Origin: Planococcus sp. MB-3u-03
Lineage (GTDB): Bacteria; Bacillota; Bacilli; Bacillales_A; Planococcaceae
Assembly: GCF_002833405.1 (NCBI RefSeq)
Contig: NZ_CP025135.1
Location: 539,501-603,500 of the forward strand
DNA: 64,000 bases
Direction: 5' to 3'
Position numbers and translations under genes: made by a program. Position 1 is the first letter of the stretch. The number at the start of each line of letters is the position of its first letter. The notes beneath the pieces are model-generated. The model made no database searches. It was not told the DNA's origin and worked only from the letters and a program-made list of their open reading frames with translations. Positions 1-64,000 of the stretch are shown in pieces.

Positions 1-51
1 TCCGATTTAGTAGGGAGGAGTGTTTTTATAGTACGATTTCTAAATTTTCTA

Positions 52-80
52 TTGCCATGAAATCCAAGCTCTGCTATTGT
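52..80 (+). promoter_or_regulatory. Candidate sigma-A promoter upstream of the first SAM riboswitch
   Basis: TTGCCA (52-57), a 17-base spacer and TATTGT (75-80) lie about 45 bases before the riboswitch. Spacing is ideal but both hexamers are imperfect, so this is a candidate only. Confidence 0.4.
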
Positions 81-124
81 ATTAATCATATCAATTTACT
101 CGGCATTAATTCTGAGTACATAAT

Positions 125-246
125 TTCTTATCCAGATAAGTGGAGGGACTGGCCCTTTGAAGCTTCGGCAGCGGAACAGATTGGATGTCCAATTTGAAAC
201 TGTGCCAAATCCAGCAGGTGCTGTTAAGCATTTGAGAGATGAGAAG
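125..246 (+). promoter_or_regulatory. SAM-I (S-box) riboswitch
   Basis: The S-box core is visible: GAGGGACTGGCCC, then TGAAGCTTCGGCA and CCAGCAGGTGCT. The ends TTCTTATC (about 125-132) and GATGAGAA (about 238-245) can pair as the closing P1 helix. In this family bound S-adenosylmethionine stabilises P1 and permits downstream termination, so the metQ-like operon should be expressed when SAM is scarce. Confidence 0.88.
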
Positions 247-276
247 AGCCGGACGGTGAGCCTCTCTTCTTTTTTA
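242..276 (+). terminator. Riboswitch-controlled intrinsic terminator
   Basis: AGAAGAG (242-248) pairs with CTCTTCT (264-270), followed by a run of T. Its left arm overlaps the 3' side of P1, as expected of the S-box expression platform. Confidence 0.75.
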
Positions 277-353
277 TGAAGAGGGGTTTTTCTATTGGCC
301 GCAAGAATTGTAGCGTCTCATTCAAAATAAAAAAGACCAAGGAGAGATGGCAG

Positions 354-1184
354 ATGAACAAGCGTTGGATTGGTGTGTTTGGGATTTCGGGTGCGCTATT
401 ATTAGCTGGATGCGGCGATAGCGGGGAAGCTTCCGAGGAAGACAAGAAAGAAGTGCGTGTCGGCTTTGGCGTCGGGACGTACGAGCAGCAATTCAAGGAA
501 GGGATCTTGCCTATTTTGGAGGAGAAAGGGTATAAAGTGGATACAACAACTTTTTCCCAGAACATGCAGTTGAATCCGGCGATGCAGGAAGGCTTGATCG
601 ATGCGAGCATTTTCCAGAGCACGGCGTATATGGAAGGGATCAACGAGGAATTGGGCATGGACATGACCGGCATCGCTTTTGTGCCGAGCGCGCCTCAAGG
701 TTTGTATTCAGCGAATCATCAATCGTTGGATGAGGTGAAGGACGGCTCGACTGTCGGCTTGCCGAATGATCCGGTCAACCAGGAACGCGCAGTGCGCATC
801 TTGGAGGAACTCGGGTGGGTGACGGTGTCAGACGATGCAGGCGTGACGGATTTTAATTTGAACGCAGTGGAAAATGCGGATTACGATCTCGACTTGAAAG
901 TCTTGGACCCAGCGCAAATTCTGGTGTCGCTGCAGGATATCGATTTTGGCGTCGTCAACGGCAATTATATTGCCAATGCGCCGGACCGCAAGATTACGGA
1001 TGCGTTGAAAATCGAGAATACGCCCGAACAGCATCGGATTGTGGTGACGATCGAAGAAGATAACGCGGATACTCAGTGGGCGAAAGATTTGAAAGACGCT
1101 TACGAATCCGAGGAGTTCCAGGAATATATCGAGTCGAATGAGCAGTATGACGGCTTCATTTTGACGGAGGAATGGGCGCAATAG
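354..1184 (+). CDS. metQ: MetQ/NlpA-family substrate-binding lipoprotein
   Basis: A 276-residue extracellular substrate-binding lipoprotein of the MetQ/NlpA family, which captures methionine or related compounds for an ABC importer. The N-terminus has a lysine-arginine start, hydrophobic stretch and lipobox LLAGC near residues 17-21. The body carries family signatures such as VGFGVGTYEQQF, FQSTAYM, VGLPNDPVNQERA and the DFGVVNGNY region. I chose the ATG at 354 because AAGGAGAG lies 7 bases upstream; an upstream in-frame start at 276 falls in the riboswitch leader. It lies behind a SAM riboswitch and is followed 18 bases later by an acyl-CoA-dehydrogenase-like gene. No MetN ATPase or MetP permease gene is adjacent, so its membrane partners must be encoded elsewhere. 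Confidence 0.88.
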   Translation: MNKRWIGVFGISGALLLAGCGDSGEASEEDKKEVRVGFGVGTYEQQFKEGILPILEEKGYKVDTTTFSQNMQLNPAMQEGLIDASIFQSTAYMEGINEELGMDMTGIAFVPSAPQGLYSANHQSLDEVKDGSTVGLPNDPVNQERAVRILEELGWVTVSDDAGVTDFNLNAVENADYDLDLKVLDPAQILVSLQDIDFGVVNGNYIANAPDRKITDALKIENTPEQHRIVVTIEEDNADTQWAKDLKDAYESEEFQEYIESNEQYDGFILTEEWAQ

Positions 1185-1202
1185 ATAGGAGAAAGGTGAA
1201 GA

Positions 1203-2378
1203 ATGATGGATATCCTAAAAGCGAAGACATTTGAAGAACGCATGGACATATTGAATGAAACCGTCGCACCGTTTACGGAACGGGCCGCGCACAATGATTT
1301 GGAACGAAAATTTCCATTTGAGAATTTTGAGGAACTGAAAGCGATCAATTACCCCGCGTTGACGATTCCGAAAGAATACGGCGGAGCGGGCATTTCCTTG
1401 TCTGAGATGCTGCGCTATCAGGAAGCGATCAGCCGCGCGGACGGGTCGACCGGTTTGTCAATCGGTTGGCATATGGGCATCGTTCAAGATTTGGGCGAGA
1501 CCGGTAAATGGGACGAATCAGTGCTTGAAGCTTTATTTGACGATATCAAAGCACGCGGCGCATTGATCAATAATTGTGCGACCGAAAAGCAGACCGGCAG
1601 CCCGACAAGAGGCGGCAAGCCATCGACCACAGCGAGAAAAGTTGGCGGTTCGTGGGTCATTGATGGACGCAAGTCGTTCACGTCGATGGCGCCGGTATTG
1701 AATTACTTCAACGTGACCGCTGTGATTGAAGAGACCGGAGAAGTGGGCTATTTCCTCATTCCGCGGTCGGCTGAAGGCATAGCGATCGACGAGACTTGGG
1801 ACAGTGTGGCGATGACCGGCACCGGAAGCCATGATTTGGTGTTGACGAATGTCCAAGTAGAGGAGAAGGCTTTGGTCGAGATTAGTGTGCCCGGGAAGAA
1901 GCGACCGGCGGGATGGCTGCTCCATATCCCGGCGTGCTATCTCGGAATCGCACAGGCCGCGCAGGACTATGCAATCCGCTTTGCACAGGAGTATTCGCCG
2001 AATAGCTTGAACGGGCCGATCATCGAGCTGCCGAACGTCAAACAAAAGATTGGCCAAATCGAATTGGAATTGCAGCGGTCACGGCATTTCCTTCATTCCG
2101 TCGCGAAACAATGGGACGGTTCGGACGAAGAACAGCGCTCACAGATGGCTGCGGAACTCGGGGCCGTAAAAGTCGCGGTGACGAATTCAGCGGTCGATAT
2201 CGTGGATTTGGCGATGCGCGTCGCAGGTGCACACAGCCTGTCGGAAAAATCGCCTTTGCAGCGCTATTACCGCGATGTGCGGGCGGGACTTCACAACCCG
2301 CCGATGGAAGACATGCTCATTCCATCGCTTGCGGATTTTGCGATCGGCAAAGCGAAATCGAAACAACCGGTTAAATAG
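1203..2378 (+). CDS. Acyl-CoA-dehydrogenase-fold flavin oxidoreductase, possibly DszC/SfnB-like
   Basis: A 391-residue protein of the acyl-CoA dehydrogenase superfamily. The N-terminal helical domain (about 1-110, with IPKEYGGAGIS) is followed by the beta domain (ATEKQTGSPTRGG, GRKSFTSMAP, about 125-220) and a C-terminal helical domain (about 230-380). The superfamily includes true acyl-CoA dehydrogenases and also flavin-dependent monooxygenases of organosulfur metabolism (DszC, SfnB). Placement directly behind a metQ-like gene under a SAM riboswitch favours the sulfur role, but this is inference. Start 1203 (ATG ATG) follows GAAAGGTG. It is co-transcribed with metQ and ends at a strong terminator. 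Confidence 0.75.
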   Translation: MMDILKAKTFEERMDILNETVAPFTERAAHNDLERKFPFENFEELKAINYPALTIPKEYGGAGISLSEMLRYQEAISRADGSTGLSIGWHMGIVQDLGETGKWDESVLEALFDDIKARGALINNCATEKQTGSPTRGGKPSTTARKVGGSWVIDGRKSFTSMAPVLNYFNVTAVIEETGEVGYFLIPRSAEGIAIDETWDSVAMTGTGSHDLVLTNVQVEEKALVEISVPGKKRPAGWLLHIPACYLGIAQAAQDYAIRFAQEYSPNSLNGPIIELPNVKQKIGQIELELQRSRHFLHSVAKQWDGSDEEQRSQMAAELGAVKVAVTNSAVDIVDLAMRVAGAHSLSEKSPLQRYYRDVRAGLHNPPMEDMLIPSLADFAIGKAKSKQPVK

Positions 2379-2385
2379 GGGCAGG

Positions 2386-2419
2386 GCCGCGGATCTTCAG
2401 TGATCTGCGGCTTTTTTCT
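2386..2419 (+). terminator. Intrinsic terminator after the metQ operon
   Basis: A GCCGCGGATC arm pairs with GATCTGCGGC across a 6-base loop and is followed by a T-rich tract, 8 bases after the preceding stop codon. Confidence 0.85.
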
Positions 2420-2591
2420 TTTTATAATTGGAAAGAAATTACGGAGATAAGTGCAAATTATGTCGACGCTTACATTAATTTTCCCTTATGTGACATCTGT
2501 CACTAGCCGCTATGGCCGCGCCTCCTGTACGTTAACAAAAGCAGACAACTGCTTCCGATATGGAATTCGCATCTAGAGGGGAATTTTTAGA

Positions 2592-3437
2592 ATGAAAAAA
2601 ATCGCATGGATCACGGATACAGCAGCGCAATTGGATGATGCATTCATCCAAAGGCATAATGTCTATGTATTGCCCCTTAGTGTCGTGTTTGACGACGGGT
2701 CGTACCGAGAGTCGATCGACCTGACGCAGGGAGAATTTTACGATAAATTACGTGCGGCGAAAGTGTCGCCGAAAACTTCACAGCCGGCCATCGGGGAAAT
2801 GACGGCCTTATACGAAAAACTGCAGGCGGAAGGCTACGATTTGGCGGTAGCCCTCCATTTGTCGAGTGGATTGTCCGGTACCTATAATAGCGCGCTATCA
2901 GCTGCCGAGATGGCGGATTTCAAGGTGTATCCGATCGACTCGAAAATCGGTTCGTTCCCGATGGGGAAAATGATCGAAATCGGCAATGAATTGTTCGCAG
3001 CCGGTAAAGAACCGGAAGAAGTCGTAGAGACAATCAATCAATTGACCGCCAAATCGCATTTATCGTTCATTCCGTCGAGCTTGAACCAATTGCATAAAAG
3101 CGGGCGGGTGTCCGGGACACAGGCGTTCCTCAGTAATATCCTCAACATCAAAGTAGTCATCACTTTTGTCGACGGCGTCACGACGATGAAAGAGAAAGTC
3201 CGGTCGAACAAACGCGCCAAGGAAAGCGTCAATTCGGCCTTGCGCGCGGATATGGAGTCCGGGATGGTGCCGGAAGTGGCGGTCATCCATTGCAATAATG
3301 AAGCCGGCGCGGAAGCGTGGAAAAACGAATTGATGAAGGAATTCTCAGGGCTTAAAGTAGATGTTATTCCGCTAAGCGTCTGCGTGGGCGTCCATGCCGG
3401 GGAAGGCACGACCGGCTTGAGCTGGGTCAGCTATTAA
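2592..3437 (+). CDS. DegV-family fatty-acid-binding protein
   Basis: A 281-residue cytoplasmic DegV protein (FakB-like). This family binds fatty acids and presents them to the kinase FakA. Visible signatures are the N-terminal ITDTAAQLD, the central LSSGLSGTYNSA (about 95-106), the IDSKIGSFPMG segment, SHLSFIPSSLNQLHKSGRVSG, and the C-terminal GVHAGEGTTGLSW. Length matches the family. The ATG at 2592 follows GAGGGGAA. It is a single-gene unit preceded by about 170 bases of non-coding DNA. Confidence 0.9.
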   Translation: MKKIAWITDTAAQLDDAFIQRHNVYVLPLSVVFDDGSYRESIDLTQGEFYDKLRAAKVSPKTSQPAIGEMTALYEKLQAEGYDLAVALHLSSGLSGTYNSALSAAEMADFKVYPIDSKIGSFPMGKMIEIGNELFAAGKEPEEVVETINQLTAKSHLSFIPSSLNQLHKSGRVSGTQAFLSNILNIKVVITFVDGVTTMKEKVRSNKRAKESVNSALRADMESGMVPEVAVIHCNNEAGAEAWKNELMKEFSGLKVDVIPLSVCVGVHAGEGTTGLSWVSY

Positions 3438-3456
3438 AATAGTAAAGATCACCATG

Positions 3457-3505
3457 AACCTTGGATTGGCCGCGTTTTTATGCGCTGCCGTCCGGGGTTT
3501 TTGTT
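3457..3505 (+). terminator. Probable intrinsic terminator after degV
   Basis: AACCTTGGA pairs with TCCGGGGTT through GC and GU pairs. Inner GGC and GCG pairs extend the stem, and TTTTTG follows. The stem is imperfect. Confidence 0.55.
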
Positions 3506-3654
3506 ATTTTCCTGTATCTGAAGAAAGCTTCACGGGATGGCGTTCTATGTTAAACTTTAATAAATATAGTTAAATATTGGCTATTAATATGTATCAGTAG
3601 ATTAATTTTCCAAAAGAATGCAAATAAGAAATCTGACACTAATTGAGGTGCTTA

Positions 3655-4532
3655 ATGATGGTGACATTTCGGGAATTGGAAATGTATAAGAATTTTGATG
3701 AGCTGGCGGAAGATGTAATCGGCCTGGCCAAAGAGATTTTGCCGGATCAATTGTTTTATTTAAGCTCCATCAGTGAAGCTCAGCAAATAATCCTTAAGCA
3801 TTCGCCGAACGACACGACGATCCCCATAGCGGAGGGATTGGTGTTGAATCTGGAGGATTCGCTGTGCAGCCGCATCGATTTCAAGAACAAGCAGCCCTTG
3901 GTCTATGAGGATGTCAAAGACGGACATGCACTGGGAGCGTTTGAAGAGAAGCTGGAAGCAGCCAATGTGCGCTCGTATTTGGGATTGCCGATTTCCTTCA
4001 TTAATGGGGAGTGGTTCGGCACCTTGTGCGGATGTTTACCTATTACTTGGATCTCGAGCGCTTCGCTTACCGGGATTCGCTGACGGATCTATACAATCGC
4101 CATTTTCTCACGCGATTCTTTGAAGGGAATTCGAAAGCGGGAGGCGCAGTATTCTTTCTCGATTTGGATGGCTTTAAAAAGGTCAACGATGTGTACGGCC
4201 ACGATACGGGAGATGTGGTATTGAAAGAAGTGGCCTCAAAGCTGCAGCGATTTACCGCCGTTCATTCGGTTGCCTTGGCGATTCGTCTTGGCGGGGATGA
4301 ATTCCTGGTCTGTTTTACCGAACCAGCCAGTGCAGCGGAATTGAGCGAATGGGCAAATCGCCTGCTCGGCAGCTTGAGTGATTGGGAAGCCGATTATCCG
4401 CTGTCGGCGAGCCTCGGCATTGCCCAATATCCTGCCGGTGGGGATTGTGATTTGAAAGAACTTCTCCAGCAAGCTGACCAAGCATTGTATCAAGCGAAAA
4501 AAGCAGGGAAGAACCGCTATACTTTCTATTAA
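3655..4532 (+). pseudogene. Broken GAF-GGDEF diguanylate cyclase
   Basis: Two reading frames together make one signalling protein. Frame 1 (3655 to about 4030) encodes a GAF-like sensor ending at GEWFGTLCG. Frame 2 (about 4030-4532) begins inside the linker FTYYLDLERFAYRDSLTDLYNRH and carries a full GGDEF domain, with the active-site motif RLGGDEF and FFLDLDGFKKVND. An intact protein would make cyclic di-GMP under GAF control. At the junction the frame changes and the last 25-30 residues expected of the GAF domain seem absent, so the lesion is probably a small deletion rather than one lost base. The ATG at 3655 follows GAGGTG; a TTG at 3643 is also in frame. Confidence 0.7.
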
Positions 4533-4565
4533 GTTCAAAATTAAGCGTTTTGAGGAGTGGGGACA

Positions 4566-5666
4566 TTGGCTGAACTCAATCGACTGCAATCGGTCTTTAA
4601 GCAATCGAGGTATCAATTGGCGAATCACGGCACGCGCAATGCGGGTGTGTTGAAGCATGCTTTTGAAGAAATTGCTGATGATGTTGAAAGTGATTTGTAT
4701 GGAACAGGGTAGATCATTGAAGAATTTCAGGAGAAGATGGCGGCGTTTTTAGGAAAAGAATCCGCAGTTTTTTTCCCGAGCGGCACGATGGCCCAGCAGA
4801 TTGCGCTGCGGATTTGGTGCGACGACAAAGCGCTGAAACGAGTGGCCTACCATCCGCTCAGCCATCTGGAAATCCATGAAGAAGACGGATTGAAAGAATT
4901 GCATGGCATCGAATCGGTGTATTTGACGGACCCGGACCGTGTCGTTGAGTTGAAAGATGTCGTGGAGTTGGATGAGGAAGTGGCAGCGGTGCTGTTGGAA
5001 TTGCCACAGCGTGAAATCGGCGGGCAATTGCCAAGCTTCGAGACGCTGGAACAAATCTCCCGCTACTGCCGCGAGCACCAGATCAAGCTTCATCTCGACG
5101 GTGCCCGCTTGCTGGAAGTTACTCCTTATTACGAAAAGTCCGCAGCGGAAGTTTGTGCCTTATTCGATAGCGTTTATTTATCCTTATACAAAGGAATCGG
5201 CGGAATTGCCGGCGCCGTCCTGGCTGGGGACGAAGCGTTCATGAAGCAATCGAAAGTGTGGAAAAGGCGGCACGGGGGCGATTTGATCAGCCTCTATCCA
5301 TATATCATCTCGGCCGATTATTCTTTCGACGAGCGCTCCGGAAAGATGGGGCAGTATTACGAAGCAGCGAAGCGAGTGGCCGCGCTCTTTAATTCCTGCC
5401 AGGACATTGAGACTTTGCCGGAAGTGCCGGTTTCGAATATGTTCCATGTCCATTTCGCGCATCCTAAAGAAGAAATAGAACCGCTCATCGTGGAGCTTGA
5501 GCAAGAAACAGGGATCGGCATCACCAGTTATTTGAAAGAAATCGACAGCGGGTCGTGTTATTTTGAGATGTCGATGGGAGACAGGTACGCAGAAATACCA
5601 GCAGATTTGGTTCAACAGGCGTTCAAGCAATTGGATCAAAAGATGAAAGAAAGCTTTAGTGAATAG
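4566..5666 (+). pseudogene. Threonine-aldolase-like PLP enzyme with an in-frame TAG
   Basis: A fold-type I PLP enzyme of the threonine aldolase / beta-eliminating lyase family. From the TTG at 4566 the frame reads 48 family-like residues ending ESDLYGTG, meets TAG at 4710-4712, and continues in the same frame as IIEEFQEKMAAFLGKESAVFFPSGTMAQQ. The core has the LHLDGARLLE segment and SLYKGIGGIAGAVL, which holds the PLP lysine, so chemistry outside the stop looks intact. The ATG at 4737 has AGGAG a few bases upstream and could restart translation. That would give a 309-residue product lacking the N-terminal arm. A single substitution, such as AAG, CAG or GAG to TAG, explains it. Confidence 0.72.
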
Positions 5667-5680
5667 AAGGTGGTCTATTC

Positions 5681-5722
5681 AGCCCTTCCAGGCAATCTAC
5701 GGATTGCGGGAAGGGCTTTTGC
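5681..5722 (+). terminator. Intrinsic terminator
   Basis: AGCCCTTCC pairs with GGAAGGGCT, enclosing an inner GGCAATC/GATTGC helix, with TTTTG following. It lies 15 bases after the aldolase-like gene. Confidence 0.85.
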
Positions 5723-5907
5723 GTTCAAGCGGAAGCAGAAGCGCCTCTCTTTCCACAGCGCGTGGAATCGTGTAAACTGTATAAGGTTAAGAAAAGATAG
5801 CGAGACGTAGTGAACCATTTGATATTTTTGCATTCTTACTATAGATGACAGTGAATTTTTGGATGAAGAAATGTTTTATCCTGTAAGGAAAGGATTGGAA
5901 TTGAGTT

Positions 5908-6900
5908 ATGAAAGAGAATTTTTGGCGTGAATTGCCGAAGCCATTTTTTGTATTGGCGCCGATGGAAGATGTGACGAATGTGGTATTTCGCCATGTCGTA
6001 GCGGCAGCGGCGAGCCCTGATGTGTATTTCACGGAATTTACGAATACGGAAAGCTATTGCCATCCGGAAGGCATCCACAGCGTGCGCGGACGTTTGACGT
6101 TCACGGAAGATGAGCAGCCGATCGTCGCCCATATCTGGGGCAACAAGCCGGAGCATTTCCTCGAGATGAGCATTGGCATGGCGGCGCAAGGCTTTAAAGG
6201 CGTCGACATCAATATGGGCTGCCCCGTACCGAACGTTGCCGCCAAAGGAAAAGGCAGCGGCTTGATCAATTATCCCGATAACGCAGCGGAGATCATCCAA
6301 GCCGCGAAAATGGGCGGATTGCCTGTCAGCGTCAAGACGCGCCTCGGCTACACAAGTGTCGACGAATGGAAAGGCTGGTTGACGCATGTCTTGGAGCAGG
6401 ACATCGCCAACTTGTCGATCCATTTGCGCACGAAAAAGGAAATGAGCGCCGTGCCTGCGCATTGGGAACTCATTCCTGAAATCAAAGCGCTGCGCGACGA
6501 GATCGCACCGGATACTTTGATCACCATTAACGGTGACATCCCGGACCGCAAGACCGGCCAGGAGCTGGCGGATAAATACGGCATCGACGGCGTCATGATC
6601 GGGCGCGGGATTTTCCATAACCCGTTTGCTTTTGAGGAAGTGCCTCGTGAGCACAGCACGCAGGAATTGTTCGACCTGTTGCGCTTGCATTTGGACCTCC
6701 ACGATAAATACTCGACAGAGACCGAGCCGATCGCCTTCAAGCCGTTGCGCCGTTTCTTCAAGATTTATGTGCGCGGCGTACGCGGTGCCGGTGAACTCCG
6801 CAATGATTTGATGCACACCGAGACGACCGATGAAGTGCGCGCTTTGCTGGATGCATTCCAGTTGGTCGCTGCAGGAAGCAGCACGCATACTGAATCGTAA
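5908..6900 (+). CDS. tRNA-dihydrouridine synthase family protein
   Basis: A 330-residue FMN enzyme of the Dus family, which reduces specific uridines in tRNA to dihydrouridine using NADPH. The TIM-barrel opens with [13 protein letters not shown]. The catalytic-cysteine motif [18 protein letters not shown] (about 107-124) and VSVKTRLG are present, and the FMN phosphate site ends with NGDI and [15 protein letters not shown]-terminal helical domain follows (about 240-320). The layout looks closer to the DusC-like branch than to the usual Bacillus DusB pair, but I cannot assign the target uridine. The ATG at 5908 lies downstream of AAGGAAAGGA. A bidirectional hairpin follows. Confidence 0.88.
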
Positions 6901-6905
6901 AAGCA

Positions 6906-6944
6906 AAATCCCTTCCCGCAATTTCAGCGGGAAGGGATTTTTTT
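6906..6944. terminator. Bidirectional intrinsic terminator
   Basis: AATCCCTTCCCGC pairs with GCGGGAAGGGATT and has T-rich tracts on both strands. It separates the convergent dihydrouridine synthase and membrane protein genes. Confidence 0.85.
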
Positions 6945-7737
6945 AATTGGCGTCGCGGTAACGATAGATGGATTGGTAAGAAGCCGTCCGGACTTCGGTT
7001 TCAAATGAAGAGCGGCTCCAAATGCTTTCTTGGTCCGATGTTTCTTCCGTCTCAACTAGTTTCAATTCGCCTGCTTGAAGCGTCATGATCTTGGACTCCA
7101 CAGATTTCAATTCGTTTTGTTCGTAGTCGAGCGCACGTATTTGCACTTGCACTTGCTTCGTGTCGTCTAAATTATTTTTGACGAAAAAAGCATTTTGGTA
7201 ATCGCTCGAGTTGCAGTTCTCGGTTCTGCGGCGGACGCATTGTTTTTCGGAGCTCATGAACACGACAGTGATCTCCTCGCCATCTTGCTGTTCATTCGCA
7301 GCGGCAATCGCTGACTCGAGCTGTGTAATATACGATGCTTTTTCCGCCAAAGGATAAACCCAGACGATGAAAAACAGGATCGTGGCACACAGGAACATTG
7401 AAACTGTCCAAGCCACTTTCGGGTTGTGGAACGATTTGGGGGCGTTTTTATAAACGATGCCGACAATAATATTGATGATCGACAGAATCACCAGGAAGGC
7501 ACCGGCGACAATGAGGCCGACCATCAATTCGAAACCGTTCTGGAAAAATGCCAGTTGGTAGGCGTTGGAATAAAAATAATTCAGCACTGCACTGATAAGG
7601 ACAAGCCCAAGAAGCGCGGCCAGCGGTTTTTTCCAGCGGTATCTCTCCATCATGCCGGTTTTGTTACTGATGCCAGTCCAGAGAAACCAGACGTAAGGAA
7701 GTAAGAAAATCAAAATGACTAATGTGACAATGCCCAT
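6943..7737 (-). CDS. Membrane protein of unknown function
   Basis: I do not recognise this 264-residue protein. Hydrophobic segments lie at about 2-20, 38-55, 68-95 and 108-128. A hydrophilic C-terminal half of about 130 residues (from LAEKASYITQLES) follows and contains two cysteines in KQCVRRRTENC. The likely topology is four membrane helices plus a soluble tail, which may be extracytoplasmic if the cysteines form a disulfide. GAAAGG lies upstream of the ATG. It stands alone on this strand. Confidence 0.6.
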   Translation of the reverse strand: MGIVTLVILIFLLPYVWFLWTGISNKTGMMERYRWKKPLAALLGLVLISAVLNYFYSNAYQLAFFQNGFELMVGLIVAGAFLVILSIINIIVGIVYKNAPKSFHNPKVAWTVSMFLCATILFFIVWVYPLAEKASYITQLESAIAAANEQQDGEEITVVFMSSEKQCVRRRTENCNSSDYQNAFFVKNNLDDTKQVQVQIRALDYEQNELKSVESKIMTLQAGELKLVETEETSDQESIWSRSSFETEVRTASYQSIYRYRDAN

Positions 7738-7895
7738 GAAATCATGCCTTTCATTTGTGAAATGGATGTATGTTGCTATCAGTTAAATTATACGCAGCAA
7801 ATCTACAAAAAGATTCAAATTTTTTACAGATCGTATTTGGCAGAAGGTGTTTTGCCAGTCAGGCATGAACAATGCTACAGAATGGCTCGAGGCGT

Positions 7896-7904
7896 GCTAT
7901 AATA
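7896..7904 (+). promoter_or_regulatory. Extended -10 promoter element
   Basis: TGCTATAAT at 7896-7904 is a consensus extended -10 element about 84 bases before the small zinc-ribbon gene. No good -35 is visible at the right distance. Confidence 0.45.
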
Positions 7905-7987
7905 GATGACTTAAGGCAACTATGCGTTGTCCCAAGGCACTGGATGCCCAAAAGCCTCCAGCCAATCCTAAATTGAGGTGTAACAGA

Positions 7988-8209
7988 ATGAATAAACGAT
8001 GGACGATCGATAAAATCCGGACATTCGTCAACAACAATTCCGACAGCAAGTTATTGTCGACGGAATACCACGGATTCTCCCAAAAGCTCTTGTTCAAATG
8101 CGCATGCGGCAATAACTTCGAGAAGACTTTCACGAAGTTCAACAAGAACAACCAGCGCAAATGCGATACGTGCCAACCGCCAAAAGCACCACGCGGGCAG
8201 GAAGAATAA
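7988..8209 (+). CDS. Small zinc-ribbon-like protein
   Basis: A 73-residue basic protein. Cysteines fall in FKCACGNNFEKTF (about 36-48) and KCDTC (about 60-64), a pattern like a small zinc ribbon of CxC and CxxC knuckles. No family name is certain. The ATG at 7988 was chosen because GAGGTG lies 8 bases upstream; an in-frame ATG at 7922 has no ribosome site and would add a non-conserved-looking leader. It is monocistronic, with its own terminator. Confidence 0.65.
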   Translation: MNKRWTIDKIRTFVNNNSDSKLLSTEYHGFSQKLLFKCACGNNFEKTFTKFNKNNQRKCDTCQPPKAPRGQEE

Positions 8210-8213
8210 CAGG

Positions 8214-8249
8214 AAACGCCAATTCCCATTGCAGGGGATTGGCGTTTTT
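8214..8249 (+). terminator. Intrinsic terminator
   Basis: AAACGCCAAT pairs with ATTGGCGTTT and is followed by TTTTC, 5 bases after the zinc-ribbon gene. Confidence 0.85.
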
Positions 8250-8335
8250 CTGTGCAAAAGACAGAAGAATCCCCGGAGATTATGGAGACTCGCCCATCCG
8301 CTTTCTAAAGAAATAAATTATTTTTGAAAATTCGG

Positions 8336-8364
8336 TTGACTTCTCTATTTCCTAGTATTAAGAT
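8336..8364 (+). promoter_or_regulatory. Sigma-A promoter for the second SAM riboswitch
   Basis: TTGACT (8336-8341), a 17-base spacer and TAAGAT (8359-8364). The predicted start site falls close to the riboswitch 5' end. Confidence 0.75.
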
Positions 8365-8382
8365 AGGGATTAATTTAATAAT

Positions 8383-8490
8383 CTTATCCAGAGAAGCCGA
8401 GGGACTGGCCCGATGACGCTTCAGCAACCCCTGATATCAATCAGGAAGGTGCTACTTCCAGCAAGGAGAGATTCCTTGGGAGATAAGAGA
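8383..8490 (+). promoter_or_regulatory. SAM-I (S-box) riboswitch
   Basis: The S-box core is clear: GAGGGACTGGCCCGATGA, CGCTTCAGCAACC, AAGGTGCTACTTCCAGCA. P1 forms between CTTATC at the start and GATAAG near 8483-8488. It should repress the downstream monooxygenase-symporter operon when SAM is abundant. Confidence 0.93.
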
Positions 8491-8508
8491 GCGGACCCGA
8501 TTATTCAT

Positions 8509-8550
8509 ATAGCCCTCTTTTCTCATTTCAGAGAAAAGAGGGCTATTTTT
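8509..8550 (+). terminator. Riboswitch expression-platform terminator
   Basis: ATAGCCCTCTTTTCTC pairs with GAGAAAAGAGGGCTAT and ends in TTTTTA, between the riboswitch and the monooxygenase gene. Confidence 0.88.
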
Positions 8551-8602
8551 ATTTTCCACTGAGGGCTGCGGAAATTACGATTTCAAAAGGAGGAATTTGA
8601 CG

Positions 8603-9994
8603 ATGACGAAGAAACGGATTTATTTGAACGCTTTTGAGATGGTGTGCGCAGGCGGGCACCAGTCGCCGGGGTTGTGGCTTCATGAGGACGACCGATCGCA
8701 TACGTACAAGGACAGCGAATATTGGATCGAGCTGGCGAAGCTATTGGAAAAAGGGAAGTTCGACGCGGTGTTCCTGGCCGATGTGCTCGGGACCTACGAC
8801 GTCTACGGCGGGACGCGCGATGCGGCACTTCGCAATGCGGTGCAGACGCCGGTCAACGATCCGCTATTGGTCGTGCCGCTCATGTCATCGGTGACAAAGC
8901 ATTTGAGTTTCGGGGTCACGGCATCTGTCAGCCACGAACATCCGTACACCTTCGCACGGCGCATGTCGACACTCGACCATCTGACAAAAGGGCGCATCGG
9001 CTGGAACGTCGTCACTTCCTATTTGAAAAGCGCCGCAGTCAATATCGGGCTCGATGACCAGATGAGCCACGACGAACGCTACGAATTCGCGGCCGAATAT
9101 TTGGACGTTTGCTATAAATTATGGGAAGGCAGCTGGGAAGATGGCGCGGTCGTCCGCGACAAACAGTCGAAAATCTATACCGACCCGTCAAAAGTCCATG
9201 ACATCCGCCACGAAGGCAACTACTTTAAAGTGCCAGGCGCTCATCTATCCGAACCGTCGCCACAGCGCACGCCAGTATTGTTCCAGGCAGGCGCTTCGCC
9301 GCGCGGCAGGGAATTCGCCTCGAAGCACGCCGAATCGGTGTTTACGGCAGGGCCGACGATTCCCGTTGTGAAAAAAGGCGTCGACGCATTAAGAGAACGC
9401 ATCACGGCGAACGGCCGAAACCCGGAAGATGTGCTCGTCTATACAACTTTCACCGCGATTGTCGGGAAGACCGAACAGGAAGCGCAAGAGAAATACGAAA
9501 CTTTGAAAAGCCATGTCAGCTACGAAGGCGCACTCGCCTTGCTGAGCGGCTGGACCGGCATCGACTTTTCCGGATACGAGCCGGACGATACGCTTGAATA
9601 CATCCAAAGCAACGCCATGCAATCGGCGGTCGAAGTGTTCACGCGTGCCGATCCGGACAGAAAATGGACGATCGGGGAACTGGCGACATTCGTCGGCATC
9701 GGCGGAAGAGGGCCGGTCGCGGTCGGAACGCCGGAGCAAGTCGCAGACGAAGTCGAGCGCTGGAGAGATGAAACCGGTGTCGACGGCTTTAATTTAGCGT
9801 ATACGCTCGCACCCGGAAGCTTCGAGGACTTTGTTGAACTGGTCGTTCCGGTCTTGCAGGAACGTGGGCTTGTGCAGAAAGAATACACAGACGGCACATA
9901 CCGCGAGAAAATCTACGGCAAAGGCCAAGCGCAATTGAAAGACAATCATCCGGGCAGAACGTTCAAGCACTTGCACGAACCGGCCAGAAATTAA
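8603..9994 (+). CDS. FMN-dependent monooxygenase of the NtaA/SnaA/DszA family
   Basis: A 463-residue luciferase-like flavin monooxygenase of the NtaA/SnaA/SoxA(DszA) family. Members use reduced FMN from a partner reductase to cleave C-N or C-S bonds of small organics such as nitrilotriacetate or dibenzothiophene sulfone. Family hallmarks are YWIELAKLLEKGKFDAVFLADVLG near residue 35, LSFGVTASVSHEHPYTFARRMSTLDHLTKGRIGWNVVTSY (about 95-135) and PVLFQAGASPRGREFASKHAESVF (about 225-250). A SAM riboswitch and a symporter gene flank it, so it probably releases sulfur from an imported organosulfur compound (inference). I chose the ATG at 8603, 9 bases after AAGGAGG, over a TTG at 8597. No flavin reductase gene is adjacent. 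Confidence 0.85.
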   Translation: MTKKRIYLNAFEMVCAGGHQSPGLWLHEDDRSHTYKDSEYWIELAKLLEKGKFDAVFLADVLGTYDVYGGTRDAALRNAVQTPVNDPLLVVPLMSSVTKHLSFGVTASVSHEHPYTFARRMSTLDHLTKGRIGWNVVTSYLKSAAVNIGLDDQMSHDERYEFAAEYLDVCYKLWEGSWEDGAVVRDKQSKIYTDPSKVHDIRHEGNYFKVPGAHLSEPSPQRTPVLFQAGASPRGREFASKHAESVFTAGPTIPVVKKGVDALRERITANGRNPEDVLVYTTFTAIVGKTEQEAQEKYETLKSHVSYEGALALLSGWTGIDFSGYEPDDTLEYIQSNAMQSAVEVFTRADPDRKWTIGELATFVGIGGRGPVAVGTPEQVADEVERWRDETGVDGFNLAYTLAPGSFEDFVELVVPVLQERGLVQKEYTDGTYREKIYGKGQAQLKDNHPGRTFKHLHEPARN

Positions 9995-10007
9995 AGGAGG
10001 AATGGGC

Positions 10008-10118
10008 ATGCTGACAGCTTACTGGATCGCCGTCGCCGTCTTTTGGATCGTCGGGCTGACCTTATGGAATAAACTATACCCAAAACCGAAACCGAAAGGA
10101 GGCGAACGCAATGGGTGA
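10008..10118 (+). CDS. Symporter small accessory protein (36 aa)
   Basis: A 36-residue single-pass membrane peptide: a hydrophobic helix LTAYWIAVAVFWIVGLTLW, then a basic proline-lysine tail. The ATG at 10008 sits 7 bases after AAAGGAGG (9993-10000). Its stop overlaps the first codons of the symporter at 10111 by 8 bases, implying translational coupling. Very small membrane proteins encoded just upstream of sodium:solute symporters are a recurrent arrangement in Bacillales and are often named symporter small accessory proteins; their role is not settled. An in-frame ATG at 10002 is too close to the ribosome site. Confidence 0.75.
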   Translation: MLTAYWIAVAVFWIVGLTLWNKLYPKPKPKGGERNG

Positions 10119-11625
10119 TGAAACAACTTGGCTATTGCCGCTGATTAGTGCGATGCTCGTCGGCTATTTCGCCTTGACGACATGGCTCGGGAAAAAAGGC
10201 AAAGCCCATAGCGGATCGATGAAAGGCTTTGCCATCGCGAAAGGCAAAGTCAATCCAGCGGTCGTCGGCATGAGTTTTGGCGCCTCATACGCCAGTGCGA
10301 ACTTGTTTCTTGGGGTGCCAGGCTGGGCGTATACATACGGCTTATCGACTTTATGGTACACGATCGGCTGCTTCGGGGTTACGTGGCTCGGCCTGTTGCT
10401 GTTCACGAAAACCTTCTGGCGCTATGGGCAGAAAAATGGCGGCAGCTTGACGATTCCCCAGTGGCTTGGCAACCGTTATAACAGCAAAGCCTTACGCGTG
10501 CTCGTCGCATTACTAGTGCTGTTCAATATCTATTACATCGTCGGGCAGAACGTCGGCTTAGCTACGATGTTCGAAACGGTCATCGGCATTCCATATTTAT
10601 GGGGCATTGCGATCGGCGTCATCATCACGGTCGTTTACGTCAGCCTCGGCGGCGCATTCGCACAGATTGTCAGCGACGGCATCCAAGGAGCGACGATGGC
10701 GGTCGTGTCGCTATTGTTATTCGTTTCGTTATTGTGGACAATCGGCGGCGGATGGAATGTGTTCGGCACGCTGCAAGCGGAACTTCGCGCGATCGACCCG
10801 GCACTCGTTTCGCCGCTGTCGACAGGCGGGCCGTTCTATAGCGGCTTCGCTATCTTGAGCATCCAGTGGCTGCTGTTTTCATTCGTGCTGCTGCCGCATT
10901 TGATGAATAAAGTGCTGACGGTCGAAAAAGAGGAAGACTTGCGGACCTTCACTTTATCCGCAGGCGTCTCTTTGTTCACCTTGTCGATCTTCTCGGTATT
11001 CGCTGGGCTCGCGGCGCGCATCATCTTGCCGGGGCTCGCATCGGCTGATAGCGCCATTCCGGCGTATATCATGGAAGCTTTCCCGGTTGTCATCGTCGCG
11101 CTGCTTGTCATGGGCTTGATCTCTGCGATCCTGTCGACGACCGACAGCTTGTATCTCGGCATCACCAACAGCATCGGCAACGATTTGTTCAAAGTGCTGG
11201 CCGTGCCGGTCCTTTACAAAAACAAGAATTTGACGGAACAGGAACTCGACGCCAAGGTGCTGAGGGCATCGAAAGTGTCGCTGGTCTTCATCGGCCTGGT
11301 GTCGCTCTATATGTCGATCAACCGGCCGGAATCTTTAGCTTTATTGACCAACTTCGGGACCTCCGCCATCATCAGCGGCATCGCAGCCCCGATCAGCCTC
11401 GGCTATTTCTGGAAGCACGCCAATAAATCCGGCGCCATCGCCTCTGTCGTCAGCGGAGCGGGCTGCTATATGATCTTGACCGGCACCGGTGTCATCGAAC
11501 ACGTTTTCCAAGCGATGTTCTTCAGTTCGATCCTCGGCTTCACGTCGATGATCACGGTGAGCCTGATTGCCGAAACTGTGAAGAAGCGCGAAAAGACTTC
11601 GCAGGAAGCGGTTCGTGGATTGTAA
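10111..11625 (+). CDS. Sodium:solute symporter (SSF family)
   Basis: A 504-residue polytopic membrane protein with about 13 hydrophobic segments. SSF features include GMSFGASYASANLFLGVPGWAYTYG near residues 53-77, GGSLTIPQWLGNRYNSKALR and the GLISAILSTTDSLYLGITN segment (about 332-350) where Na2-site serine/threonine residues normally lie. It probably couples sodium entry to uptake of a small carboxylate or similar solute. The true substrate is unknown, but being under a SAM riboswitch with a DszA-type monooxygenase suggests a sulfur-containing one. GGAGGCGAACGC precedes the ATG. Confidence 0.88.
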   Translation: MGDETTWLLPLISAMLVGYFALTTWLGKKGKAHSGSMKGFAIAKGKVNPAVVGMSFGASYASANLFLGVPGWAYTYGLSTLWYTIGCFGVTWLGLLLFTKTFWRYGQKNGGSLTIPQWLGNRYNSKALRVLVALLVLFNIYYIVGQNVGLATMFETVIGIPYLWGIAIGVIITVVYVSLGGAFAQIVSDGIQGATMAVVSLLLFVSLLWTIGGGWNVFGTLQAELRAIDPALVSPLSTGGPFYSGFAILSIQWLLFSFVLLPHLMNKVLTVEKEEDLRTFTLSAGVSLFTLSIFSVFAGLAARIILPGLASADSAIPAYIMEAFPVVIVALLVMGLISAILSTTDSLYLGITNSIGNDLFKVLAVPVLYKNKNLTEQELDAKVLRASKVSLVFIGLVSLYMSINRPESLALLTNFGTSAIISGIAAPISLGYFWKHANKSGAIASVVSGAGCYMILTGTGVIEHVFQAMFFSSILGFTSMITVSLIAETVKKREKTSQEAVRGL

Positions 11626-11632
11626 AGAAACT

Positions 11633-11668
11633 GCCCAAAAGTCCCGAAATCATTCGGGGCTTTTGGGC
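11633..11668 (+). terminator. Intrinsic terminator after the symporter
   Basis: GCCCAAAAGTCCCGAA pairs with TTCGGGGCTTTTGGGC with an ATCA-type loop. The inner part recurs at 11908-11929. Confidence 0.75.
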
Positions 11669-11929
11669 TGTCGACAAGTTTAAGAAATCGTATTTTCCGA
11701 AGCTTATCGCTCGCTTTCCGTGGGCTCGCGCCCAAGCCTCCTCAGCCGCTGCGCGTCTTGCGGGGTCTCGGTCGTCTCGCTTTACCACTGGAGTCGAGCG
11801 AACGCTTCTCCAAATACTCAGACAGGCCATTGATTATTAAATGTTGAAAAGCTAAGTTCATTTTAGACTTATAGCGGATTATGAACTTATTTAACACTTT
11901 GAAAAGCCCCGAAATCATTCGGGGCTTTT
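11643..11929. repeat. Pair of 22-base direct repeats bracketing intergenic repeat A1
   Basis: The 22 bases at 11643-11664 are identical to those at 11908-11929. Each forms a terminator-like hairpin (CCCGAA/TTCGGG plus GCTTTT). Repeat A1 lies between them. This looks like a duplicated terminator split by an insertion, though convergent terminator similarity is possible. Confidence 0.7.
11688..11830 (-). repeat. Dispersed intergenic repeat, family A, copy 1
   Basis: GC-rich non-coding block with signatures GAAGCTTATCGCTCGCTTTC, GTGGGCTCGCGCCCAAGCC, CTTGCGGGGTCTCGG and GAGCGAACGCTTCTCC. Nearly the same sequence recurs inverted at 33975-34195, and a diverged copy lies at 63655-63800. Small reading frames inside copies 1 and 2 share the peptide EEAWARAHGKRAISFGKY, but only because the DNA is repeated. 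Confidence 0.85.
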
Positions 11930-11931
11930 TC
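11901..11931 (+). terminator. Terminator-like hairpin upstream of copC
   Basis: AAAGCCCCGAA pairs with TTCGGGGCTTTTT. No gene ends close by, so it is probably a displaced duplicate of the symporter terminator or a transcription barrier before copC. Confidence 0.6.
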
Positions 11932-12064
11932 CTATCCCATCAATCTTCAGGAAAATTTCATAAATCCAAGTGCGCCGCTCTTGTTTCTTCCGTTCAAATG
12001 AAATAGGCTGAAAAGAGTTGATGAAAAATTGATTTGACCTAATAAGAAAGAAGGAATTATTCCG

Positions 12065-12637
12065 ATGAAGAAAACGATGATTTTATTGAGCGCATTGCTG
12101 TTGTTTCCGATTTCAGCACAAGCGCATTCTGTGCTCGAAGCCTCGACTCCGGCTGAAGGGGAGCTCGTAACCGAACCGGTAGTAGCCGTTGCGCTCGATT
12201 TCAGTGCCGGCATTGAAGAAGGCAGTGGAATGACGATGACAATGGACGGGACCGCTGTCGATTTCAGTGAAGTGGCCGTCATGGACGACCAATTGATCGG
12301 TACGCCGGCCGAGGAGCTCGCAGACGGATCTTATGTCGTGGAATATGATGTATTGAGCGAAGACGGCCATCCGATACAAGGTTCTCTTGCTTTTGAGTTG
12401 CAGGCAGGTGAGGAAGAAGAAGTGACAGAAGAAGCGGCAGAAACAGCTGAACCGGAGGCCGATGAGGCCGAAGCCGAGGAAGCTGAACAAACTGAAGCTT
12501 CCGATATGGAACAAGCAGCAGCGAACGATCCGGAAGCCCCAGCAGAAAACAGCGGCTCCAGCATGACTTTGATCATTGCGGGAATCGCCATTATCCTGTT
12601 GATCGCTGCCGTTGTCTTGATGCGTAGAAAACGATGA
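12065..12637 (+). CDS. CopC-domain copper resistance protein
   Basis: A 190-residue secreted and membrane-anchored protein. A signal peptide ends in AQA-HSVLEASTPAEGE; the mature histidine is the typical CopC copper ligand. The CopC beta-domain runs to about residue 115, with DGHPIQGSLAFEL carrying a second conserved histidine. It is followed by an acidic linker of about 40 residues rich in Glu and Ala, a hydrophobic helix (about 165-185) and the tail MRRKR. It binds copper outside the membrane and works with CopD. Its stop overlaps the copD start in an ATGA, so the two are translationally coupled. Together they resemble a split version of B. subtilis YcnJ. Confidence 0.88.
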   Translation: MKKTMILLSALLLFPISAQAHSVLEASTPAEGELVTEPVVAVALDFSAGIEEGSGMTMTMDGTAVDFSEVAVMDDQLIGTPAEELADGSYVVEYDVLSEDGHPIQGSLAFELQAGEEEEVTEEAAETAEPEADEAEAEEAEQTEASDMEQAAANDPEAPAENSGSSMTLIIAGIAIILLIAAVVLMRRKR

Positions 12638-13695
12638 GCTGGTTGATCGCGCTGTCGGATTTCCTCCTTTATGTGGTGTTGGCGTTTCTTGCGGGCGATG
12701 CCGTCTTGCGGTTCATCAAGCCGGAAAATAAGCCGCTTATTGAAGTCCCGAAAAAACTTGTCTTGATTGCGCTCGCGCTCATTCCGCTCTTGCTTGCACC
12801 CCCTGTTATTCAGCTCGTTTTATTGTTGGGGGAGAGCTTCGGCCTGATGCAGGCAGTCGTTGATGTCACGACGGAATTTCGCGCTGGCCAAAGCTATGTA
12901 TTCGGTGTCTTGATGGCGCTGGCGTGGTTGGTCGTGGTCTGGCGCGACGGATCTTCGGTGCTCCGTGCGTTTTGGCTCGTGCTCAGCGTGCTCAATGTGG
13001 CATATGCCAGCCACGCTGCGTCAATTGCGGACTGGCAAGGATTTGCCGGGCATGCGCTTCATTTTCTGGCGCTTGTGCTCTGGGCAGGCGTATTGATCCA
13101 CATCGCCTGGTTTTTGCGCGACGGTCGCAATTGGCGCGCGTTTCTCAAATGGTTTACGCCGTTTTCCGTGGCCATGATGATCATTTTGATCGGCAGCGGC
13201 ATCTGGCTCATGCTGTTTTTCGTGGCGCCGGAAGATTACGCAAGTTCGTGGATCTTGCCTTACGGACAGCTCTTGCTGCTGAAGCATTTGAGTATCGTGC
13301 CGCTCCTGCTCGCAGCGTTCATCAATGCTGTCTTATCCAGAAGCGACGCCCCGAACCGTTCTTGGCTCAAAGTGGAGAGCTGGCTCTTGCTATTGGTGTT
13401 ATTGATCACCGCATTCATGAGCAAGCTCGCTCCACCGCATAATATCAATGAAACGTTCCGCATGGAAGGCGGCGCGCCGTTTGTCGAGTGGTTCGCTGGG
13501 CCGCAGTATATTCCCGTCCACGCAGTATGGACGCCGAATATCGATGGATTCCTGATGATGGCAATCGGCCTGATATTCCTGGGTTTGCAATGGCTGGGAT
13601 ATCGCAAGCAGCTGCCCGAATGGCTGTCGTTTATTTTCAGCCTCGGGTTCATCGCAGCGACTTACACCGGATTGATGTTCAGTTTCTTATTTTAA
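12634..13695 (+). CDS. CopD-family copper import/resistance membrane protein
   Basis: A 353-residue integral membrane protein with eight or more hydrophobic segments. The CopD domain is recognised from SHAASIADWQGFAGHALHFLALVLWAGVLIHIAWFLR (about 130-165), which carries several histidines, and LPYGQLLLLKHLSIVPLLLAAFINAVLSR (about 208-236). A further pair of helices follows at the C-terminus. CopD works with CopC to move copper across the membrane. The ATG overlaps the copC stop codon. A clear terminator ends the operon. Confidence 0.87.
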   Translation: MSWLIALSDFLLYVVLAFLAGDAVLRFIKPENKPLIEVPKKLVLIALALIPLLLAPPVIQLVLLLGESFGLMQAVVDVTTEFRAGQSYVFGVLMALAWLVVVWRDGSSVLRAFWLVLSVLNVAYASHAASIADWQGFAGHALHFLALVLWAGVLIHIAWFLRDGRNWRAFLKWFTPFSVAMMIILIGSGIWLMLFFVAPEDYASSWILPYGQLLLLKHLSIVPLLLAAFINAVLSRSDAPNRSWLKVESWLLLLVLLITAFMSKLAPPHNINETFRMEGGAPFVEWFAGPQYIPVHAVWTPNIDGFLMMAIGLIFLGLQWLGYRKQLPEWLSFIFSLGFIAATYTGLMFSFLF

Positions 13696-13702
13696 TGAAG
13701 GG

Positions 13703-13729
13703 CCTTGCCGGACATGGCAAGGTTTTTTT
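13703..13729 (+). terminator. Intrinsic terminator after copCD
   Basis: CCTTGCC pairs with GGCAAGG across GGACAT, followed by seven T. Confidence 0.9.
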
Positions 13730-13917
13730 GTTGCAAAGAATATTTCGACTATCGCATAAGCTGTTGAGACTTGCGGGTGAGTGGGGTACACTGAAAATGG
13801 CAAGGAATGGATTTTAATTATTCAAAATTTACACTTTAACAATAATTATACAGCTAGAAGTATTTTGTATTCAGCTATTCCTTCCCCACAAAATTAAAGA
13901 ATGGCGAGGTACTCGAA

Positions 13918-15906
13918 ATGGCAGATTTACGGGTGCCCGAAAAGCGCTTCCGGCCTGAGTTGGAAGGAATCCGCGCGGTTGCGGCGCTTTTGGTGGCAGT
14001 CTATCATATTTGGATCGGGTCGGTATCCGGAGGCGTCGATGTATTCTTCATCGTCTCGGGATATTTGATCACGACGTCTCTTTTGTCACGGATGGTGCGC
14101 GATGGCCGTATCAATTACACGGAAAATCTACTGGGGCTCGCGAAACGGCTGTTTCCGCTGGCGTTTACGGTAATGGTCGTCTCGGCAGTGCTGTCGATTG
14201 TGTTATTGCCGCTCAGCACATGGCGCCAGACGATCGCTGAATTGTTTTCATCAATGTTCTATTTCCAGAACTGGCAGCTCGCCAATAGCGCCGTCGATTA
14301 TTTGGCACAGAACAACACGGCGAGCCCGTTCCAGCATTTCTGGGCATTGTCGATCCAGGGCCAGTTTTATGTGACCTGGCCAATCGTCATTACGCTCGTT
14401 TACCTGTTGGCGACGAAAATCCTTAAGACGCCGGTGCGCAAAACTTTGCTGGCCGTGCTGTCGGTGATTTTCCTCGCTTCACTCAGCTATTCGGTTTATA
14501 TCACAGCGGTCAATCAGCCGTGGGCGTATTTCGATACCTTCGCACGCGCTTGGGAATTCTCGCTCGGCGGGATGCTTGCGCTAATGCTTCCGTATTTACG
14601 CTTTTCGGACCGCGCACATCTCATCATGGGCTGGGTAGGGCTTGCGATCATAGCCTTCACCGGCATGGTGCTTCCTGTATCGACCGTATTCCCCGGCTTT
14701 GCGGCATTGCTGCCGACCGGCGGGGTGATCTTGGTCATCATCGCCAGTGAAAACGGGCAGGCATTCGGCGTGCAGAAATTGCTCGGTTCGAAGCCGTTTC
14801 AGTATTTCGGCAGCATTTCCTATGGCTTTTATTTATGGCATTGGCCGCTGCTGGTATTCTATTATGCTTATTTCAATACAGAGACAGTCACGGCGCTCGG
14901 CGGCTTTAGTATTTTGGCGATCACGCTTGTGCTGTCGATCATGACGATCCGCCTCGTGGAAAAGCCGGTGCGCGAGATGCCGGTCAAGCATTCGAAAAAA
15001 CGCTTGGCGAAAGTGCTTGTCGCTTTAATGATGCCCGCTGTTTTGGTCGGCGTCTCATGGGGCGTCTTCGTCCAGGCGAGCAGTGGCGGCACGGCGACGG
15101 TAGAAGATAACCCCGGCGCACGCGCCGTATTGGAAAACGTCCAGCCTGCAAAAGATGCGGAACTGCAGCCGGACTTTTTGTCGGCGAAGGAAGATTTGCC
15201 GACATTCTATAGCGACAAAGACTGCTTCTTGACGGGCAGTGTCAGCTCGAAACTCAAGGAATGTTCGTTCGGCGTAACGGAAAATCCAGAGCATGTCGTC
15301 GCGCTGGTCGGCGGCTCGCATTCGGGGCATTGGTTCCCGGCGCTTGAAGCGGTCGCAGAAGAAATGAACATGCGTATCGATGTCTACAATAAAGACGCCT
15401 GCCGTTTCTCGAGCGGTGATTTCGATGGCCAGTTGGACGAAGCGTGCATGACCTGGAACGATAATCTGCAGGAACGGCTAATGGCAGATCCACCAGACCT
15501 AATTTTCACGACAGCGACGGTGAATTCAGGCGATACGGTGCCAAAAGGCTATATCAATAAATGGAAAGAGTTCGAAGGGATCGCGGAGATTTTCGCCGTG
15601 CGCGACAATCCGCGCATGAAAGTCGACCCGACGCTTTGCCTCGATGAATTGAGCGTCGACAATTGTTCGGTCGAGCGCGATAAAGCATTAGCGGATGTCG
15701 TGCCGTGGGAAAATACGGAAGGCATTCCGGATAATGTGACGTTCGCCGATATGTCCGAGTATTTCTGCACGGATGATACATGCCCGCCGGTGATCGGCAA
15801 TGTGCTCGTCTACCGCGATAAGCATCATTTGACGACACTTTATTCGCAAACGATGGGGCCGGCATTGAAGGAACATCTTGAACCGGCTCTTGAAAATCTA
15901 AACTGA
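13918..15906 (+). CDS. Membrane O-acyltransferase with SGNH domain (OatA-like)
   Basis: A 662-residue two-domain protein. The N-terminal acyltransferase-3 domain (about 1-370) starts with FRPELEGIRAVAALLVAVYHI, where the histidine is catalytic, and contains GGVDVFFIVSGYLIT, HFWALSIQGQFYVTWP and SYGFYLWHWPLLVF. An extracellular SGNH-hydrolase domain (about 430-655) follows, with the nucleophile in ALVGGSHSGHWFPAL and a C-terminal DKHHLTTLYS carrying Asp and His. OatA-type proteins O-acetylate peptidoglycan; others modify exported polysaccharides. The SGNH block I reads GGSHS where GDSHS is usual. The ATG at 13918 has GGCGAGG upstream. Monocistronic. Confidence 0.88.
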   Translation: MADLRVPEKRFRPELEGIRAVAALLVAVYHIWIGSVSGGVDVFFIVSGYLITTSLLSRMVRDGRINYTENLLGLAKRLFPLAFTVMVVSAVLSIVLLPLSTWRQTIAELFSSMFYFQNWQLANSAVDYLAQNNTASPFQHFWALSIQGQFYVTWPIVITLVYLLATKILKTPVRKTLLAVLSVIFLASLSYSVYITAVNQPWAYFDTFARAWEFSLGGMLALMLPYLRFSDRAHLIMGWVGLAIIAFTGMVLPVSTVFPGFAALLPTGGVILVIIASENGQAFGVQKLLGSKPFQYFGSISYGFYLWHWPLLVFYYAYFNTETVTALGGFSILAITLVLSIMTIRLVEKPVREMPVKHSKKRLAKVLVALMMPAVLVGVSWGVFVQASSGGTATVEDNPGARAVLENVQPAKDAELQPDFLSAKEDLPTFYSDKDCFLTGSVSSKLKECSFGVTENPEHVVALVGGSHSGHWFPALEAVAEEMNMRIDVYNKDACRFSSGDFDGQLDEACMTWNDNLQERLMADPPDLIFTTATVNSGDTVPKGYINKWKEFEGIAEIFAVRDNPRMKVDPTLCLDELSVDNCSVERDKALADVVPWENTEGIPDNVTFADMSEYFCTDDTCPPVIGNVLVYRDKHHLTTLYSQTMGPALKEHLEPALENLN

Positions 15907-15914
15907 TGAATACC

Positions 15915-15952
15915 GAACGCCTCCGGAAGGACACTCTTCCGGAGGCGTTTTC
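15915..15952 (+). terminator. Intrinsic terminator
   Basis: GAACGCCTCCGGAAG pairs with CTTCCGGAGGCGTTT and is followed by TCT, directly after the acyltransferase gene. Confidence 0.88.
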
Positions 15953-16044
15953 TATTGCCGCGCCCAGCAGGGAAAATAAATGCCGTGTCGAAAGAGAATA
16001 GCAAGGAACAAAGTGCGCAGCAAAATCGGAGAGGGGTATGAGGC

Positions 16045-16878
16045 ATGAAACGCAGATGGCCGGTTTTAGCATTGACATCGCTTGGGGCATACGGAGCTTA
16101 CCGAAAATACAAAGACATGACGCGGCTCGTCAAGCCGACGTGGCCGGAAGTCCGGCACGCCGGGGAAGTGGAAGAGGCAAGAACGGAAAATCTCCCGAAA
16201 CCGATCGCCAAGTGGCTGGAGACGATCGGCGCGGTCGGCCGTGAACAGGTGATGGGCGTCTATGTAAAGCAAGTAGGCTGGATGAAGACCAAACCCGATC
16301 AGGAAGAATGGACGGAATCGACTGCCGAACAATACAGCTTTGTCGAACCGCCGTCGTTCTATTGGAAAGCGCGTATGAAAGTGGATGGCTTGTTCGTAAC
16401 CGGATCCGATAGTTTCCGCAATGGCCGCGCGGGGATGCGTATCCGCTTCGCGGGGCTTGTGCCGATCAACCGCGCGATTCCGGACGGCAAGCTCGATGAA
16501 TCGGCCTTGCAGCGCTTTTTAATGGAGATGGCCTGGCTGCCGGGACTGGTGTTCAGCCCGTACGTGCGGTTTTTGAACAGCAACGAACGTTCTGTGGAAG
16601 CGGAAATGACTTATAACGGGTCGACTGCCAATGTGACCTTTGAATTTGATGAAAAAGGGCGCATGAAGCGGGCGCGCGCGATGCGCTATAAAGATGTTGG
16701 CGAAGATGCGAAGCGCTTGCCGTGCATTGCGGAAGTGCATGAATGGCAGGAAGTCGAAGGCATCGAAATCCCACGGCGCATCGACATCACTTGGATCATC
16801 GACGGCCAAGCGTTCACTTGGTATAAGTTCACCGTCGAAGCCGCTAAATTCAATCCGCGTGTTCCGGATGCCTGGTGA
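16045..16878 (+). CDS. Conserved protein of unknown function (DUF6544/DUF6920-like)
   Basis: A 277-residue protein with a short N-terminal hydrophobic or anchor segment (PVLALTSLGAYGAYRKYK) and a soluble remainder. Features are the LPKPIAKWLETIG segment (about 50-62), a beta-rich body including FYWKARMKVDGLFVTGSDSF, and WLPGLVFSPYVRF. I believe it belongs to the DUF6544/DUF6920 group of Bacillales proteins, but this is from memory and uncertain. No function is known to me. The ATG at 16045 follows GAGAGGGGTATGAGGC. It lies between the acyltransferase and the methionine operon on the same strand. Confidence 0.6.
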   Translation: MKRRWPVLALTSLGAYGAYRKYKDMTRLVKPTWPEVRHAGEVEEARTENLPKPIAKWLETIGAVGREQVMGVYVKQVGWMKTKPDQEEWTESTAEQYSFVEPPSFYWKARMKVDGLFVTGSDSFRNGRAGMRIRFAGLVPINRAIPDGKLDESALQRFLMEMAWLPGLVFSPYVRFLNSNERSVEAEMTYNGSTANVTFEFDEKGRMKRARAMRYKDVGEDAKRLPCIAEVHEWQEVEGIEIPRRIDITWIIDGQAFTWYKFTVEAAKFNPRVPDAW

Positions 16879-16926
16879 GCAAGTCAGAAATGTAACAGAA
16901 AGTTCTTTGTTTTTTGATGAATCACC

Positions 16927-16955
16927 TTGACCCAAATCACCACAGGGGGTATCAT
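16927..16955 (+). promoter_or_regulatory. Sigma-A promoter for yitJ-metH
   Basis: TTGACC (16927-16932), 17-base spacer, TATCAT (16950-16955), positioned to start transcription just before the third S-box leader. Confidence 0.7.
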
Positions 16956-16982
16956 GTGGGAATACTAAAAACTGCATAGTGA

Positions 16983-17090
16983 ATTCTTATCTAGAGAAGT
17001 CGAGGGACTGGCCCGATGACGCTTCAGCAACCAGCCGCTAGCGGTCAGGTGCTAATTCCAGCAGGCATGCGCCTGGCAGATGAAAAGGAA
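16983..17090 (+). promoter_or_regulatory. SAM-I (S-box) riboswitch
   Basis: Core GAGGGACTGGCCCGATGA, CGCTTCAGCAACC, CAGGTGCTAATTCCAGCA, with P1 between TTCTTATCT at the start and AGATGAAAAG near 17079-17088. It controls the yitJ-metH methionine operon. Confidence 0.93.
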
Positions 17091-17105
17091 CGAGTCCGAT
17101 ATCGT

Positions 17106-17136
17106 AAAGCCTTCTTTTTCATGGAAGGCTTTTTTT
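17106..17136 (+). terminator. Riboswitch expression-platform terminator
   Basis: AAAGCCTTC pairs with GAAGGCTTT, followed by TTTTTG, 57 bases before the yitJ start. Confidence 0.88.
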
Positions 17137-17192
17137 GTTTCATATCGATGCGTCCGCAGCTGCACGGCAAAATAGACGGAGGAGGACCAATC

Positions 17193-19037
17193 ATGTTATT
17201 AGATGAACTGAAAAAACGAATGCTGACGGCGGACGGCGCCATGGGAACGCTGTTGTACTCCTACGGCATCGAATACTGCAACGAGGAATTGAACATCCAG
17301 CGACCGGAAGTGATCGAGAAGATCCACCGCGATTATATCGCAGCCGGGGCGGATATCATCCAAACGAACACATACGGGGCGAACGCCCATAAACTGGCGC
17401 GCTACGGGCTCGAAGAACAGACCGAAGCGATCAATAAAGCAGCGATCGCCATCGCCAATAAAGCCGCAAAAGACGGCGGACAGTTTGTCGTCGGCACGAT
17501 CGGCGGCATCCGAGGCATCCGCAAAAGCGATGCGACTTTGGATGAGATCGTCGCCATGGTCGACCAGCAAGCCCAGCATCTATTGTCCGGCAATCCGGAC
17601 GGCTTATTGCTGGAAACTTATTACGATTTCGAGGAACTGGCGGCGACCGTCAGCCATCTGAAGAAACTGACCGACGCCCCGCTCATCGCGCAATTATCGA
17701 TGCACGAACCCGGCATCTTGCAAAACGGCATGAGCTTGAACGAAGGATTGAAACGTCTCGACGCGCTCGGTGCGGAAATTGTCGGCGTCAACTGCCGCCT
17801 TGGACCGCACCATACGATCCAAGCGTTCGAAGGCGTCGAACTTCCGGAAAAAGCCTTTTTGTCGGCTTACCCGAACGCTTCGCTTTTGGATATCGAAGAC
17901 GGGCGCATCGTCTATGAATCGGAAGCCGATTATTTCGGCCGTGCGGCATTGCTTTTGCGTGAAGAAGGCGTCCGGTTGATTGGCGGCTGCTGCGGCACGA
18001 CGCCGAAGCATATCGAAGCGGTGAAAAAACGCATCGGCCATCTGCAGCCGATTACCGAAAAGAAAGTCGAAGAGAAAAAACCGATCGTCATCCGCGAAGC
18101 AGAAGCCTTGAAAGACAAGCCTTTACACGAAAAAGCGAAAACCGAACGGACGATCATCGTCGAACTCGATACGCCGCGCCATTTGGATATCGATAAATTC
18201 CTCGAAGGTTCAAAAGCATTGGATGCAGAAGGCATTGACGCCATCACGATGGCCGATAATTCACTCGCCTCTCCGCGCATCAGCAATATGGCGATGGGCT
18301 CGATCATCAAGCGTAAGCAAGACGTCAGACCTCTAGCGCATATCACCTGCAGAGACCGCAACCTGATCGGCCTGCAATCGCATATTATGGGACTGAATGC
18401 ACTCGGCATCCACGACATACTTGCCGTCACGGGCGATCCGACAAAAGTTGGCGATTTCCCGGGCGCGACAAGCGTCTATGATGTATCGAGCATGGAATTG
18501 ATCCAGCTCATCAAAAAACTCAACGAAGGCATTTCATTCTCCGGGAAACCATTGCGGAAAAAAGCGAATTTCTCTGTCGCCGCCGCGTTCAACCCGAACG
18601 TTCGCGTCGTGGAGCGGGCTGTAGCAAGGCTCGAGAAGAAAATTGAAGCCGGGGCAGATTATTTCATTTCACAACCAGTTTATACGAAAGAGAAAATCAT
18701 CGAGATCCACGAGGCGACAAAGCATTTGGACACGCCGATTTTCCTTGGGGTCATGCCGCTGACGAGCATACGCAGCGCCGATTTCCTGCATAACGAAGTG
18801 CCGGGCATCAAATTGTCGGAAGAGGCACTTGACCGCATGCGGGCTTGCGGCGAAGACAAGGAAAAAGCGACGGCGGAAGGCATCCAGATCGCGAAAGAAT
18901 TGATCGATACCGCAGCGGAACTGTTCAACGGCATTTATTTGATCACGCCATTTGTACGCTACGACATGACGGTGGAATTGATTCGCCACATCCGACAACT
19001 AGATTTAAAGAAAGCGAGCGATCGTGCCTATGCCTAA
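17193..19037 (+). CDS. yitJ: Bifunctional homocysteine S-methyltransferase / methylenetetrahydrofolate reductase
   Basis: A 614-residue fusion. The homocysteine S-methyltransferase half (about 1-290) starts LTADGAMGTLLYSYG and carries the zinc cysteines in VGVNCRLGPHH and IGGCCGTTPKHIEA. After a charged linker, the methylenetetrahydrofolate reductase half (about 320-605) has ITMADNSLASPRISNMAMGS, HITCRDRNLIGLQSHIMG, ILAVTGDPTKVGD and FISQPVYTKE. It makes 5-methyl-THF and a methyl-acceptor domain, matching B. subtilis YitJ. I chose the ATG at 17193 with GGAGGA 6 bases upstream; an in-frame upstream start would lie inside the riboswitch. It overlaps metH by 8 bases. Confidence 0.93.
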   Translation: MLLDELKKRMLTADGAMGTLLYSYGIEYCNEELNIQRPEVIEKIHRDYIAAGADIIQTNTYGANAHKLARYGLEEQTEAINKAAIAIANKAAKDGGQFVVGTIGGIRGIRKSDATLDEIVAMVDQQAQHLLSGNPDGLLLETYYDFEELAATVSHLKKLTDAPLIAQLSMHEPGILQNGMSLNEGLKRLDALGAEIVGVNCRLGPHHTIQAFEGVELPEKAFLSAYPNASLLDIEDGRIVYESEADYFGRAALLLREEGVRLIGGCCGTTPKHIEAVKKRIGHLQPITEKKVEEKKPIVIREAEALKDKPLHEKAKTERTIIVELDTPRHLDIDKFLEGSKALDAEGIDAITMADNSLASPRISNMAMGSIIKRKQDVRPLAHITCRDRNLIGLQSHIMGLNALGIHDILAVTGDPTKVGDFPGATSVYDVSSMELIQLIKKLNEGISFSGKPLRKKANFSVAAAFNPNVRVVERAVARLEKKIEAGADYFISQPVYTKEKIIEIHEATKHLDTPIFLGVMPLTSIRSADFLHNEVPGIKLSEEALDRMRACGEDKEKATAEGIQIAKELIDTAAELFNGIYLITPFVRYDMTVELIRHIRQLDLKKASDRAYA

Positions 19038-22000
19038 ACATCTAATTGAACAGCAACTCGAAAAACGCATCCTTATCATCGACGGTGCAATGGGGACGAT
19101 GATCCAAAATGCGGACCTATCCGCGGAAGATTTCGGCGGCGAGGAGTACGACGGCTGCAACGAATACTTGAATATTATCCGTCCCGATGTGCTTGAAGGG
19201 GTGCACGACGCTTATTTGGAAGCGGGCGCAGACATCATCTGCACGAACACATTCGGCGGCACGCCAGTCGTTTTGGATGAATACGGGCTCGGCCATCGTG
19301 CAGCGGAAATCAATAAAAAGCGGTCGAAATCGCCAAAATCAGCCAAGCGAAATATTCGACGCCGGAATGGCCGCGCTTTGTTGCGGGTGCACTCGGCCCG
19401 ACGACGAAAACTTTGTCGGTAACGGGCGGCATTACATTCGACGAATTAAAAACCGATTTCCAGGTGCAGGCGAAAGCCTTGATCGAAGGCGGCGCGGATC
19501 TATTATTGCTGGAGACGAGCCAGGATATGCTCAATGTCAAAGCGGCGACGATTGCGATACGCGATGCCTTTGAAGAAACCGGAGTGGAATTGCCGGTGAT
19601 GATTTCAGGGACGATCGAACCGATGGGCACAACGCTTGCGGGACAGACGATTGAAGCCTTTTACGTGTCGATCGAACATATCAAGCCGCTTTCTGTCGGT
19701 TTGAACTGTGCGACAGGGCCGGAATTCATGACCGATCATTTGCGTTCGCTGTCTGAACTGTCGACAGGCTATGTCAGCTGCTACCCGAACGCCGGTCTGC
19801 CGGACGAGGAAGGGCATTACCACGAAACGCCAGAATCCTTATCGAAAAAATTGCGCGGCTTTGCTGAAAAAGGCTGGCTCAATGTCGTCGGCGGCTGTTG
19901 CGGCACGACACCAGCACATATTGCGGCGGTGCGTGAAGCGGTCGACGGGCTGGCTCCGCGCGAGCGCAATGAAACGAGCCATGGCCATGCGGTGTCCGGC
20001 ATTGAAGTGCTTGAATACGACGATTCGATGCGCCCGCTGTTTGTCGGCGAACGCACGAATGTCATCGGCTCGCGCAAATTCAAGCGGCTCATTATCGAAG
20101 GGAAATTCGAGGAAGCGGCGGAAATTGCCCGCGCCCAAGTGAAGAACGGGGCGCACGTCATCGATATTTGCCTGGCGAACCCGGACCGCGAAGAACTTGA
20201 AGATATGGCGGCATTCATGCAGGAAGTCGTCAAAAAAGTGAAAGTGCCGCTCGTCATCGACTCTACGGACGAAGACGTCATCGAAGCTTCGCTGAAATTC
20301 TCCCAGGGCAAAGCGATCATCAACTCGATCAATTTGGAAGACGGAGAAGAACGTTTCGATGCAGTCATGCCGCTAGTGAAAAAATACGGCGCTTCGGTCG
20401 TCGTCGGCACAATCGATGAAGTCGGCATGGCGGTCACGCGTGAGCGCAAACTCGAAATTGCAGAACGCTCGTATCAATTGCTGACGGAAAAATGGGGACT
20501 CGCCCCGGAAGACATCATTTTCGATCCGCTCGTGTTCCCGGTCGGAACAGGCGACGAGCAATACATCGGCTCGGCGGTTGAAACGGTGGAAGGCATCCGC
20601 CTCATCAAGGCAAAGCTGCCGCGCGCGTTGACGATACTCGGCGTGTCGAATGTGTCGTTCGGCTTGCCGCCGGTCGGCCGCGAAGTATTGAACGCCGTTT
20701 ATCTATACCATTGCACGCAAGCGGGGCTTGATTACGCAATCGTCAATACCGAGAAGCTCGAGCGCTTTGCGTCGATTCCGAAAGAAGAAGTGAAGATGGC
20801 GGAAGAGCTATTGTTCGAGACGACCGATAAGAACTTGGCGGACTTCACGGATTTCTACCGCGATAAGAAAAAGGAAAAAACCGAGGACGATATTCCGGAT
20901 ACCGTGCCGGAGCGCCTCGCTTACTATATTTTAGAAGGCACGAAAGAAGGGCTCATCCCTGATCTTGAAAAAGCGCGGGAGATGTATGAAGATCCGCTCG
21001 AGATCATCAATGGCCCGCTCATGGAAGGCATGGCCGAAGTCGGGCGCTTGTTTAACGACAACCAGCTGATCGTCGCGGAAGTGCTGCAATCAGCCGGCGT
21101 TATGAAAGCTGCTGTGTCGTATCTCGAAGGCTTTATGGAAAAGAAAGCGGACGATAGCGGCAAAGGCAAGGTCATTCTCGCGACTGTCAAAGGCGATGTC
21201 CATGATATCGGCAAAAACCTGGTCGACATCATCTTGTCGAACAACGGCTTTAAAGTGATCGATATCGGCATCAAAGTGACGCCAGCCGCTCTTATCGAAG
21301 TGATTCGCAAAGAACAGCCGGATATCGTCGGCTTGTCGGGGCTGCTTGTGAAATCCGCCAAGCAGATGGTGCTGACAGCACAGGATTTCCGTGAAGCGGA
21401 TATCGATGTGCCGATTTTAGTCGGTGGCGCAGCTTTGTCCCGACGCTTTACCGAAACGAAAATCGCCGCCGAATACAACGGCCCGGTCATTTACGCCAAA
21501 GACGCGATGCAAGGGCTGGACCTCGCGAACCGTCTGCAAAGCGGTGCCGGCAAAGCGGTCTTGCTCGAAGAACTCGGCGCCCAACAGGAAAAGCGCCAAG
21601 CACAAGATGCGGCGCGCGCAGAAAAAGGCGCCGTCGCCATTTTGGAAAAGCCGGTCAAGACCGTACGCGAAGATGCGCCTGTTTACGTGCCGAACGATTT
21701 GCGCAGGCATGTATCGAAAGAGTATTCAGTGGCGCACTTGTATCCGTACGTCAATATGCGCACATTGATTGGCCATCACTTGGGGCTCCGCGGCTATAGC
21801 GACAAACTGTTGCAGCAAGGCGATACACGGGCGGTTGAACTGCACGAACTCGCGACGAAGTTTCTCCAGTCAGGGCTGCTGAAGCCTGCAGGAATGTATC
21901 AATTCTTCCCGGCGCAATCGGACGGAGACGATGTCATCATCTACGACCCGAAAGACGCCAAGAGGGAAATCGAGCGCTTCACGTTCCCGCGCCAAGCTAA

Positions 22001-22466
22001 AGCGCCGTTCCTTTGTCTGGCCGATTATTTGAAATCGACCGCGAGCGGCGAGATGGATTACGTGGCGTTCATGCAAGTGACGGCAGGGCACGGCGTCCGC
22101 AATGAAGCGACACGCTTGAAAGAGGCGGGCCGTTTCCTGGAAAGCCATGCGCTGCAAGCGACCGCTTTGGAACTAGCGGAAGGTTTCGCAGAGCGCATGC
22201 ATCAGGAAATCCGCGACCAATGGGGCTTCCCGGACGCAACGGACTTCTCAATGCGCGACCGGTTCGCGGCGAAATACCAAGGCCAGCGCTTCTCGTTCGG
22301 CTACCCCGCCTGCCCGAATCTGGAAGACCAGGCGAAACTGTTTGGCCTCATCAAACCGGAAGACATCGGCGTCCACTTGACGGAAGAATTCATGATGGAC
22401 CCGGAAGCATCGGTATCAGCGATCGTCTTCGCCCACCCGGATGCGCGTTATTTCAATGTAGAATAA
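19030..22466 (+). pseudogene. metH: Cobalamin-dependent methionine synthase, single-base frameshift
   Basis: Encodes about 1,145 residues if one base is restored. The domains are homocysteine-binding (about 1-320, GVNCRLGP-like cysteine site and GGCCGTTPAHI), pterin-binding (FVGERTNVIGSRKF), cobalamin-binding (KGDVHDIGKNLVDIIL, the DxHxxG signature) and activation (FSFGYPACPNLEDQ). The first frame ends as HRAAEINKKRSKSPK; adding one A to the A5 run at 19315-19319 restores the family-like [40 protein letters not shown]. Without it the protein stops at about 131 residues. Everything else looks intact, so a consensus error or recent mutation is likely. It is translationally coupled to yitJ under the SAM riboswitch; a GTG at 19024 is an alternative start. 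Confidence 0.88.
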
Positions 22467-22470
22467 TGGA

Positions 22471-22498
22471 AACGGACCAGGGAAGCCTGGTCCGTTTT
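22471..22498 (+). terminator. Intrinsic terminator after metH
   Basis: AACGGACCAGG pairs with CCTGGTCCGTT across GAAG, followed by TTAATT. Confidence 0.85.
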
Positions 22499-22735
22499 AA
22501 TTGTTTCAAAGAAGTAATTACTGTCGAAACTCATGGTAAGAGTAGATACTGTTATCAGATTAAAAGATCAATGATGAAGCTAAGTGGTTTGGAGAAGTGT
22601 CTGCCCGGAAAACCTTTTGCTCAATAATGCTGCGCATTACTTCGCAAAGATAATGTCTCACGTAGTTCGACCTTATCTTTTCTATGGGCTCGAGTGGTAT
22701 GATGAAGAATAGAGATTAAAAGGAGGTGCGGACGT

Positions 22736-23737
22736 ATGACCGTCTTGAATATTTTGGATTACTCGCCGATTGATGAAGGCGAAACGGCAGCTTCCGCGCT
22801 TCGCTCAACTGCGGAATTGGCGAAATTGGCAGATCGATTGGGATATAAACGCTATTGGGTCGCGGAACACCATCAAGTGTTTTCAGTTGCCGGCAGTACG
22901 CCGGAAATGCTCATGATGCACCTCGCGACACTGACCGAACGCATCCGTATCGGCTCGGGCGGCGTCATGCTGCCGCATTACAGCGCCTATAAAGTGGCGG
23001 AGAATTTCCGTCTGCTTGAAGCGCTGCACCCGAACCGGATCGATCTCGGCGTCGGGCGTTCCCCGAGCTTCCGGCTCGTCAACCAGGCACTCAATGAATC
23101 GAAAGGCAAGCGCGTTCCGTATGCCCAGCAGCTCATCGACCTGGAAAAATATTTCACCGACGATGTGGATAGCGACCACCGATTCCAGAAACTGAAAGCG
23201 ACACCGATCACGGAGACAGCGCCTGAATTGTGGCTGCTCGGTACAGGTGAAGGCTCTGCGAAACTCGCGGCGGAACAGGGCATGGCTTATGCCTATGCTC
23301 ATTTCGCCCGCCCTGAAAAAGCGGGAATCGATGCGATCGACCGCTACCGCGAGACGTTCATCCCGTCCGGATTGCGTGAGCAGCCGTATGTCGCCATTGC
23401 TGTTTTCGCCATTGTTGGCGAGACGGAAGAACAAGCCGAACAGCTCGCCAAAGCATTCGATTTGTGGCTGTTGTTCGTCGAATCGGATTTCCAGCCGCCG
23501 TATTATCCATCGGTCGAAACGGCTCAAAAGCGGCGGCTCAGTGCAGTCGAGCAAGAACGCGTCGAGCGCAACCGGAGCCGCATGCTCGTCGGCACGGCTG
23601 AACAAGTCAAGCAGCAAATTGAAACGGTTGCCGGCCAGTTCGGAGCTGATGAAATCACCATCATCCCGAATATTGCCGGCCATCAAGCGCGTATAGATAC
23701 TGTGCGTTTGCTGGCTGAAGCATTTGATATGCAGTGA
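22736..23737 (+). CDS. Luciferase-like FMN monooxygenase (MsnO8/YwcH-like)
   Basis: A 333-residue luciferase-like monooxygenase. Signatures are LDYSPIDEGETAASALRSTAELAKLADRLGYKRYWVAEHHQVFSVAGSTPEMLM (about 7-60), IRIGSGGVMLPHYSAYKVAENFRLLEALHPNRIDLGVGRSPS (about 70-112) and the C-terminal MLVGTAEQVKQQIE. The subgroup resembles B. subtilis YwcH and MsnO8-type enzymes. The substrate is unknown; it needs reduced FMN. AAAGGAGGTG precedes the ATG. It is the third flavin monooxygenase-type gene in the first 24 kb but has no S-box leader of its own; about 240 bases of non-coding DNA separate it from the metH terminator. Confidence 0.85.
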   Translation: MTVLNILDYSPIDEGETAASALRSTAELAKLADRLGYKRYWVAEHHQVFSVAGSTPEMLMMHLATLTERIRIGSGGVMLPHYSAYKVAENFRLLEALHPNRIDLGVGRSPSFRLVNQALNESKGKRVPYAQQLIDLEKYFTDDVDSDHRFQKLKATPITETAPELWLLGTGEGSAKLAAEQGMAYAYAHFARPEKAGIDAIDRYRETFIPSGLREQPYVAIAVFAIVGETEEQAEQLAKAFDLWLLFVESDFQPPYYPSVETAQKRRLSAVEQERVERNRSRMLVGTAEQVKQQIETVAGQFGADEITIIPNIAGHQARIDTVRLLAEAFDMQ

Positions 23738-23877
23738 AACTATTAAGAAATCCAATATAAGCCAGGATTTCTTAGTATTTTCCTGATAACGGGATAGTTT
23801 AGGTGAATAAGTATTCGGAAAAATCTATAAAAACTGAGAATATGCAATATTGCCTTTTATTTAAGGAAATTGTCCTT

Positions 23878-23883
23878 TATAAT
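23878..23883 (+). promoter_or_regulatory. Consensus -10 hexamer before the TRAP operon
   Basis: TATAAT at 23878-23883. The best -35 at 17-base spacing is TTTTAT (23855-23860), which is weak, so an activator may be needed. Confidence 0.4.
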
Positions 23884-23911
23884 AGTGAAAAAGCTATTAG
23901 GAGGAGAACAT

Positions 23912-24892
23912 ATGAACAAATATAAATTAAGCGCTTTCACGGCTGTAGTCGCTGGCGCTATGACGCTTGCTGCATGCGGCGGTGGTGAAGAATCAGGATC
24001 CGGCGGCGAGGGCGGCGGCGAAGGCCTCGAATCGAATATCGTGACGATTGCAACGGGCGGTGCATCCGGCCCTTATAACATCATCGGTTCAACACTTGCC
24101 GATGTTTACAGTAATGAGTACGGCGTGAACTCGCGTACACAGACGACCGGTGCGTCCGTTGAAAACGTTAACTTAATGAAAGAAGACAAAATTGAAATGG
24201 CATTTACGATGAGCGACGTCGTCAGCCAAGCGGTTGAAGGCGAAGAAAGCTTCACAGAGCCGACTGATAAAATTAGCCAAATTGCAGCACTTTACCCGAA
24301 CTATGTGCAGATCGTAACGACCGCTGAATCCGGCATCGAAACTTTCGATGACCTGGTCGGCAAACGCATCGCAGTCGGTGACCAAAACTCCGGCGTTGAA
24401 GTCAATGCCCGCACTCTTCTTGAAGGCCACGGCATCACATACGACGACATCCAGGTTGATTACCTCGGTTATGCAGAAGCGGCTGACGGCTTGCGTGCCG
24501 GCCAATTGGACGCAGCATTTTTGACGAGCGGCTTGCCGAACGCATCGCTACTGGAGCTTTCGGAAACACTGGATATCCGTATGGTGTCGATTGACCCTGC
24601 CGATGTTGAGGAAATTGCCCAGGATCAAAGTTATTTCGTCGCGCTTGATATCCCTGCAGACACATACGGAAATGAAGAAGCGGTTCCGACTGCAGCGATC
24701 ATGAACGCCTTGGTCGTCCGTTCGGATATGAGCGAAGACGATGTTTATAAATTGACGCAGACTTTCTTCGACAACTTGGAAACACTCGGGAATTCCCACC
24801 AGGCAGCAACCGACATCACACTTGAAGAAGCACAAGAAGGGCTAGTGGCGCCATTGCACCCAGGCGCTGAACGCTACTATAGTGAACAATAA
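23912..24892 (+). CDS. TAXI-family TRAP transporter substrate-binding lipoprotein
   Basis: A 326-residue secreted substrate-binding protein of the TAXI (TRAP-associated extracytoplasmic immunogenic) family. It has a signal peptide with lipobox LAAC near residue 20, a glycine-rich linker, then VTIATGGASGPYNIIGSTLADVY. Further family features are EMAFTMSDVVSQAVEG, KRIAVGDQNSGVEVNARTLLEGHGI and DAAFLTSGLPNASL. The substrate in this family is usually a dicarboxylate or amino acid such as glutamate. The ATG at 23912 follows AGGAGGAG. First gene of a three-gene operon with a DUF1850 protein and the fused TRAP permease. Confidence 0.92.
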   Translation: MNKYKLSAFTAVVAGAMTLAACGGGEESGSGGEGGGEGLESNIVTIATGGASGPYNIIGSTLADVYSNEYGVNSRTQTTGASVENVNLMKEDKIEMAFTMSDVVSQAVEGEESFTEPTDKISQIAALYPNYVQIVTTAESGIETFDDLVGKRIAVGDQNSGVEVNARTLLEGHGITYDDIQVDYLGYAEAADGLRAGQLDAAFLTSGLPNASLLELSETLDIRMVSIDPADVEEIAQDQSYFVALDIPADTYGNEEAVPTAAIMNALVVRSDMSEDDVYKLTQTFFDNLETLGNSHQAATDITLEEAQEGLVAPLHPGAERYYSEQ

Positions 24893-25349
24893 AAAGCTTT
24901 TGTGGGGAGGAGCATTCATTGCGGTGCTCCTTTTTTTCCTGCTAATAAAACTGCCGGTCATTGCCTTTGAAACAGATGGCGAGCGGTTTTATTTGAAGGA
25001 AGAGGCGTTCGAATTGTCGTGGATTCATTCAGTTGAAAAAGAAGAATGGCGCGAATACTACGAACGCAACGGGCAGACGCTGTTGTTGACGGAAACCCAT
25101 TTCAAGACATTCGGCGCAGGGGTGCCGTCAGATGGCACAATTTTGCCATCCGATGACGGATTCGTCCATATGCAAATCGACCGGGAATTTGAAGAACTGA
25201 ATTTGACCGTTTCGGAAAATGCCCACACCTTAATACGCGCAGGCGGCCGGGAAATCCCGCTTTACGCTTTAACCGATGATTATGAAACATTCCGCATTTC
25301 GGTCGAGTATATTCATTTATGGAATTATGTAGGAGGGAAGATATTATGA
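24882..25349 (+). CDS. DUF1850 protein of the TAXI-TRAP operon
   Basis: A 155-residue protein with one N-terminal membrane helix (about 6-24) and an extracytoplasmic domain typical of DUF1850: LSWIHSVEKEEWREYYER and ETHFKTFGAGVPSDG. Such proteins are encoded beside TAXI-type TRAP transporters, with unknown role. The GTG start at 24882 lies inside the end of the TAXI gene (11-base overlap), and its stop overlaps the permease ATG, so translation of all three is coupled. Confidence 0.87.
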   Translation: MNNKKLLWGGAFIAVLLFFLLIKLPVIAFETDGERFYLKEEAFELSWIHSVEKEEWREYYERNGQTLLLTETHFKTFGAGVPSDGTILPSDDGFVHMQIDREFEELNLTVSENAHTLIRAGGREIPLYALTDDYETFRISVEYIHLWNYVGGKIL

Positions 25350-27373
25350 CCAAAGACAACCGGGATTTAGATGTTGAGAGCGTCTCGGCACATACAGAAG
25401 ATAAAAACGTCAGCCAGGAAGTGCTGGAGAAATACGATACGGACGCCAAAGTCCGCAAATTGCGCAATCGCAATATCGTCTTTGCCATTGCGGCAATCGC
25501 TATCGCGTACTCCTTGTATCACCTTTGGGTGACATTCAATCCGCTGCCTGCACTTCAGGCGCGCTCGATTCACGTAGCCGTCGGGATGGGGCTTGTGTTC
25601 CTGGTCTATCCGGCATTCAAAAAGCAGGACAAGACGCGCATCCCATTCTATGATTGGATTTTGTTCTTATTCAGTTTGGCGACCGCGGGGTACTTGATCT
25701 ATGAATACGAAGCGATCATGACGACGCGTGGCGGGATTCCGAATACGCTCGACATCATCATGGCCATCGCGACTGTCGTCCTGGTACTCGAAGCTGCGCG
25801 CCGCGTGACTGGCATTATCCTGCCGATCCTCGCGCTCGTGTTCCTCGTCTATCCGTTCATCAGCCACAATCTGTGGATGCCGGATATGCTCATGACGCGC
25901 CCGTTTGATCTCGGCGATATTTTCGGCCAGTTGTATTTGAAGACGGAAGGTTTGTACTCGACGGCGATTTCCGCCTCCTTGCAATTCATTTTCCTGTTCA
26001 TCCTATTTGGCGCGTTCCTCGCGAAATCGGGGATGGGCCAATTGTTCAATGATTTGGCGATGGCGCTTGCCGGATCCAAGCAGGGCGGACCGGCAAAAGT
26101 GGCGGTCATCTCGTCTGGATTTATGGGAAGCATCAACGGCTCCGCGATTGCAAACGTCGTCGGAACCGGCGCATTCACCATTCCCTTAATGAAAAAAATT
26201 GGCTACAATAAAAACTTTGCAGGCGCCGTTGAGGCAAGCGCCTCGGTCGGCGGACAGATTTTGCCGCCGATCATGGGCGCCAGTGCCTTCATCATGGCGG
26301 AAACGACAGGCATCGCCTACGGCACGATTGCGCTCGCCGCACTCTTGCCAGCGGTCCTGTATTTCCTCGGCGTCATCATGCAAGTCCATTTCCGCGCCGG
26401 CAAAGACAGCTTACGCGGGATTCCGAAAGCTGACTTGCCGCGCACCAAAGAAGTATTGAAAGAAAAAGGGCATCTGCTATTGCCGATTGTGGGGCTTGTG
26501 TTCATGCTCTATACCGGCATGCCGATTGCTTATGCCGCTTTCTACACAATCGTCCTGACAGTCGTCGTCGCGGCTTTCCGAAAATCGACGCGCATGGGCG
26601 TACGCGATATCCTCGAAGCGCTTGAAAACGGCGCGCGCCAATCGCTTTCCGTCATGATCGCCTGTGCGGTCGTCGGAATCATCATCGGCGTCGTCAGCCT
26701 GACAAGCTTCGGAACGGTCATGACTTCTGCCATCACGGCGTTCGGTGCAGGATCCCTGTTCTGGACTTTGTTCCTGACGATGCTCGCCTCCATCGTACTT
26801 GGCATGGGCTTGCCGTCCATCCCGGCGTATATCATCACAGCGACCATGACAGCACCGGCACTTGCTGAATTCGGCATCCCGGTTCTCGTTGCGCATTTGT
26901 TCGTGTTCTACTTTGGGATTTTCGCGAACATCACGCCTCCTGTCGCGCTGGCCGCCTTCGCGGGTGCCGGGGTGTCCGGAGGGGATCCGATGCGAACCGG
27001 CTTCAATGCTTTGAAGCTTGCCATCGCCGGGTTTATCATTCCATATCTGTTTGTCTACAATCCAGCGATGCTAATGATCGATACGACGGATGTGGCCGTC
27101 AACGCGACAGAATTCGCCTTGCCGCCAATACTCGAGATCGTCATGATCACGGTGACGGCGATTATCGGAATCATCGCACTCAGTGCTGCAGCAGAAGGCT
27201 ATTTCCAAACGCGCATGAATGTCGTGACGCGGATCCTGCTCGGCGCCGGTGCATTGATGACGATCTTCCCGGAAACCTTGACGGACACGATCGGCTTAAT
27301 CATCGTGCTCGGAATCTTCGCTTTGAATTACATGAATGCACGCAAGAAAAATCAGGCCGCAAACACGGCCTGA
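25346..27373 (+). CDS. TRAP transporter permease, fused 4TM/12TM subunits
   Basis: A 675-residue membrane protein combining the small (DctQ-like) and large (DctM-like) TRAP subunits, the usual form in TAXI systems. About 60 cytoplasmic residues come first, then some 16 or more membrane segments. Motifs include SGFMGSINGSAIANVVGTGAFTIPLMKKIGY, EASASVGGQILPPIMGASAFIMAE, GMGLPSIPAYIITA and NITPPVALAAFAGAG. It drives sodium- or proton-coupled uptake of the ligand bound by the TAXI protein. The ATG at 25346 follows AGGAGGG. A strong terminator ends the operon. Confidence 0.93.
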   Translation: MTKDNRDLDVESVSAHTEDKNVSQEVLEKYDTDAKVRKLRNRNIVFAIAAIAIAYSLYHLWVTFNPLPALQARSIHVAVGMGLVFLVYPAFKKQDKTRIPFYDWILFLFSLATAGYLIYEYEAIMTTRGGIPNTLDIIMAIATVVLVLEAARRVTGIILPILALVFLVYPFISHNLWMPDMLMTRPFDLGDIFGQLYLKTEGLYSTAISASLQFIFLFILFGAFLAKSGMGQLFNDLAMALAGSKQGGPAKVAVISSGFMGSINGSAIANVVGTGAFTIPLMKKIGYNKNFAGAVEASASVGGQILPPIMGASAFIMAETTGIAYGTIALAALLPAVLYFLGVIMQVHFRAGKDSLRGIPKADLPRTKEVLKEKGHLLLPIVGLVFMLYTGMPIAYAAFYTIVLTVVVAAFRKSTRMGVRDILEALENGARQSLSVMIACAVVGIIIGVVSLTSFGTVMTSAITAFGAGSLFWTLFLTMLASIVLGMGLPSIPAYIITATMTAPALAEFGIPVLVAHLFVFYFGIFANITPPVALAAFAGAGVSGGDPMRTGFNALKLAIAGFIIPYLFVYNPAMLMIDTTDVAVNATEFALPPILEIVMITVTAIIGIIALSAAAEGYFQTRMNVVTRILLGAGALMTIFPETLTDTIGLIIVLGIFALNYMNARKKNQAANTA

Positions 27374-27384
27374 TGAATGAAGTG

Positions 27385-27416
27385 AACCCGCCAGGAAAAT
27401 TTCTGGCGGGTTTTTG
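27385..27416 (+). terminator. Intrinsic terminator after the TRAP operon
   Basis: AACCCGCCAG pairs with CTGGCGGGTT across a short AT-rich loop, followed by TTTTG. Confidence 0.9.
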
Positions 27417-27488
27417 TGCTTTAATCGTATGCTGAGTGACGAAGTGGCAAATCTTTTAAGAGAAGTAAGTAAGCGAGTGAGTAGAATA

Positions 27489-27750
27489 GCTTGCGCTATT
27501 AGACTGCGTTGCAGGGGGCTGCTTGAGGCTCGCAGGATGTGAGTCATGCAGCTGATGCGACAGGACGTCGCGCTTTCAGCTGCCCGGGTATGGGGCGGGT
27601 GCCCGGCCAACGTGCCAAAGAAAAAAAGCCTGCGACATATCTGCAAGCAGATATGTCGCAAATGAATAAGCTCAGCTCCCCTTCACTTATTCATTCGCGC
27701 GGTCCCACAGGCGTCAGCCCCCTCCACTTCGTCTTTAGTTTTAGAGCGTA
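27489..27750 (-). repeat. Dispersed intergenic repeat, family C, copy 1
   Basis: Read on the minus strand it starts ACTAAAGACGAAGTGGAGG and ends AACGCAGTCTAATAGCGCAA, matching copies at 51031-51268 and 57327-57480. It contains a 65-base block (27519-27588) nearly identical to copy 2. It also holds an AT-rich hairpin module (27631-27700) that copy 2 lacks but family A copy 2 has. It fills most of the gap between the TRAP operon and the CDF gene; I see no gene in it. Confidence 0.85.
27631..27660. repeat. Perfect palindrome inside repeat C1
   Basis: A 14-base arm TGCGACATATCTGC, two bases, and its exact complement, ending at 27660. A diverged counterpart lies at about 34075-34102 inside repeat A2. 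Confidence 0.9.
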
Positions 27751-27924
27751 AGATTGTTTCTTCAGTTTTAAAGTGAATTGTGGAAGTGCATCATATTCTA
27801 TAGTTTTCTTCAAACAGCTCGAAGAATGAAGTATCAGATATCTCGATCCGTTAAACAAACCAACAAACTTAACCCATTCAACGGTCGGCTTTTCAGACGT
27901 GCCATCTCAGGAAGCGGTTGTTTC

Positions 27925-28896
27925 TCACTCCTGCGGTTTAATCCAAGTAACTTTTCCATCGTCTTCATCAAATTCAATGATGACGTCTGTGACATTCTTT
28001 ATCTTTTCTTTGAGTTGTTGTTCGATATAATCCCGGATATCGTCTGCTTCTTCAATCGTCATCGATGGATCTACTTCCACTTTGATTTCGATATGCAGGC
28101 TGTCTCCTTCTTTGATGGCATATAAATCTTGAATGTCCATTATTTGTGGGTGCTCCATGATTTTACTGCCAATGCGTGCCTGCAGCCCGAGATCCGCAAC
28201 TCCGAGAACGCCGGCTGCATTGTCGAGGAAAATTCGGCCGACGACTACAATAAGCGAAATCCCGATGATGATGGAGGCATAGCCAGTTGCGCTATGAAAT
28301 GGTGTATAGGTGGAAATAACAATAGCCAATAACGCCAATAAGGCTCCGCCGACTGCCACATTGTCTTCTAGAAAGACCAGTTTGGTGGCTGGTTTTGCTT
28401 CTTTGGCATGCTTGTAACTTGCCGGAATGATTTTGAATCCGCTCACTTCGTCTTTCGGCAAATGCTCGGTGATTTCTTTCATGGCCTTGTAAAGCACTGC
28501 AGCTTCGAGCATGGCTGCTGTTCCTAAGACGCCGATGTTCAGCCAGAACCAGTCCTCGGAATGGGTGGCATCTGAAATGTGATGGATTCCTTCAACAATC
28601 GTTTCGTAGGCAAGTACCCCGACGACCAGGACCGCACCTAATAAAACAAGATTCACCAAACGGCCGAATCCACCTGGAAACCGTTCTGTAGGCTCTTTTT
28701 TGCTGAGTGCAGAACCTATAAAAACAAAAAATTGGTTAGCAGCATCGCCGTAACTATGCATCATTTCTGCAAACATCGCGACGTTGCCGGTAATGAGGTA
28801 AGCGGCGGTTTTTATGATGGCGACCACTGTGTTTACAATAGCTGCCCACAAAGCCGATTTCGTGCCGAACTTCAGTAATCCGATAAATTCCTTCAT
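27925..28896 (-). CDS. Cation diffusion facilitator family transporter
   Basis: A 323-residue CDF metal transporter, which exports divalent cations such as zinc, manganese or cobalt in exchange for protons. The N-terminal half has about six membrane segments, with AEMMHSYGDAANQFFVFIG (helix 2, usual metal site with His and Asp) and LVFLEDNVAVGGALLALLAI (helix 5). The C-terminal cytoplasmic domain includes HIEIKVEVDPSMTIEEADDIRDYIEQQLKE. The closest architecture I recall is the SLC30A9-like branch. It is transcribed alone. Confidence 0.87.
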   Translation of the reverse strand: MKEFIGLLKFGTKSALWAAIVNTVVAIIKTAAYLITGNVAMFAEMMHSYGDAANQFFVFIGSALSKKEPTERFPGGFGRLVNLVLLGAVLVVGVLAYETIVEGIHHISDATHSEDWFWLNIGVLGTAAMLEAAVLYKAMKEITEHLPKDEVSGFKIIPASYKHAKEAKPATKLVFLEDNVAVGGALLALLAIVISTYTPFHSATGYASIIIGISLIVVVGRIFLDNAAGVLGVADLGLQARIGSKIMEHPQIMDIQDLYAIKEGDSLHIEIKVEVDPSMTIEEADDIRDYIEQQLKEKIKNVTDVIIEFDEDDGKVTWIKPQE

Positions 28897-29104
28897 AATT
28901 TGTGCCTTCCTTCTGGAAAAAATTAAGAGTTTACGTAGTTTTATTCCCTGAATGGCTGCCTTGAAACTTAATGATTGCGCTGAAGAAAAAGCGAACCTAG
29001 AACCAGCGTGATGGGGGCGGACATGCTTAACCCACGGTTTCGCAGAGAATTGATTAAGGAAGTGACTGTATGCCGTAGAGATATCGCTTTTTCATCCAAT
29101 AAAA

Positions 29105-29137
29105 AAACGCCTGGATGAAAATCCCAGGCGTTCTTTT
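29105..29137 (-). terminator. Intrinsic terminator for the YdhK-like gene
   Basis: On the minus strand AACGCCTGGG pairs with CCAGGCGTT and is followed by a T run, 3 bases after the stop of the downstream-reading lipoprotein gene. Confidence 0.85.
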
Positions 29138-29139
29138 CA

Positions 29140-29766
29140 TTACTCAGCGGCTAATTCGCTTTCTGTAACCCATTTATGGTTGGTGACTGATTCTCCGGTT
29201 TCGGTATTTTCGAAATCGACCATGTACACGGTCGTTTCTTCAGCGCTGTCGACCGCTGCGCTTGCGCCTTTCATGCCTTCCATATGCTCGGCGTCGAGTG
29301 TGACGGCATCGCCTTCAGCGTAAGGGGTATCTGGTGCGTCTTCGAGTTCTTCGTGAATGACCCATTTATGGTTTTCGACCGGTGCGCCTCCGTCAGTTGG
29401 CGTGTAGCTGACGCTGTAGGCAGTCGTGTCATACGCACCGGCGATGGTTGCTGTGGCGCCATCCATGCCAGGCATATGATTTGCTTGGATGGTCGCCGTA
29501 TCCCCAACGGCATAGGTTGGATTATCGGCTTCCATCAACTCGTCTGGCACTTCGCCATCGCTCGAGTGGTCCATGCCTTCATGGCCATCGCTTTCTTCGC
29601 GCTCTTCTGGGTCATCGATCTCTTCGAGCACTTCACCTGCTTCGTTGGTCGTTTCGGCTTGTTCTTCGGGAGCGGATGAATTATCAGCTTCCTCGCCTCC
29701 GCACGCGGCAAGTGTCAGGGCTGCTGCGAGTGATGCGCTGCCCATCATGAGTTTTTTCCTAATCAT
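29140..29766 (-). CDS. YdhK-family lipoprotein with two DUF1541 repeats
   Basis: A 208-residue lipoprotein: signal peptide with lipobox LAAC (about residue 21), an acidic linker, then two tandem repeats of about 60 residues. Each repeat has the pattern YAVGD/YAEGD, A(N/E)HMPGM-DGA or AEHMEGM-KGA, and NHKWV. This is the DUF1541 (YdhK) fold. Family members often sit with copper genes, and the His-Met motifs would suit copper; that role is inference. Divergently transcribed from another Met/His-rich lipoprotein at 29930, with about 160 bases between. Confidence 0.85.
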   Translation of the reverse strand: MIRKKLMMGSASLAAALTLAACGGEEADNSSAPEEQAETTNEAGEVLEEIDDPEEREESDGHEGMDHSSDGEVPDELMEADNPTYAVGDTATIQANHMPGMDGATATIAGAYDTTAYSVSYTPTDGGAPVENHKWVIHEELEDAPDTPYAEGDAVTLDAEHMEGMKGASAAVDSAEETTVYMVDFENTETGESVTNHKWVTESELAAE

Positions 29767-29929
29767 GCAATTCCCTCATTTCCTGAAAATCTTGTTCTAC
29801 TTGCCACATACCCGATACGTGGCGGAGTATGTGTTTTGTGACAAAGATGCATCATTTTGCGCAATTAGTTGACCTTTTATGCGGACCATGAAACTATAGA
29901 AATAGCACAACAGAGAGGAAGATCGAGCG

Positions 29930-30913
29930 ATGAAAAAGAACTGGTTATGGCCGGTCATGGCAGCCGGGCTGTTCATTTCAGCTTGTAGCGCAGAAACGGC
30001 TCAAGAGGAAACAGAAGATTCAACCGACGCGGCACCTGAATCAGCTGAGGAAACCGAAACAGCTTCAGCAGTGGATAGTGCGGCAATGGAGCTTGAAGTC
30101 CCGTTTGACGGCATGATGGACCATGTTCATGGCATGGGTTATATCGAAGAAAACGGCGGATTGTATTTCGCCTCGCATCACGGCTTGAAAGTGAATCGCG
30201 ATGGAAACTGGACAGAAATAGAAGATCAATACCATGATTTCATGGGCTTTAACGCCACGGCGACTGGTTTTGTGTCATCAGGGCATCCAGATATGCAATC
30301 CGGCATGCAAAATCCGCTCGGCATCAAACGCAGCGATGATGGGGGAGAAACCTTCGATGACCTCGGATTTGAAGGAGAAACGGATTTTCATGAAATGGCA
30401 GTCGGCTACAATACGAATAATTTATTCGTCTTCAATCCGCAAGCCAACTCCGAAATGGAAACCGGCTTCCACCGCAGCGACGATGCCGGAGAGTCTTGGC
30501 AGCAGACAGCAGCAGAAGGGCTTGAGGGAAAAGTGACCTATCTTGCGATGCATCCCGATGATTCGATGATGATCGCAGCAGCGTCGAACCAGGGGATTTT
30601 CTTGTCTGAAGACGGCGGCGAGAGCTTCACGCGCATCACGGAAGGCGAACTCGGAACCGCTGCATTCTTCAGTGAAGATGCGCTTTATTACGCTACGTAC
30701 AGCGAAGAAGCAAAACTCGTGAAACGTGATCTGTCAGGCGGCGAAGAGGAGATTTCCTTGCCGGAGATGACAGAAGACGGTGTTGTCTACCTCGCGCAGC
30801 ATCCGGAGAACCCAGAGCAGCTGGCAATTTATACAGCCAAAGGCCATGCATGGGAGACGCAGGATGCCGGTGAAAACTGGACACAAATCTTGAATGCGGG
30901 GCAAGTGCAGTAA
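29930..30913 (+). CDS. Sialidase-fold (BNR repeat) lipoprotein
   Basis: A 327-residue lipoprotein with lipobox ISAC (about residue 19), an acidic linker and a beta-propeller built from Asp-box motifs: RSDDGGETF, RSDDAGESW, LSEDGGESF and TQDAGENW. The domain begins with MMDHVHGMGYIEENGG, characteristic of the group named F510_1955 family glycosylhydrolase. True glycosidase activity is unproven; the Asp boxes show the fold, not the chemistry. It lies back to back with the YdhK-like gene. The ATG at 29930 is preceded by AGAGAGGAAGA. Confidence 0.82.
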   Translation: MKKNWLWPVMAAGLFISACSAETAQEETEDSTDAAPESAEETETASAVDSAAMELEVPFDGMMDHVHGMGYIEENGGLYFASHHGLKVNRDGNWTEIEDQYHDFMGFNATATGFVSSGHPDMQSGMQNPLGIKRSDDGGETFDDLGFEGETDFHEMAVGYNTNNLFVFNPQANSEMETGFHRSDDAGESWQQTAAEGLEGKVTYLAMHPDDSMMIAAASNQGIFLSEDGGESFTRITEGELGTAAFFSEDALYYATYSEEAKLVKRDLSGGEEEISLPEMTEDGVVYLAQHPENPEQLAIYTAKGHAWETQDAGENWTQILNAGQVQ

Positions 30914-30965
30914 GCGGTAATGAGTGAATACCTTATCTAATGGAAGCCTAGCATGACAAACGATC

Positions 30966-31001
30966 AACACCCGCCCTCAAATCTGAGGGCGGGTGTTTTT
31001 T
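30966..31001. terminator. Bidirectional intrinsic terminator
   Basis: AACACCCGCCCTCA pairs with TGAGGGCGGGTGTT and is followed by TTTT. It sits between the convergent BNR lipoprotein and desaturase-like genes. Confidence 0.88.
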
Positions 31002-32481
31002 ACGTCAGCAAAGCTTTTCCGGAAATTGAGCGTGCGCAGTGGATGCCACTTGCGGCGACGCCGATCGTGCCGCCGCCAGGGAAGATATGGTCACCCGTCA
31101 GATACAGTTCCGGCAAACCGCTATGATGTGAAATGGACTTGAACAACGCCGCATCCAAAGTCTGCGCGAAGCCGCCCACATAGCCGTTCGGACGTCCGGT
31201 ATAATGCTGCCAGGCGAGCGGGGCGCCGCTTTCGACATGGACGATCGCCGAACGGAATCCTGGGATATGCTGCTCGATCAACTCCAGCATGCGCTCTGAG
31301 AGTTCGGTGCGCATCGCTTCATAATCCTCCTGCGGCTGCCAATAGCCGGGCTTCGAATGCGTCGAAATGGTCACCGTCTGGAAGCCTTCAGGGGCGCGCA
31401 GCCGGTCATCGGGCCGTGATGCCGACATGAAGAAATGATGCCCTTCGTCCATGGCCGCACCGCTCGAGAGCTGGCGGAATTCGGGGAGAGGTTCTGACAG
31501 TTTCTCTGCATCGATCGCCAAGTATAAAGTCAAAGTCGTCCAGGTTTCGGTGCCGATGCCTTCTTGCAGCGGGCGTTTCAATCGGTGATGATGATCGACC
31601 GGCAACAGCTCGGTCAATTGCTGGATCGGCGCATTGAAGACGACGGCGTCCGCTTCGTAGGAATTGCCGCGCTGGTCGCGGGCATGCCAGACGCCTTCTT
31701 GATACTCAAGCGTCTGTACGGTGCGCGGCTTTTTTACTTTGCCGCCATTTTCTTTAATGCTGTCCGCCATCAATTCCGCGAAACGGTACAAGCCGCCCGG
31801 GACGTAATAAGCGCCTTCATGGTAAATATCGAGCGCCACTGCCGCAAGCAGATACGAGACATCTTCCGTTGACGTCTGCATGCTGTCGATCAACAGCCCA
31901 TCGAGCACATGGCGGAACGCATCGAGTTCGTGGAGGCCGTGCTTTTTCAACACGTCACCGAGTGTCAGCTGGAATTTCGGCAACAGGCGCAAATGAACCG
32001 GGCGCAAGGCTTTGGTGAGCGCAGCCCATTCCCGCGCATTGGCTGGCGGCAGCGCAGGCAGCGGCCCCATCAAGGTGCGGGTGATGCGTGCCGTCCGGTA
32101 CAATTCCGCATAGAACGACAGGATCGCGGTTTTATGCTGTGGAAAATGCGCAGCGAGTTCGCGCACATGCCTCCTGCGGTCTTTATGGAAAACGAAAGTT
32201 CCTGTCGGGTGGACCATTTCCATCACCCGCTCGAGCGGTTCGAGTTCCATTTGCTTTCCGAGGTGGCGGAATATGCGTTCATGAATGCCGCCGGGCTCGA
32301 GTCCCATGCCGAGTGTGGCGCCGACCGGAAATAAATACGGATGGCGTTTGTATTTTCCGGCGCAGCCGCCGAGTTCTGCAGCAGCTTCGAGCACGGTCAC
32401 TTCATAACCTTCTTTTGCCAGCAAGGATCCGGCCGTCAATCCGCCGATGCCGGCGCCGACGACCAATATGCGTTTTGTCAT
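31000..32481 (-). CDS. FAD-dependent oxidoreductase of the CrtI/CrtISO/RetSat type
   Basis: A 493-residue flavoenzyme of the phytoene desaturase / carotene isomerase / retinol saturase superfamily. The dinucleotide-binding start RILVVGAGIGGLTAGSLLAKEGYEVTVLE is followed by ELGGCAGKY. The C-terminal flavin motif is LTGDHIFPGGGTIGVAASGIHCARSI, as in CrtISO and RetSat. It may act on carotenoid or other polyene lipids, but no crt biosynthesis genes adjoin it, so the substrate is open. Of two adjacent ATG codons, 32481 has better spacing from GAGGGG than 32484. Upstream on the same strand is the copper-binding protein gene. Confidence 0.82.
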   Translation of the reverse strand: MTKRILVVGAGIGGLTAGSLLAKEGYEVTVLEAAAELGGCAGKYKRHPYLFPVGATLGMGLEPGGIHERIFRHLGKQMELEPLERVMEMVHPTGTFVFHKDRRRHVRELAAHFPQHKTAILSFYAELYRTARITRTLMGPLPALPPANAREWAALTKALRPVHLRLLPKFQLTLGDVLKKHGLHELDAFRHVLDGLLIDSMQTSTEDVSYLLAAVALDIYHEGAYYVPGGLYRFAELMADSIKENGGKVKKPRTVQTLEYQEGVWHARDQRGNSYEADAVVFNAPIQQLTELLPVDHHHRLKRPLQEGIGTETWTTLTLYLAIDAEKLSEPLPEFRQLSSGAAMDEGHHFFMSASRPDDRLRAPEGFQTVTISTHSKPGYWQPQEDYEAMRTELSERMLELIEQHIPGFRSAIVHVESGAPLAWQHYTGRPNGYVGGFAQTLDAALFKSISHHSGLPELYLTGDHIFPGGGTIGVAASGIHCARSISGKALLT

Positions 32482-32503
32482 CATGTCCCCTCATTTCTCC
32501 CAT

Positions 32504-32534
32504 GAAAAAACGCCCGGCAGATCAGCCGGACGCA
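32504..32534 (-). terminator. Intrinsic terminator for the DUF326 gene
   Basis: On the minus strand GCGTCCGGCTGATC pairs with GCCGGGCG through a GC-rich stem, followed by six T. Confidence 0.85.
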
Positions 32535-32540
32535 TGTCTC

Positions 32541-32870
32541 TTATGCCACTTGTCTGCAAGCTTCTGCGCATTTCAGGCAAGCTTCCGCGCATTTTTGGCA
32601 ATGCTCATGGTCATGTTGTTTGCATTCGTTTCCGCATGCTTCACAAATCTCCGCGCATACTTTCGCGAGTTGTGAGACAAACGGCGAGTTGCGTTCAATG
32701 GCTTGTGCCAAATAGGCACACATGTCTGCGCATTCGCGGTCGAGCCGGATGCACTCGGCCATCATTTTCACATCGTCTTCTTTCAGGCAAGCATCGAAAC
32801 AATGATTGCACGCCACCATGCAGTCATGGAGCGTCTTGGATAGTTCTGCGTGTTTTGCATGTTCTACCAT
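32541..32870 (-). CDS. Four-helix-bundle copper-binding protein (DUF326, YhjQ-like)
   Basis: A 109-residue cysteine-rich helical protein. Cysteines repeat at heptad-like spacing along the helices: CMVACNHCFDACL, CIRLDRECADMCAY, CAEICEACGNEC, and HCQKCAEACLKCAEACRQ. This is the pattern of the Csp/DUF326 copper-storage family, where the cysteines line the core of a four-helix bundle and bind many Cu(I). No signal peptide is seen, so it is cytosolic. With CopCD at 12-13.7 kb and the YdhK/BNR lipoproteins at 29-31 kb it forms a loose copper theme. Confidence 0.88.
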   Translation of the reverse strand: MVEHAKHAELSKTLHDCMVACNHCFDACLKEDDVKMMAECIRLDRECADMCAYLAQAIERNSPFVSQLAKVCAEICEACGNECKQHDHEHCQKCAEACLKCAEACRQVA

Positions 32871-32958
32871 TCCGTAAAACCTCCTATAAGAATTATGTTC
32901 ATTCGCTTATTCCTTGGATTTCCCGACTGTCAGGAAAATAAACAATGGCCAGTAGATT

Positions 32959-33180
32959 CTATCCGTTTTTACGCAGTCCCGGCTTTTGTTCAAGCTCTTT
33001 CATGCGCTTGCGGAACTCGTCTTCCGACAGCTCGCCGCGCGAAAAGCGCTCTTTCAATAACTGCGCTTCGTGGTGGGGGGCGGGCAGTTTATGCGGTTTA
33101 TGGCGAATGAAAAACAAGACGAGACAGAGGATGATGAGCACGACCATCAAAGCGACGAGGACAATAAAGAGCCTGAACAT
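32959..33180 (-). CDS. SHOCT-domain membrane protein
   Basis: A 73-residue protein with one N-terminal membrane helix (about 3-24) and a C-terminal SHOCT motif, LLKERFSRGELSEDEFRKRMKEL (about 42-64). SHOCT is a short oligomerisation-type domain. The stop is followed closely by the DUF326 gene on the same strand, with about 90 bases between. Function unknown. Confidence 0.78.
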   Translation of the reverse strand: MFRLFIVLVALMVVLIILCLVLFFIRHKPHKLPAPHHEAQLLKERFSRGELSEDEFRKRMKELEQKPGLRKNG

Positions 33181-33323
33181 AAGCGTTCACTCCGTTCGCT
33201 TTCTTTTCTTCCAGTTTACGCTATAACACTGAAAATTGCGTCTTTTAAAGTTGCAAAAATCACTTCTTGTAAAATGCTGGATATGCTACGCTTATGGATA
33301 ATTCAAAAAAAGGGGGAAGCGGG

Positions 33324-33878
33324 ATGTTTACACATAAGATTGATGAAGAGTTGGCGTTGAAATTGGTCGAGACGCAAGATGCGGAACGGATTTTTGAATT
33401 GACGGATCGTTCGCGTGCTGCACTGAAGGAGTGGCTGCCGTGGCTCGATCACACGAAAACCATCGAGGATACGAAAAATTTCATCCAGTCGGGTGCAGAG
33501 AGTTTCGCGCTCGGCAAAAGCTTGAATTGCGCGATTGTCTACCGCGGCGAACTGGCAGGAATCGCCGGCTTCAACGAAATCAATGAAGCGAAACAGACGG
33601 CCTATATCGGCTATTGGCTCGACACGGAATACCAGGGAAAAGGCATCATGACGCGAGTCGCAAAGGCGCTGACGGATTATGCGCTAACGGAGCGCGGGCT
33701 CAATAAAGTCGAGATCCGTGCAGCGGTCGGCAACCAGAAAAGCCGCAACATCCCGATCCGTCTCGGCTTCACGGAAGAAGGTACCATTCGCCAGGGAGAA
33801 TGGCTTTACGATCACTTTGTCGACAGTGTCGTCTACGGCATGCTGAAATCGGAATGGCCATCTGAAAAAGGCGAATGA
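33324..33878 (+). CDS. GNAT-family N-acetyltransferase (RimL/YdaF-like)
   Basis: A 184-residue acetyltransferase of the GNAT superfamily, resembling RimL and YdaF. It opens with a substrate-side region WLPWLDHTKTIEDTKNFI and has AYIGYWLDTEYQGKGIMTRVAKALTDYAL, the acetyl-CoA pyrophosphate-binding motif A (QGKG), then EIRAAVGNQKSRNIPIRLGFTEEG. RimL acetylates ribosomal protein L12; the actual target here is unknown. I chose the ATG at 33324 with GGGGGAAGCGGG upstream over an ATG at 33294 that lacks a ribosome site. Monocistronic. Confidence 0.85.
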   Translation: MFTHKIDEELALKLVETQDAERIFELTDRSRAALKEWLPWLDHTKTIEDTKNFIQSGAESFALGKSLNCAIVYRGELAGIAGFNEINEAKQTAYIGYWLDTEYQGKGIMTRVAKALTDYALTERGLNKVEIRAAVGNQKSRNIPIRLGFTEEGTIRQGEWLYDHFVDSVVYGMLKSEWPSEKGE

Positions 33879-33974
33879 AACTCACCTATACTTTTCAGAG
33901 TGTTGGAGAAGATCATGATTCGTTATGAATAAAATTGAGAGCACCCTTCTACATTCAAAAATCAATATTGTATC

Positions 33975-34195
33975 TCAGTATTTGGAGAAGCGTTCGCTCG
34001 ACTCCTGTGGACTAGCGAGACGACCGAGACCCCGCAAGGAATGAATGGGCGAAGCTTAGCTGAGCGAATTCATTTGCGACGCATCTGCCACGCAGATGTG
34101 GGAGCACAAGGGTTTTGAGGCGACTGAGGAGGCTTGGGCGCGAGCCCACGGAAAGCGAGCGATAAGCTTCGGAAAATACGGGTTTCTAATTTTCT
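33975..34195 (+). repeat. Dispersed intergenic repeat, family A, copy 2, with inserted module
   Basis: In inverse orientation to copy 1, it begins AGTATTTGGAGAAGCGTTCG and ends AAGCGAGCGATAAGCTTCGG. Between GAGACCCCGCAAGG and GAGGAGGCTTGG it carries roughly 75 extra bases (about 34040-34118) absent from copy 1. The insert has AATGAAT and ATTCATTTGCGAC flanks and a GCATCTGC/GCAGATGT hairpin, matching the module in repeat C1. It explains the otherwise empty 33.9-34.3 kb gap. Confidence 0.85.
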
Positions 34196-34312
34196 CGACC
34201 ACACAGAAAAAGACTCATGAAGTTAAGACATCTTTTTTTACGCAATGTTTCCCACAGCCTTCCTCATTTAGTAAAATAAGAAGGAAACTAGAATTACAGG
34301 AGGAATACTATT

Positions 34313-34603
34313 ATGAAGCATTTTCTACTCGGCCTTCTAGTATCAGGCCTTATCGCACTTATCGCTTTTCTAGCGGATGACTGGGCGCTATTGTTCCCGA
34401 TTGCGGGTGCGGTCGCAGTCATCGCGCTTGTCTGGGCGGTCATCTCGTCCATCACAGCAGGCAAGCAAGTGAAATCTTCATTCAACACGAGTTCAGAACG
34501 CCGCCGGGCACAGCAGGCGCGCAACGCCAAAGTGAAAAATCTCGTGCTGTTCGCGTTGCCGAATCTCGTGTTGGCGCTTTACGGGTTGTTCATACTTTCT
34601 TAA
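34313..34603 (+). CDS. Small membrane protein, possibly DUF5316
   Basis: A 96-residue protein with three membrane segments (about 3-20, 25-48 and 76-95) and a basic loop with QVKSSFNTSSERRRAQQARNAK. It resembles the DUF5316 family in size and layout, but I am not sure. The ATG at 34313 follows ACAGGAGGAAT. It lies 18 bases before the methyltransferase gene, probably in one operon. Confidence 0.6.
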   Translation: MKHFLLGLLVSGLIALIAFLADDWALLFPIAGAVAVIALVWAVISSITAGKQVKSSFNTSSERRRAQQARNAKVKNLVLFALPNLVLALYGLFILS

Positions 34604-34621
34604 ACGAAAGAGGGGGATGTC

Positions 34622-35380
34622 ATGCTCAGCTATTATAGTTCCTTGTCTGCAGAAGTGTACGACCTCGATAAGCCGATCGGCAAATCGTTCGGCGATGTCG
34701 AGTTCTACAGGGAGCGCCTTGCCGGGAATGAAGGGCGTATTTTAGAGCCCGCTACCGGGACCGGCCGTTTGCTCGTGCCGCTCCTAGAAGACGGCCTTCA
34801 CATCGACGGCTTCGACAGTTCGTCCGAAATGCTTGATATTTGCCGAGCCCATTGCAAAGAACGTGGGTTGCATCCGAAATTATTCGAAGCGGATATGGAA
34901 ACATTCCGCATCGATGTCGAATACGATGCTGTCATTTTGCCGGCGGGAACGTTCCAGTTGCTGGCAGGACGTGAACAGGCGATTAAAGCCTTGAAGAATT
35001 TCCGTAAGCATCTGGCGCCGGGCGGCCGGTTGCTCGTCGATTTGTACGTTCCGCAAGGCTTTGAGATCGACCGGCCGAGAACGCGGACCTGGCAGACAAA
35101 AGCCGGGGAAGTGATCACGCTCGAGAGCAAGACCGTCGAAGTCGATTGGATCAAGCAATGTTCCGTGTCGCATAACCGCTACGAGAAATGGCAAGGCGGC
35201 AAGCTGATCCAAACCGAACTCGAACGCTTCCCGATGCGCTGGTACGGCGTCGAGGAATTCAAGCTGCTGCTCGGCAGCCAAGGCTTCGAAGACATCATCG
35301 TGTCGTCCAATTACGAATACGGCCAATACCCAAAGAACGCTCAGCATGCCGTCACCTTTGAAGCAATCGCACATATTTGA
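34622..35380 (+). CDS. Class I SAM-dependent methyltransferase
   Basis: A 252-residue Rossmann-fold methyltransferase. SAM motif I is ILEPATGTGRLLVPLL (about 40-55), followed by GFDSSSEMLDICRAH (motif II) and DAVILPAGTFQLL, with LAPGGRLLVDLYVP after motif III. The C-terminal part has beta-strands of unknown specificity. The ATG at 34622 follows GAGGGGG. Paired with the small membrane protein upstream; the substrate is unknown. Confidence 0.85.
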   Translation: MLSYYSSLSAEVYDLDKPIGKSFGDVEFYRERLAGNEGRILEPATGTGRLLVPLLEDGLHIDGFDSSSEMLDICRAHCKERGLHPKLFEADMETFRIDVEYDAVILPAGTFQLLAGREQAIKALKNFRKHLAPGGRLLVDLYVPQGFEIDRPRTRTWQTKAGEVITLESKTVEVDWIKQCSVSHNRYEKWQGGKLIQTELERFPMRWYGVEEFKLLLGSQGFEDIIVSSNYEYGQYPKNAQHAVTFEAIAHI

Positions 35381-35385
35381 AAATC

Positions 35386-35422
35386 AAAAGCTGTTTGGAG
35401 AAAAAATCCAAACAGCTTTTTG
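35386..35422 (+). terminator. Intrinsic terminator
   Basis: AAAAGCTGTTTGGA pairs with TCCAAACAGCTTTT, ending in TTG, 5 bases after the methyltransferase stop. Confidence 0.88.
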
Positions 35423-35631
35423 TATGACCGAAATTCTATATAGGACTGGCTGACGGTGTTTCATTCCACTCATGAAAATCTGGAACGAAACTGTAGCTTT
35501 TCAAAAAAGTTAGATTTGCAGCTAATTCGGGTAAACTCGTAAAGGTCTGGAAGTAAAATCGCTGTAACTGCAATCATAGGAAGTTTCTAGATAAGCGAGG
35601 CTTTCAGATAGAAAGAAAAGGGGGATCGAGC

Positions 35632-36569
35632 ATGATTACAATACATAAAACCTCTGCTGGCGGAGATTTACAAACAATTGATACCTTCGAGAAGAATAGT
35701 TGGATCAATATGGTGGCGCCTTCACAAGAGGAAATCAAAGGAATAGTAGAACGCTTCAATATTCCCATCGAATTTTTAGAAGACCCATTGGATTTAGAAG
35801 AAAGCGCACGGATTGAATATGACGAAGAGACAAATTCTACATTGATCATTAACGATCTTCCGATTGTCGATGACAACAGCCCGCAGCTCGACTCTTATAT
35901 TACAATCCCCATCGGCATCATTTTAGGGGGAGATTTCATCGTCACCATATGCAGCCAAGCGACGAATTCCGTGGAAAACGTCATCAAGAAAAACGTGAAT
36001 ACGTCGATGAAAATCGCTTTGCGCTTGAAGTGTTATTGTCGATTTCTACCCAGTACATAATGAAGTTGAAGAAATTGAACAAACAGCGCCTCAAAATCGA
36101 AAGCAATTTGAAGGATTCTTTAACGAACAAGCAACTATATAAGATCATGGAGATTGAAAAAAGCTTGGTGTACTTCCTGACATCATTAAAAGCGAATGGC
36201 GATGTCATCACGAAGTTGTTCCGGACGCATTCCATCAAATTGTATGAAGACGATGAAGACTTGTTGGAAGATGTGAAAATCGAAAACAATCAAGGAATTG
36301 AAACGACTGAGCTGTATACCAGAATCTTGGACAGCATCACGGGCTCGTATTCTTCGCTCATATCGAATGAATTGAACAACACGATGAAAACCTTGACCCT
36401 TTTCACGGTATTCTTAACCCTTCCGACCTTGATCTTCAGCTTTTTCGGCATGAACGTGGCGTTGCCTATTTCCGGGCAGGAGCCTGGTTCATGGATTACG
36501 ACACTGGTTCTGTCCGCCATTTTGATGCTTGTCATCGCGGTTTCTCTATGGAAAAGAAGAATATTTTAG
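35632..36569 (+). pseudogene. corA: CorA-like magnesium transporter, single-base frameshift
   Basis: About 312 residues if one base is restored. The N-terminal cytoplasmic part (INMVAPSQEEIKGIVERFNIPIEFLEDPLDLEESARIEY) runs in one frame to NVIKKNVNTSM. The second frame carries RFALEVLLSISTQYIMKLKKLNKQR, the long stalk helix and the pore signature FFGMNVALP before two membrane helices, ending KRRIF. Adding one A to the A4 run at 36010-36013 gives NTSMKNRFALEV and joins them. The pore motif GMNV matches the CorA GMN hallmark. AAAAGGGGGATCGAGC precedes the ATG. As read, no full transporter is made. Confidence 0.83.
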
Positions 36570-36573
36570 CCGA

Positions 36574-36607
36574 AAACGCCTGGAGATAAATCCAGGCGTT
36601 TTTTTAT
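36574..36607 (+). terminator. Intrinsic terminator
   Basis: AAACGCCTGGA pairs with TCCAGGCGTTT, followed by TTTTTA. Confidence 0.88.
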
Positions 36608-36761
36608 ATGCTTTTTAACTGGGATTCAGCAATGAAAATTAGAGGGTTAGTGGCGGGCGGGGCGAATGTATATACTAACAATCGACAGTGCGGATCTATG
36701 CCGCTTGCTATTACTGCTGCCTTGGCCATGAGAATTCATCGTCAAAAAAGGAGTGTAGAAC

Positions 36762-37259
36762 ATGGATGAAAAAGAAATGATTCCGTTCCAATCGTCTCCG
36801 GTACGTCCGATTTTCGAAAAGTTTTCAAGTGCGCGTGATGTGTCGCTCGTATACGGCGACCCGATCGAGATGCAGGGCAGGACCATCATTCCAGTAGCGA
36901 GAATCAGGTATAGCGTCGGTGCGGGTGCTGGCGGCGGCTACGAACGAGAAGACAAAGATGCAGAATCGCCAGGCTTCGAGGAATTCGAAGGCGGCCACGG
37001 GGAAGGGGCAGGCGGATCGTTCTCAGTCAAACCCATCGGCATCTACGACGTGACGGCGGAAAAAACCGTCTACCGGCCCATTGTCCCGATTGAGCTCATC
37101 GTGATGCTACCGCTTATGATGACCGGCCTTGGGTTTTTGATGGCATCGAGCCAGAACAAAAGCAAAGGCGGCAAGCACAAGAAGCGCATGCAAGCCGGGA
37201 AACGCTGCGAGAAAAAAGGGAAAGGCAAGAAAATGAAAGGCATGGGGCATAGCGGCTGA
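36762..37259 (+). CDS. GerW/YtfJ-family protein
   Basis: A 165-residue protein of the GerW (YtfJ) family, named from its role in spore germination in Bacillus. Hallmarks are the N-terminal region with SLVYGDPIEMQGRTIIPVARIRYSVGAGAGGG and the glycine-rich GGHGEGAGGSFSVKPIGIYDV. A hydrophobic helix (about 105-125) and a very basic tail, KGGKHKKRMQAGKRCEKKGKGKKMKG, follow. In non-sporulating relatives the role is unclear. The basic tail is unusually long. AAAGGAGTG precedes the ATG. Confidence 0.85.
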   Translation: MDEKEMIPFQSSPVRPIFEKFSSARDVSLVYGDPIEMQGRTIIPVARIRYSVGAGAGGGYEREDKDAESPGFEEFEGGHGEGAGGSFSVKPIGIYDVTAEKTVYRPIVPIELIVMLPLMMTGLGFLMASSQNKSKGGKHKKRMQAGKRCEKKGKGKKMKGMGHSG

Positions 37260-37286
37260 AGTGAAACGAGATGTTGAGTATTGCGA

Positions 37287-37323
37287 AAACCACCTAGGGA
37301 TTGATCTCCAGGTGGTTTTTTTG
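37287..37323. terminator. Intrinsic terminator after the GerW gene
   Basis: AACCACCT pairs with AGGTGGTT around a short inner helix, with seven T on the plus strand. The next gene converges from the other strand. Confidence 0.82.
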
Positions 37324-37338
37324 AGCTAATGCAGTCTT

Positions 37339-37758
37339 CTAATTCGTGCCAAGTAATTGAATAATCGGCGATTCGGAAGAAATTATATCCAATTGATGTT
37401 CCATACAGGCGAAAGAGAAATGCTGGTAGCTGATTTCTTCTTGTCTTTCCCGTTGCTTCAAATTCGTCCGATTCTCCAAATAAGTGAGAAGATCAGACTG
37501 TTGATGAATGCGATAAGCATGTGCTGTGTCAGAGTCAGACATTCTTGTGAAATCTTCGGAAGTTACGGAATACGTGGCATATGAACGGAAATCAATATGC
37601 CATCTATCCACTGTGCCGGGAAGGTTCAAGAGCAGGTCTGTTTCATTCTCGCTGCCGCGTATAGAAATACGCAATGCTGTTCCTGGCAGTCTCGTTTCTG
37701 CAAATCCTTCAAAGGCTATAAAGTAATCTTCTTGTGATAGCAATCCCAAATCTGTCAT
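37339..37758 (-). CDS. Uncharacterised 139-residue protein
   Basis: I do not recognise a family. The protein begins MTDLGLLSQEDYFIAFEGFAETRLPGTALRISIRG and has a probable beta-sheet core with LLLNLPGTVDRWHIDFRSYATYSV. No signal peptide or membrane segment is visible. I chose the ATG at 37758, 9 bases after GAAAGG, over a longer frame that enters the upstream gene. It sits 13 bases behind the DUF4064-like gene on the same strand and is probably co-transcribed. Confidence 0.6.
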   Translation of the reverse strand: MTDLGLLSQEDYFIAFEGFAETRLPGTALRISIRGSENETDLLLNLPGTVDRWHIDFRSYATYSVTSEDFTRMSDSDTAHAYRIHQQSDLLTYLENRTNLKQRERQEEISYQHFSFACMEHQLDIISSESPIIQLLGTN

Positions 37759-37771
37759 CAAATCGATCCTT

Positions 37772-38161
37772 TCATTGGGTGTTAATGGCAGGGGAAGTAG
37801 CAAAGAGTCGGTTCGAGGCGAAAAACAACAGGACCGGAGGCAGCAAGGTGAATAAGGACAGCACACCTGCTAGCGAGAACAGTACAGCGGGCACAAAGCG
37901 GTTCAAATTGATCGTCAATAACCCGCCAACACTCAATAAGGCGGATGCGACGAGCAAATAAAAAGGATAAAAGAGCAATTGTTTTGCACCCTCCACCACA
38001 TCGGCGGCGAATATTTCCGAATTCATCTGAGCTTCTGTACGTGTCATTTCCCGCTGGACTTTCGGGTCATTCTGGAATAGCTCTGTTAATTGGTTTTGGG
38101 CAATTTGATTGTCATCAAACGAGAAGATTAAGAAGCCTGACAATCCTGCGCATATCAGCAA
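37772..38161 (-). CDS. DUF4064-like membrane protein with uncertain start
   Basis: A membrane protein of about 129-148 residues: an N-terminal helix (LICAGLSGFLIFSF), an acidic extracytoplasmic-looking stretch with NQLTELFQNDPKVQREMTRTEAQ, and two C-terminal helices (FYPFYLLVASALLSVGGLLTI and AVLFSLAGVLSLFTLLPPVLLFF). This layout resembles DUF4064. The TTG at 38161 would remove the front half of the first helix. The open frame extends to about 38218, where AAAGGAGGG (38225-38233) precedes ATC codons but no ATG, GTG or TTG. Either a rare ATC/ATT start is used or the start codon has been altered. Confidence 0.6.
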   Translation of the reverse strand: MLICAGLSGFLIFSFDDNQIAQNQLTELFQNDPKVQREMTRTEAQMNSEIFAADVVEGAKQLLFYPFYLLVASALLSVGGLLTINLNRFVPAVLFSLAGVLSLFTLLPPVLLFFASNRLFATSPAINTQ

Positions 38162-38515
38162 TAGCGCCAGAGAAGTGATTGCTAGTTTAATGGGAGTGAA
38201 TAAATTTTCAATTGAGATGATTAGCCCTCCTTTAAAGTAATCGATTGTATATCATTTCGATTTAGATTTGGAAATTCCTGCTATTTATATAATGGTTGAA
38301 TAGACAAAAAAAATTCTTTATTGGCAGGTCTTAAAAGAAATGTTAATCACTGATTGGGTAATCAGAATGGTCTTTTACAAAAGCTTAGTACCGGCATACT
38401 TAAATTTTTGAAATCCCATATATATGAATTTTTATATGATCTATGGAAAAATATCCGCTCAAAGCGCTTTTAGTACTCAGAGGACGGGTACGTGAATAAC
38501 AAGGAGGCGTTATGA

Positions 38516-39553
38516 GTGAGGAATATAAACAAAATGGCCGGAATGGCTTTTGCCGCACTTCTACTCGCAAGCTGTCAAGAAACTGAAAATCCACCGCCTA
38601 GCACAGAGGACACAGATTCTCCAAGTGAACCGACACCTAATGAGGAAGAAGCGGTAGAAGAAAAGGAAAGTAACGAAGATAGCCAGAACAATGAGGATGA
38701 GGAAGCCTCGGATGAACCGATCGATCAGCCAAATGACGATGCTTCAGATGGCTTTGAAGAAACTCAGGTGAGTCCATCCTATTTTATCGAGACCCATGCC
38801 TATGTCACAGAAACCGGCTATCTCACCGCATTCAACATTGAACGCGATGAAAATGAAGAAGTCACATTTGAAGAAAGCTTAACGCAATCTCTGATTGAAA
38901 ACGACCCTACCACACTAGAAATTCTAGGATCTTATGCTGAGCTGACTGTTGATATGCCGACGCTTAACGTGAAATTTAATGAAGAGGATGGAGGTGCATT
39001 ATCCACAACTTCTGCGCAAACGACCTTTTTCTATAGTTCATTGTTTGGAATCAGCGATCTATATGGCATTGAAGAAATTGTGTTTACCAATCCCGAGGGC
39101 GAAGAAAATGTCATTGTAGCTCAGCGCTTAGTGGACAAGCCTTTGATTGTTGAAGAAGAAAGAGGAATTTCGCGCGGTTACTATACAATCTACGATAAAG
39201 AGTTGCAGCAGACGAACTTCTTAGCTGGCGTAGAAGTGGGAGAGCAAGTGGCGGATGAGAACGGAGAGCCGTTGTCCTTCCCTGAGACAGTGGAAGCGAT
39301 GAAAGCAGTGGATCAGGAAGGAGCAACTTACTCATCAGCCATGGTGGAAGGATTGGAAGTGGTTGACGCTTCACTTGAAAACGATACGGCGACAGTTCGC
39401 TTCACATCAGATGAAGAGACAATCACAGACTCCGACTTGATCGTCTTTGAAAACGCAATGCAACTGGCAGCCCTTGACTTCCGCGTAGAGGAACTCCGTT
39501 TAATAAACGAAACTTTAGAAGAAAGCACCACGTACCCGTTTGCAGTGAAGTAA
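38516..39553 (+). CDS. Lipoprotein with acidic linker, possibly GerMN-related
   Basis: A 345-residue lipoprotein. Signal peptide with lipobox LLASC (about residue 19), then roughly 60 residues rich in Glu, Asp, Pro and Ser, and a C-terminal region in which two similar halves may form GerMN-like domains (LTVDMPTLNVKFNEEDG and EGLEVVDASLENDTATVRF). The GerMN call is tentative. The GTG at 38516 is 8 bases after AAGGAGG; an ATG at 38512 is out of frame and 4 bases from it. No adjacent partner; about 280 bases without features precede it. Confidence 0.62.
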   Translation: MRNINKMAGMAFAALLLASCQETENPPPSTEDTDSPSEPTPNEEEAVEEKESNEDSQNNEDEEASDEPIDQPNDDASDGFEETQVSPSYFIETHAYVTETGYLTAFNIERDENEEVTFEESLTQSLIENDPTTLEILGSYAELTVDMPTLNVKFNEEDGGALSTTSAQTTFFYSSLFGISDLYGIEEIVFTNPEGEENVIVAQRLVDKPLIVEEERGISRGYYTIYDKELQQTNFLAGVEVGEQVADENGEPLSFPETVEAMKAVDQEGATYSSAMVEGLEVVDASLENDTATVRFTSDEETITDSDLIVFENAMQLAALDFRVEELRLINETLEESTTYPFAVK

Positions 39554-39568
39554 TGATTAATAGAGATA

Positions 39569-39601
39569 AAAAAGGTTTGGAGAAATCCAAGCCTTTTTTT
39601 A
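39569..39601 (+). terminator. Intrinsic terminator
   Basis: AAAGGTTTGG pairs with CCAAGCCTTT (one GU pair) around AGAAAT, ending in T7. Confidence 0.85.
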
Positions 39602-39655
39602 TTCGCTATTATCCGGAAAATTAGCGGAACTCCTATACATATTCAGTTAAAAGAG

Positions 39656-39682
39656 TTGACGAAACTAATAAACAGTTATACT
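39656..39682 (+). promoter_or_regulatory. Promoter of the GntR-ABC operon
   Basis: TTGACG (39656-39661) and TATACT (39677-39682) with a short 15-base spacer. The -10 overlaps the operator inverted repeat. Confidence 0.55.
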
Positions 39683-39703
39683 GTGTATATGAGTATAAAC
39701 AGT
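39680..39703 (+). promoter_or_regulatory. Probable operator for the GntR regulator
   Basis: ACTGTGTATA (39680-39689), TGAG, TATAAACAGT (39694-39703): an inverted repeat matching at 9 of 10 positions. It overlaps the -10 and start region, so the YtrA-type GntR encoded in this operon would autorepress. Confidence 0.7.
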
Positions 39704-39730
39704 ATAAAAGTTGAGAAGGAGTGTATATAA

Positions 39731-40453
39731 ATGAATGACTGGAATCAAGCGTACCGTTTGGCAGCTTTCGAAATAAAAGCATCGCTGCGCAACTTATTGT
39801 TGATCCTGGCTTTTTATATCGCCATGAGCCTCATCTTCATGATGTCGTTCGATGTGTATCTGGAAGGCGACTTCAAAGGGTTCGATATCATGTTCTTGCT
39901 GGTGTTCTTCATGTTTCCTGCCTGGATGAAAGGAAAAGAATTTCAAATGCAGAAAATGGATGGCAATCTATGGTCGTCCCCGCCGATCATCATGCTCCAG
40001 CAATTGCCGATAAGCAAAAACACAATTGTCAAAAGCCGTTTCATCATCCATGCGTTCTGTTCATTTCCCTTCCAATTGATCCTGCTGATTGCCATGCCGC
40101 TCATGTCGGACAATTTTCGTGAAGGAATGACGCCGGTTGCTTATCCGGTGTTCGTGCTGTTGTGGATTGCCATATCGATTGCGGTCGGCTTTATGATGGC
40201 TGCCAGTGAAGCGGGAGGAAATTTCAGGATGAAAGAGATTGTACTGTCGTTCATTTATATCTTAATCGCGGCAGCCGCCATCTACTTGCTGTTCCCTATG
40301 CTGTCGGGAAGCGGTTTTATTGAGTGGACAATGGCCATTGCTGTGGAATGGCCGCTACTGACGGGCATCACAGCTGTAGCCCTCATGATTGCCGGTTGGA
40401 AATACTGGCAAGCGGATATGAAAAAGACGATAAAGAAAACGGATTATCTGTGA
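39731..40453 (+). CDS. Membrane protein of the ABC operon (permease-like)
   Basis: A 240-residue integral membrane protein with about six hydrophobic segments (about 18-45, 55-70, 105-125, 135-160, 170-190 and 200-225). No clear family name; it probably serves as the membrane partner of the ATPase at 40862, as in YtrABC-like systems. Reading AGTTGAGAAGGAGTGT upstream gives a good ribosome site. It is the first gene of the operon, ahead of the regulator, which is an unusual order for YtrA-type operons. Confidence 0.65.
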   Translation: MNDWNQAYRLAAFEIKASLRNLLLILAFYIAMSLIFMMSFDVYLEGDFKGFDIMFLLVFFMFPAWMKGKEFQMQKMDGNLWSSPPIIMLQQLPISKNTIVKSRFIIHAFCSFPFQLILLIAMPLMSDNFREGMTPVAYPVFVLLWIAISIAVGFMMAASEAGGNFRMKEIVLSFIYILIAAAAIYLLFPMLSGSGFIEWTMAIAVEWPLLTGITAVALMIAGWKYWQADMKKTIKKTDYL

Positions 40454-40468
40454 GAGGAGGGCTTGCTT

Positions 40469-40858
40469 GTGCTGCCGATACGTTTATCCAAAGATTCTCG
40501 TGAACCGATTTATCACCAAATAGAAAAGCAGCTAAAAGCCTTGATTGCAGGAGGACATTTGCTTGCGGGTTCGCCGCTTCCATCAATCCGTGCATTATCG
40601 AAAGACTTGGAAATCAGCGTCATCACGATACGCCGCGCTTATCAGGATCTGGAAGCGCAAGGCTTTATCCAGACACTTCACGGAAAAGGGACCTTTGTCG
40701 CAGAAATACAACATACGACCAAGCAGCAAGTGATGACGGCTTCGGTTGAAAAGGAATTTGAACAGGCCATCCGCAACGCGATGGATTATGACTATACAGC
40801 CGATGACATCAAGCGCGTTTTTGAAGAGACATTGAGCAAGCTGAAGGAGGGGAAATAA
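40469..40858 (+). CDS. GntR-family regulator (YtrA subfamily)
   Basis: A 129-residue regulator. The winged helix-turn-helix covers residues 8-75: REPIYHQIEKQLKALIAGGHLLAGSPLPSIRALSKDLEISVITIRRAYQDLEAQGFIQTLHGKGTFVA. A short C-terminal dimerisation region of about 50 residues replaces a ligand domain, as in the YtrA subfamily that controls ABC operons. The GTG at 40469 is 9 bases after GAGGAGG; the TTG at 40463 is too close. The likely binding site is the inverted repeat at 39680-39703. Confidence 0.87.
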   Translation: MLPIRLSKDSREPIYHQIEKQLKALIAGGHLLAGSPLPSIRALSKDLEISVITIRRAYQDLEAQGFIQTLHGKGTFVAEIQHTTKQQVMTASVEKEFEQAIRNAMDYDYTADDIKRVFEETLSKLKEGK

Positions 40859-40861
40859 CGG

Positions 40862-41707
40862 ATGATTCCATGGATTGAATTAACGCAAGTCAACAAGCAA
40901 ATCGAGGACTTCCGGCTCGGCCCGGTCAGTCTGGCTATTGAACCTGGCACGATCACCGCACTTGTAGGGAATAACGGTTCGGGCAAAAGCTCCTTGCTGA
41001 AGTTAATTATGAATCTTGCCAATATGGATGGAGGCGACATCCAAGTTTTCGGTAAACCGGTGGGTGGGGAAGACGAAAGTTGGAAAAGGCATGTCACTTT
41101 CCTGCCGCAAGCTTCCGTTGGCTGGAATGCTTATACAGGCAATGACTTGAAAAAATTGATTGCACCGCTCTATGCGAAATGGGATGACGTTCTTTTTGAA
41201 CATATGATACATCTCTTGGACATCCCGCTGGACAAGCGCTTCGGCAAACTATCACCGGGCATGCAGCAAAAGTTAAGTTTGTCGCTGGCCTTGCCGCGCC
41301 ATACGGATATTCTTATTCTGGACGAACCGACCGCTTCCTTGGACATTCCTTCTAAGAATTTGGTGATGGATTTATTGGTCGACTGGATGGAACGGGAAGA
41401 CCGGGCGATCATTTTGACAACCCATCAGCCCGAAAGCCTCCGCAAGCTGGCGGACTATTTGTTTTTGATGAAAGATGGGCAGGCAATCGGCCATTACGAA
41501 AAAGACCAGCTCGTCAGTGGATTTCGCCGCTACTGGCTGACGGAAATGCCTGCTGACGTGGTGCCTGGAGAACGGTCGCGCTCGGGCCGGCAACTTGTAT
41601 CTGATAATTTAGATGGCACAGAAAAATACTGTGCGGAACACGGGATCGGGATTGTAGACGACAAAGCGTTGGAACTGGAAGAAATTATTAGCCTGTTATT
41701 AGCATGA
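40862..41707 (+). CDS. ABC transporter ATP-binding protein (YtrB-like)
   Basis: A 281-residue ABC ATPase. Walker A is VGNNGSGKSS (about 37-46), the Q-loop lies in TFLPQAS, the signature region is KLSPGMQQKLSL, Walker B is ILILDEPTASLD and the H-loop is LTTHQPE. A C-terminal extension of about 60 residues after YLFLMKDG is not part of the core. It starts 3 bases after the regulator stop and overlaps the next gene's earliest possible start. The membrane partner is presumably the 39731 product. Substrate unknown. Confidence 0.87.
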   Translation: MIPWIELTQVNKQIEDFRLGPVSLAIEPGTITALVGNNGSGKSSLLKLIMNLANMDGGDIQVFGKPVGGEDESWKRHVTFLPQASVGWNAYTGNDLKKLIAPLYAKWDDVLFEHMIHLLDIPLDKRFGKLSPGMQQKLSLSLALPRHTDILILDEPTASLDIPSKNLVMDLLVDWMEREDRAIILTTHQPESLRKLADYLFLMKDGQAIGHYEKDQLVSGFRRYWLTEMPADVVPGERSRSGRQLVSDNLDGTEKYCAEHGIGIVDDKALELEEIISLLLA

Positions 41708-41730
41708 ACCAAAAAGAGAGGATGAGGGGA

Positions 41731-42663
41731 ATGGAAACGATGCTCACCGTAGAAAGATTGGGGAAATCCTTCAAAGACAAGCAAATCATCTCAAATATCT
41801 CGTTTGAAGTGAAACAAGGGGAAATCATGGCGCTGCTCGGGCCGAACGGGGCAGGTAAATCGACGACAATCCGCAATATCATGGGCATCATGTATCCGGA
41901 TGAAGGGGCCATCACGTTCCGCAATAGTACAAATAACGAGATCCCCCGCAATAAAATCGGCTATTTGCCGGAAGAGCGGGGCTTGTACAAAAACGTCAAA
42001 GTGATGGATATCCTGCTGTACCTGGCAGAGTTGAAGGATTATCCGTTGAACCGCGCCAAAGAACGTGCGCTGGAATATTTGAAGAAATTCGGCTTGGAGG
42101 GCAAGGACAATGTGTCGGTCGAGGAATTATCGAAAGGGATGGGGCAGAAAGTGCAATTTATCGCCTCCATTCTCCACGAGCCGGAACTGCTCATTTTGGA
42201 TGAACCGTTTTCAGGGCTCGACCCGGTCAGCCAGGAGTTATTCAAAGATGAAATTCGCTCGTTGGCCAAAAACGGCACGGCGATCTTATTGTCTTCGCAC
42301 CAGATGAATCTCGTCGAGGAAATGGCGGACCGCTTATTCTTGATCCATCGCGGAACCAAAGTCATCTCGGGAAGCTTAAGTGAAGTGAAAAAGGAATACG
42401 CCAATTTTAAATGCACCATCCATGGAAGCAATAGCCATCAAGTGTTGGAAAGCTTACCGGAAGTGGAACGGATCGAACATAGCGAGGAAGCGGCGGTGCT
42501 GTACTTGTCGAAACGTGTGCAACCCGCGATTTGGTTGAGAAATCTGCCGGAACAACTCGACGTCCAGGAACTGTCCATCGATCGGATTTCCCTCCATGAA
42601 ATCTTCATCGACATCGCCACGGACAAAAACCTATTGAAGGAAGCGGGTGAGTTGCATGCATAA
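41731..42663 (+). CDS. ABC transporter ATP-binding protein (YhaQ/NatA-like)
   Basis: A 310-residue ATPase. Walker A LLGPNGAGKSTT, signature ELSKGMGQKVQF and Walker B LLILDEPFSGLDP are present, with GYLPEERGLYKNVKVMDIL after the Q-loop. The EERGLY motif and long C-terminal domain match the YhaQ/NatA type, which pairs with a large permease for sodium or drug efflux. Start choice is uncertain: ATG codons at 41704, 41722, 41731 and 41740 are all in frame. GAGGGG at 41724-41729 best suits 41740, while 41704 would couple to the previous gene through ATGA. Confidence 0.85.
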   Translation: METMLTVERLGKSFKDKQIISNISFEVKQGEIMALLGPNGAGKSTTIRNIMGIMYPDEGAITFRNSTNNEIPRNKIGYLPEERGLYKNVKVMDILLYLAELKDYPLNRAKERALEYLKKFGLEGKDNVSVEELSKGMGQKVQFIASILHEPELLILDEPFSGLDPVSQELFKDEIRSLAKNGTAILLSSHQMNLVEEMADRLFLIHRGTKVISGSLSEVKKEYANFKCTIHGSNSHQVLESLPEVERIEHSEEAAVLYLSKRVQPAIWLRNLPEQLDVQELSIDRISLHEIFIDIATDKNLLKEAGELHA

Positions 42664-43866
42664 CACGAAGAAAGTCGCGAAATGGGAAATCAAACGCAAC
42701 CTGAAAAGCAAATCGTTTATCATCGGCCTGTTTCTGACTCCGCTCATTTTCCTGGCATTCTTATTACTGCCTGAATTGTTCAGTTCAGACGATGAACCGG
42801 CAACGACGACGGTTTATGTCAACGACCAACTCGGTGTCTACGAACAATTGGAAGCAGCTGCAGCGAACACCGAATGGAACATGGAACTGACTAACAGTAC
42901 CCCACAGGAAGCCGAGGAGGCACTTGAAGAAGGCACGGACGCTGCCTATATTTTCATCGGCGAACAATCGGTCGAAAGCGGCACGGTGCCTGTCTATACG
43001 AACGACGAAACCAGTGACGCCTTCATGGATGAAGTCCAGCAGCTCGGCGGGCCATTGCAAATGGTGCAAATCGAGCAGCTCGGCCTGACGGCGGAAGAAG
43101 CAGGGACAGTCGCACAAGGCATCGTCTTTGAAGACGCATCGAATGAACCGGAACAAGCTGGCTTGTTCAGTGAGGCGATGCTCGAGCGCGTCGTGCCTGG
43201 TGCATTTGCGGCGGTCGTTATGTTGTCGATCGTCTTCACAGGCATGGCGATATTCCAAAGTGCTTCGCAGGAGAAGAAAGACAAAATAGCAGAAATTATC
43301 CTGTCATCATTGACGCCGGCAGAGCTGATGCAGGGTAAAATCATTGGCTATTTCGTACTCGGCATCATCCAAGTGGTGGTCTATGTGTTGATTGCGCTAC
43401 CAGTGCTCATTTGGCGAGTCGATGTTCCAATCGTCGAGTATTTGTTTGTCCCTGAATTGCTGGTGCTATTGCTCATCGCCATTCTCGGCTACCTATTGTA
43501 TGCAGCATTATTTGTCGGAATTGGCGCAACGATGGCCGACATCTCGACTGCAGGGAATTTCCAGGAATGGTCATGATGCTCCCGTTCAGCCCATTTCTGT
43601 TCATTGGCCCGGTCTTCAGCGATCCAAGCGGCATTTGGGCACAAATCGGAAGCTATATTCCGTTCACCGCACCCGGTGTCCTTATTATGCGCTTGTCGTT
43701 GCTGGAACAATGGCCGTGGGTGGAAATCATAATCGCCACTGCGATTTTGGCCATCAGCGTGTGGGTCTTCATGAAACTCGCCGGCAAGATCTTCAAGATC
43801 GGCATCCTGATGTACGGAAAAATGCGACACCAGGAGAAATCTGGAAGTGGGTCAGAACTTGATTAG
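42656..43866 (+). pseudogene. ABC transporter permease (YhaP/NatB-like), single-base frameshift
   Basis: About 404 residues if one base is restored. First frame: a membrane helix (FIIGLFLTPLIFLAFLLLP), a large extracytoplasmic domain of about 150 residues, then membrane helices to YAALFVGIGATMADISTAGNFQEWS and a stop. Second frame: MVMMLPFSPFLFIGPVFSDPSGIWAQIGSYIPFTAPGVLIMRL plus the last helix. One extra G at 43564-43565 gives NFQGMVMMLPF, as expected of YhaP. The ATG at 42656 overlaps the ATPase gene. Without restoration the permease lacks its last two or three helices. Confidence 0.82.
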
Positions 43867-43881
43867 TAAAAATTTAGTTAG

Positions 43882-43914
43882 AAAAAGCCCAGAGATCATG
43901 TCTCTGGGCTTTTC
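43882..43914. terminator. Bidirectional intrinsic terminator
   Basis: AAAAGCCCAGAGA pairs with TCTCTGGGCTTTT with T tracts on both strands. It lies between the convergent permease and SDR genes. Confidence 0.85.
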
Positions 43915-43925
43915 ACATTCACATA

Positions 43926-44774
43926 TTATTCAGCTGGAGTGCCTGGTTCAATCTCGTACGATTTCTGGACGGTTTCGTCGCGCTCGCCCAGTCCTTCAGT
44001 AGTCGTTTTGCTCCACATGGCTTCCATGCGTTCTTTCACTTGTGGAATCATTTTTCCGGAATGACGTTGCGGTATTGATTCGTCTCGCCAAGAATCACTT
44101 TTACCGACGGTTCGGTGACTTCTTTCGGATCGAATTGCTCGTAAGGAAAGCGGCTTTCTCGTAGTCGAAGACTGTGTTTTCCAAATCAGACTGCCAGTTT
44201 TCCACGTTTCGAACTCGCGGTCATTAAAGCCTGTCAAATATGGCCCTGGGTTGATCGTCGCTACTTCCACATTGAACTCCTGCAGCTCTTTGCTCAAGGA
44301 ATCTGCGAAAGCTTCAGTCGCATGTTTCGTGCCGCAATAAGGCCCCATCAACGGGTCTGCCATCAAGCCGGATACAGAAGAGACGAAGACGATGCGGCCG
44401 GATTTTCTTTCCACCATTTGACGCGCAAAGCCTTTCGTCAATAATACCGGGCCGAATACATTGACCTCGAATTGGTGGCGCAGGTTTTCTTCCGGGATGT
44501 CGACGAGCGATCCGCCTTCAGATACTGCCGCATTGTTTACCAAGACATCAATGTCCCAGCCCCATGCTTTTTCGCGGTCTTTCGGGTTCGTGACGTCCAA
44601 TTTTTCGATTTGCATCGATACGCCGCGCTCTTTCGCTTCCTGTTCCAAAGCAGAAACCTGTGAAATGATTTCAACACCCGCGATGACGGATTTGCCTTTT
44701 TCCGCCAAGCTGAACGCAATATTTTTGCCGAATCCGGTGCCAGCACCTGTGATTAGTATTTTTTCGTTTGCCAT
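43926..44774 (-). CDS. Short-chain dehydrogenase with a scrambled segment
   Basis: A 282-residue SDR as read. The Rossmann motif TGAGTGFG, NNAAVS, the catalytic SSVSGLMADPLMGPYCGTKHA (Ser-Tyr-Lys) and NPGPYLTGFNDREFETWK are normal, and the end from KMIPQVKERMEAMW is normal. The 50-odd residues between (TGSLIWKTQSSTTRKPLSLRAIRSERS and onward) are out of frame. Adding one base in each of three short runs (44198-44201, about 44145-44150, 44051-44055) gives the family-like NWQSDLENTVFDYEKAAFPYEQFDPKEVTEPSVKVILGETNQYRNVIPE. Three losses restore the frame, so no stop appears. Substrate unknown. Confidence 0.75.
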   Translation of the reverse strand: MANEKILITGAGTGFGKNIAFSLAEKGKSVIAGVEIISQVSALEQEAKERGVSMQIEKLDVTNPKDREKAWGWDIDVLVNNAAVSEGGSLVDIPEENLRHQFEVNVFGPVLLTKGFARQMVERKSGRIVFVSSVSGLMADPLMGPYCGTKHATEAFADSLSKELQEFNVEVATINPGPYLTGFNDREFETWKTGSLIWKTQSSTTRKPLSLRAIRSERSHRTVGKSDSWRDESIPQRHSGKMIPQVKERMEAMWSKTTTEGLGERDETVQKSYEIEPGTPAE

Positions 44775-44923
44775 TCTAAATTCCTCCTCGGGTTGTTTGT
44801 TGCTGTCGTTTTTACTTATACTTCCAATGCATACCCAGGATGTACCCCAACTTAAACGGAAATTGGCTAATTCAAAAAGAGATGGACCGTTACCGGTTCA
44901 TCTCTTTGAAAGTTGTAATTTAA

Positions 44924-45502
44924 TTATAGTGAAGAATGATTCCGTGCTTCCAAACCGTGCAATAGCTTCGCCGATGCCAATCGGCTTCGCACCGATATGC
45001 CGATCCATGCAGCGAGCACGGCCTTGATGACGCCGACGAGAATGAACGGCGCGAACCCGCCCATAAAGGCGCCGGTCCAGGAAAGTTCCGCAAAGACCTT
45101 CAGCCAAACTGTTCCAAAGCCGAGTGCGACAAACATGCCGAGGATGTTGGCGATGATAGCGTTCATAAGCGTAAAGCCCATCTTCTCGAGATAATAGCCG
45201 ATGACGAAAGCGGTCGGGATGAACCCGAATAAATAGCCGCCCGTCGGCCCGAACAAACTGCCCAAGCCTCCTGACATTTGGGCGAATACCGGGATTCCGG
45301 CAGCGCCGATTGCGAGATACACCAAGATGGACAATGTGCCATAGCGTGCGCCCAAAATCGTGGCGGCAAGCCCAATTGCCAAAGTCTGCCCGGTAATCGG
45401 CACGAGCGGCAAAGGAATGGTGACTTGAGCGAGTATGCCGATAATGGCGGCGAACAAAGCTGTCACGATCATCATCCGCAATTTTTTGTTTGAGTGTGCC
45501 AT
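44924..45502 (-). CDS. bioY: Biotin transporter BioY (ECF substrate-binding component)
   Basis: A 192-residue membrane protein with about six helices. Signatures are VTIPLPLVPITGQTLAIGLAATILGARYGTLSILVYLAIGAAGIPVFA and SGGLGSLFGPTGGYLFGFIPTAFVIGYYLE, with the GPTGGYL motif typical of BioY. It binds biotin and works with a shared ECF energising module encoded elsewhere. A BirA-like operator lies just upstream, so it should be repressed when biotin is plentiful. Transcribed alone. Confidence 0.92.
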   Translation of the reverse strand: MAHSNKKLRMMIVTALFAAIIGILAQVTIPLPLVPITGQTLAIGLAATILGARYGTLSILVYLAIGAAGIPVFAQMSGGLGSLFGPTGGYLFGFIPTAFVIGYYLEKMGFTLMNAIIANILGMFVALGFGTVWLKVFAELSWTGAFMGGFAPFILVGVIKAVLAAWIGISVRSRLASAKLLHGLEARNHSSL

Positions 45503-45520
45503 GTGAAAACGTCCCTTCGT

Positions 45521-45559
45521 TATTGAGTTAACTAATTTATAAAATAAGTTAACTCAATA
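45521..45559 (-). promoter_or_regulatory. Probable BirA operator upstream of bioY
   Basis: A 13-base perfect inverted repeat, TATTGAGTTAACT and AGTTAACTCAATA, separated by 13 AT-rich bases and centred 38 bases upstream of the bioY start. The GTTAAC half-sites match the core of Firmicutes BirA sites. Confidence 0.8.
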
Positions 45560-45721
45560 ATATCCGAACGTGTCAGAAGGTGTCAATATGCTTTTCGGCA
45601 ATTAACAGCAGATCGAATCTCCCGGCTTCAGACCATAAGTGCAAAAACGAGGACGAATGCTGGAAACTGTAATGATAAAATGAGAAGAGATAAGATAGAG
45701 AAAAGAGGGGAGGCGGCGGCT

Positions 45722-46297
45722 ATGGAAATGGAAGCGAAGTTCACGTTCGATGAGATGTGGGAGAAGATCCTGGATTGCGACCGGAAATACGACGGCTTGT
45801 TTTTCACGTGCGTGAAAACGACGAAAATCTATTGCCGCCCGTCCTGCCGATCGCGCAAGCTGAAAAAGCGCAACGTGGAATTCTGTTTTTCCATTGAAGA
45901 AGCGGAGACTCGCGGATTTCGGGCATGCAAAAGATGCCAGCCTGAAATCGAACAATCGCCTTATGTGGAATTTACACAGCAAGTCATCGCTTTTTTAATG
46001 GACCACTACCAGCAAAAAATCGGCTTGGAAGAAGTGGCCGCCCATGTCGGCATGAGCCCGTCATATGTAGACCGGTTGTTCAAGCAGGAAATGGACGAAA
46101 CGCCGCGTTGTTATTTGGAAAAAATCCGCATCGATAAAGCGGCATATTTACTTGCGAACACCGACAAAACGAATTTGGAGATTTGCCTCGAGACTGGCTT
46201 TCAAAGCACGTCTCATTTCTATAAAGTGTTCCGGGATTTGAAACAGCAATCGCCGGGCCAATACCGGAAAGAGAAAGGAGCGGGACGGAATGGATAG
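45722..46297 (+). CDS. adaA: AdaA methylphosphotriester-DNA methyltransferase and activator
   Basis: A 191-residue protein. The N-terminal zinc domain (about 1-75) has FTCVKTTKIYCRPSCRSRKLKKRNVEFC and RACKRCQPE, with the four cysteines that bind zinc; one accepts a methyl group from DNA phosphotriesters. The C-terminal AraC helix-turn-helix pair (about 85-185) includes IGLEEVAAHVGMSPSYVDRLFKQE and NLEICLETGFQSTSHFYKVFRDL. When methylated it activates the ada operon. The ATG at 45722 follows GGGGAGG; it overlaps alkA by 8 bases. Confidence 0.92.
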   Translation: MEMEAKFTFDEMWEKILDCDRKYDGLFFTCVKTTKIYCRPSCRSRKLKKRNVEFCFSIEEAETRGFRACKRCQPEIEQSPYVEFTQQVIAFLMDHYQQKIGLEEVAAHVGMSPSYVDRLFKQEMDETPRCYLEKIRIDKAAYLLANTDKTNLEICLETGFQSTSHFYKVFRDLKQQSPGQYRKEKGAGRNG

Positions 46298-47192
46298 CGA
46301 AACGGAAACACAGCGGCTAAAAATTCCCACGCCAGCAGATTTTAATTTCACGGAATGCCTGGCCATTCTCGGGCGTTCTGATCAAGAGTTGCTTAACACA
46401 ATTCAGGATGAGCGCCTCACGAAGCTGTTGGCGATTGAAGATGAAATGGTCATATTCGATTTGAGTCATTCCGGCAGTGCCTTGCATATCGAATTTCCGC
46501 ATCATTCACCGTCTGAACAAGGGAGACAAGCAGTCGTCCGGTATGTGAAGGAGTGGTTCGACTTGGGAACTGACCTGCAGCCGTTTTATGCGATGGCGGC
46601 AAGCGACCCGGTCCTCCGGGAAGTCGTGGAGAGGCACGCGGGACTCCGGATAATGGGCATGCCCGATTTATTTGAAGCGTTCGTTTGGGCCATCACCGGC
46701 CAGCAGATCAATTTAACTTTCGCCTATACGTTAAAACGGCGCTTGATCGAACACTTCGGCACTTCGCATACAGTGGACGGAGTCGAATATTGGGCCTTTC
46801 CATCCGCTGAAAGAATCGCATCGCTGGAAGTGGAACAATTAAGAACGCTGCAATTTTCGGGGAGAAAAGCGGAATACATCATCCACATCGCCGAGCAAAT
46901 CACTGACGGGCGTCTCGCAAAAGACGAACTGCTCGAAAAAACAGAGCAGCAAGTAGAAAAACAATTGGTGGCGATCAGAGGGGTGGGGCCGTGGTCCGCG
47001 CACTACGTCATGATGAAATGCCTGCGCTTCACTTCTGCATTTCCGATATCGGATGTCGGATTGCACAATGCCTTGAAGCATCAATTGGGGCTGGAGCAAA
47101 AGCCGAGCATTGCCGAGATTGAGAATTTGGCGGAAAACTGGGCAGGCTGGCAAGCGTACGCGACATTTTACTTATGGAGGGTATTATTATGA
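46290..47192 (+). CDS. alkA: DNA-3-methyladenine glycosylase II
   Basis: A 300-residue base-excision glycosylase. The helix-hairpin-helix is IRGVGPWSAHYVMMKCL (about 229-245), followed by the catalytic aspartate in FPISDVGLHNAL. The WAITGQQINLTFAYTLKRRL segment is also typical. It removes alkylated purines such as 3-methyladenine. Middle gene of adaA-alkA-adaB, coupled on both sides by overlapping start and stop codons. Confidence 0.9.
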   Translation: MDSETETQRLKIPTPADFNFTECLAILGRSDQELLNTIQDERLTKLLAIEDEMVIFDLSHSGSALHIEFPHHSPSEQGRQAVVRYVKEWFDLGTDLQPFYAMAASDPVLREVVERHAGLRIMGMPDLFEAFVWAITGQQINLTFAYTLKRRLIEHFGTSHTVDGVEYWAFPSAERIASLEVEQLRTLQFSGRKAEYIIHIAEQITDGRLAKDELLEKTEQQVEKQLVAIRGVGPWSAHYVMMKCLRFTSAFPISDVGLHNALKHQLGLEQKPSIAEIENLAENWAGWQAYATFYLWRVLL

Positions 47193-47686
47193 ATGAACTG
47201 CATCAAGTGGATTATCCATCGCCGATTGGCGTCGTCGAAATCACCGGTACCGAACAAGCCATCGTGTCGCTTTATTTCAGCGAACGCGAGCAGCCGTTGC
47301 ATGCGGTGCAACCGGACACACCGCAAGTGCTGAAAGACGCTTTACAGGAACTGGACGAATATTTCAAAGGGCAACGAACGGAATTCACCGTTCCCTGCAT
47401 TTCTTCCGGAACCGAATTCCAGCAAAAAGTATGGGCGGCGCTGCCGGACATCCCTTACGGAGAAACGGCTTCCTACCGCGATATCGCGACAGCTGTCGGC
47501 AACGAGAAATCCGTCCGGGCAGTGGGAAATGCCAATAGCAAAAACAAGATCAGCATCATCATCCCGTGCCACCGCATCATCGGGTCGAACGGCAAATTGA
47601 CGGGATACGCCGGCAGCCTGACGCGCAAAGAATGGCTATTAAAGCATGAGCAATCGGTACGGAACGGCCAAACAATGGAGTCATGA
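47189..47686 (+). CDS. adaB: Methylated-DNA-[protein]-cysteine S-methyltransferase
   Basis: A 165-residue alkyltransferase (AdaB/Ogt type). The active site IIIPCHRIIGSNGKLTGYAGSL contains the acceptor cysteine, and TEFQQKVWAALPDIPYGETASYRDIA is the preceding DNA-binding helix-turn-helix. It repairs O6-methylguanine by suicide transfer. The ATG at 47189 follows GGAGGG and overlaps the alkA stop. A bidirectional hairpin ends the operon. Confidence 0.93.
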   Translation: MNELHQVDYPSPIGVVEITGTEQAIVSLYFSEREQPLHAVQPDTPQVLKDALQELDEYFKGQRTEFTVPCISSGTEFQQKVWAALPDIPYGETASYRDIATAVGNEKSVRAVGNANSKNKISIIIPCHRIIGSNGKLTGYAGSLTRKEWLLKHEQSVRNGQTMES

Positions 47687-47725
47687 AAAAGGGAAGCAAA
47701 TCGATTGGATTTGCTTCCCTTTCTT
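47687..47725. terminator. Bidirectional intrinsic terminator
   Basis: AAAGGGAAGCAAATC pairs with GATTTGCTTCCCTTT, with T or A runs on both sides. Confidence 0.88.
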
Positions 47726-47737
47726 ATGGTCTTCAGA

Positions 47738-48298
47738 TTAGCTTTCGATGATCTTGATGACGACTGCCGGATTGCCGCCGACGACGGTGTTCGCCGGCAC
47801 GTCTTTGACGACGACCGCGCCGGATGCGATGACGGCATTGTCGCCGATCGTGACGCCCGGATTGATGACAGCGCGCCCGCCGATCCACACATTATTGCCG
47901 ATGCGTACCGCTTTGCCGAATTCGACACCGCTCAGCCGCTGTTCGATATCGAGCGGATGGGTCGCCGTATAAATGTGGACGCCAGGCCCGACCAGGCAAT
48001 TATCGCCGATGCGGATGTCGCAAACATCGAGGAAGACACAGTCGAAATTGGCAAAGAAGTTATGCCCGACATGGATATTATAGCCGTAATCACAGCGGAA
48101 GTTCGGCTCGATATACAAATGGTCGCCGCTCGAGCCGAGCAATTGGCTCATGAAACGCTTGCGCTCCTGGCTGTCGGTTTCCATCGATTTATTAAATAAG
48201 CGCAATAGCCGTTTCGCATTGACGCGCTCGCGCACGAGTACCGGATCGTCCGCCCGGTAAAGCGCACCAGCGAGCATTTTGTCTTTTTCTGTATGCAT
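47738..48298 (-). CDS. maa: Maltose/galactoside O-acetyltransferase family (Maa)
   Basis: A 186-residue left-handed beta-helix acetyltransferase. After the N-terminal Maa-type region ([33 protein letters not shown]), hexapeptide repeats run to the C-terminus, with [38 protein letters not shown] (catalytic histidine) and [41 protein letters not shown]. It acetylates sugars with acetyl-CoA. The ATG at 48298 is preferred to the TTG at 48301; AAAGAGGG lies upstream. Confidence 0.9.
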
Positions 48299-48322
48299 CA
48301 AAATCCCTCTTTCCCGCTCAAA

Positions 48323-48577
48323 TTAAAATCCGAATAACCGCTTCGCGATAAAGGCGAATGCCGCGACTGCGGTAATGAACGCCGCGACGAAAAATGCCAC
48401 GGCATAGGACACCAGATTGCCCGGCAGCACCGCTTCGCCAATTTCAAAGATATAAAAATGGATCGCGACCGGTTCTGTGGCATGGCGCATCAGCCACACT
48501 TGGACGCCTTTGACGGCAAATAGGATGCTGATGGCCAATAGGACCGAAAACGCAGTCCATCGAATGCCTTTCCACAT
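48323..48577 (-). CDS. Small membrane protein of unknown function
   Basis: An 84-residue protein with two hydrophobic helices (about 8-28 and 56-78) and an acidic loop between. No family recognised. The ATG at 48577 follows TTGGAGGC; a TTG at 48592 is also in frame. It lies 24 bases ahead of maa on the same strand and is probably co-transcribed. Confidence 0.55.
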   Translation of the reverse strand: MWKGIRWTAFSVLLAISILFAVKGVQVWLMRHATEPVAIHFYIFEIGEAVLPGNLVSYAVAFFVAAFITAVAAFAFIAKRLFGF

Positions 48578-48716
48578 GAGACCCGCCTCCAACTTTCATG
48601 ATATGGATATTATAACAGAGTAGAAAAAAGAGCCATCATGAAGTTTTCGAATTCTTTGAAAAATTTACATGCAATTAACATGAAAAACTTTATAATATAG
48701 GAAAGGAGTGGAAACA

Positions 48717-49382
48717 ATGAAAACGATCAACCGAACCATCACAACGGATAAAGGCCAAGCAATCAACTACAGCCTCGTCCTGAACCAAGACCAAACGAGA
48801 AAACTCGCGATTTTCCTGCCGGGCATCGGCTATACAGCGAAAAGCCCGCTATTTCATTACACGGAGCGGCTGCTGGCGGAACAGGAATACGACATCCTGC
48901 GCATTAATTACGACTACACGAATCCTTTATACGACGAGTACACGATGGCGGAAATCGACGAAGCGGTGAAACACGACGTCAAGCAAGTGATTGACCAAGT
49001 ATTGAAAGGCAGCCTCTATGAAAAATTCTTCCTCGTCGCCAAATCGCTCGGAACGATCGCGCTTGCCAACGAACTCGAGCGCAAGAAATTCAAAGGCGCG
49101 AAAACCGTCTGGCTGACGCCGCTCATCAAGCACGAGGACGTCTTCCAGGCGATGCAGCAACACCCGAATCCGGCGCTGAGTTTTATCGGCGACAAAGACC
49201 ATTATTACGACCGCGGCCGGATGGAAGAACTCCAAGCCAATAAGGAGTTGGATTCGCACGTCCTAAAAGACGTCAACCACGGCATGGATTTCATCGGCGA
49301 CCCATTGAAATCGATTGATGTCTTAAAAGACGTCATCACCGATATCCACGCTTTCTCGAAAAAGACCATTGAACATGCGTAA
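48717..49382 (+). CDS. Alpha/beta hydrolase family protein
   Basis: A 221-residue hydrolase-fold protein. LAIFLPGIGYTAKSPLFHYTERLLAEQEYDILRINYDY holds the oxyanion region, the nucleophile elbow is VAKSLGTIAL (serine, about residue 107), and an acid and histidine lie in FIGDKDHYYD and DVNHGMDF. Substrate unknown. The ATG at 48717 is 9 bases after AAAGGAG; a GTG at 48708 is too close. Confidence 0.78.
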   Translation: MKTINRTITTDKGQAINYSLVLNQDQTRKLAIFLPGIGYTAKSPLFHYTERLLAEQEYDILRINYDYTNPLYDEYTMAEIDEAVKHDVKQVIDQVLKGSLYEKFFLVAKSLGTIALANELERKKFKGAKTVWLTPLIKHEDVFQAMQQHPNPALSFIGDKDHYYDRGRMEELQANKELDSHVLKDVNHGMDFIGDPLKSIDVLKDVITDIHAFSKKTIEHA

Positions 49383-49385
49383 TGA

Positions 49386-49412
49386 ACTGCCGCCCACTGA
49401 GGCGGTTTTTTC
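49386..49412 (+). terminator. Intrinsic terminator
   Basis: TGCCGCC and GGCGG form a short stem around CACTGA, followed by TTTTTTC. It begins four bases after the hydrolase stop. Confidence 0.7.
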
Positions 49413-49468
49413 ATGCCGTTTTTCAAGCAGCGCGACAGGGTATAGTTTCTGCAAAAGGAGGGTGCAGC

Positions 49469-49915
49469 ATGGCATTCGATTACGATTTGGACTATAAGAA
49501 TTTGGACTTGCGGAAAAACCCCGAACTGTACCGCGTCGGCAAAGGCGAGCAAGGCGTGTTGATGGTGGAACCGTATAAAAGTGAAATCCTGCCCCATTGG
49601 CGATTCAAGACGCCGGACATCGCCCAGGAATCGTGCGACAAAATTTCCGAGCTGTTCGAAGAATACCGCAAACAGGATGATTTTGTCGGCATGGACATGG
49701 CCCGCAAATTCATCCAAATGGGCTACACCCGCGCCAGGCGTTACACGAATTACAAAGGCGGCCGCAAATACAACGAAGACGGCTCGATCAAGGACCGCGA
49801 GATTGACGAAGAAAAAGCCGAGTCCGCTGCGATCTTCAAAAAACGCTGGGACGAGATCCGCGAAGACGAAGATTATTTGCGCCGCAAAAAAGAACACCAG
49901 AAAAAATATGGCTGA
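49469..49915 (+). CDS. DUF4385-family protein
   Basis: A 148-residue basic and acidic protein with LDYKNLDLRKNPELYRVGKGEQGVLMVEPYKSEILPHWRFKTP and VGMDMARKFIQMGYTRARRYTNYKGGRKY, which I associate with DUF4385. No membrane segment or signal. Function unknown. The ATG at 49469 follows AAAGGAGGG with good spacing. Confidence 0.75.
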   Translation: MAFDYDLDYKNLDLRKNPELYRVGKGEQGVLMVEPYKSEILPHWRFKTPDIAQESCDKISELFEEYRKQDDFVGMDMARKFIQMGYTRARRYTNYKGGRKYNEDGSIKDREIDEEKAESAAIFKKRWDEIREDEDYLRRKKEHQKKYG

Positions 49916-49985
49916 TAGGGTTCTGGTGTGAAACAGAGGCGCTCATCAAACGTCGAATAAACGAGACGAAAGGAGGGGCATGCGA

Positions 49986-50384
49986 ATGAATCTGTTTTGG
50001 AAAGCGATGGCCTTGATCGCCGCTCTGCTGTTGCTCGGGGCATGCAGCGAACAGACGTTCAGCAATGGCGAAGAGACCGGGTCCTATGCCGGCATTTTAA
50101 TCGTTGAAGGCGAAGAGTACTTGTGGGAAGGCGAACTGGACGGCGGTGAATACACCGAGTCGACAAGGCTTGGTGCCGTCACCCAGTCGACAGCACCAGA
50201 AGTCATGCCGAGCGCTGATTTATCTTCCAACTTCCTCGCTGAAGACGCTGAAATTTACAGAAGCAACGAAGACCCTGACGTGCTCCTCACTAAACGGCAA
50301 GACGGCAGCTGGGATGTATTCAGAAAAGTGTGGAGCAAGAATAGCGAAGCTGCATCCAAGCAGGTGCGGTTTTTGTGGAATTGA
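49986..50384 (+). CDS. Small lipoprotein of unknown function
   Basis: A 132-residue lipoprotein with lipobox LLGAC (about residues 15-19) and a beta-rich-looking domain (SYAGILIVEGEEYLWEGELDGG, LGAVTQSTAPEVMPSADLSSNFLAEDAEIY). No family recognised. ATG codons at 49980 and 49986 are in frame; 49986 is 8 bases from the end of AAAGGAGGGG. It lies 70 bases after the DUF4385 gene on the same strand. Confidence 0.65.
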   Translation: MNLFWKAMALIAALLLLGACSEQTFSNGEETGSYAGILIVEGEEYLWEGELDGGEYTESTRLGAVTQSTAPEVMPSADLSSNFLAEDAEIYRSNEDPDVLLTKRQDGSWDVFRKVWSKNSEAASKQVRFLWN

Positions 50385-50389
50385 GATGC

Positions 50390-50590
50390 TTGGATGCTTC
50401 GTCAACTTGGTCGTCGCTGCCTTGCTTGGGGTTGAGCTTTCGCAGTAAGCCAAGAAGGGCACTTGTCTTACTGCTTCGCTTCACCCTTGGCGCTAGGCAG
50501 CTTAATGATTTCATTGCGATGAAAATTGCCGCATCTGTTTGTGCATTTATACTTTTCGTCGGGTGGAGGGGGAATCGCTTCCTGCTTTTT
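50390..50590 (+). repeat. Dispersed intergenic repeat, family B, copy 1
   Basis: Non-coding block containing GTCGCTGCCTTGCTT, AAGCCAAGAAGG, CTTGTCTTACTGC, TCACCCTTGGCGC, GATTTCATTGCG and GGGGGAATCGCTTCC. Tandem with copy 2 and similar to 56915-57180. It starts immediately after the preceding lipoprotein gene. No gene seen. Confidence 0.82.
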
Positions 50591-50885
50591 CGGTGGTGTG
50601 TAGATGAGAATAATGGAGAAGCCGCTTTTTGAGACAATCTTTGAGTAGATAGTGAGAGTTTAACAGTGGAATTGTTCCGGTATTCAATTAAAGTGTCATC
50701 GGAATAGCCGCCGCCGTGCTTTGGGTTGGCCTTTGGCAATAAGCCAGGAAGAACGCCTGTCTTACTGCGTCGGCTCACCCTTGGCGCCGGGCGGCTGAGA
50801 GATTTCACTGAGAGAAGTGTGATTTGCTGGATCTGCTTCTGTAACAAGTTGCCGTCTAGTGGGGGAATCGCTTCCCGAGACATAG
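50591..50885 (+). repeat. Dispersed intergenic repeat, family B, copy 2
   Basis: Repeats GTGTGTAGATGA, then TTTGGGTTGGCCTTTGGCA, AAGCCAGGAAGAACGCCTGT, CTTACTGCGTCGGCTCACCC and GGGGGAATCGCTTCCC. It is closer to copy 3 (56915-57180) than to its tandem neighbour. Together with copy 1 and repeat C2 it accounts for most of the 1-kb gene-free gap 50385-51370. Confidence 0.82.
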
Positions 50886-51030
50886 GGTCTGGTAAACTGA
50901 CGCTTAAGTCGAGATTCTAATTGGCGAATCAGAACTAATTAGTCTCTCTACACCAAAAATGACTTACGCGACAAAACATGACGCAATTTCACATTTTTTA
51001 ACTAGTGGACAGAAGAAATTCCCTTTCCTT

Positions 51031-51268
51031 CTAAAACTAGAGACGGAGTGGAAGGTGGTGACGCCTGAGGGATCAGCGGGTTTGAGAGACCCCGCATGAG
51101 CGCGTACTTTGCGCGAAGAGGAGGCTCGATTCCTGCCCATCCACGGGCAGCTGAAAGCGCGACGTCCTGTCGCATCAGCTGCATGACTCGCATCCTGCGA
51201 GCCTCAAGCATCCACCTGCAACGCAGTCGAAAAGCGGAAGCTTTTTCAATTACTTGTTTTGCTATCAT
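51031..51268 (+). repeat. Dispersed intergenic repeat, family C, copy 2
   Basis: Begins CTAAAACTAGAGACGGAGTG and ends AACGCAGTCGAAAAGCGGAA, with a 65-base internal block (about 51142-51208) matching copy 1 at 27519-27588 in the opposite orientation. It lacks the AT-rich hairpin module of copy 1. Confidence 0.85.
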
Positions 51269-51370
51269 TTTCCATCCCCCAAATATTCATTTCCCAGCAA
51301 ACAGATGCAAAATCGCGAGGGATAGTGTAATCTGAAAGCCAAGCAGATCAACGGAAAAGGATGAATTTGT

Positions 51371-52357
51371 ATGAAATCGACTGTCAATGCCAAGGATGTC
51401 GCAAAGCTCGCAGGGGTCTCGCAGTCTTCTGTGTCCAGAGTGTTTTTCGACGGAGCGAAAGTTACAGAAAAAACGCGCCAAAAAGTGTTGGCTGCAGCCG
51501 AAGAACTTGGCTACCGGCCGAATGAATACGCCAGAAGCCTGATCACCAACAGTTCGAAAATCATCGGGCTTGTCATGAAAGGCGTCCAAAATCCCTTTTA
51601 TCCACAAGTCCTTAAGCAATTTACGACTTCATTCAAAAAGCAGGGATACAGCGTCTTATTCGTCCATACAAATAATGACGAAATTCAAAGCGAAGACATC
51701 GAGACTTTGCTCAATTACAATGTGGCAGGTGTCATCATCACCGATGCGTCGATGTCGATGAACGTCGCAGAAGCATTTCAAGCAAACCATATCCCGCTGG
51801 TCTTTTTCAATCGTAAACTGACGAGCAGCCATTTCCATTCGGTGTGCTGCAATAATTTGAACGCCAGCCGGCAAATCGCAGAGTACCTGGCAGAAAACGG
51901 AACGGGGCCGATGGTGTATATTTCCGGGAACGAAGACACCTCGACGAGCCGAGAGCGCGAACAGGGATTTGCGGAAGTGCTGGGGAAGAAAGGCATCGAA
52001 TACAAAAAATACAATTCGGATTTTACGTATAATGGAGGTTACGAAACTGCGCAGAAAATCCTGTCGGAAGGAAAAGTCCCGTCTGCCGTTTTTGCGGCGA
52101 ACGATATTATGGCACTCGGCGTCGTGGATGCTTTCCGCAAGCAGGGCGTCAAGATTCCGGAACAGGTGAAAGTGATCGGGTTTGACAATATTGAAATGGC
52201 TTCTTGGCCGGCGTACGAACTGACGACGTGGGAGCAGCCGATCGAAAAGATGGTCGATGAAACGGTAAATTATTTGCTGGGGGAAATCGGCGAATACACA
52301 GGCCAGGCGCGGGCTGTCGAAGTAGAAGGAAGCTTTGTGGAAAGGAAAACCACTTAA
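51371..52357 (+). CDS. LacI-family transcriptional regulator
   Basis: A 328-residue LacI/GalR regulator. The N-terminal DNA-binding domain is VNAKDVAKLAGVSQSSVSRVFFDGAKVTEKTRQKVLAAAEELGYRPNEYARSL (about 4-58), followed by a periplasmic-binding-protein-like sensor domain (IIGLVMKGVQNPFYPQVLKQF to VIGFDNIEMASWPAYELTTWEQP). It should repress the operon starting at 52487 through the operators at 52411-52461 until an inducer, probably the pathway substrate, binds. AAAAGGATG precedes the ATG. Confidence 0.9.
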   Translation: MKSTVNAKDVAKLAGVSQSSVSRVFFDGAKVTEKTRQKVLAAAEELGYRPNEYARSLITNSSKIIGLVMKGVQNPFYPQVLKQFTTSFKKQGYSVLFVHTNNDEIQSEDIETLLNYNVAGVIITDASMSMNVAEAFQANHIPLVFFNRKLTSSHFHSVCCNNLNASRQIAEYLAENGTGPMVYISGNEDTSTSREREQGFAEVLGKKGIEYKKYNSDFTYNGGYETAQKILSEGKVPSAVFAANDIMALGVVDAFRKQGVKIPEQVKVIGFDNIEMASWPAYELTTWEQPIEKMVDETVNYLLGEIGEYTGQARAVEVEGSFVERKTT

Positions 52358-52410
52358 TCAGTGGTTGACTTTCTGAAATAATTAAAATATTCTTGTTCTT
52401 AACAACATAT

Positions 52411-52461
52411 TTGCATACGTATTCAAGAAAGCGCTTTATTCTATTTTGAATACGTATGCAA
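52411..52461 (+). promoter_or_regulatory. Paired LacI-type operators
   Basis: TTGCATACGTATTCAA (52411-52426) and TTGAATACGTATGCAA (52446-52461) are exact reverse complements, each itself a near-palindrome with a TACGTA centre. Centre spacing is 35 bases. They sit between the LacI gene and the operon start, so LacI tetramers or paired dimers could repress strongly. Confidence 0.85.
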
Positions 52462-52486
52462 GAAAAAGAAGATGGAGGTTTTCATA

Positions 52487-53767
52487 ATGGTCAAAGTATT
52501 GAAAGCAGGTAAATCAGCAGAAGAAGTGAGCGCAAACGATTCGAAAGTTTCACAGATCGTTGCAGAGGCTTTAAAAGATGTGGAAACGCGCGGGGATGCG
52601 GCGGTTCGTGAACTGTCCGAGAAATTTGATAAATGGGCGCCTGAATCGTTCCGTTTGTCTGATGCGGAAATCAATGAAATCGTTTCCAAAGTTCCGGGCA
52701 GCGTCATCGAAGACATTAAATTCGCACAGAAGAACATCAAAGCGTTCGCGGAAGCACAGTTGGATTCCTTGAATGATATCGAAGTGGAACAGATTCCCGG
52801 CGTTATTTTGGGGCATAAAAATATCCCGGTCAACAGCGTCGGCTGCTACATCCCCGGAGGCCGCTACCCGATGGTCGCTTCCGCCCATATGAGCGTCTTG
52901 ACCGCAAAAGTCGCTGGCGTCAAACGCGTCATCGCGTGCACCCCGCCGATCAATGGGGAAATTCCATATGCAACGATTGCGGCAATGTCCCTTGCTGGAG
53001 CGGATGAAATTTACCTGCTTGGTGGCATTCAGGCAATGGGTGCGATGGCGATCGGCACTGAAACGATTGAGGCGGTCGATATGATCGTCGGGCCGGGCAA
53101 TGCCTTCGTCGCAGAAGCGAAGCGCCAACTTTACGGCCGCGTCGGCATCGACTTGTTCGCAGGGCCGACGGAAACTTTAGTCGTTGCCGATCACACGGCA
53201 GATGCGGAAATGGTCGCAACGGACATTCTCGGACAAGGCGAACACGGGCCGACTTCACCAGGCGCATTGATCACGACTTCCGAAGAACTAGCGAATGAAA
53301 CCGTCAAAGAAATCGAACGTCAATTGGAGACCTTGCCGACAGCGGACGTCGCTCGCGTGTCATGGGAAGATTACGGACAGATTTTGCTCGTTGATTCGAT
53401 TGAAGAAGCGCGCATCGAAGCAGACCGTCTGGCATTTGAGCACGTCGAGATCCTGACGGAAGATCCGGACTACTTCCTAGAGCACATGACCAATTACGGC
53501 TGCTTGTTCCTCGGACCGGAAACGAATGTGGCATACGGCGACAAAGTCATCGGCACGAACCATACCTTGCCGACAAAAGGCGCCGCTCGCTATACCGGCG
53601 GATTGTGGGTCGGGAAGTTCATCAAGACCGTCACCTACCAGAAAGTGACGACACCGGAAGCGAGCGCCTATATTGGGGAATATGCCGCGCGCTTATGCCA
53701 ACTTGAGAATTTCGCAGGGCATGCCGAGCAGGCACTCCTCCGCGTCAGAAGATACGGCAAAAATTAA
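52487..53767 (+). CDS. HisD-family dehydrogenase, closest to sulfopropanediol dehydrogenase HpsN
   Basis: A 426-residue NAD-dependent four-electron alcohol dehydrogenase of the histidinol dehydrogenase family. By motif comparison the zinc ligands are Gln250, His253 (GQGEHG), Asp352 ([16 protein letters not shown]) and His412, and the catalytic pair is Glu318-His319 (LAFEHVEIL). The block [33 protein letters not shown] and [17 protein letters not shown] are features I associate with HpsN rather than true HisD. HpsN oxidises (R)-2,3-dihydroxypropane-1-sulfonate to sulfolactate. No his genes adjoin; the LacI-operon context points to catabolism. The ATG at 52487 follows GGAGG. Confidence 0.82.
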
Positions 53768-53798
53768 TTTCATTTAGGTGGTAGGGGAGGAAATGTAA

Positions 53799-55115
53799 AT
53801 GCTCGGTTTAATAGGCATGTTTGGTGGATTAATTTTACTCATTGTCCTGACGATGCGCGGCATGAACTTGCTGATTGCAGCGCCACTGACGGCATTGTTC
53901 GTGGCAGTATTGAACGGATTGCCTTTATTCCCGCAGCTCGCGGGAGAAGGGGCGGCCAATTATTTGACGAATTACATGGATGGCTTCACCGGCTTTATCG
54001 CGTCCTGGTATTTGATGTTCCTGACAGGGGCGATTTTCGGGAAAGTGATGGAAGACACGGGCGCTGCCGATAGCGTATCGCGTTGGATTGTTGGCAAGAT
54101 GGGGATGAAACGCGCTGCACTTGCGGTTGTTCTCGCCTGTGCTGTCCTTACATACGGCGGCGTCAGTTTGTTCGTCGTCGCATTCTCGGTATATCCGATG
54201 GCACTCAGTCTCTTTAAACAAGCGAATTTGCCACGACGCTTTATTCCAGCGGCACTCGCTTTTGGCTCGACGACATTCACGATGACGTCTGCCGGATCTC
54301 CGGAAATCCAAAACTGGATCCCGATTGAATTCCTCGGCACTTCTCCATACGCCGGCTGGGAAGTCAGTGCAATCGTCGCGGTCTTCATGATGGTCTTCGG
54401 TTATTGGTGGCTGACGAAAATGATCAATAAAGCGAAATCAAAAGGTGAAGAGTTCGAGTCGCGCCCGACCGACCCGAACAACGAATCACGCAAGGAGTTG
54501 CCGAATCCGCTCCTTAGCATGCTTCCGCTCCTGATTGTCCTTGGCTTCTCGTATATTTTCCATGATTCGCTCGGCACGTCTGCGTTGATCATCGCCTTGA
54601 CGGGCGGGATCATCTCGACTTGCCTGATCAACATCAAATTCATCCGCAACTTGAGCAAAGCGCTCGGCGACGGCGCGATGGGGGCAGTCATTGCGATCGC
54701 CAACACCGCAGCAGTCGTCGGTTTCGGGGGAGTCGTCAAAGCGACGCCATCTTTTGAAGCAGCTGTTGATGTCATGACCGGCATCCCGGGCAGCCCATTG
54801 ATCGGCGGGGCGCTAGCCGTTGCGGTCATCGCGGGTCTCACCGGATCGTCTTCCGGCGGCCAGGCGATTGCGCTTCCTTTGCTCGCGCCTCATTATCTCG
54901 ATATGGGCGTGGACCCGGAAGCTTTGCACCGGACCGTTTCGATTTCATCCGGTTCGCTGGATTCCTTGCCTCAAGGCGGCTATGTCGTCACGACGATCCG
55001 CTCGATCGCAGGGGAGACCCACCGCGACGCTTACCCGGCATTCGGCGCATTGTCCGTTGTCGTACCGCTGCTCGGTGCAGTACTCGCTGTGATTTTGTTC
55101 TCGATCGGTCTATAA
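53799..55115 (+). CDS. GntP-family permease
   Basis: A 438-residue membrane transporter with about 12-13 helices. Motifs include PLTALFVAVLNGLPLFP, ASWYLMFLTGAIFGKVMEDTGAADSVSRWIVGKMG, TYGGVSLFVVAFSVYPMALSLFKQA and GLTGSSSGGQAIALPLLAP near the end. GntP-type proteins import gluconate and similar hydroxy acids with protons. It should import the operon's substrate. AGGGGAGG precedes the ATG. A hairpin follows before the third structural gene, so distal genes may be expressed less. Confidence 0.87.
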   Translation: MLGLIGMFGGLILLIVLTMRGMNLLIAAPLTALFVAVLNGLPLFPQLAGEGAANYLTNYMDGFTGFIASWYLMFLTGAIFGKVMEDTGAADSVSRWIVGKMGMKRAALAVVLACAVLTYGGVSLFVVAFSVYPMALSLFKQANLPRRFIPAALAFGSTTFTMTSAGSPEIQNWIPIEFLGTSPYAGWEVSAIVAVFMMVFGYWWLTKMINKAKSKGEEFESRPTDPNNESRKELPNPLLSMLPLLIVLGFSYIFHDSLGTSALIIALTGGIISTCLINIKFIRNLSKALGDGAMGAVIAIANTAAVVGFGGVVKATPSFEAAVDVMTGIPGSPLIGGALAVAVIAGLTGSSSGGQAIALPLLAPHYLDMGVDPEALHRTVSISSGSLDSLPQGGYVVTTIRSIAGETHRDAYPAFGALSVVVPLLGAVLAVILFSIGL

Positions 55116-55124
55116 GATTTACGT

Positions 55125-55161
55125 GCCCAACAGCTGTCCCAACCGGAAGCTGTTGGGTTTC
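55125..55161 (+). terminator. Intra-operon terminator-like hairpin
   Basis: CCCAACAGCT pairs with AGCTGTTGGG, followed by TTTCC. The weak T tract suggests partial termination or mRNA stabilisation. Confidence 0.6.
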
Positions 55162-55196
55162 CTTGTATCATCCATTCTAAAAAGAGGTGCATTCAT

Positions 55197-56135
55197 ATGG
55201 AGAAATTGACAATACTCGGTGCCGGAACGATGGGGCATTCGATCGCTCTGTCCGCCGCCTGGTCCGGTCAGACGCCGACTGTCTACGGCATCAACGAACA
55301 AGACGTGGCGAATGCGGACAAAGGCTTGGCGCAGAAACTGGCCGTCATGGCAGACAATGGCTTGTTTGATGAAAATGAAGCGCAGGAAATCCGCGAGAGA
55401 ATCCGTTTTACGACATCTCTCAAAGAAGCTGTACAGAATGCAACATTCATTCTGGAAGTCGTCCCTGAAAATCTGCAATTGAAACGGGACTTGTACAAGC
55501 AATTAGAAAGCTTAGTCGACCAATCAGTCATCATCGCAAGCAATACGTCCGGCTTCAAGCCTTCACTGCTGGCTGAAGAGATGGCGCATCCCGAACGCTT
55601 TATCGTCGCCCATTTCTGGAATCCAGGACATTTGATCCCACTTGTCGAAGTCGTCAACGGGGAACGGACCCAAGCGGAGACGACAGAACGCACGATGGCT
55701 TTATTGAAGTCGATGAATAAAAAGCCGATCTTGTTGAACAAGGAACTGCCGGGATTCATCGGCAACCGCCTGCAATACGCGCTGTTTCGTGAAGCGCAAG
55801 CGTTGCTCGATGCGGGTGCTGCCAGCAAGGAAGATATTGATGCAGCGGTTACATACAGCATCGGGCGGCGGCTTCCGGTGACGGGTCCGTTGATGACAGC
55901 GGACATGGGCGGTCTCGACGTATTCTCGGCCATTTCGAATTATTTATTCGAAGAATTATCGGACGATCAGCGCTCCGGAAAGATTTTGTCGGAGTTGGTC
56001 GAGCAGCAAAAGCTTGGCGATAAAACAGGTGAAGGCTTCTACAGTTGGAAGCCTGCTGTGTCCGAAGAGATCAACCGCAAACGCGAACGGACCTTGATCC
56101 AGTTTTTGAAAAACGATTTGGAACAGGAGGGCTAA
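55197..56135 (+). CDS. 3-hydroxyacyl-CoA-dehydrogenase-family NAD-dependent enzyme
   Basis: A 312-residue enzyme of the family that includes 3-hydroxyacyl-CoA, L-carnitine and L-gulonate 3-dehydrogenases. The NAD motif is LGAGTMGHSIAL (about 6-17), then LEVVPENLQLKRDLY, ASNTSGFKPSLLAEE and AHFWNPGHLIPLVEVVNG with the catalytic histidine. The C-terminal dimer domain begins at GFIGNRLQYALFREAQALLDAGAASKEDIDAA. The Trp-Asn after His-Phe and the absent acyl-CoA partners favour a hydroxy-acid or polyol substrate. It follows gntP by about 80 bases and precedes the SDR by one base. Confidence 0.82.
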   Translation: MEKLTILGAGTMGHSIALSAAWSGQTPTVYGINEQDVANADKGLAQKLAVMADNGLFDENEAQEIRERIRFTTSLKEAVQNATFILEVVPENLQLKRDLYKQLESLVDQSVIIASNTSGFKPSLLAEEMAHPERFIVAHFWNPGHLIPLVEVVNGERTQAETTERTMALLKSMNKKPILLNKELPGFIGNRLQYALFREAQALLDAGAASKEDIDAAVTYSIGRRLPVTGPLMTADMGGLDVFSAISNYLFEELSDDQRSGKILSELVEQQKLGDKTGEGFYSWKPAVSEEINRKRERTLIQFLKNDLEQEG

Positions 56136-56136
56136 A

Positions 56137-56901
56137 ATGAAGAGCTATTTCTCGGAACTGAAAGGGCAGACGGTCGTCGTCACTGGCGGCAGCAAAGGCC
56201 TCGGCAAAGACATTGCACTGACATTCGCGGAACTCGGCGCAAACGTCGCGATTTCCGGAAGAAACCAAGAAGCGCTTGATGCCACGCTCGAAGAACTGCG
56301 CGCCCATAACCCAAACTGCATCGCGGTTGCCGGAGATTTGAGCGATATTAGTGAAGTGAGAAAATTGATCGACACCGCTGCAACTGAGTTCGGCACAATC
56401 GATGTGCTCGTCAATAACGCCGGTGTCAATATTGCGAAGCCTGCGATGGAAGTAACGGAAGAAGATTGGGATACGGTGCTCGACTTGAACTTGAAATCCG
56501 CCTTTTTCGCGAGCCAGGCGGCAGCGAAATACATGCTTGCACAAAACAGCGGCCGCATCATCAACATTGCGTCGCAAATGGCCTTCGTCGGTTATATCAA
56601 GCGCGCCGCGTATTGCTCAAGCAAAGGCGGCATGGTGCAGATGACCAAAGCGCTTGCGGTTGAATGGGCACAGCACGGAATCCGCGTAAATGCTGTTGCC
56701 CCAACATTCGTCGAAACGGAATTTACCGAGAAGCAATTTGAGGACGCAGCGTTTAAAGAAGATGTCAATCGCCGAATCCTGCTCGACGGCCTGTCGCAAC
56801 CGAAAGACACATCCGGCGCGGTGTTGTATTTGGCATCGACCCTGTCGAATTTCGTAACCGGCGAGACGATCAAAGTTGACGGTGGCTGGACAGCGATTTA
56901 A
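56137..56901 (+). CDS. SDR-family oxidoreductase
   Basis: A 254-residue classical SDR resembling gluconate 5-dehydrogenase or 3-oxoacyl-ACP-reductase-like sugar dehydrogenases. TGGSKGLGKDIALTF binds the cofactor, NNAGVN is the NNAG motif, and the catalytic residues lie in INIASQMAFVGYIKRAAYCSSKGGMVQMTKALAVEW (Ser, Tyr, Lys). It ends TGETIKVDGGWTAI. It would oxidise or reduce a secondary hydroxyl of the operon substrate. GGAGGGCTAAA precedes the ATG, one base after the upstream stop. Confidence 0.87.
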   Translation: MKSYFSELKGQTVVVTGGSKGLGKDIALTFAELGANVAISGRNQEALDATLEELRAHNPNCIAVAGDLSDISEVRKLIDTAATEFGTIDVLVNNAGVNIAKPAMEVTEEDWDTVLDLNLKSAFFASQAAAKYMLAQNSGRIINIASQMAFVGYIKRAAYCSSKGGMVQMTKALAVEWAQHGIRVNAVAPTFVETEFTEKQFEDAAFKEDVNRRILLDGLSQPKDTSGAVLYLASTLSNFVTGETIKVDGGWTAI

Positions 56902-56914
56902 GAAGAGTAGTTTC

Positions 56915-57180
56915 ATGCTTCTTGGGTGATGTGTAGATGAAGATAGCGAGGGTTTGGTTGTGAAAGTGTTTTTTGGATTCTATTAGAGCTTCAGCAAATA
57001 GTCGCTGCCTTGCTTTGGGTGGGCCTTTGGCAGCAAGCCAGGAAGAACGCCTGTCTTACTGCGTCGGCTCACCCTTGACGCTAGACAGCTGAGAGATTTC
57101 ATTGCGGGTAAGTTTGTTTAAATTGTTTTGCTTCTGAAATCAGTTGCCGGCTAGCGGGGGAATCGCTTCCCTAAACTAGC
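56915..57180 (+). repeat. Dispersed intergenic repeat, family B, copy 3
   Basis: Contains GGTGATGTGTAGATGA, then GTCGCTGCCTTGCTTTGGG, AAGCCAGGAAGAACGCCTGT, CTTACTGCGTCGGCTCACCC and GGGGGAATCGCTTCCC, matching 50591-50885. It directly follows the SDR gene. No gene seen. Confidence 0.85.
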
Positions 57181-57326
57181 ATCAAGTACATTGGAGCTTG
57201 AGTCGAAAAACTTGGAAATGGATCGGAACTTTTTGGCTTCTATATCATGGCCAAGATGACTGAAGTTACAATCCCTGATGCCTTTCCACATTTTCCAGTG
57301 AGTAGAAAGAATAAATTTACTTGCAC

Positions 57327-57480
57327 TCTAAAACTAAAGACGGAGTGGAAGGGGCCGACTCCGGGAGGATCAGCGAGACAATTGAGACCCTGCAAGAGCG
57401 CAGCGATGAAGCGGCTCAATGTGAGCCCTCCGGAAAGCGTGCCTCTGAAACGCAGTCGAAAAGCGGAAGCTTTTCCTATT
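57327..57480 (+). repeat. Dispersed intergenic repeat, family C, copy 3 (short form)
   Basis: Begins CTAAAACTAAAGACGGAGTG and ends AACGCAGTCGAAAAGCGGAA as in copy 2. Its middle is a different sequence: it lacks the 65-base block shared by copies 1 and 2. Confidence 0.83.
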
Positions 57481-57492
57481 ATTCTTTCCATA

Positions 57493-57526
57493 GAAAAAGC
57501 CTCCCGACATCGCCGGGAGGCTTTTG
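57493..57526 (-). terminator. Intrinsic terminator for the DAACS symporter
   Basis: On the minus strand AAAAGCCTCCCGGC pairs with GGGAGGCTTTT, followed by a T run. Confidence 0.88.
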
Positions 57527-57530
57527 TTAA

Positions 57531-58802
57531 TTATGCTTCTTGTGGGTTCAAAACTTCTTCTGTTTCCAAGCCGTGCTTTTTCTCGGATTCAGCGACCATC
57601 AATGCGCAAGCCGCGTCACCGGAGATATTGATTGCTGTGCGGGACATATCGAGCAAGCGGTCGATTCCGAGTACGAGGCCGATGCCTTCTACCGGAAGCC
57701 CGACGCTGGATAAGACCATCGCGAGCATGATCAAGCCGACGCCTGGAACTCCGGCGGTCCCGATACTTGCAAGCACTGCCGTCAAGACGACCGTCAATAA
57801 TTGGCCGAGCGTCAAGTCGACCATGAAGGCTTGCGCGATGAACATCGTCGCGGCACCTTGCATGATCGCCGTGCCGTCCATATTGATTGTCGCGCCAAGC
57901 GGCTGGACAAATGAACTGATCGACTTCGGAATCTTCAAGTCACGCTGCGCCACTTCCATCGAAACCGGAAGTGTGCCCGTGCTGCTGGAAGTACTGAAAG
58001 CGACTGTCATAGCCGGCATAAAGGTTTTGAAAAACCAGATTGGGCTTTTCTTTGCCAGGAAATAAACAGTGCCGCCGTAGGTAAAGGCTGCGTGGATCAA
58101 CAAGGCGCCGATGACGACGAGCATGTAAGATCCCATGGCCTGGATGGCGGCGAGACCTTGCGAACCGATCGCTGTGGCGATCAGACCGAATGTGCCGTAC
58201 GGAGCAAAACGCATGACGATTCCGACGAGGTACATCATCACGTCATTGCCTTGCTCGACGAGACTCAAAATGCCTTTTGTCTTGTCGCCAAGTGCGGTAA
58301 GGGCAAGTCCGACAAAGACGGCGAAGACGATGATCTGCAGCATATTGCCTTCGGTCATGGCTTCAAGCGGATTTTTCGGAATGATGTTGAGGAGTGTGTC
58401 AGCGATCGATGGAGCATCTTCCGGGCTGTAAGTCGCCGCGTCGATATCGAAATCACCTGCTGCACCCGGCTGGACGATTGTTGCCAAGCCAAGACCAATC
58501 ACTATCGCGATGGTCGTCGTTACCAGGAAATACGAAATCGTCTTGATGCCGATGCGCCCGAGCTTCGCTGGATCGCCAAGCCCTGCGGTACCGAGGACGA
58601 TTGATAAGAACACAAGCGGTACGACGAGCATGCTGATGAGGGCAAGGAAAATCTGCCCGACCGGCACGAAGACGTAAGGATTGAGTATTGCGAAAACTTC
58701 CGGCGCAAAAAGATTTAGAAGCAGTCCTGTGATCGCACCTAAGATCAAAGCACTGATGACTTTAAATGTTAAGCCTCTCTTTTTCTTCAATTCATCCACC
58801 AA
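57531..58802 (-). CDS. Dicarboxylate/amino acid:cation symporter (DAACS family)
   Basis: A 423-residue glutamate/aspartate-type symporter. Family motifs are visible: AFSTSSSTGTLPVSM (serine-rich reentrant loop HP1, about residues 268-282), PLGATINMDGTAI (NMDGT substrate/sodium motif, about 301-313), and GTAGVPGVGLIMLAMVL (HP2). Eight membrane helices fit the family. It imports glutamate, aspartate or C4-dicarboxylates with sodium or protons. Transcribed alone from the minus strand. Confidence 0.92.
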   Translation of the reverse strand: MVDELKKKRGLTFKVISALILGAITGLLLNLFAPEVFAILNPYVFVPVGQIFLALISMLVVPLVFLSIVLGTAGLGDPAKLGRIGIKTISYFLVTTTIAIVIGLGLATIVQPGAAGDFDIDAATYSPEDAPSIADTLLNIIPKNPLEAMTEGNMLQIIVFAVFVGLALTALGDKTKGILSLVEQGNDVMMYLVGIVMRFAPYGTFGLIATAIGSQGLAAIQAMGSYMLVVIGALLIHAAFTYGGTVYFLAKKSPIWFFKTFMPAMTVAFSTSSSTGTLPVSMEVAQRDLKIPKSISSFVQPLGATINMDGTAIMQGAATMFIAQAFMVDLTLGQLLTVVLTAVLASIGTAGVPGVGLIMLAMVLSSVGLPVEGIGLVLGIDRLLDMSRTAINISGDAACALMVAESEKKHGLETEEVLNPQEA

Positions 58803-58969
58803 CTTTCTTCATTTAAGGAAACACATAAAAACTAGTGTAACCGAAGCGGAACAAAAGCAACAGTTTCAACAGACCTTATAGCTTGGGAAGCGATTTCCTA
58901 AAAAACTGCAACTATTCCCATAGGTCTGTCGTCAAACATGATAGAATTACGGCGAAAAGAGGTAAAAAT

Positions 58970-59854
58970 ATGGTCAAGAAAGCAGTCATCGCAGGCGGTA
59001 CAGGGTTTATCGGAACGTATTTAAAAGAAAAATACGAGCGGCTCGGCTATCGCGTTTACATCATTTCACGGCATTCGGAGCATATTCAATGGGACGATAA
59101 AGACAGCATGAAAGATGCGCTGGACGGGGCGAAATTGGTGATCAACCTTGCGGGGAAATCAGTCAATTGCCGCTACACGGAAACGAATAAACGCGAGATT
59201 TTTAATTCACGCACCGAGACGACTGAATCGCTTGGACGAATGATTGAAGCGTGCAGCACCGCCCCTGAATTATGGGTCAATGCCAGCACCGCAACGATTT
59301 ACCGCCATGCCGAAGACCGCCCGATGACTGAAGACGGCGGGGAAATCGGGCGCGGATTTTCCGTAGAAGTCGCAAAAGCCTGGGAAGACAGCTTCTTTTC
59401 ATTCCAACTGCCCGACACGCGCCAAGTCGCCTTGCGCATCGCGATTGTCCTAGGAGACGGTGGCGTCATGGAGCCGTATCGCAAGCTCGTGAAATATGGG
59501 CTCGGCGGTAAACAAGGAACTGGCCGTCAGATGTTCAGCTGGATCCATATTGAAGATCTGTACCGGACCGTGCGTTTCATGCAGCACCGCGATGAACTCT
59601 CGGGCGTCTTCAACGCTTCCGCCCCGAATCCCGTGGCGAATAAAGAATGGATGAAGGCACTGAGACAATCGATGAACCGCCGGACCGGGCTGCCGGCATC
59701 GAAATGGATGCTCGAAACAGGGGCGGCAGCGCTTCGGACCGAGACGGAATTGATCCTAAAAAGCCGTTGGGTCGTGCCGGAACGGCTCGTGCGGGAAGGC
59801 TTCCGTTTCCGCTATCCGGCGCTCGGAAATGCGCTGGGTGAATTGAATAATTAA
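58970..59854 (+). CDS. TIGR01777-family NAD-dependent epimerase-like protein
   Basis: A 294-residue atypical extended SDR (SDR39U1/TIGR01777 group). It begins KKAVIAGGTGFIGTYLKEKYERLGYRVYIISR, with LVINLAGKSVNCRYTETNKREIFNSRTETT characteristic of this family (AGxxV.xRW in others), then WVNASTATIYRHA and the tail SRWVVPERLVREGFRFRYPAL. B. subtilis YfhF is of this type. Activity not established. AAAAGAGG precedes the ATG at 58970; an upstream in-frame start at 58883 lacks a site. Confidence 0.87.
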   Translation: MVKKAVIAGGTGFIGTYLKEKYERLGYRVYIISRHSEHIQWDDKDSMKDALDGAKLVINLAGKSVNCRYTETNKREIFNSRTETTESLGRMIEACSTAPELWVNASTATIYRHAEDRPMTEDGGEIGRGFSVEVAKAWEDSFFSFQLPDTRQVALRIAIVLGDGGVMEPYRKLVKYGLGGKQGTGRQMFSWIHIEDLYRTVRFMQHRDELSGVFNASAPNPVANKEWMKALRQSMNRRTGLPASKWMLETGAAALRTETELILKSRWVVPERLVREGFRFRYPALGNALGELNN

Positions 59855-59959
59855 CAGACTTGCAGGCATTCAATAGAATGTCTGTATTTTTATGCGCAAT
59901 AGTGCACTATGTAGGGTATGCTAAGGAAAGATCAATAAAAGAGAGTGTGGGAGAAAGTA

Positions 59960-60700
59960 ATGAGACAGCGTTGGGAACCGATTCACACAGCGAAAGTATT
60001 TGTCGAAACGAATTTCCGCCATTGCCGCGGGGCGCTGCTGGCTGGGAGCGTAGTACGCGGGCAAGAGACAGCGACGTCGGATCTGGACATTGTCGTATTC
60101 GATGAAACTTTGATGAGTTCATATCGTGAATCGATGATTTTTTATGGCTGGCCGGTCGAAGTGTTTGTCTATAACTTAAGTTCGTACAAGGACTTTTTTG
60201 AAAAAGACCGAAAAGCCGCGAAGCCAAGCATGCCGCGCATGGTCAGCGAAGGCATCATTCTGAAAGATTCCGGCATCATGGAAAGCATACAGCAAGAAGC
60301 AAAAGCCTTGCTTGAAGCAGGCCCGGAAGCGTGGAGCACGGATACGATCCGCACAAAACGCTATTTCATTACCGATGTGCTGGACGATTTGCGGGGCAGC
60401 GACGACCGGAAAGAACGGCTGTTTTGTGTCAACACGCTTTCGGATTTGGTGAGCGAATTCATTTTGCGCACGGAACAAAAATGGATCGGCTCATCCAAGT
60501 GGGTCATTCGGTCACTTGAAGCGCATGACCATGAACTTGCGGTCCGCTTTGTCGAGGCGTTCGAGCATTTTTACCGGACTGACGAAACGGAACATATTAT
60601 CGAATTTGTTGAAAGTGTCCTCGAGCCTTACGGCGGCCGCTTATTTGACGGATTTTCAATCGGGAAAGCAGAAGCCGAGAGGACAAAAGAAAAACACTAA
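59960..60700 (+). CDS. Nucleotidyltransferase-domain protein
   Basis: A 246-residue protein with a MNT/Pol-beta nucleotidyltransferase core: LLAGSVVRGQETATSDLDIVVFD (GS..RG...SDLD, about 27-49, two metal-binding aspartates). A helical C-terminal half follows. It may transfer a nucleotide to a small molecule or protein, as in antibiotic nucleotidyltransferases; no target is evident. The ATG at 59960 was chosen; a GTG at 59945 is also in frame. Confidence 0.75.
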   Translation: MRQRWEPIHTAKVFVETNFRHCRGALLAGSVVRGQETATSDLDIVVFDETLMSSYRESMIFYGWPVEVFVYNLSSYKDFFEKDRKAAKPSMPRMVSEGIILKDSGIMESIQQEAKALLEAGPEAWSTDTIRTKRYFITDVLDDLRGSDDRKERLFCVNTLSDLVSEFILRTEQKWIGSSKWVIRSLEAHDHELAVRFVEAFEHFYRTDETEHIIEFVESVLEPYGGRLFDGFSIGKAEAERTKEKH

Positions 60701-60733
60701 GCATAAATTTCAGCTTCCCGAGAATCTTGAATA

Positions 60734-61309
60734 TTAGGCGGAAATCTGTTTAGTGGCTTTAAATGAAGGATGCTTTTGCAAAAGCAGCTTTATTCCGATG
60801 GCCATTTTCAAGCCGCCATCGATTATCGCGAACACAAGAAAAGGGACATCCACAAGCAGCAAGCCAAGAACGCCATTGCCGATTGTTAAAATGGCGAGCA
60901 CTACCATCCAACTGCCTTGAGAGAAATAAAAGAGGACGAAATGGATTCCGACGGCGATAAACAGGCTCAGCCAAAATACCCTCAGGTCCGAAAAGCCGAC
61001 GATAAGTCCGCATGCTGTGCATAAGGCGATATTTAGAAAAATCGCGATGTTTTCAAAGCGATCTTGGAACTTGGAGTTTTTGCCGTATGCCAGTTTGCGG
61101 TTCACAAATGGCAATGCCAAGATCAACACGAAGCCGATCGCGTAACCGGCCCCAAGCAACACAGGCTGGACGAGCAATGGCCCGCCGGCAAGTGCCGCAG
61201 CGATAATAATCATTCCGATATAGAGAAGCCAAACTCCACTTGTGCGTTGAGTGGGGTATTTAATTGGGTCATCTGATTTAATTGTCAAAAGCTGTTCCTC
61301 CCGCTGCAA
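60734..61309 (-). CDS. Multi-pass membrane protein (possibly DUF6609)
   Basis: A 191-residue protein with about six hydrophobic segments (about 25-45, 48-68, 85-105, 108-128, 132-152 and 155-172). The layout recalls DUF6609, but this is uncertain. The convergent nucleotidyltransferase gene ends 33 bases away without a visible terminator. Function unknown. Confidence 0.6.
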   Translation of the reverse strand: MQREEQLLTIKSDDPIKYPTQRTSGVWLLYIGMIIIAAALAGGPLLVQPVLLGAGYAIGFVLILALPFVNRKLAYGKNSKFQDRFENIAIFLNIALCTACGLIVGFSDLRVFWLSLFIAVGIHFVLFYFSQGSWMVVLAILTIGNGVLGLLLVDVPFLVFAIIDGGLKMAIGIKLLLQKHPSFKATKQISA

Positions 61310-61380
61310 AATAGTAGCTGATGCTCAATGGAAATACGAATCAAGTCTGTAAAAGTTTCCTTGAAATTATGCAACACACA

Positions 61381-61430
61381 AAAATAGCCTTCGCCGTGCA
61401 TGAGAGAGCTGCACGGTGGAGGCTATTTTA
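61381..61430. terminator. Long bidirectional terminator hairpin
   Basis: AAAATAGCC...CCGTGCA pairs with TGCACGG...GGCTATTTT around TGAGAGAGC. It immediately follows the 61433-61990 gene on the minus strand. Confidence 0.82.
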
Positions 61431-61432
61431 AA

Positions 61433-61990
61433 TTAATACATTTCCAACCGCTGCAATTCCTGCCCGTCTGCATCGAGCAATTGGAGCGAGATCGGGCGTT
61501 CTTCTGGCGCATTTTCGATAAACCAGACGGCTTTTCCGGCAAGGCCGGTTTCTTCTATTAATTCGGCCGGGAAGCGCTCGCCCAGCAATAATTGATCGGC
61601 CGGCACTTCGCCGATCTGCACGTGGTGTCCGTCAGCCGAGTCAAACAGTCCGTAGACCAAGCCGTCGCTGCTCATATAGCTGTCGATGCGATCCGGGTCG
61701 TCGAGTGAGGGGATGGTGGCTTCGCTTCGCGTCTCGAGTCGCCAGCCAAACCACGATTCCGTTGCAGTCGCCGCCCCGAAATTATCGTCGCCGCGGATGA
61801 AGAAAAATAAGGCGCGGCCGTTCAATTCGTAGATCGGCGTCAATACAAGGTCATCATCGCCATCGCGCACGGCCTGTTCCGCCGTATCGACTGTATCCGA
61901 ACTCCACACGAGCGCGATGATCAACGCTGCGGCGAGCACGAGGCCGAGCAGCACAAGCATGCGTTTTTGAATCAAATTATTCAGGGTCAT
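61433..61990 (-). CDS. Membrane-anchored protein of unknown function
   Basis: A 185-residue protein with an N-terminal signal or anchor helix (about 11-29) and an extracytoplasmic domain of about 155 residues beginning DTVDTAEQAVRDGDDDLVLTPIYELNGRALFFFIRGDDNFGAATA. I recognise no family. GAAGGGGAAATGG lies upstream. Monocistronic, with a strong hairpin after it. Confidence 0.6.
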   Translation of the reverse strand: MTLNNLIQKRMLVLLGLVLAAALIIALVWSSDTVDTAEQAVRDGDDDLVLTPIYELNGRALFFFIRGDDNFGAATATESWFGWRLETRSEATIPSLDDPDRIDSYMSSDGLVYGLFDSADGHHVQIGEVPADQLLLGERFPAELIEETGLAGKAVWFIENAPEERPISLQLLDADGQELQRLEMY

Positions 61991-62053
61991 TCACCATTTC
62001 CCCTTCCGTATCACGATGCTTCCATTATACGGTATTTCGCCGGATAGGGTGAA

Positions 62054-62088
62054 ATGAAAAAGCGCCCGGATGCGCCCGGGCGTTTTTC
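62054..62088 (-). terminator. Intrinsic terminator
   Basis: On the minus strand AACGCCCGGG and CCGGGCGCTT form a GC-rich stem, followed by a T run, just after the oxidase-like gene stop. Confidence 0.85.
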
Positions 62089-62089
62089 G

Positions 62090-62512
62090 TCAGTCTTTTT
62101 CGGTCAAGAACGTAATAATCGCAAACAATAAGAACGCGAGCAACAAAATTGTGCCGCCTGCGATGAAGAAGATCAAAACGAACGTATCGTTCATATTGAA
62201 CGGATTCAAATTATAGAACCACATGCCGGCGGTCAAGCCGATGGCACCGATCATCGCGAGAAATCCGTGAATGGTGACGAGCTTTTTGTACTTGACCGTA
62301 TACAAGCGGTAGAAGACGCCCCAGGCAAAAACTGAGAGCCAACCGACGAGCAAGATATGGGCGTGGATCGGGCGCAGCGCGTAATCCATCTGTCCCGCCA
62401 TATGTGAGCCGAGATACGTCCCGATAAATCCGAAGATGGCCGAAAACTGGATCAAGCGCAAGCTCCATTTTTTCTCCAAAGAATTGTTGCGTGGTGTAGC
62501 TGTGTTGTTCAT
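62090..62512 (-). CDS. Heme-copper-oxidase-subunit-I-like small membrane protein
   Basis: A 140-residue protein with four helices. HIHAHILLVGWLSVFAWGVFYRLY-like segments (RPIHAHILLVGWLSVFAWGVFY), KKLVTIHGFLAMIGAIGLTAGM and FNMNDTFVLIFFIAGGTILLL resemble a fragment of cytochrome oxidase subunit I or NorB. Annotations call such Bacillales proteins cytochrome-c oxidase. It is too short to be a complete catalytic subunit, and its histidines could bind heme. Real role unknown. Confidence 0.72.
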   Translation of the reverse strand: MNNTATPRNNSLEKKWSLRLIQFSAIFGFIGTYLGSHMAGQMDYALRPIHAHILLVGWLSVFAWGVFYRLYTVKYKKLVTIHGFLAMIGAIGLTAGMWFYNLNPFNMNDTFVLIFFIAGGTILLLAFLLFAIITFLTEKD

Positions 62513-62647
62513 GAAAATCCTCCTATAGCTTTAGGGCGCCGCGGCAAAATGGGCCGCTGGAACATCCCTGAGTTCGTATGACTGTATCATACCGCACGAA
62601 TATAAACGCTATATGAACGGGGCGTGACAGATCATCGACAATTTTCT

Positions 62648-63502
62648 TTACGGCGTTTCGCTTTCGGTCAAGGGTTCAGCGATTTCGTGTGTATCGGTTT
62701 TATCCTTCAAGCCCTTTGCGAGGCGGTAGATGATCCATGCGGTAAGCAGTGTGCTGATGATCAAGACGATGATATTGGCGAACGCTTTCGCTTCGATATC
62801 CGCAGCTGTGTTCACGATAAACCAGTCGATCGCGAAAAACTTGTCGATCGGCACATAGATCGATAAAGCCGCCAACGCATTATTGAGCATGTGGAAGAAA
62901 ATCGGCAGCAATAAATTGCCGGTGCGCAAATACAGGAGCGAAGCAATGATGCCGAACAAGAACGAACCGACAAAATCAAGATGCAGCACGCCGAACATCA
63001 AACTCGAAATCAAAATGCCACCCCACATCGAAGTTTTCGCCGCAATCCGGGTCAAGAATACGCCGCGGAAGACAAATTCCTCAACGATCGGCGCCAAGAT
63101 CACGAGCGTCAGCAGCATGAAATACTCATACCCGACCCCGCCCGGCATCTCAACCGGCGTCAGCAATAATTCCGCAAGCCACGGAAATGCTGGATAAAGA
63201 ATCGCGAGCTGCAGCCAGAACATGGTGAGTGAGAACGCGATCGACACAATGACCATGCCCGTAATGCCGGGAAGCCATGGTTTAACGCCTTTCGTGGTTA
63301 AAACTTCTCGGAATGACCAATCGGGGTTTTTGCTCCAATAATAATGAAAGAAAAAGTACGGGACAACAATATAAAAGGCAATCTGCACCGCGATTTCGGT
63401 CGTAACGGGATCCGCGCCGATCAACATGAAAATGATCAACGTCGCGATGACGCCGAGGATGGTAAAGAGAATTAAATAGCGCGATTTCATTTCAGCGAAC
63501 AT
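62648..63502 (-). CDS. CPBP-family intramembrane metalloprotease
   Basis: A 284-residue membrane protein with about eight hydrophobic segments. The CPBP (Abi/CAAX protease) motifs are VILAPIVEEFVFRGVFLTRI (EExxxR, about 135-154), LMFGVLHLDFVGSFLFGI (FxxxH) and LLLPIFFHMLNNALAALS (HxxxN). The family cleaves within membranes or serves in bacteriocin immunity. The ATG at 63502 follows AAAGGAGG by 6 bases. It is the last complete gene. Confidence 0.88.
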   Translation of the reverse strand: MFAEMKSRYLILFTILGVIATLIIFMLIGADPVTTEIAVQIAFYIVVPYFFFHYYWSKNPDWSFREVLTTKGVKPWLPGITGMVIVSIAFSLTMFWLQLAILYPAFPWLAELLLTPVEMPGGVGYEYFMLLTLVILAPIVEEFVFRGVFLTRIAAKTSMWGGILISSLMFGVLHLDFVGSFLFGIIASLLYLRTGNLLLPIFFHMLNNALAALSIYVPIDKFFAIDWFIVNTAADIEAKAFANIIVLIISTLLTAWIIYRLAKGLKDKTDTHEIAEPLTESETP

Positions 63503-63654
63503 AAATGGCCTCCTTTTCTTCCTTAATTATACGGAAGATGGGGCGGTTTGTTTCATAATGAACGAGATTCTTCGGTTTAAATGTTAGTATTCCGCAAAAT
63601 TACTACGAAAAGCTTTGCTCAACTCTCGTTGCACTCGAGCATCGCAAACGAACA

Positions 63655-63800
63655 GACTCAGCAATGCTTCGTCTATTCGCCTCCTGCGGGCGAGCGCCAA
63701 GCCTCCTCAGTCGCTTCGCGCCTTGCGGGGTCTCGGCTATCTCGTCGCTTAAAAGAGCGCTGCTCCCTTGGGAGTCTTCGTAATTTTGCTCCATACTTTG
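63655..63800 (-). repeat. Dispersed intergenic repeat, family A, diverged copy 3
   Basis: Shares CCAAGCCTCCTCAGTCGCTT, CTTGCGGGGTCTCGG and CTCCCTTGGGAGTC-like ends with copies 1 and 2, but is more diverged. It occupies most of the 460-base gap 63503-63963; no gene seen. Confidence 0.65.
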
Positions 63801-63963
63801 AACTGTCTTTGTAAGAGTGTATAAGGAACATTTACACCAGCTGTCGTTGGATAATGAAGAGCTCAATTTCTTCTTTTCACTCCCTCACCCAAAAATTTCC
63901 GTATTGAAGCAAGCGGTTTCAGGGTAAGATGGTAAAAAGGGCTAAGGAGACGGAGGGGTAGAA

Positions 63964-64000
63964 ATGAGCAGAGGGAAGCTGTGGATGATCGGGCTTGGCG
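63964..64000 (+). CDS. Start of a truncated gene
   Basis: An ATG at 63964 preceded by GGAGACGGAGGGG begins a frame reading MSRGKLWMIGLG and running off the window end. Too short to identify. Confidence 0.5.
   Translation, partial: MSRGKLWMIGLG

Follow-up and report, generated by a model that had tools for sequence, protein, structure and literature searches.

The dehydrogenase encoded in a LacI-controlled operon of Planococcus sp. MB-3u-03 belongs, by its tree position and residues, to a third, well-supported branch of the histidinol dehydrogenase (HisD) family and is neither HisD nor HpsN. The most constant core of the loci with this branch is a LacI-family gene, the operator TTGCATACGTATKCAA and the third-branch dehydrogenase gene. 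We lean toward the view that the operon would provide for inducible use of a single small hydroxy-carboxylic acid that contains no sulfur. All features described below are on the + strand of the window, the 64,000-nucleotide stretch of DNA that we analyzed.

A third branch of the HisD family

The dehydrogenase (426 aa, 52487..53767) matched the Pfam histidinol dehydrogenase family PF00815 at 461.7 bits and passed the NCBI hisD model TIGR00069 (455.9 bits; cut-off, 243.8 bits). Its best match in the PDB was CpHpsN (391 bits). The list of open reading frames placed its start at 52472. A start at 52487 is most likely, because it lies behind the ribosome-binding site GGAGGT (52474..52479) and because many database orthologues have the matching length of 426 aa.

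The third branch formed one clade in the tree (support 100/99), the rows with His126 together with CpHpsN formed another (100/100), and the six HisD rows were a separate clade (100/100). The third branch and the HpsN clade were sisters at only 81/25. The sequence-only reading had proposed a tree with HpsN and HisD as a check, and in this tree the homologue did not group with HisD. The branch occurs in Bacilli, Proteobacteria and Bacteroidota.

Residue 126 separates the third branch from HpsN. The numbering and roles of HpsN residues, including His126 as sulfonate-binding and Lys353 as a sulfonate contact in CpHpsN, are those given in excerpts of PMC11382572. Residue 126 was Met (89) or Leu (46) in the 135 third-branch rows and was never His, and the HpsN motif GRY[A/S]H is GRYPM in the window dehydrogenase. 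All 135 rows keep the zinc ligands Gln248, His251, Asp352 and His411, the catalytic Glu318 and His319, and Lys353, the last of which is replaced by Tyr in the six HisD rows. We also considered Thr226 in place of Ser226 as a marker of the branch and dropped it, since Thr is found as well in 7 of the 12 rows that have His126.

The two kinds of gene can occur in one genome: 7 of 25 proteobacterial genomes, all chosen for having a third-branch gene, also carry an HpsN. Separately, 11 records in a phage collection matched, and five of the 11 were listed at 37-38% identity.

A conserved operator precedes the dehydrogenase gene

The operators are not due to chance. O1 (TTGCATACGTATTCAA, 52411..52426) and O2 (TTGAATACGTATGCAA, 52446..52461) have centers 35 bp apart. 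Within 170 bp upstream of the dehydrogenase gene, ATACGTAT was found in 40 of 42 Bacilli loci, of which 22 belong to the genus, and in 23 of 25 whole Bacilli genomes exact sites (TGMATACGTATKCA) were found only before this gene. As a control, the operator pattern read backwards matched 1 of the 25 genomes. This conservation, compared to the control, is the basis for our conclusion.

The operator TTGCATACGTATKCAA recurs in Proteobacteria, where 16 of 23 operator places were before a third-branch dehydrogenase gene (manual count). With genes named by eye, other proteobacterial sites were before sugar ABC genes (Roseomonas L097 and L249, Falsiroseomonas L174). Operators were also before a second LacI gene followed by an ABC-type gene (L264), between cupin-like and alpha/beta-hydrolase-like genes (L256), and near LacI and LysR genes (L251), all likewise named by eye. 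The Bacilli genomes had no exact site elsewhere than before the dehydrogenase gene, and searching the Bacilli and Proteobacteria regulons for additional genes of the pathway pointed to no single substrate.

Both operators are downstream of a promoter-like sequence, TTGACT-N17-TATTCT (52365..52393), that lies 5' of the dehydrogenase gene. The hexamer match is weak alone, with five promoter-like sites found in the region and 4.9 expected from shuffles; similar hexamers were in the same place in most genus loci compared. Between O1 and O2 is a weak, possible cre-like site (52426..52439) with the core AAAGCGCTTT. This site was present in some close relatives only.

Organization and conservation of the operon

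We confirmed five open reading frames at 51371-56901. The LacI-family regulator (51371..52357, 328 aa, PF00356 and Peripla_BP domains) and the dehydrogenase are followed by a CitMHS/GntP-type permease (53799..55115, 438 aa), a 3-hydroxyacyl-CoA-dehydrogenase-like protein (3HCDH; 55197..56135, 312 aa, PF02737/PF00725) and a short-chain dehydrogenase/reductase (SDR; 56137..56901, 254 aa, assigned by family match). Where the sequence-only reading had stated families for this five-gene LacI operon with paired operators, they were confirmed. A terminator-like intercistronic hairpin (55125..55158; -22.9 kcal/mol; z of -4.3; 1 of 200 shuffles as good) lies in the gap between the permease and 3HCDH genes and splits the permease from the last two genes. 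All 10 relatives in which this gap is short also have a hairpin there; in two others the gap is about 0.8 kb long.

The permease was over the cut-offs of both PF03600 (CitMHS, 47.5 bits) and PF02447 (GntP, 28.9 bits), and it scored below the cut-off of the gluconate permease model TIGR00791 (28.7 versus 292.75 bits). The 3HCDH was below the cut-off of every NCBIfam model that it matched, the best being FHMPC_DH (247.1 versus 500 bits). Its sequence NPGHLIPLVE has the NP..IPLVE motif, as do FHMPC dehydrogenase and lambda-crystallin of the same family, in which NP..IP[LM][VI]E replaces the CoA-type NPAPVMKLVE. By this motif, the 3HCDH is predicted to be a free-acid type dehydrogenase. Lambda-crystallin is an L-gulonate 3-dehydrogenase, an enzyme that tolerates a 2-hydroxyl.

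The five genes are conserved together within the genus but are not a fixed unit. We opened 30 Bacilli loci of the branch and found a LacI relative (33-78% identical) in 29 and the complete five-gene set in 12; the permease, 3HCDH and SDR were variably present. Neither of the two outcomes set beforehand as counting against the earlier interpretation, clustering with true HisD and neighbors that are not conserved together, occurred as stated. Minimal loci, with LacI, dehydrogenase and permease genes and without those for 3HCDH and SDR, were found in two Bacilli genomes (L070, L071), in Pseudomonas (L152) and in Pararobbsia (L145). These four genomes have relatives of the window 3HCDH only at 32-41% identity, the same level as the family paralogues in the window genome (31-32%).

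A malic enzyme gene adjoins the operon in 12 of the 22 genus genomes with the dehydrogenase (manual count) and is present in 37 of 40 genus genomes. We rejected it as a downstream step of the pathway. At all eight loci opened that lack the operon at that site (seven from genomes without the dehydrogenase gene, plus that of the window genome), the malic enzyme gene was 0.2-1.7 kb from its usual upstream neighbor, indicating that the operon was inserted between the two and that the adjacency is not support.

Proposed function

By binding the two operators that closely follow the promoter of the dehydrogenase gene, LacI would keep this promoter blocked until the compound is present, and the permease would import the anion. 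The HisD-family enzyme, with zinc and two NAD+, would convert a terminal -CH(OH)-CH2OH to -CH(OH)-COOH, a four-electron oxidation parallel to that by HpsN and to that by HisD with an amino alcohol. The 3HCDH and SDR may act in turn on the beta-hydroxyl, by oxidation and then reduction, and so invert the enantiomer on which the dehydrogenase could not act. The substrate would be a small anionic diol acid, that is, a beta-hydroxy acid with a vicinal primary alcohol. The smallest molecule that fits, 3,4-dihydroxybutyrate, corresponds to DHPS (sulfopropanediol) with a carboxylate in place of the sulfonate, and its (S) form would give L-malate directly under HisD/HpsN stereochemistry.

Conversion of 3,4-dihydroxybutyrate to L-malate is our best single guess for the dehydrogenase reaction, and a tentative one. 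Just as tentatively, we suggest that this branch, which spans at least three phyla and would be the third functional one of the HisD superfamily, may consist of 3,4-dihydroxybutyrate (deoxytetronate) dehydrogenases that each make L-malate as a single enzyme, that its LacI-operator pair is near letter-identical from Planococcus to part of the Proteobacteria, and that 3HCDH and SDR in Bacilli would add the other enantiomer.

Three sets of neighbors point to a C4 beta-hydroxy-acid context. A 3-hydroxybutyrate dehydrogenase gene (TIGR01963, over cut-off) is by the SDR gene in 5 of 30 Bacilli loci, directly following it in L035, L036, L040 and L041 and coming one ORF later in L074. A gene for a 3-oxo-tetronate kinase (over cut-off) is beside the third-branch dehydrogenase in L079. 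Mesorhizobium L116 has, on the dehydrogenase strand, genes for a metallo-beta-lactamase-fold lactonase-like protein, a lambda-crystallin-type 3HCDH, an SDR, PdxA and an acid-sugar kinase (PF07005/PF17042). Neighbors elsewhere vary widely, including aromatic-ring genes in Hymenobacter, sugar ABC transporters in Roseomonas, and HpcH or RraA aldolases in others. A different acid, or an intermediate common to several pathways, would also fit. We did not count a BKACE-type gene by the dehydrogenase in Paracoccus L149 in favor of 3,4-dihydroxybutyrate, because it matches a 3,5-dioxohexanoate enzyme. Among the matches listed in our literature searches there was no paper in which an enzyme of this kind catabolizes 3,4-dihydroxybutyrate, and nothing on the third branch or its operator.

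Alternative substrates

A tetronate (threonate or erythronate) oxidized to tartrate, or a tetritol or tetrose (C4 polyol) oxidized to a tetronate that other genes degrade, is possible. The L079 kinase gene, the class II aldolase and 3-hydroxyisobutyrate-dehydrogenase-like genes also beside the dehydrogenase in that locus, and the PdxA and acid-sugar kinase genes of L116 fit such a pathway, as do relatives of the latter two in L118 and, further off and on the other strand, in L089. CUT2-type sugar ABC genes (class assigned by eye) in L096, L116 and L118, and the likeness of the L116 3HCDH to lambda-crystallin, are also consistent with it. However, the Planococcus operon has no kinase or aldolase gene, and relatives of the two kinases were found in just 4 of 120 loci. 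The class I fumarase/tartrate dehydratase family PF05681, present in 9 of 12 genomes searched, was absent from the window genome and from G030 and G177, so that route from tartrate is closed in the window organism.

It is rather doubtful that the enzyme is a 2-keto-3-deoxy-pentonate 5-dehydrogenase making 4-hydroxy-2-oxoglutarate, which RraA, HpcH or KDPG aldolases would split. We reason that a keto group could replace the sulfonate on zinc. Sugar-acid dehydratase and RraA-like genes adjoin in Advenella L095 and Pseudorhodoferax L103, and one RraA query and one HpcH query each had relatives in 11 of 120 loci. Against this, the Planococcus operon has no dehydratase or aldolase gene, and the minimal loci import their substrate, and keto acids of this kind are unusual as nutrients. 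In the known route, an SDR acts together with FAH proteins; the excerpts of the paper describing it do not mention histidinol (PMC6336799).

DHPS, the substrate first considered in the sequence-only reading, appears unlikely. The operon does parallel the hps cluster, as had been proposed: the gene order on the Cupriavidus pinatubonensis plasmid is LacI, hpsN, hpsO, MFS transporter, further dehydrogenase and two UxaA-family genes, the last three in the places of hpsP and suyAB (names hpsU, hpsP and suyAB from excerpts of PMC11382572). Excerpts of PMC11131964 describe HpsO as an SDR (PDB 8wwf) and report that HpsO and HpsP oxidize the C3 hydroxyl of R- and S-DHPS, at odds with the earlier statement that they interconvert enantiomers. 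The window SDR is 38% identical to HpsO, so only the 3HCDH, which stands where hps has HpsP, comes from a family absent in hps; the claim that both extra dehydrogenases are of unrelated families stands for the 3HCDH and not for the SDR. BLASTP of the five window proteins gave no HpsP relative, the window LacI is only 24% identical to HpsR, and the permease is CitMHS/GntP-type rather than MFS.

A DHPS pathway, with sulfolactate excreted or cleaved elsewhere, is quite improbable on the following evidence. Besides the layout, the kept Lys353 and the CpHpsN match favor it. The window dehydrogenase, however, is in a clade separate from HpsN, and GRYPM in place of GRY[A/S]H, with Met or Leu at position 126 throughout the branch, disfavors DHPS. 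The operon has no sulfo-lyase or other desulfonation gene, as the sequence-only reading had noted. Searches of 120 third-branch loci found no SuyA, CuyA or TauE and one SuyB match (30%); of four HpsN loci opened, two had SuyAB and two CuyA. In the window genome there is neither a SuyB-family protein nor an Xsc match over the cut-off, and the CuyA match reached only 24 bits. Overall, the observation that started this work is confirmed and its interpretation is partly supported.

It is highly improbable that the enzyme is another histidinol dehydrogenase or that it salvages amino alcohols similar to histidinol: the protein passes TIGR00069 and shares the Pfam family, catalytic Glu/His pair and zinc ligands with HisD, but it is outside the HisD clade, differs in substrate-site residues (Lys for Tyr), and is encoded in a catabolic-type operon with an organic-anion permease, in a genome with another HisD-family gene elsewhere (36% identical).

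Implications

The third-branch dehydrogenase is widespread and related to the dehydrogenases that act on histidinol and sulfonates, and as far as we found it is undescribed. Proteins of this kind are annotated in databases as histidinol dehydrogenase or sulfopropanediol 3-dehydrogenase, and the latter name can feed claims on sulfonate cycling; the residue test together with the tree is a simple way to separate the branches. If the substrate is found, it would reveal how bacteria of several phyla process a small organic acid by a shared route, and, with the operator present in both Bacilli and Proteobacteria, the regulator may serve as a biosensor for that compound.

A conserved operon with conserved operator sites

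The operon is real and conserved, with conserved operator sites. The five genes that the sequence-only reading had joined under LacI control were all located on the + strand of the window: lacI (51371-52357), the HisD homologue (ORF 52472-53767, with a likely start at 52487 preceded by GGAGGT at 52474), a permease gene (53799-55115), a 3-hydroxyacyl-CoA-dehydrogenase-like (3HCDH) gene (55197-56135), and a short-chain dehydrogenase/reductase (SDR) gene (56137-56901). The two putative operators were also located, TTGCATACGTATTCAA at 52411-52426 and TTGAATACGTATGCAA at 52446-52461. A sodium:dicarboxylate symporter gene (PF00375, 437.6 bits; 57531-58802, - strand) is just 3' of the operon.

The operator sequence was closely associated with the dehydrogenase gene. 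ATACGTAT was upstream of this gene in 40/42 Bacilli loci; the misses were L057 and L061, and L084, a longer locus of L057, has the site with one mismatch. Searched genome-wide, TGMATACGTATKCA was found in 23/25 Bacilli genomes (reversed control, 1/25), and all 33 places were within ~160 bp upstream of the dehydrogenase gene. Among 90 plasmid and species-genome loci, a site with up to four mismatches was present within 250 bp in 23, compared to 1/90 shuffles. The sites at L102, L104, L110, L111, and L152 were perfect. The site was found in 22/42 of these 90 loci with a LacI relative and in 1/48 without one (Fisher p 1.6e-8, kinship not corrected for). Some other site or regulator must operate at the 20 loci that have LacI and no site, indicating that the operator is not universal. 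In 20 proteobacterial genomes or records selected for having the site or LacI, TTGCATNCGNATGCAA occurred at 23 places in 17, 16 of them before the branch dehydrogenase gene.

A hairpin (55125-55158) splits the operon 3' of the permease gene and before the 3HCDH gene, and may set separate expression levels for the two halves. All relatives with a short permease-3HCDH gap (10/10) have a hairpin at the same position, mostly with a CCCA..TGGG stem (that of L074 is different); the gap is ~0.8 kb in two further loci.

The full gene set was conserved in part. We opened 30 Bacilli loci (10 from the genus, 20 from outside) of the branch, the clade of HisD-family proteins that holds the window dehydrogenase. 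Co-occurrence of the five genes held in 12/30, including 8/10 in the genus, and a LacI relative (33-78% identity) was present in 29/30. The rest varied: at ≥54% identity, the permease was found in 15, the 3HCDH in 16, and the SDR in 21. Only LacI, dehydrogenase, and permease were present at Bacilli loci L070 and L071 and at the Pararobbsia (L145) and Pseudomonas (L152) loci, the latter two with permeases 32-36% identical. In these four genomes, relatives of the window 3HCDH reached 32-41% identity at best, so there is no close 3HCDH orthologue elsewhere in them. At L080 and L086 (and the more distant L083), the dehydrogenase is with MFS, SDR, 3HCDH, aldehyde dehydrogenase, and Fe-type alcohol dehydrogenase genes, and at L078, L081, L084, L096, L116, and L118 with a lactonase-like gene.

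A third branch of the HisD family

The window dehydrogenase belongs to a branch separate from HisD and HpsN. The 83-row tree combined the window protein, 55 branch rows drawn at random from the remaining 134, and all 27 non-branch rows. The branch was monophyletic (support 100/99), and six HisD rows formed a single clade (100/100) that excluded it, bearing out the earlier separation of the homologue from true HisD; the NCBI hisD model accepts the window protein despite this placement. A seventh row labelled HisD (L063), which has a long branch, was placed elsewhere, as were eight further HisD-like rows. A sister relationship of the branch and HpsN was weakly supported (81/25). A further HisD-like group with GRYPL and Lys353 (L023, L024, L064; also L033, L034, L067) adjoins, by eye, a PAS-type regulator and a polar-amino-acid-type ABC transporter.

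We scored residues in the window protein, Cupriavidus pinatubonensis HpsN (CpHpsN), and 160 distinct protein rows collected from the loci, at the zinc contacts, sulfolactate contacts, and catalytic residues of CpHpsN, with roles as given in the accessible text of PMC11382572. Branch membership was ≥58% identity to the window protein, giving 135 rows (45 from Bacilli) that count both the window protein and its own genome's copy. Zinc and catalytic residues were all kept in 135/135, as were Lys353 and a Met or Leu at residue 126. The branch motif is G[RK][YF]P[ML] (GAYPL in one row) where HpsN has GRY[A/S]H. The 12 HpsN rows were classed by His126, which is thus not independent evidence for them; independent support came from the tree, in which the 12, one of them CpHpsN, formed one clade (100/100).

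The branch is widespread. In the genus, the gene was found in 22/36 genomes at 88-100% identity, each with a second HisD-family match at 35-40%. In the class, it was found at ≥71% in 26/398 sampled genomes, from a listing of 32 genomes with E values no higher than 1e-95. Beyond Bacilli, it was on plasmids (65-71%) of Rhizobium, Mesorhizobium, Advenella, Delftia, Roseomonas, Tritonibacter, Hymenobacter, and Emticicia, and a species-genome scan gave at least 586 relatives, of which the best 80 were used. In 12/22 genus genomes, the operon is flanked by malic enzyme on one side and a small conserved gene on the other (L038-L042 versus L188-L195); in the window's own lineage it is at another site, away from that pair, which points to movement as a unit. 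The phage collection also gave HisD-like genes (37-38%), in entries titled Listeria phage or Bacteriophage sp. (H71-H75), possibly as host DNA within the records.

The substrate is probably sulfur-free

We propose that the substrate carries an anion other than sulfonate. The available portion of PMC11382572 describes an active site suited to X-CH2-CH(OH or NH2)-CH2OH with X on zinc, X being imidazole in HisD and sulfonate in HpsN. Lys353 is retained and residue 126 is hydrophobic, which suggests a different anion, carboxylate being one candidate. An organic anion would also suit this type of permease, and the 3HCDH bears the free-acid-enzyme motif. A 3-hydroxybutyrate dehydrogenase above the TIGR01963 cut-off is next to the operon in four Planococcus loci and nearby in L074; none is beside the operon in the window. 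One acid that would fit the demands of both dehydrogenase and 3HCDH is 3,4-dihydroxybutyrate. From CIP geometry, the enantiomer oriented like L-histidinol and R-DHPS would be (S), with (S)-malate as product. Carnitine dehydrogenase acts on L-carnitine, and by analogy the 3HCDH would take the opposite enantiomer. Tetronates are the nearest rival as substrate; tetronate-type genes are near the dehydrogenase at L079 and L116.

The operon is probably not a sulfonate pathway. The earlier suggestion of 2,3-dihydroxypropane-1-sulfonate (DHPS) as substrate runs against the residue at 126, the separate clade, and the desulfonation genes: among 120 branch loci (the 90 plasmid and species-genome loci and the 30 from Bacilli), there was no SuyA, CuyA, or TauE, one 30% match to SuyB, and two (30-33%) to the sulfate-exporter family. 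Of four HpsN loci, hand-picked among 30 listed of 190 records, two had SuyAB and two CuyA. The window's genome has no PF04295 protein, no Xsc over the cut-off (best 312 versus 676 bits; the model also matches below cut-off in 14/14 control genomes), and a sole match to CuyA of 24 bits and 23%. Sulfo-lyases are frequently away from hpsN, as stated in the part of PMC11382572 available, so gene neighbourhood alone would not exclude DHPS. HpsN was also present in 7/25 proteobacterial genomes with a third-branch gene.

The comparison with the hps cluster for DHPS needed revision. The two extra dehydrogenases had been called unrelated to the hps families; this failed for the SDR, which is 38% identical to HpsO, itself an SDR (PMC11131964, accessible text), so that one of the two shares a superfamily with an hps enzyme. 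The enantiomer interconversion that had served as the model is still given as proposed in the accessible text of PMC11382572, and is disputed for hps itself by PMC11131964, whose accessible text reports that HpsO and HpsP act on R- and S-DHPS at the C3 hydroxyl.

Other neighbourhoods of the branch

The dehydrogenase gene is found in several other clusters. That of Mesorhizobium (L116:1-19269) combines sugar ABC genes, dehydrogenase, LacI, a lactonase-like gene, a lambda-crystallin-type dehydrogenase, SDR, PdxA, and an acid-sugar kinase, and looks like a C4 acid pathway. A recurrent proteobacterial cluster (L131, L143, L155, L162, and similar loci) has, with names by eye, dehydrogenase, SDR, SnoaL-like, cupin, alpha/beta hydrolase, and MetE-like proteins and an HpcH or RraA aldolase, and would be a catabolic pathway. 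In the L093 and L094 pair, the gene is amid aromatic-ring cleavage genes and a glycosidase gene (Hymenobacter) or related oxygenase, hydrolase, and glycosidase genes (Emticicia).

We found no description of the operator or the branch in the literature searched, including a term search of PMC4052901. The branch is common, belongs to a known enzyme family, and is apparently undescribed. The overall layout of the operon is shared with the hps cluster and already known there; the branch, its operator, and the probable sulfur-free substrate look new.
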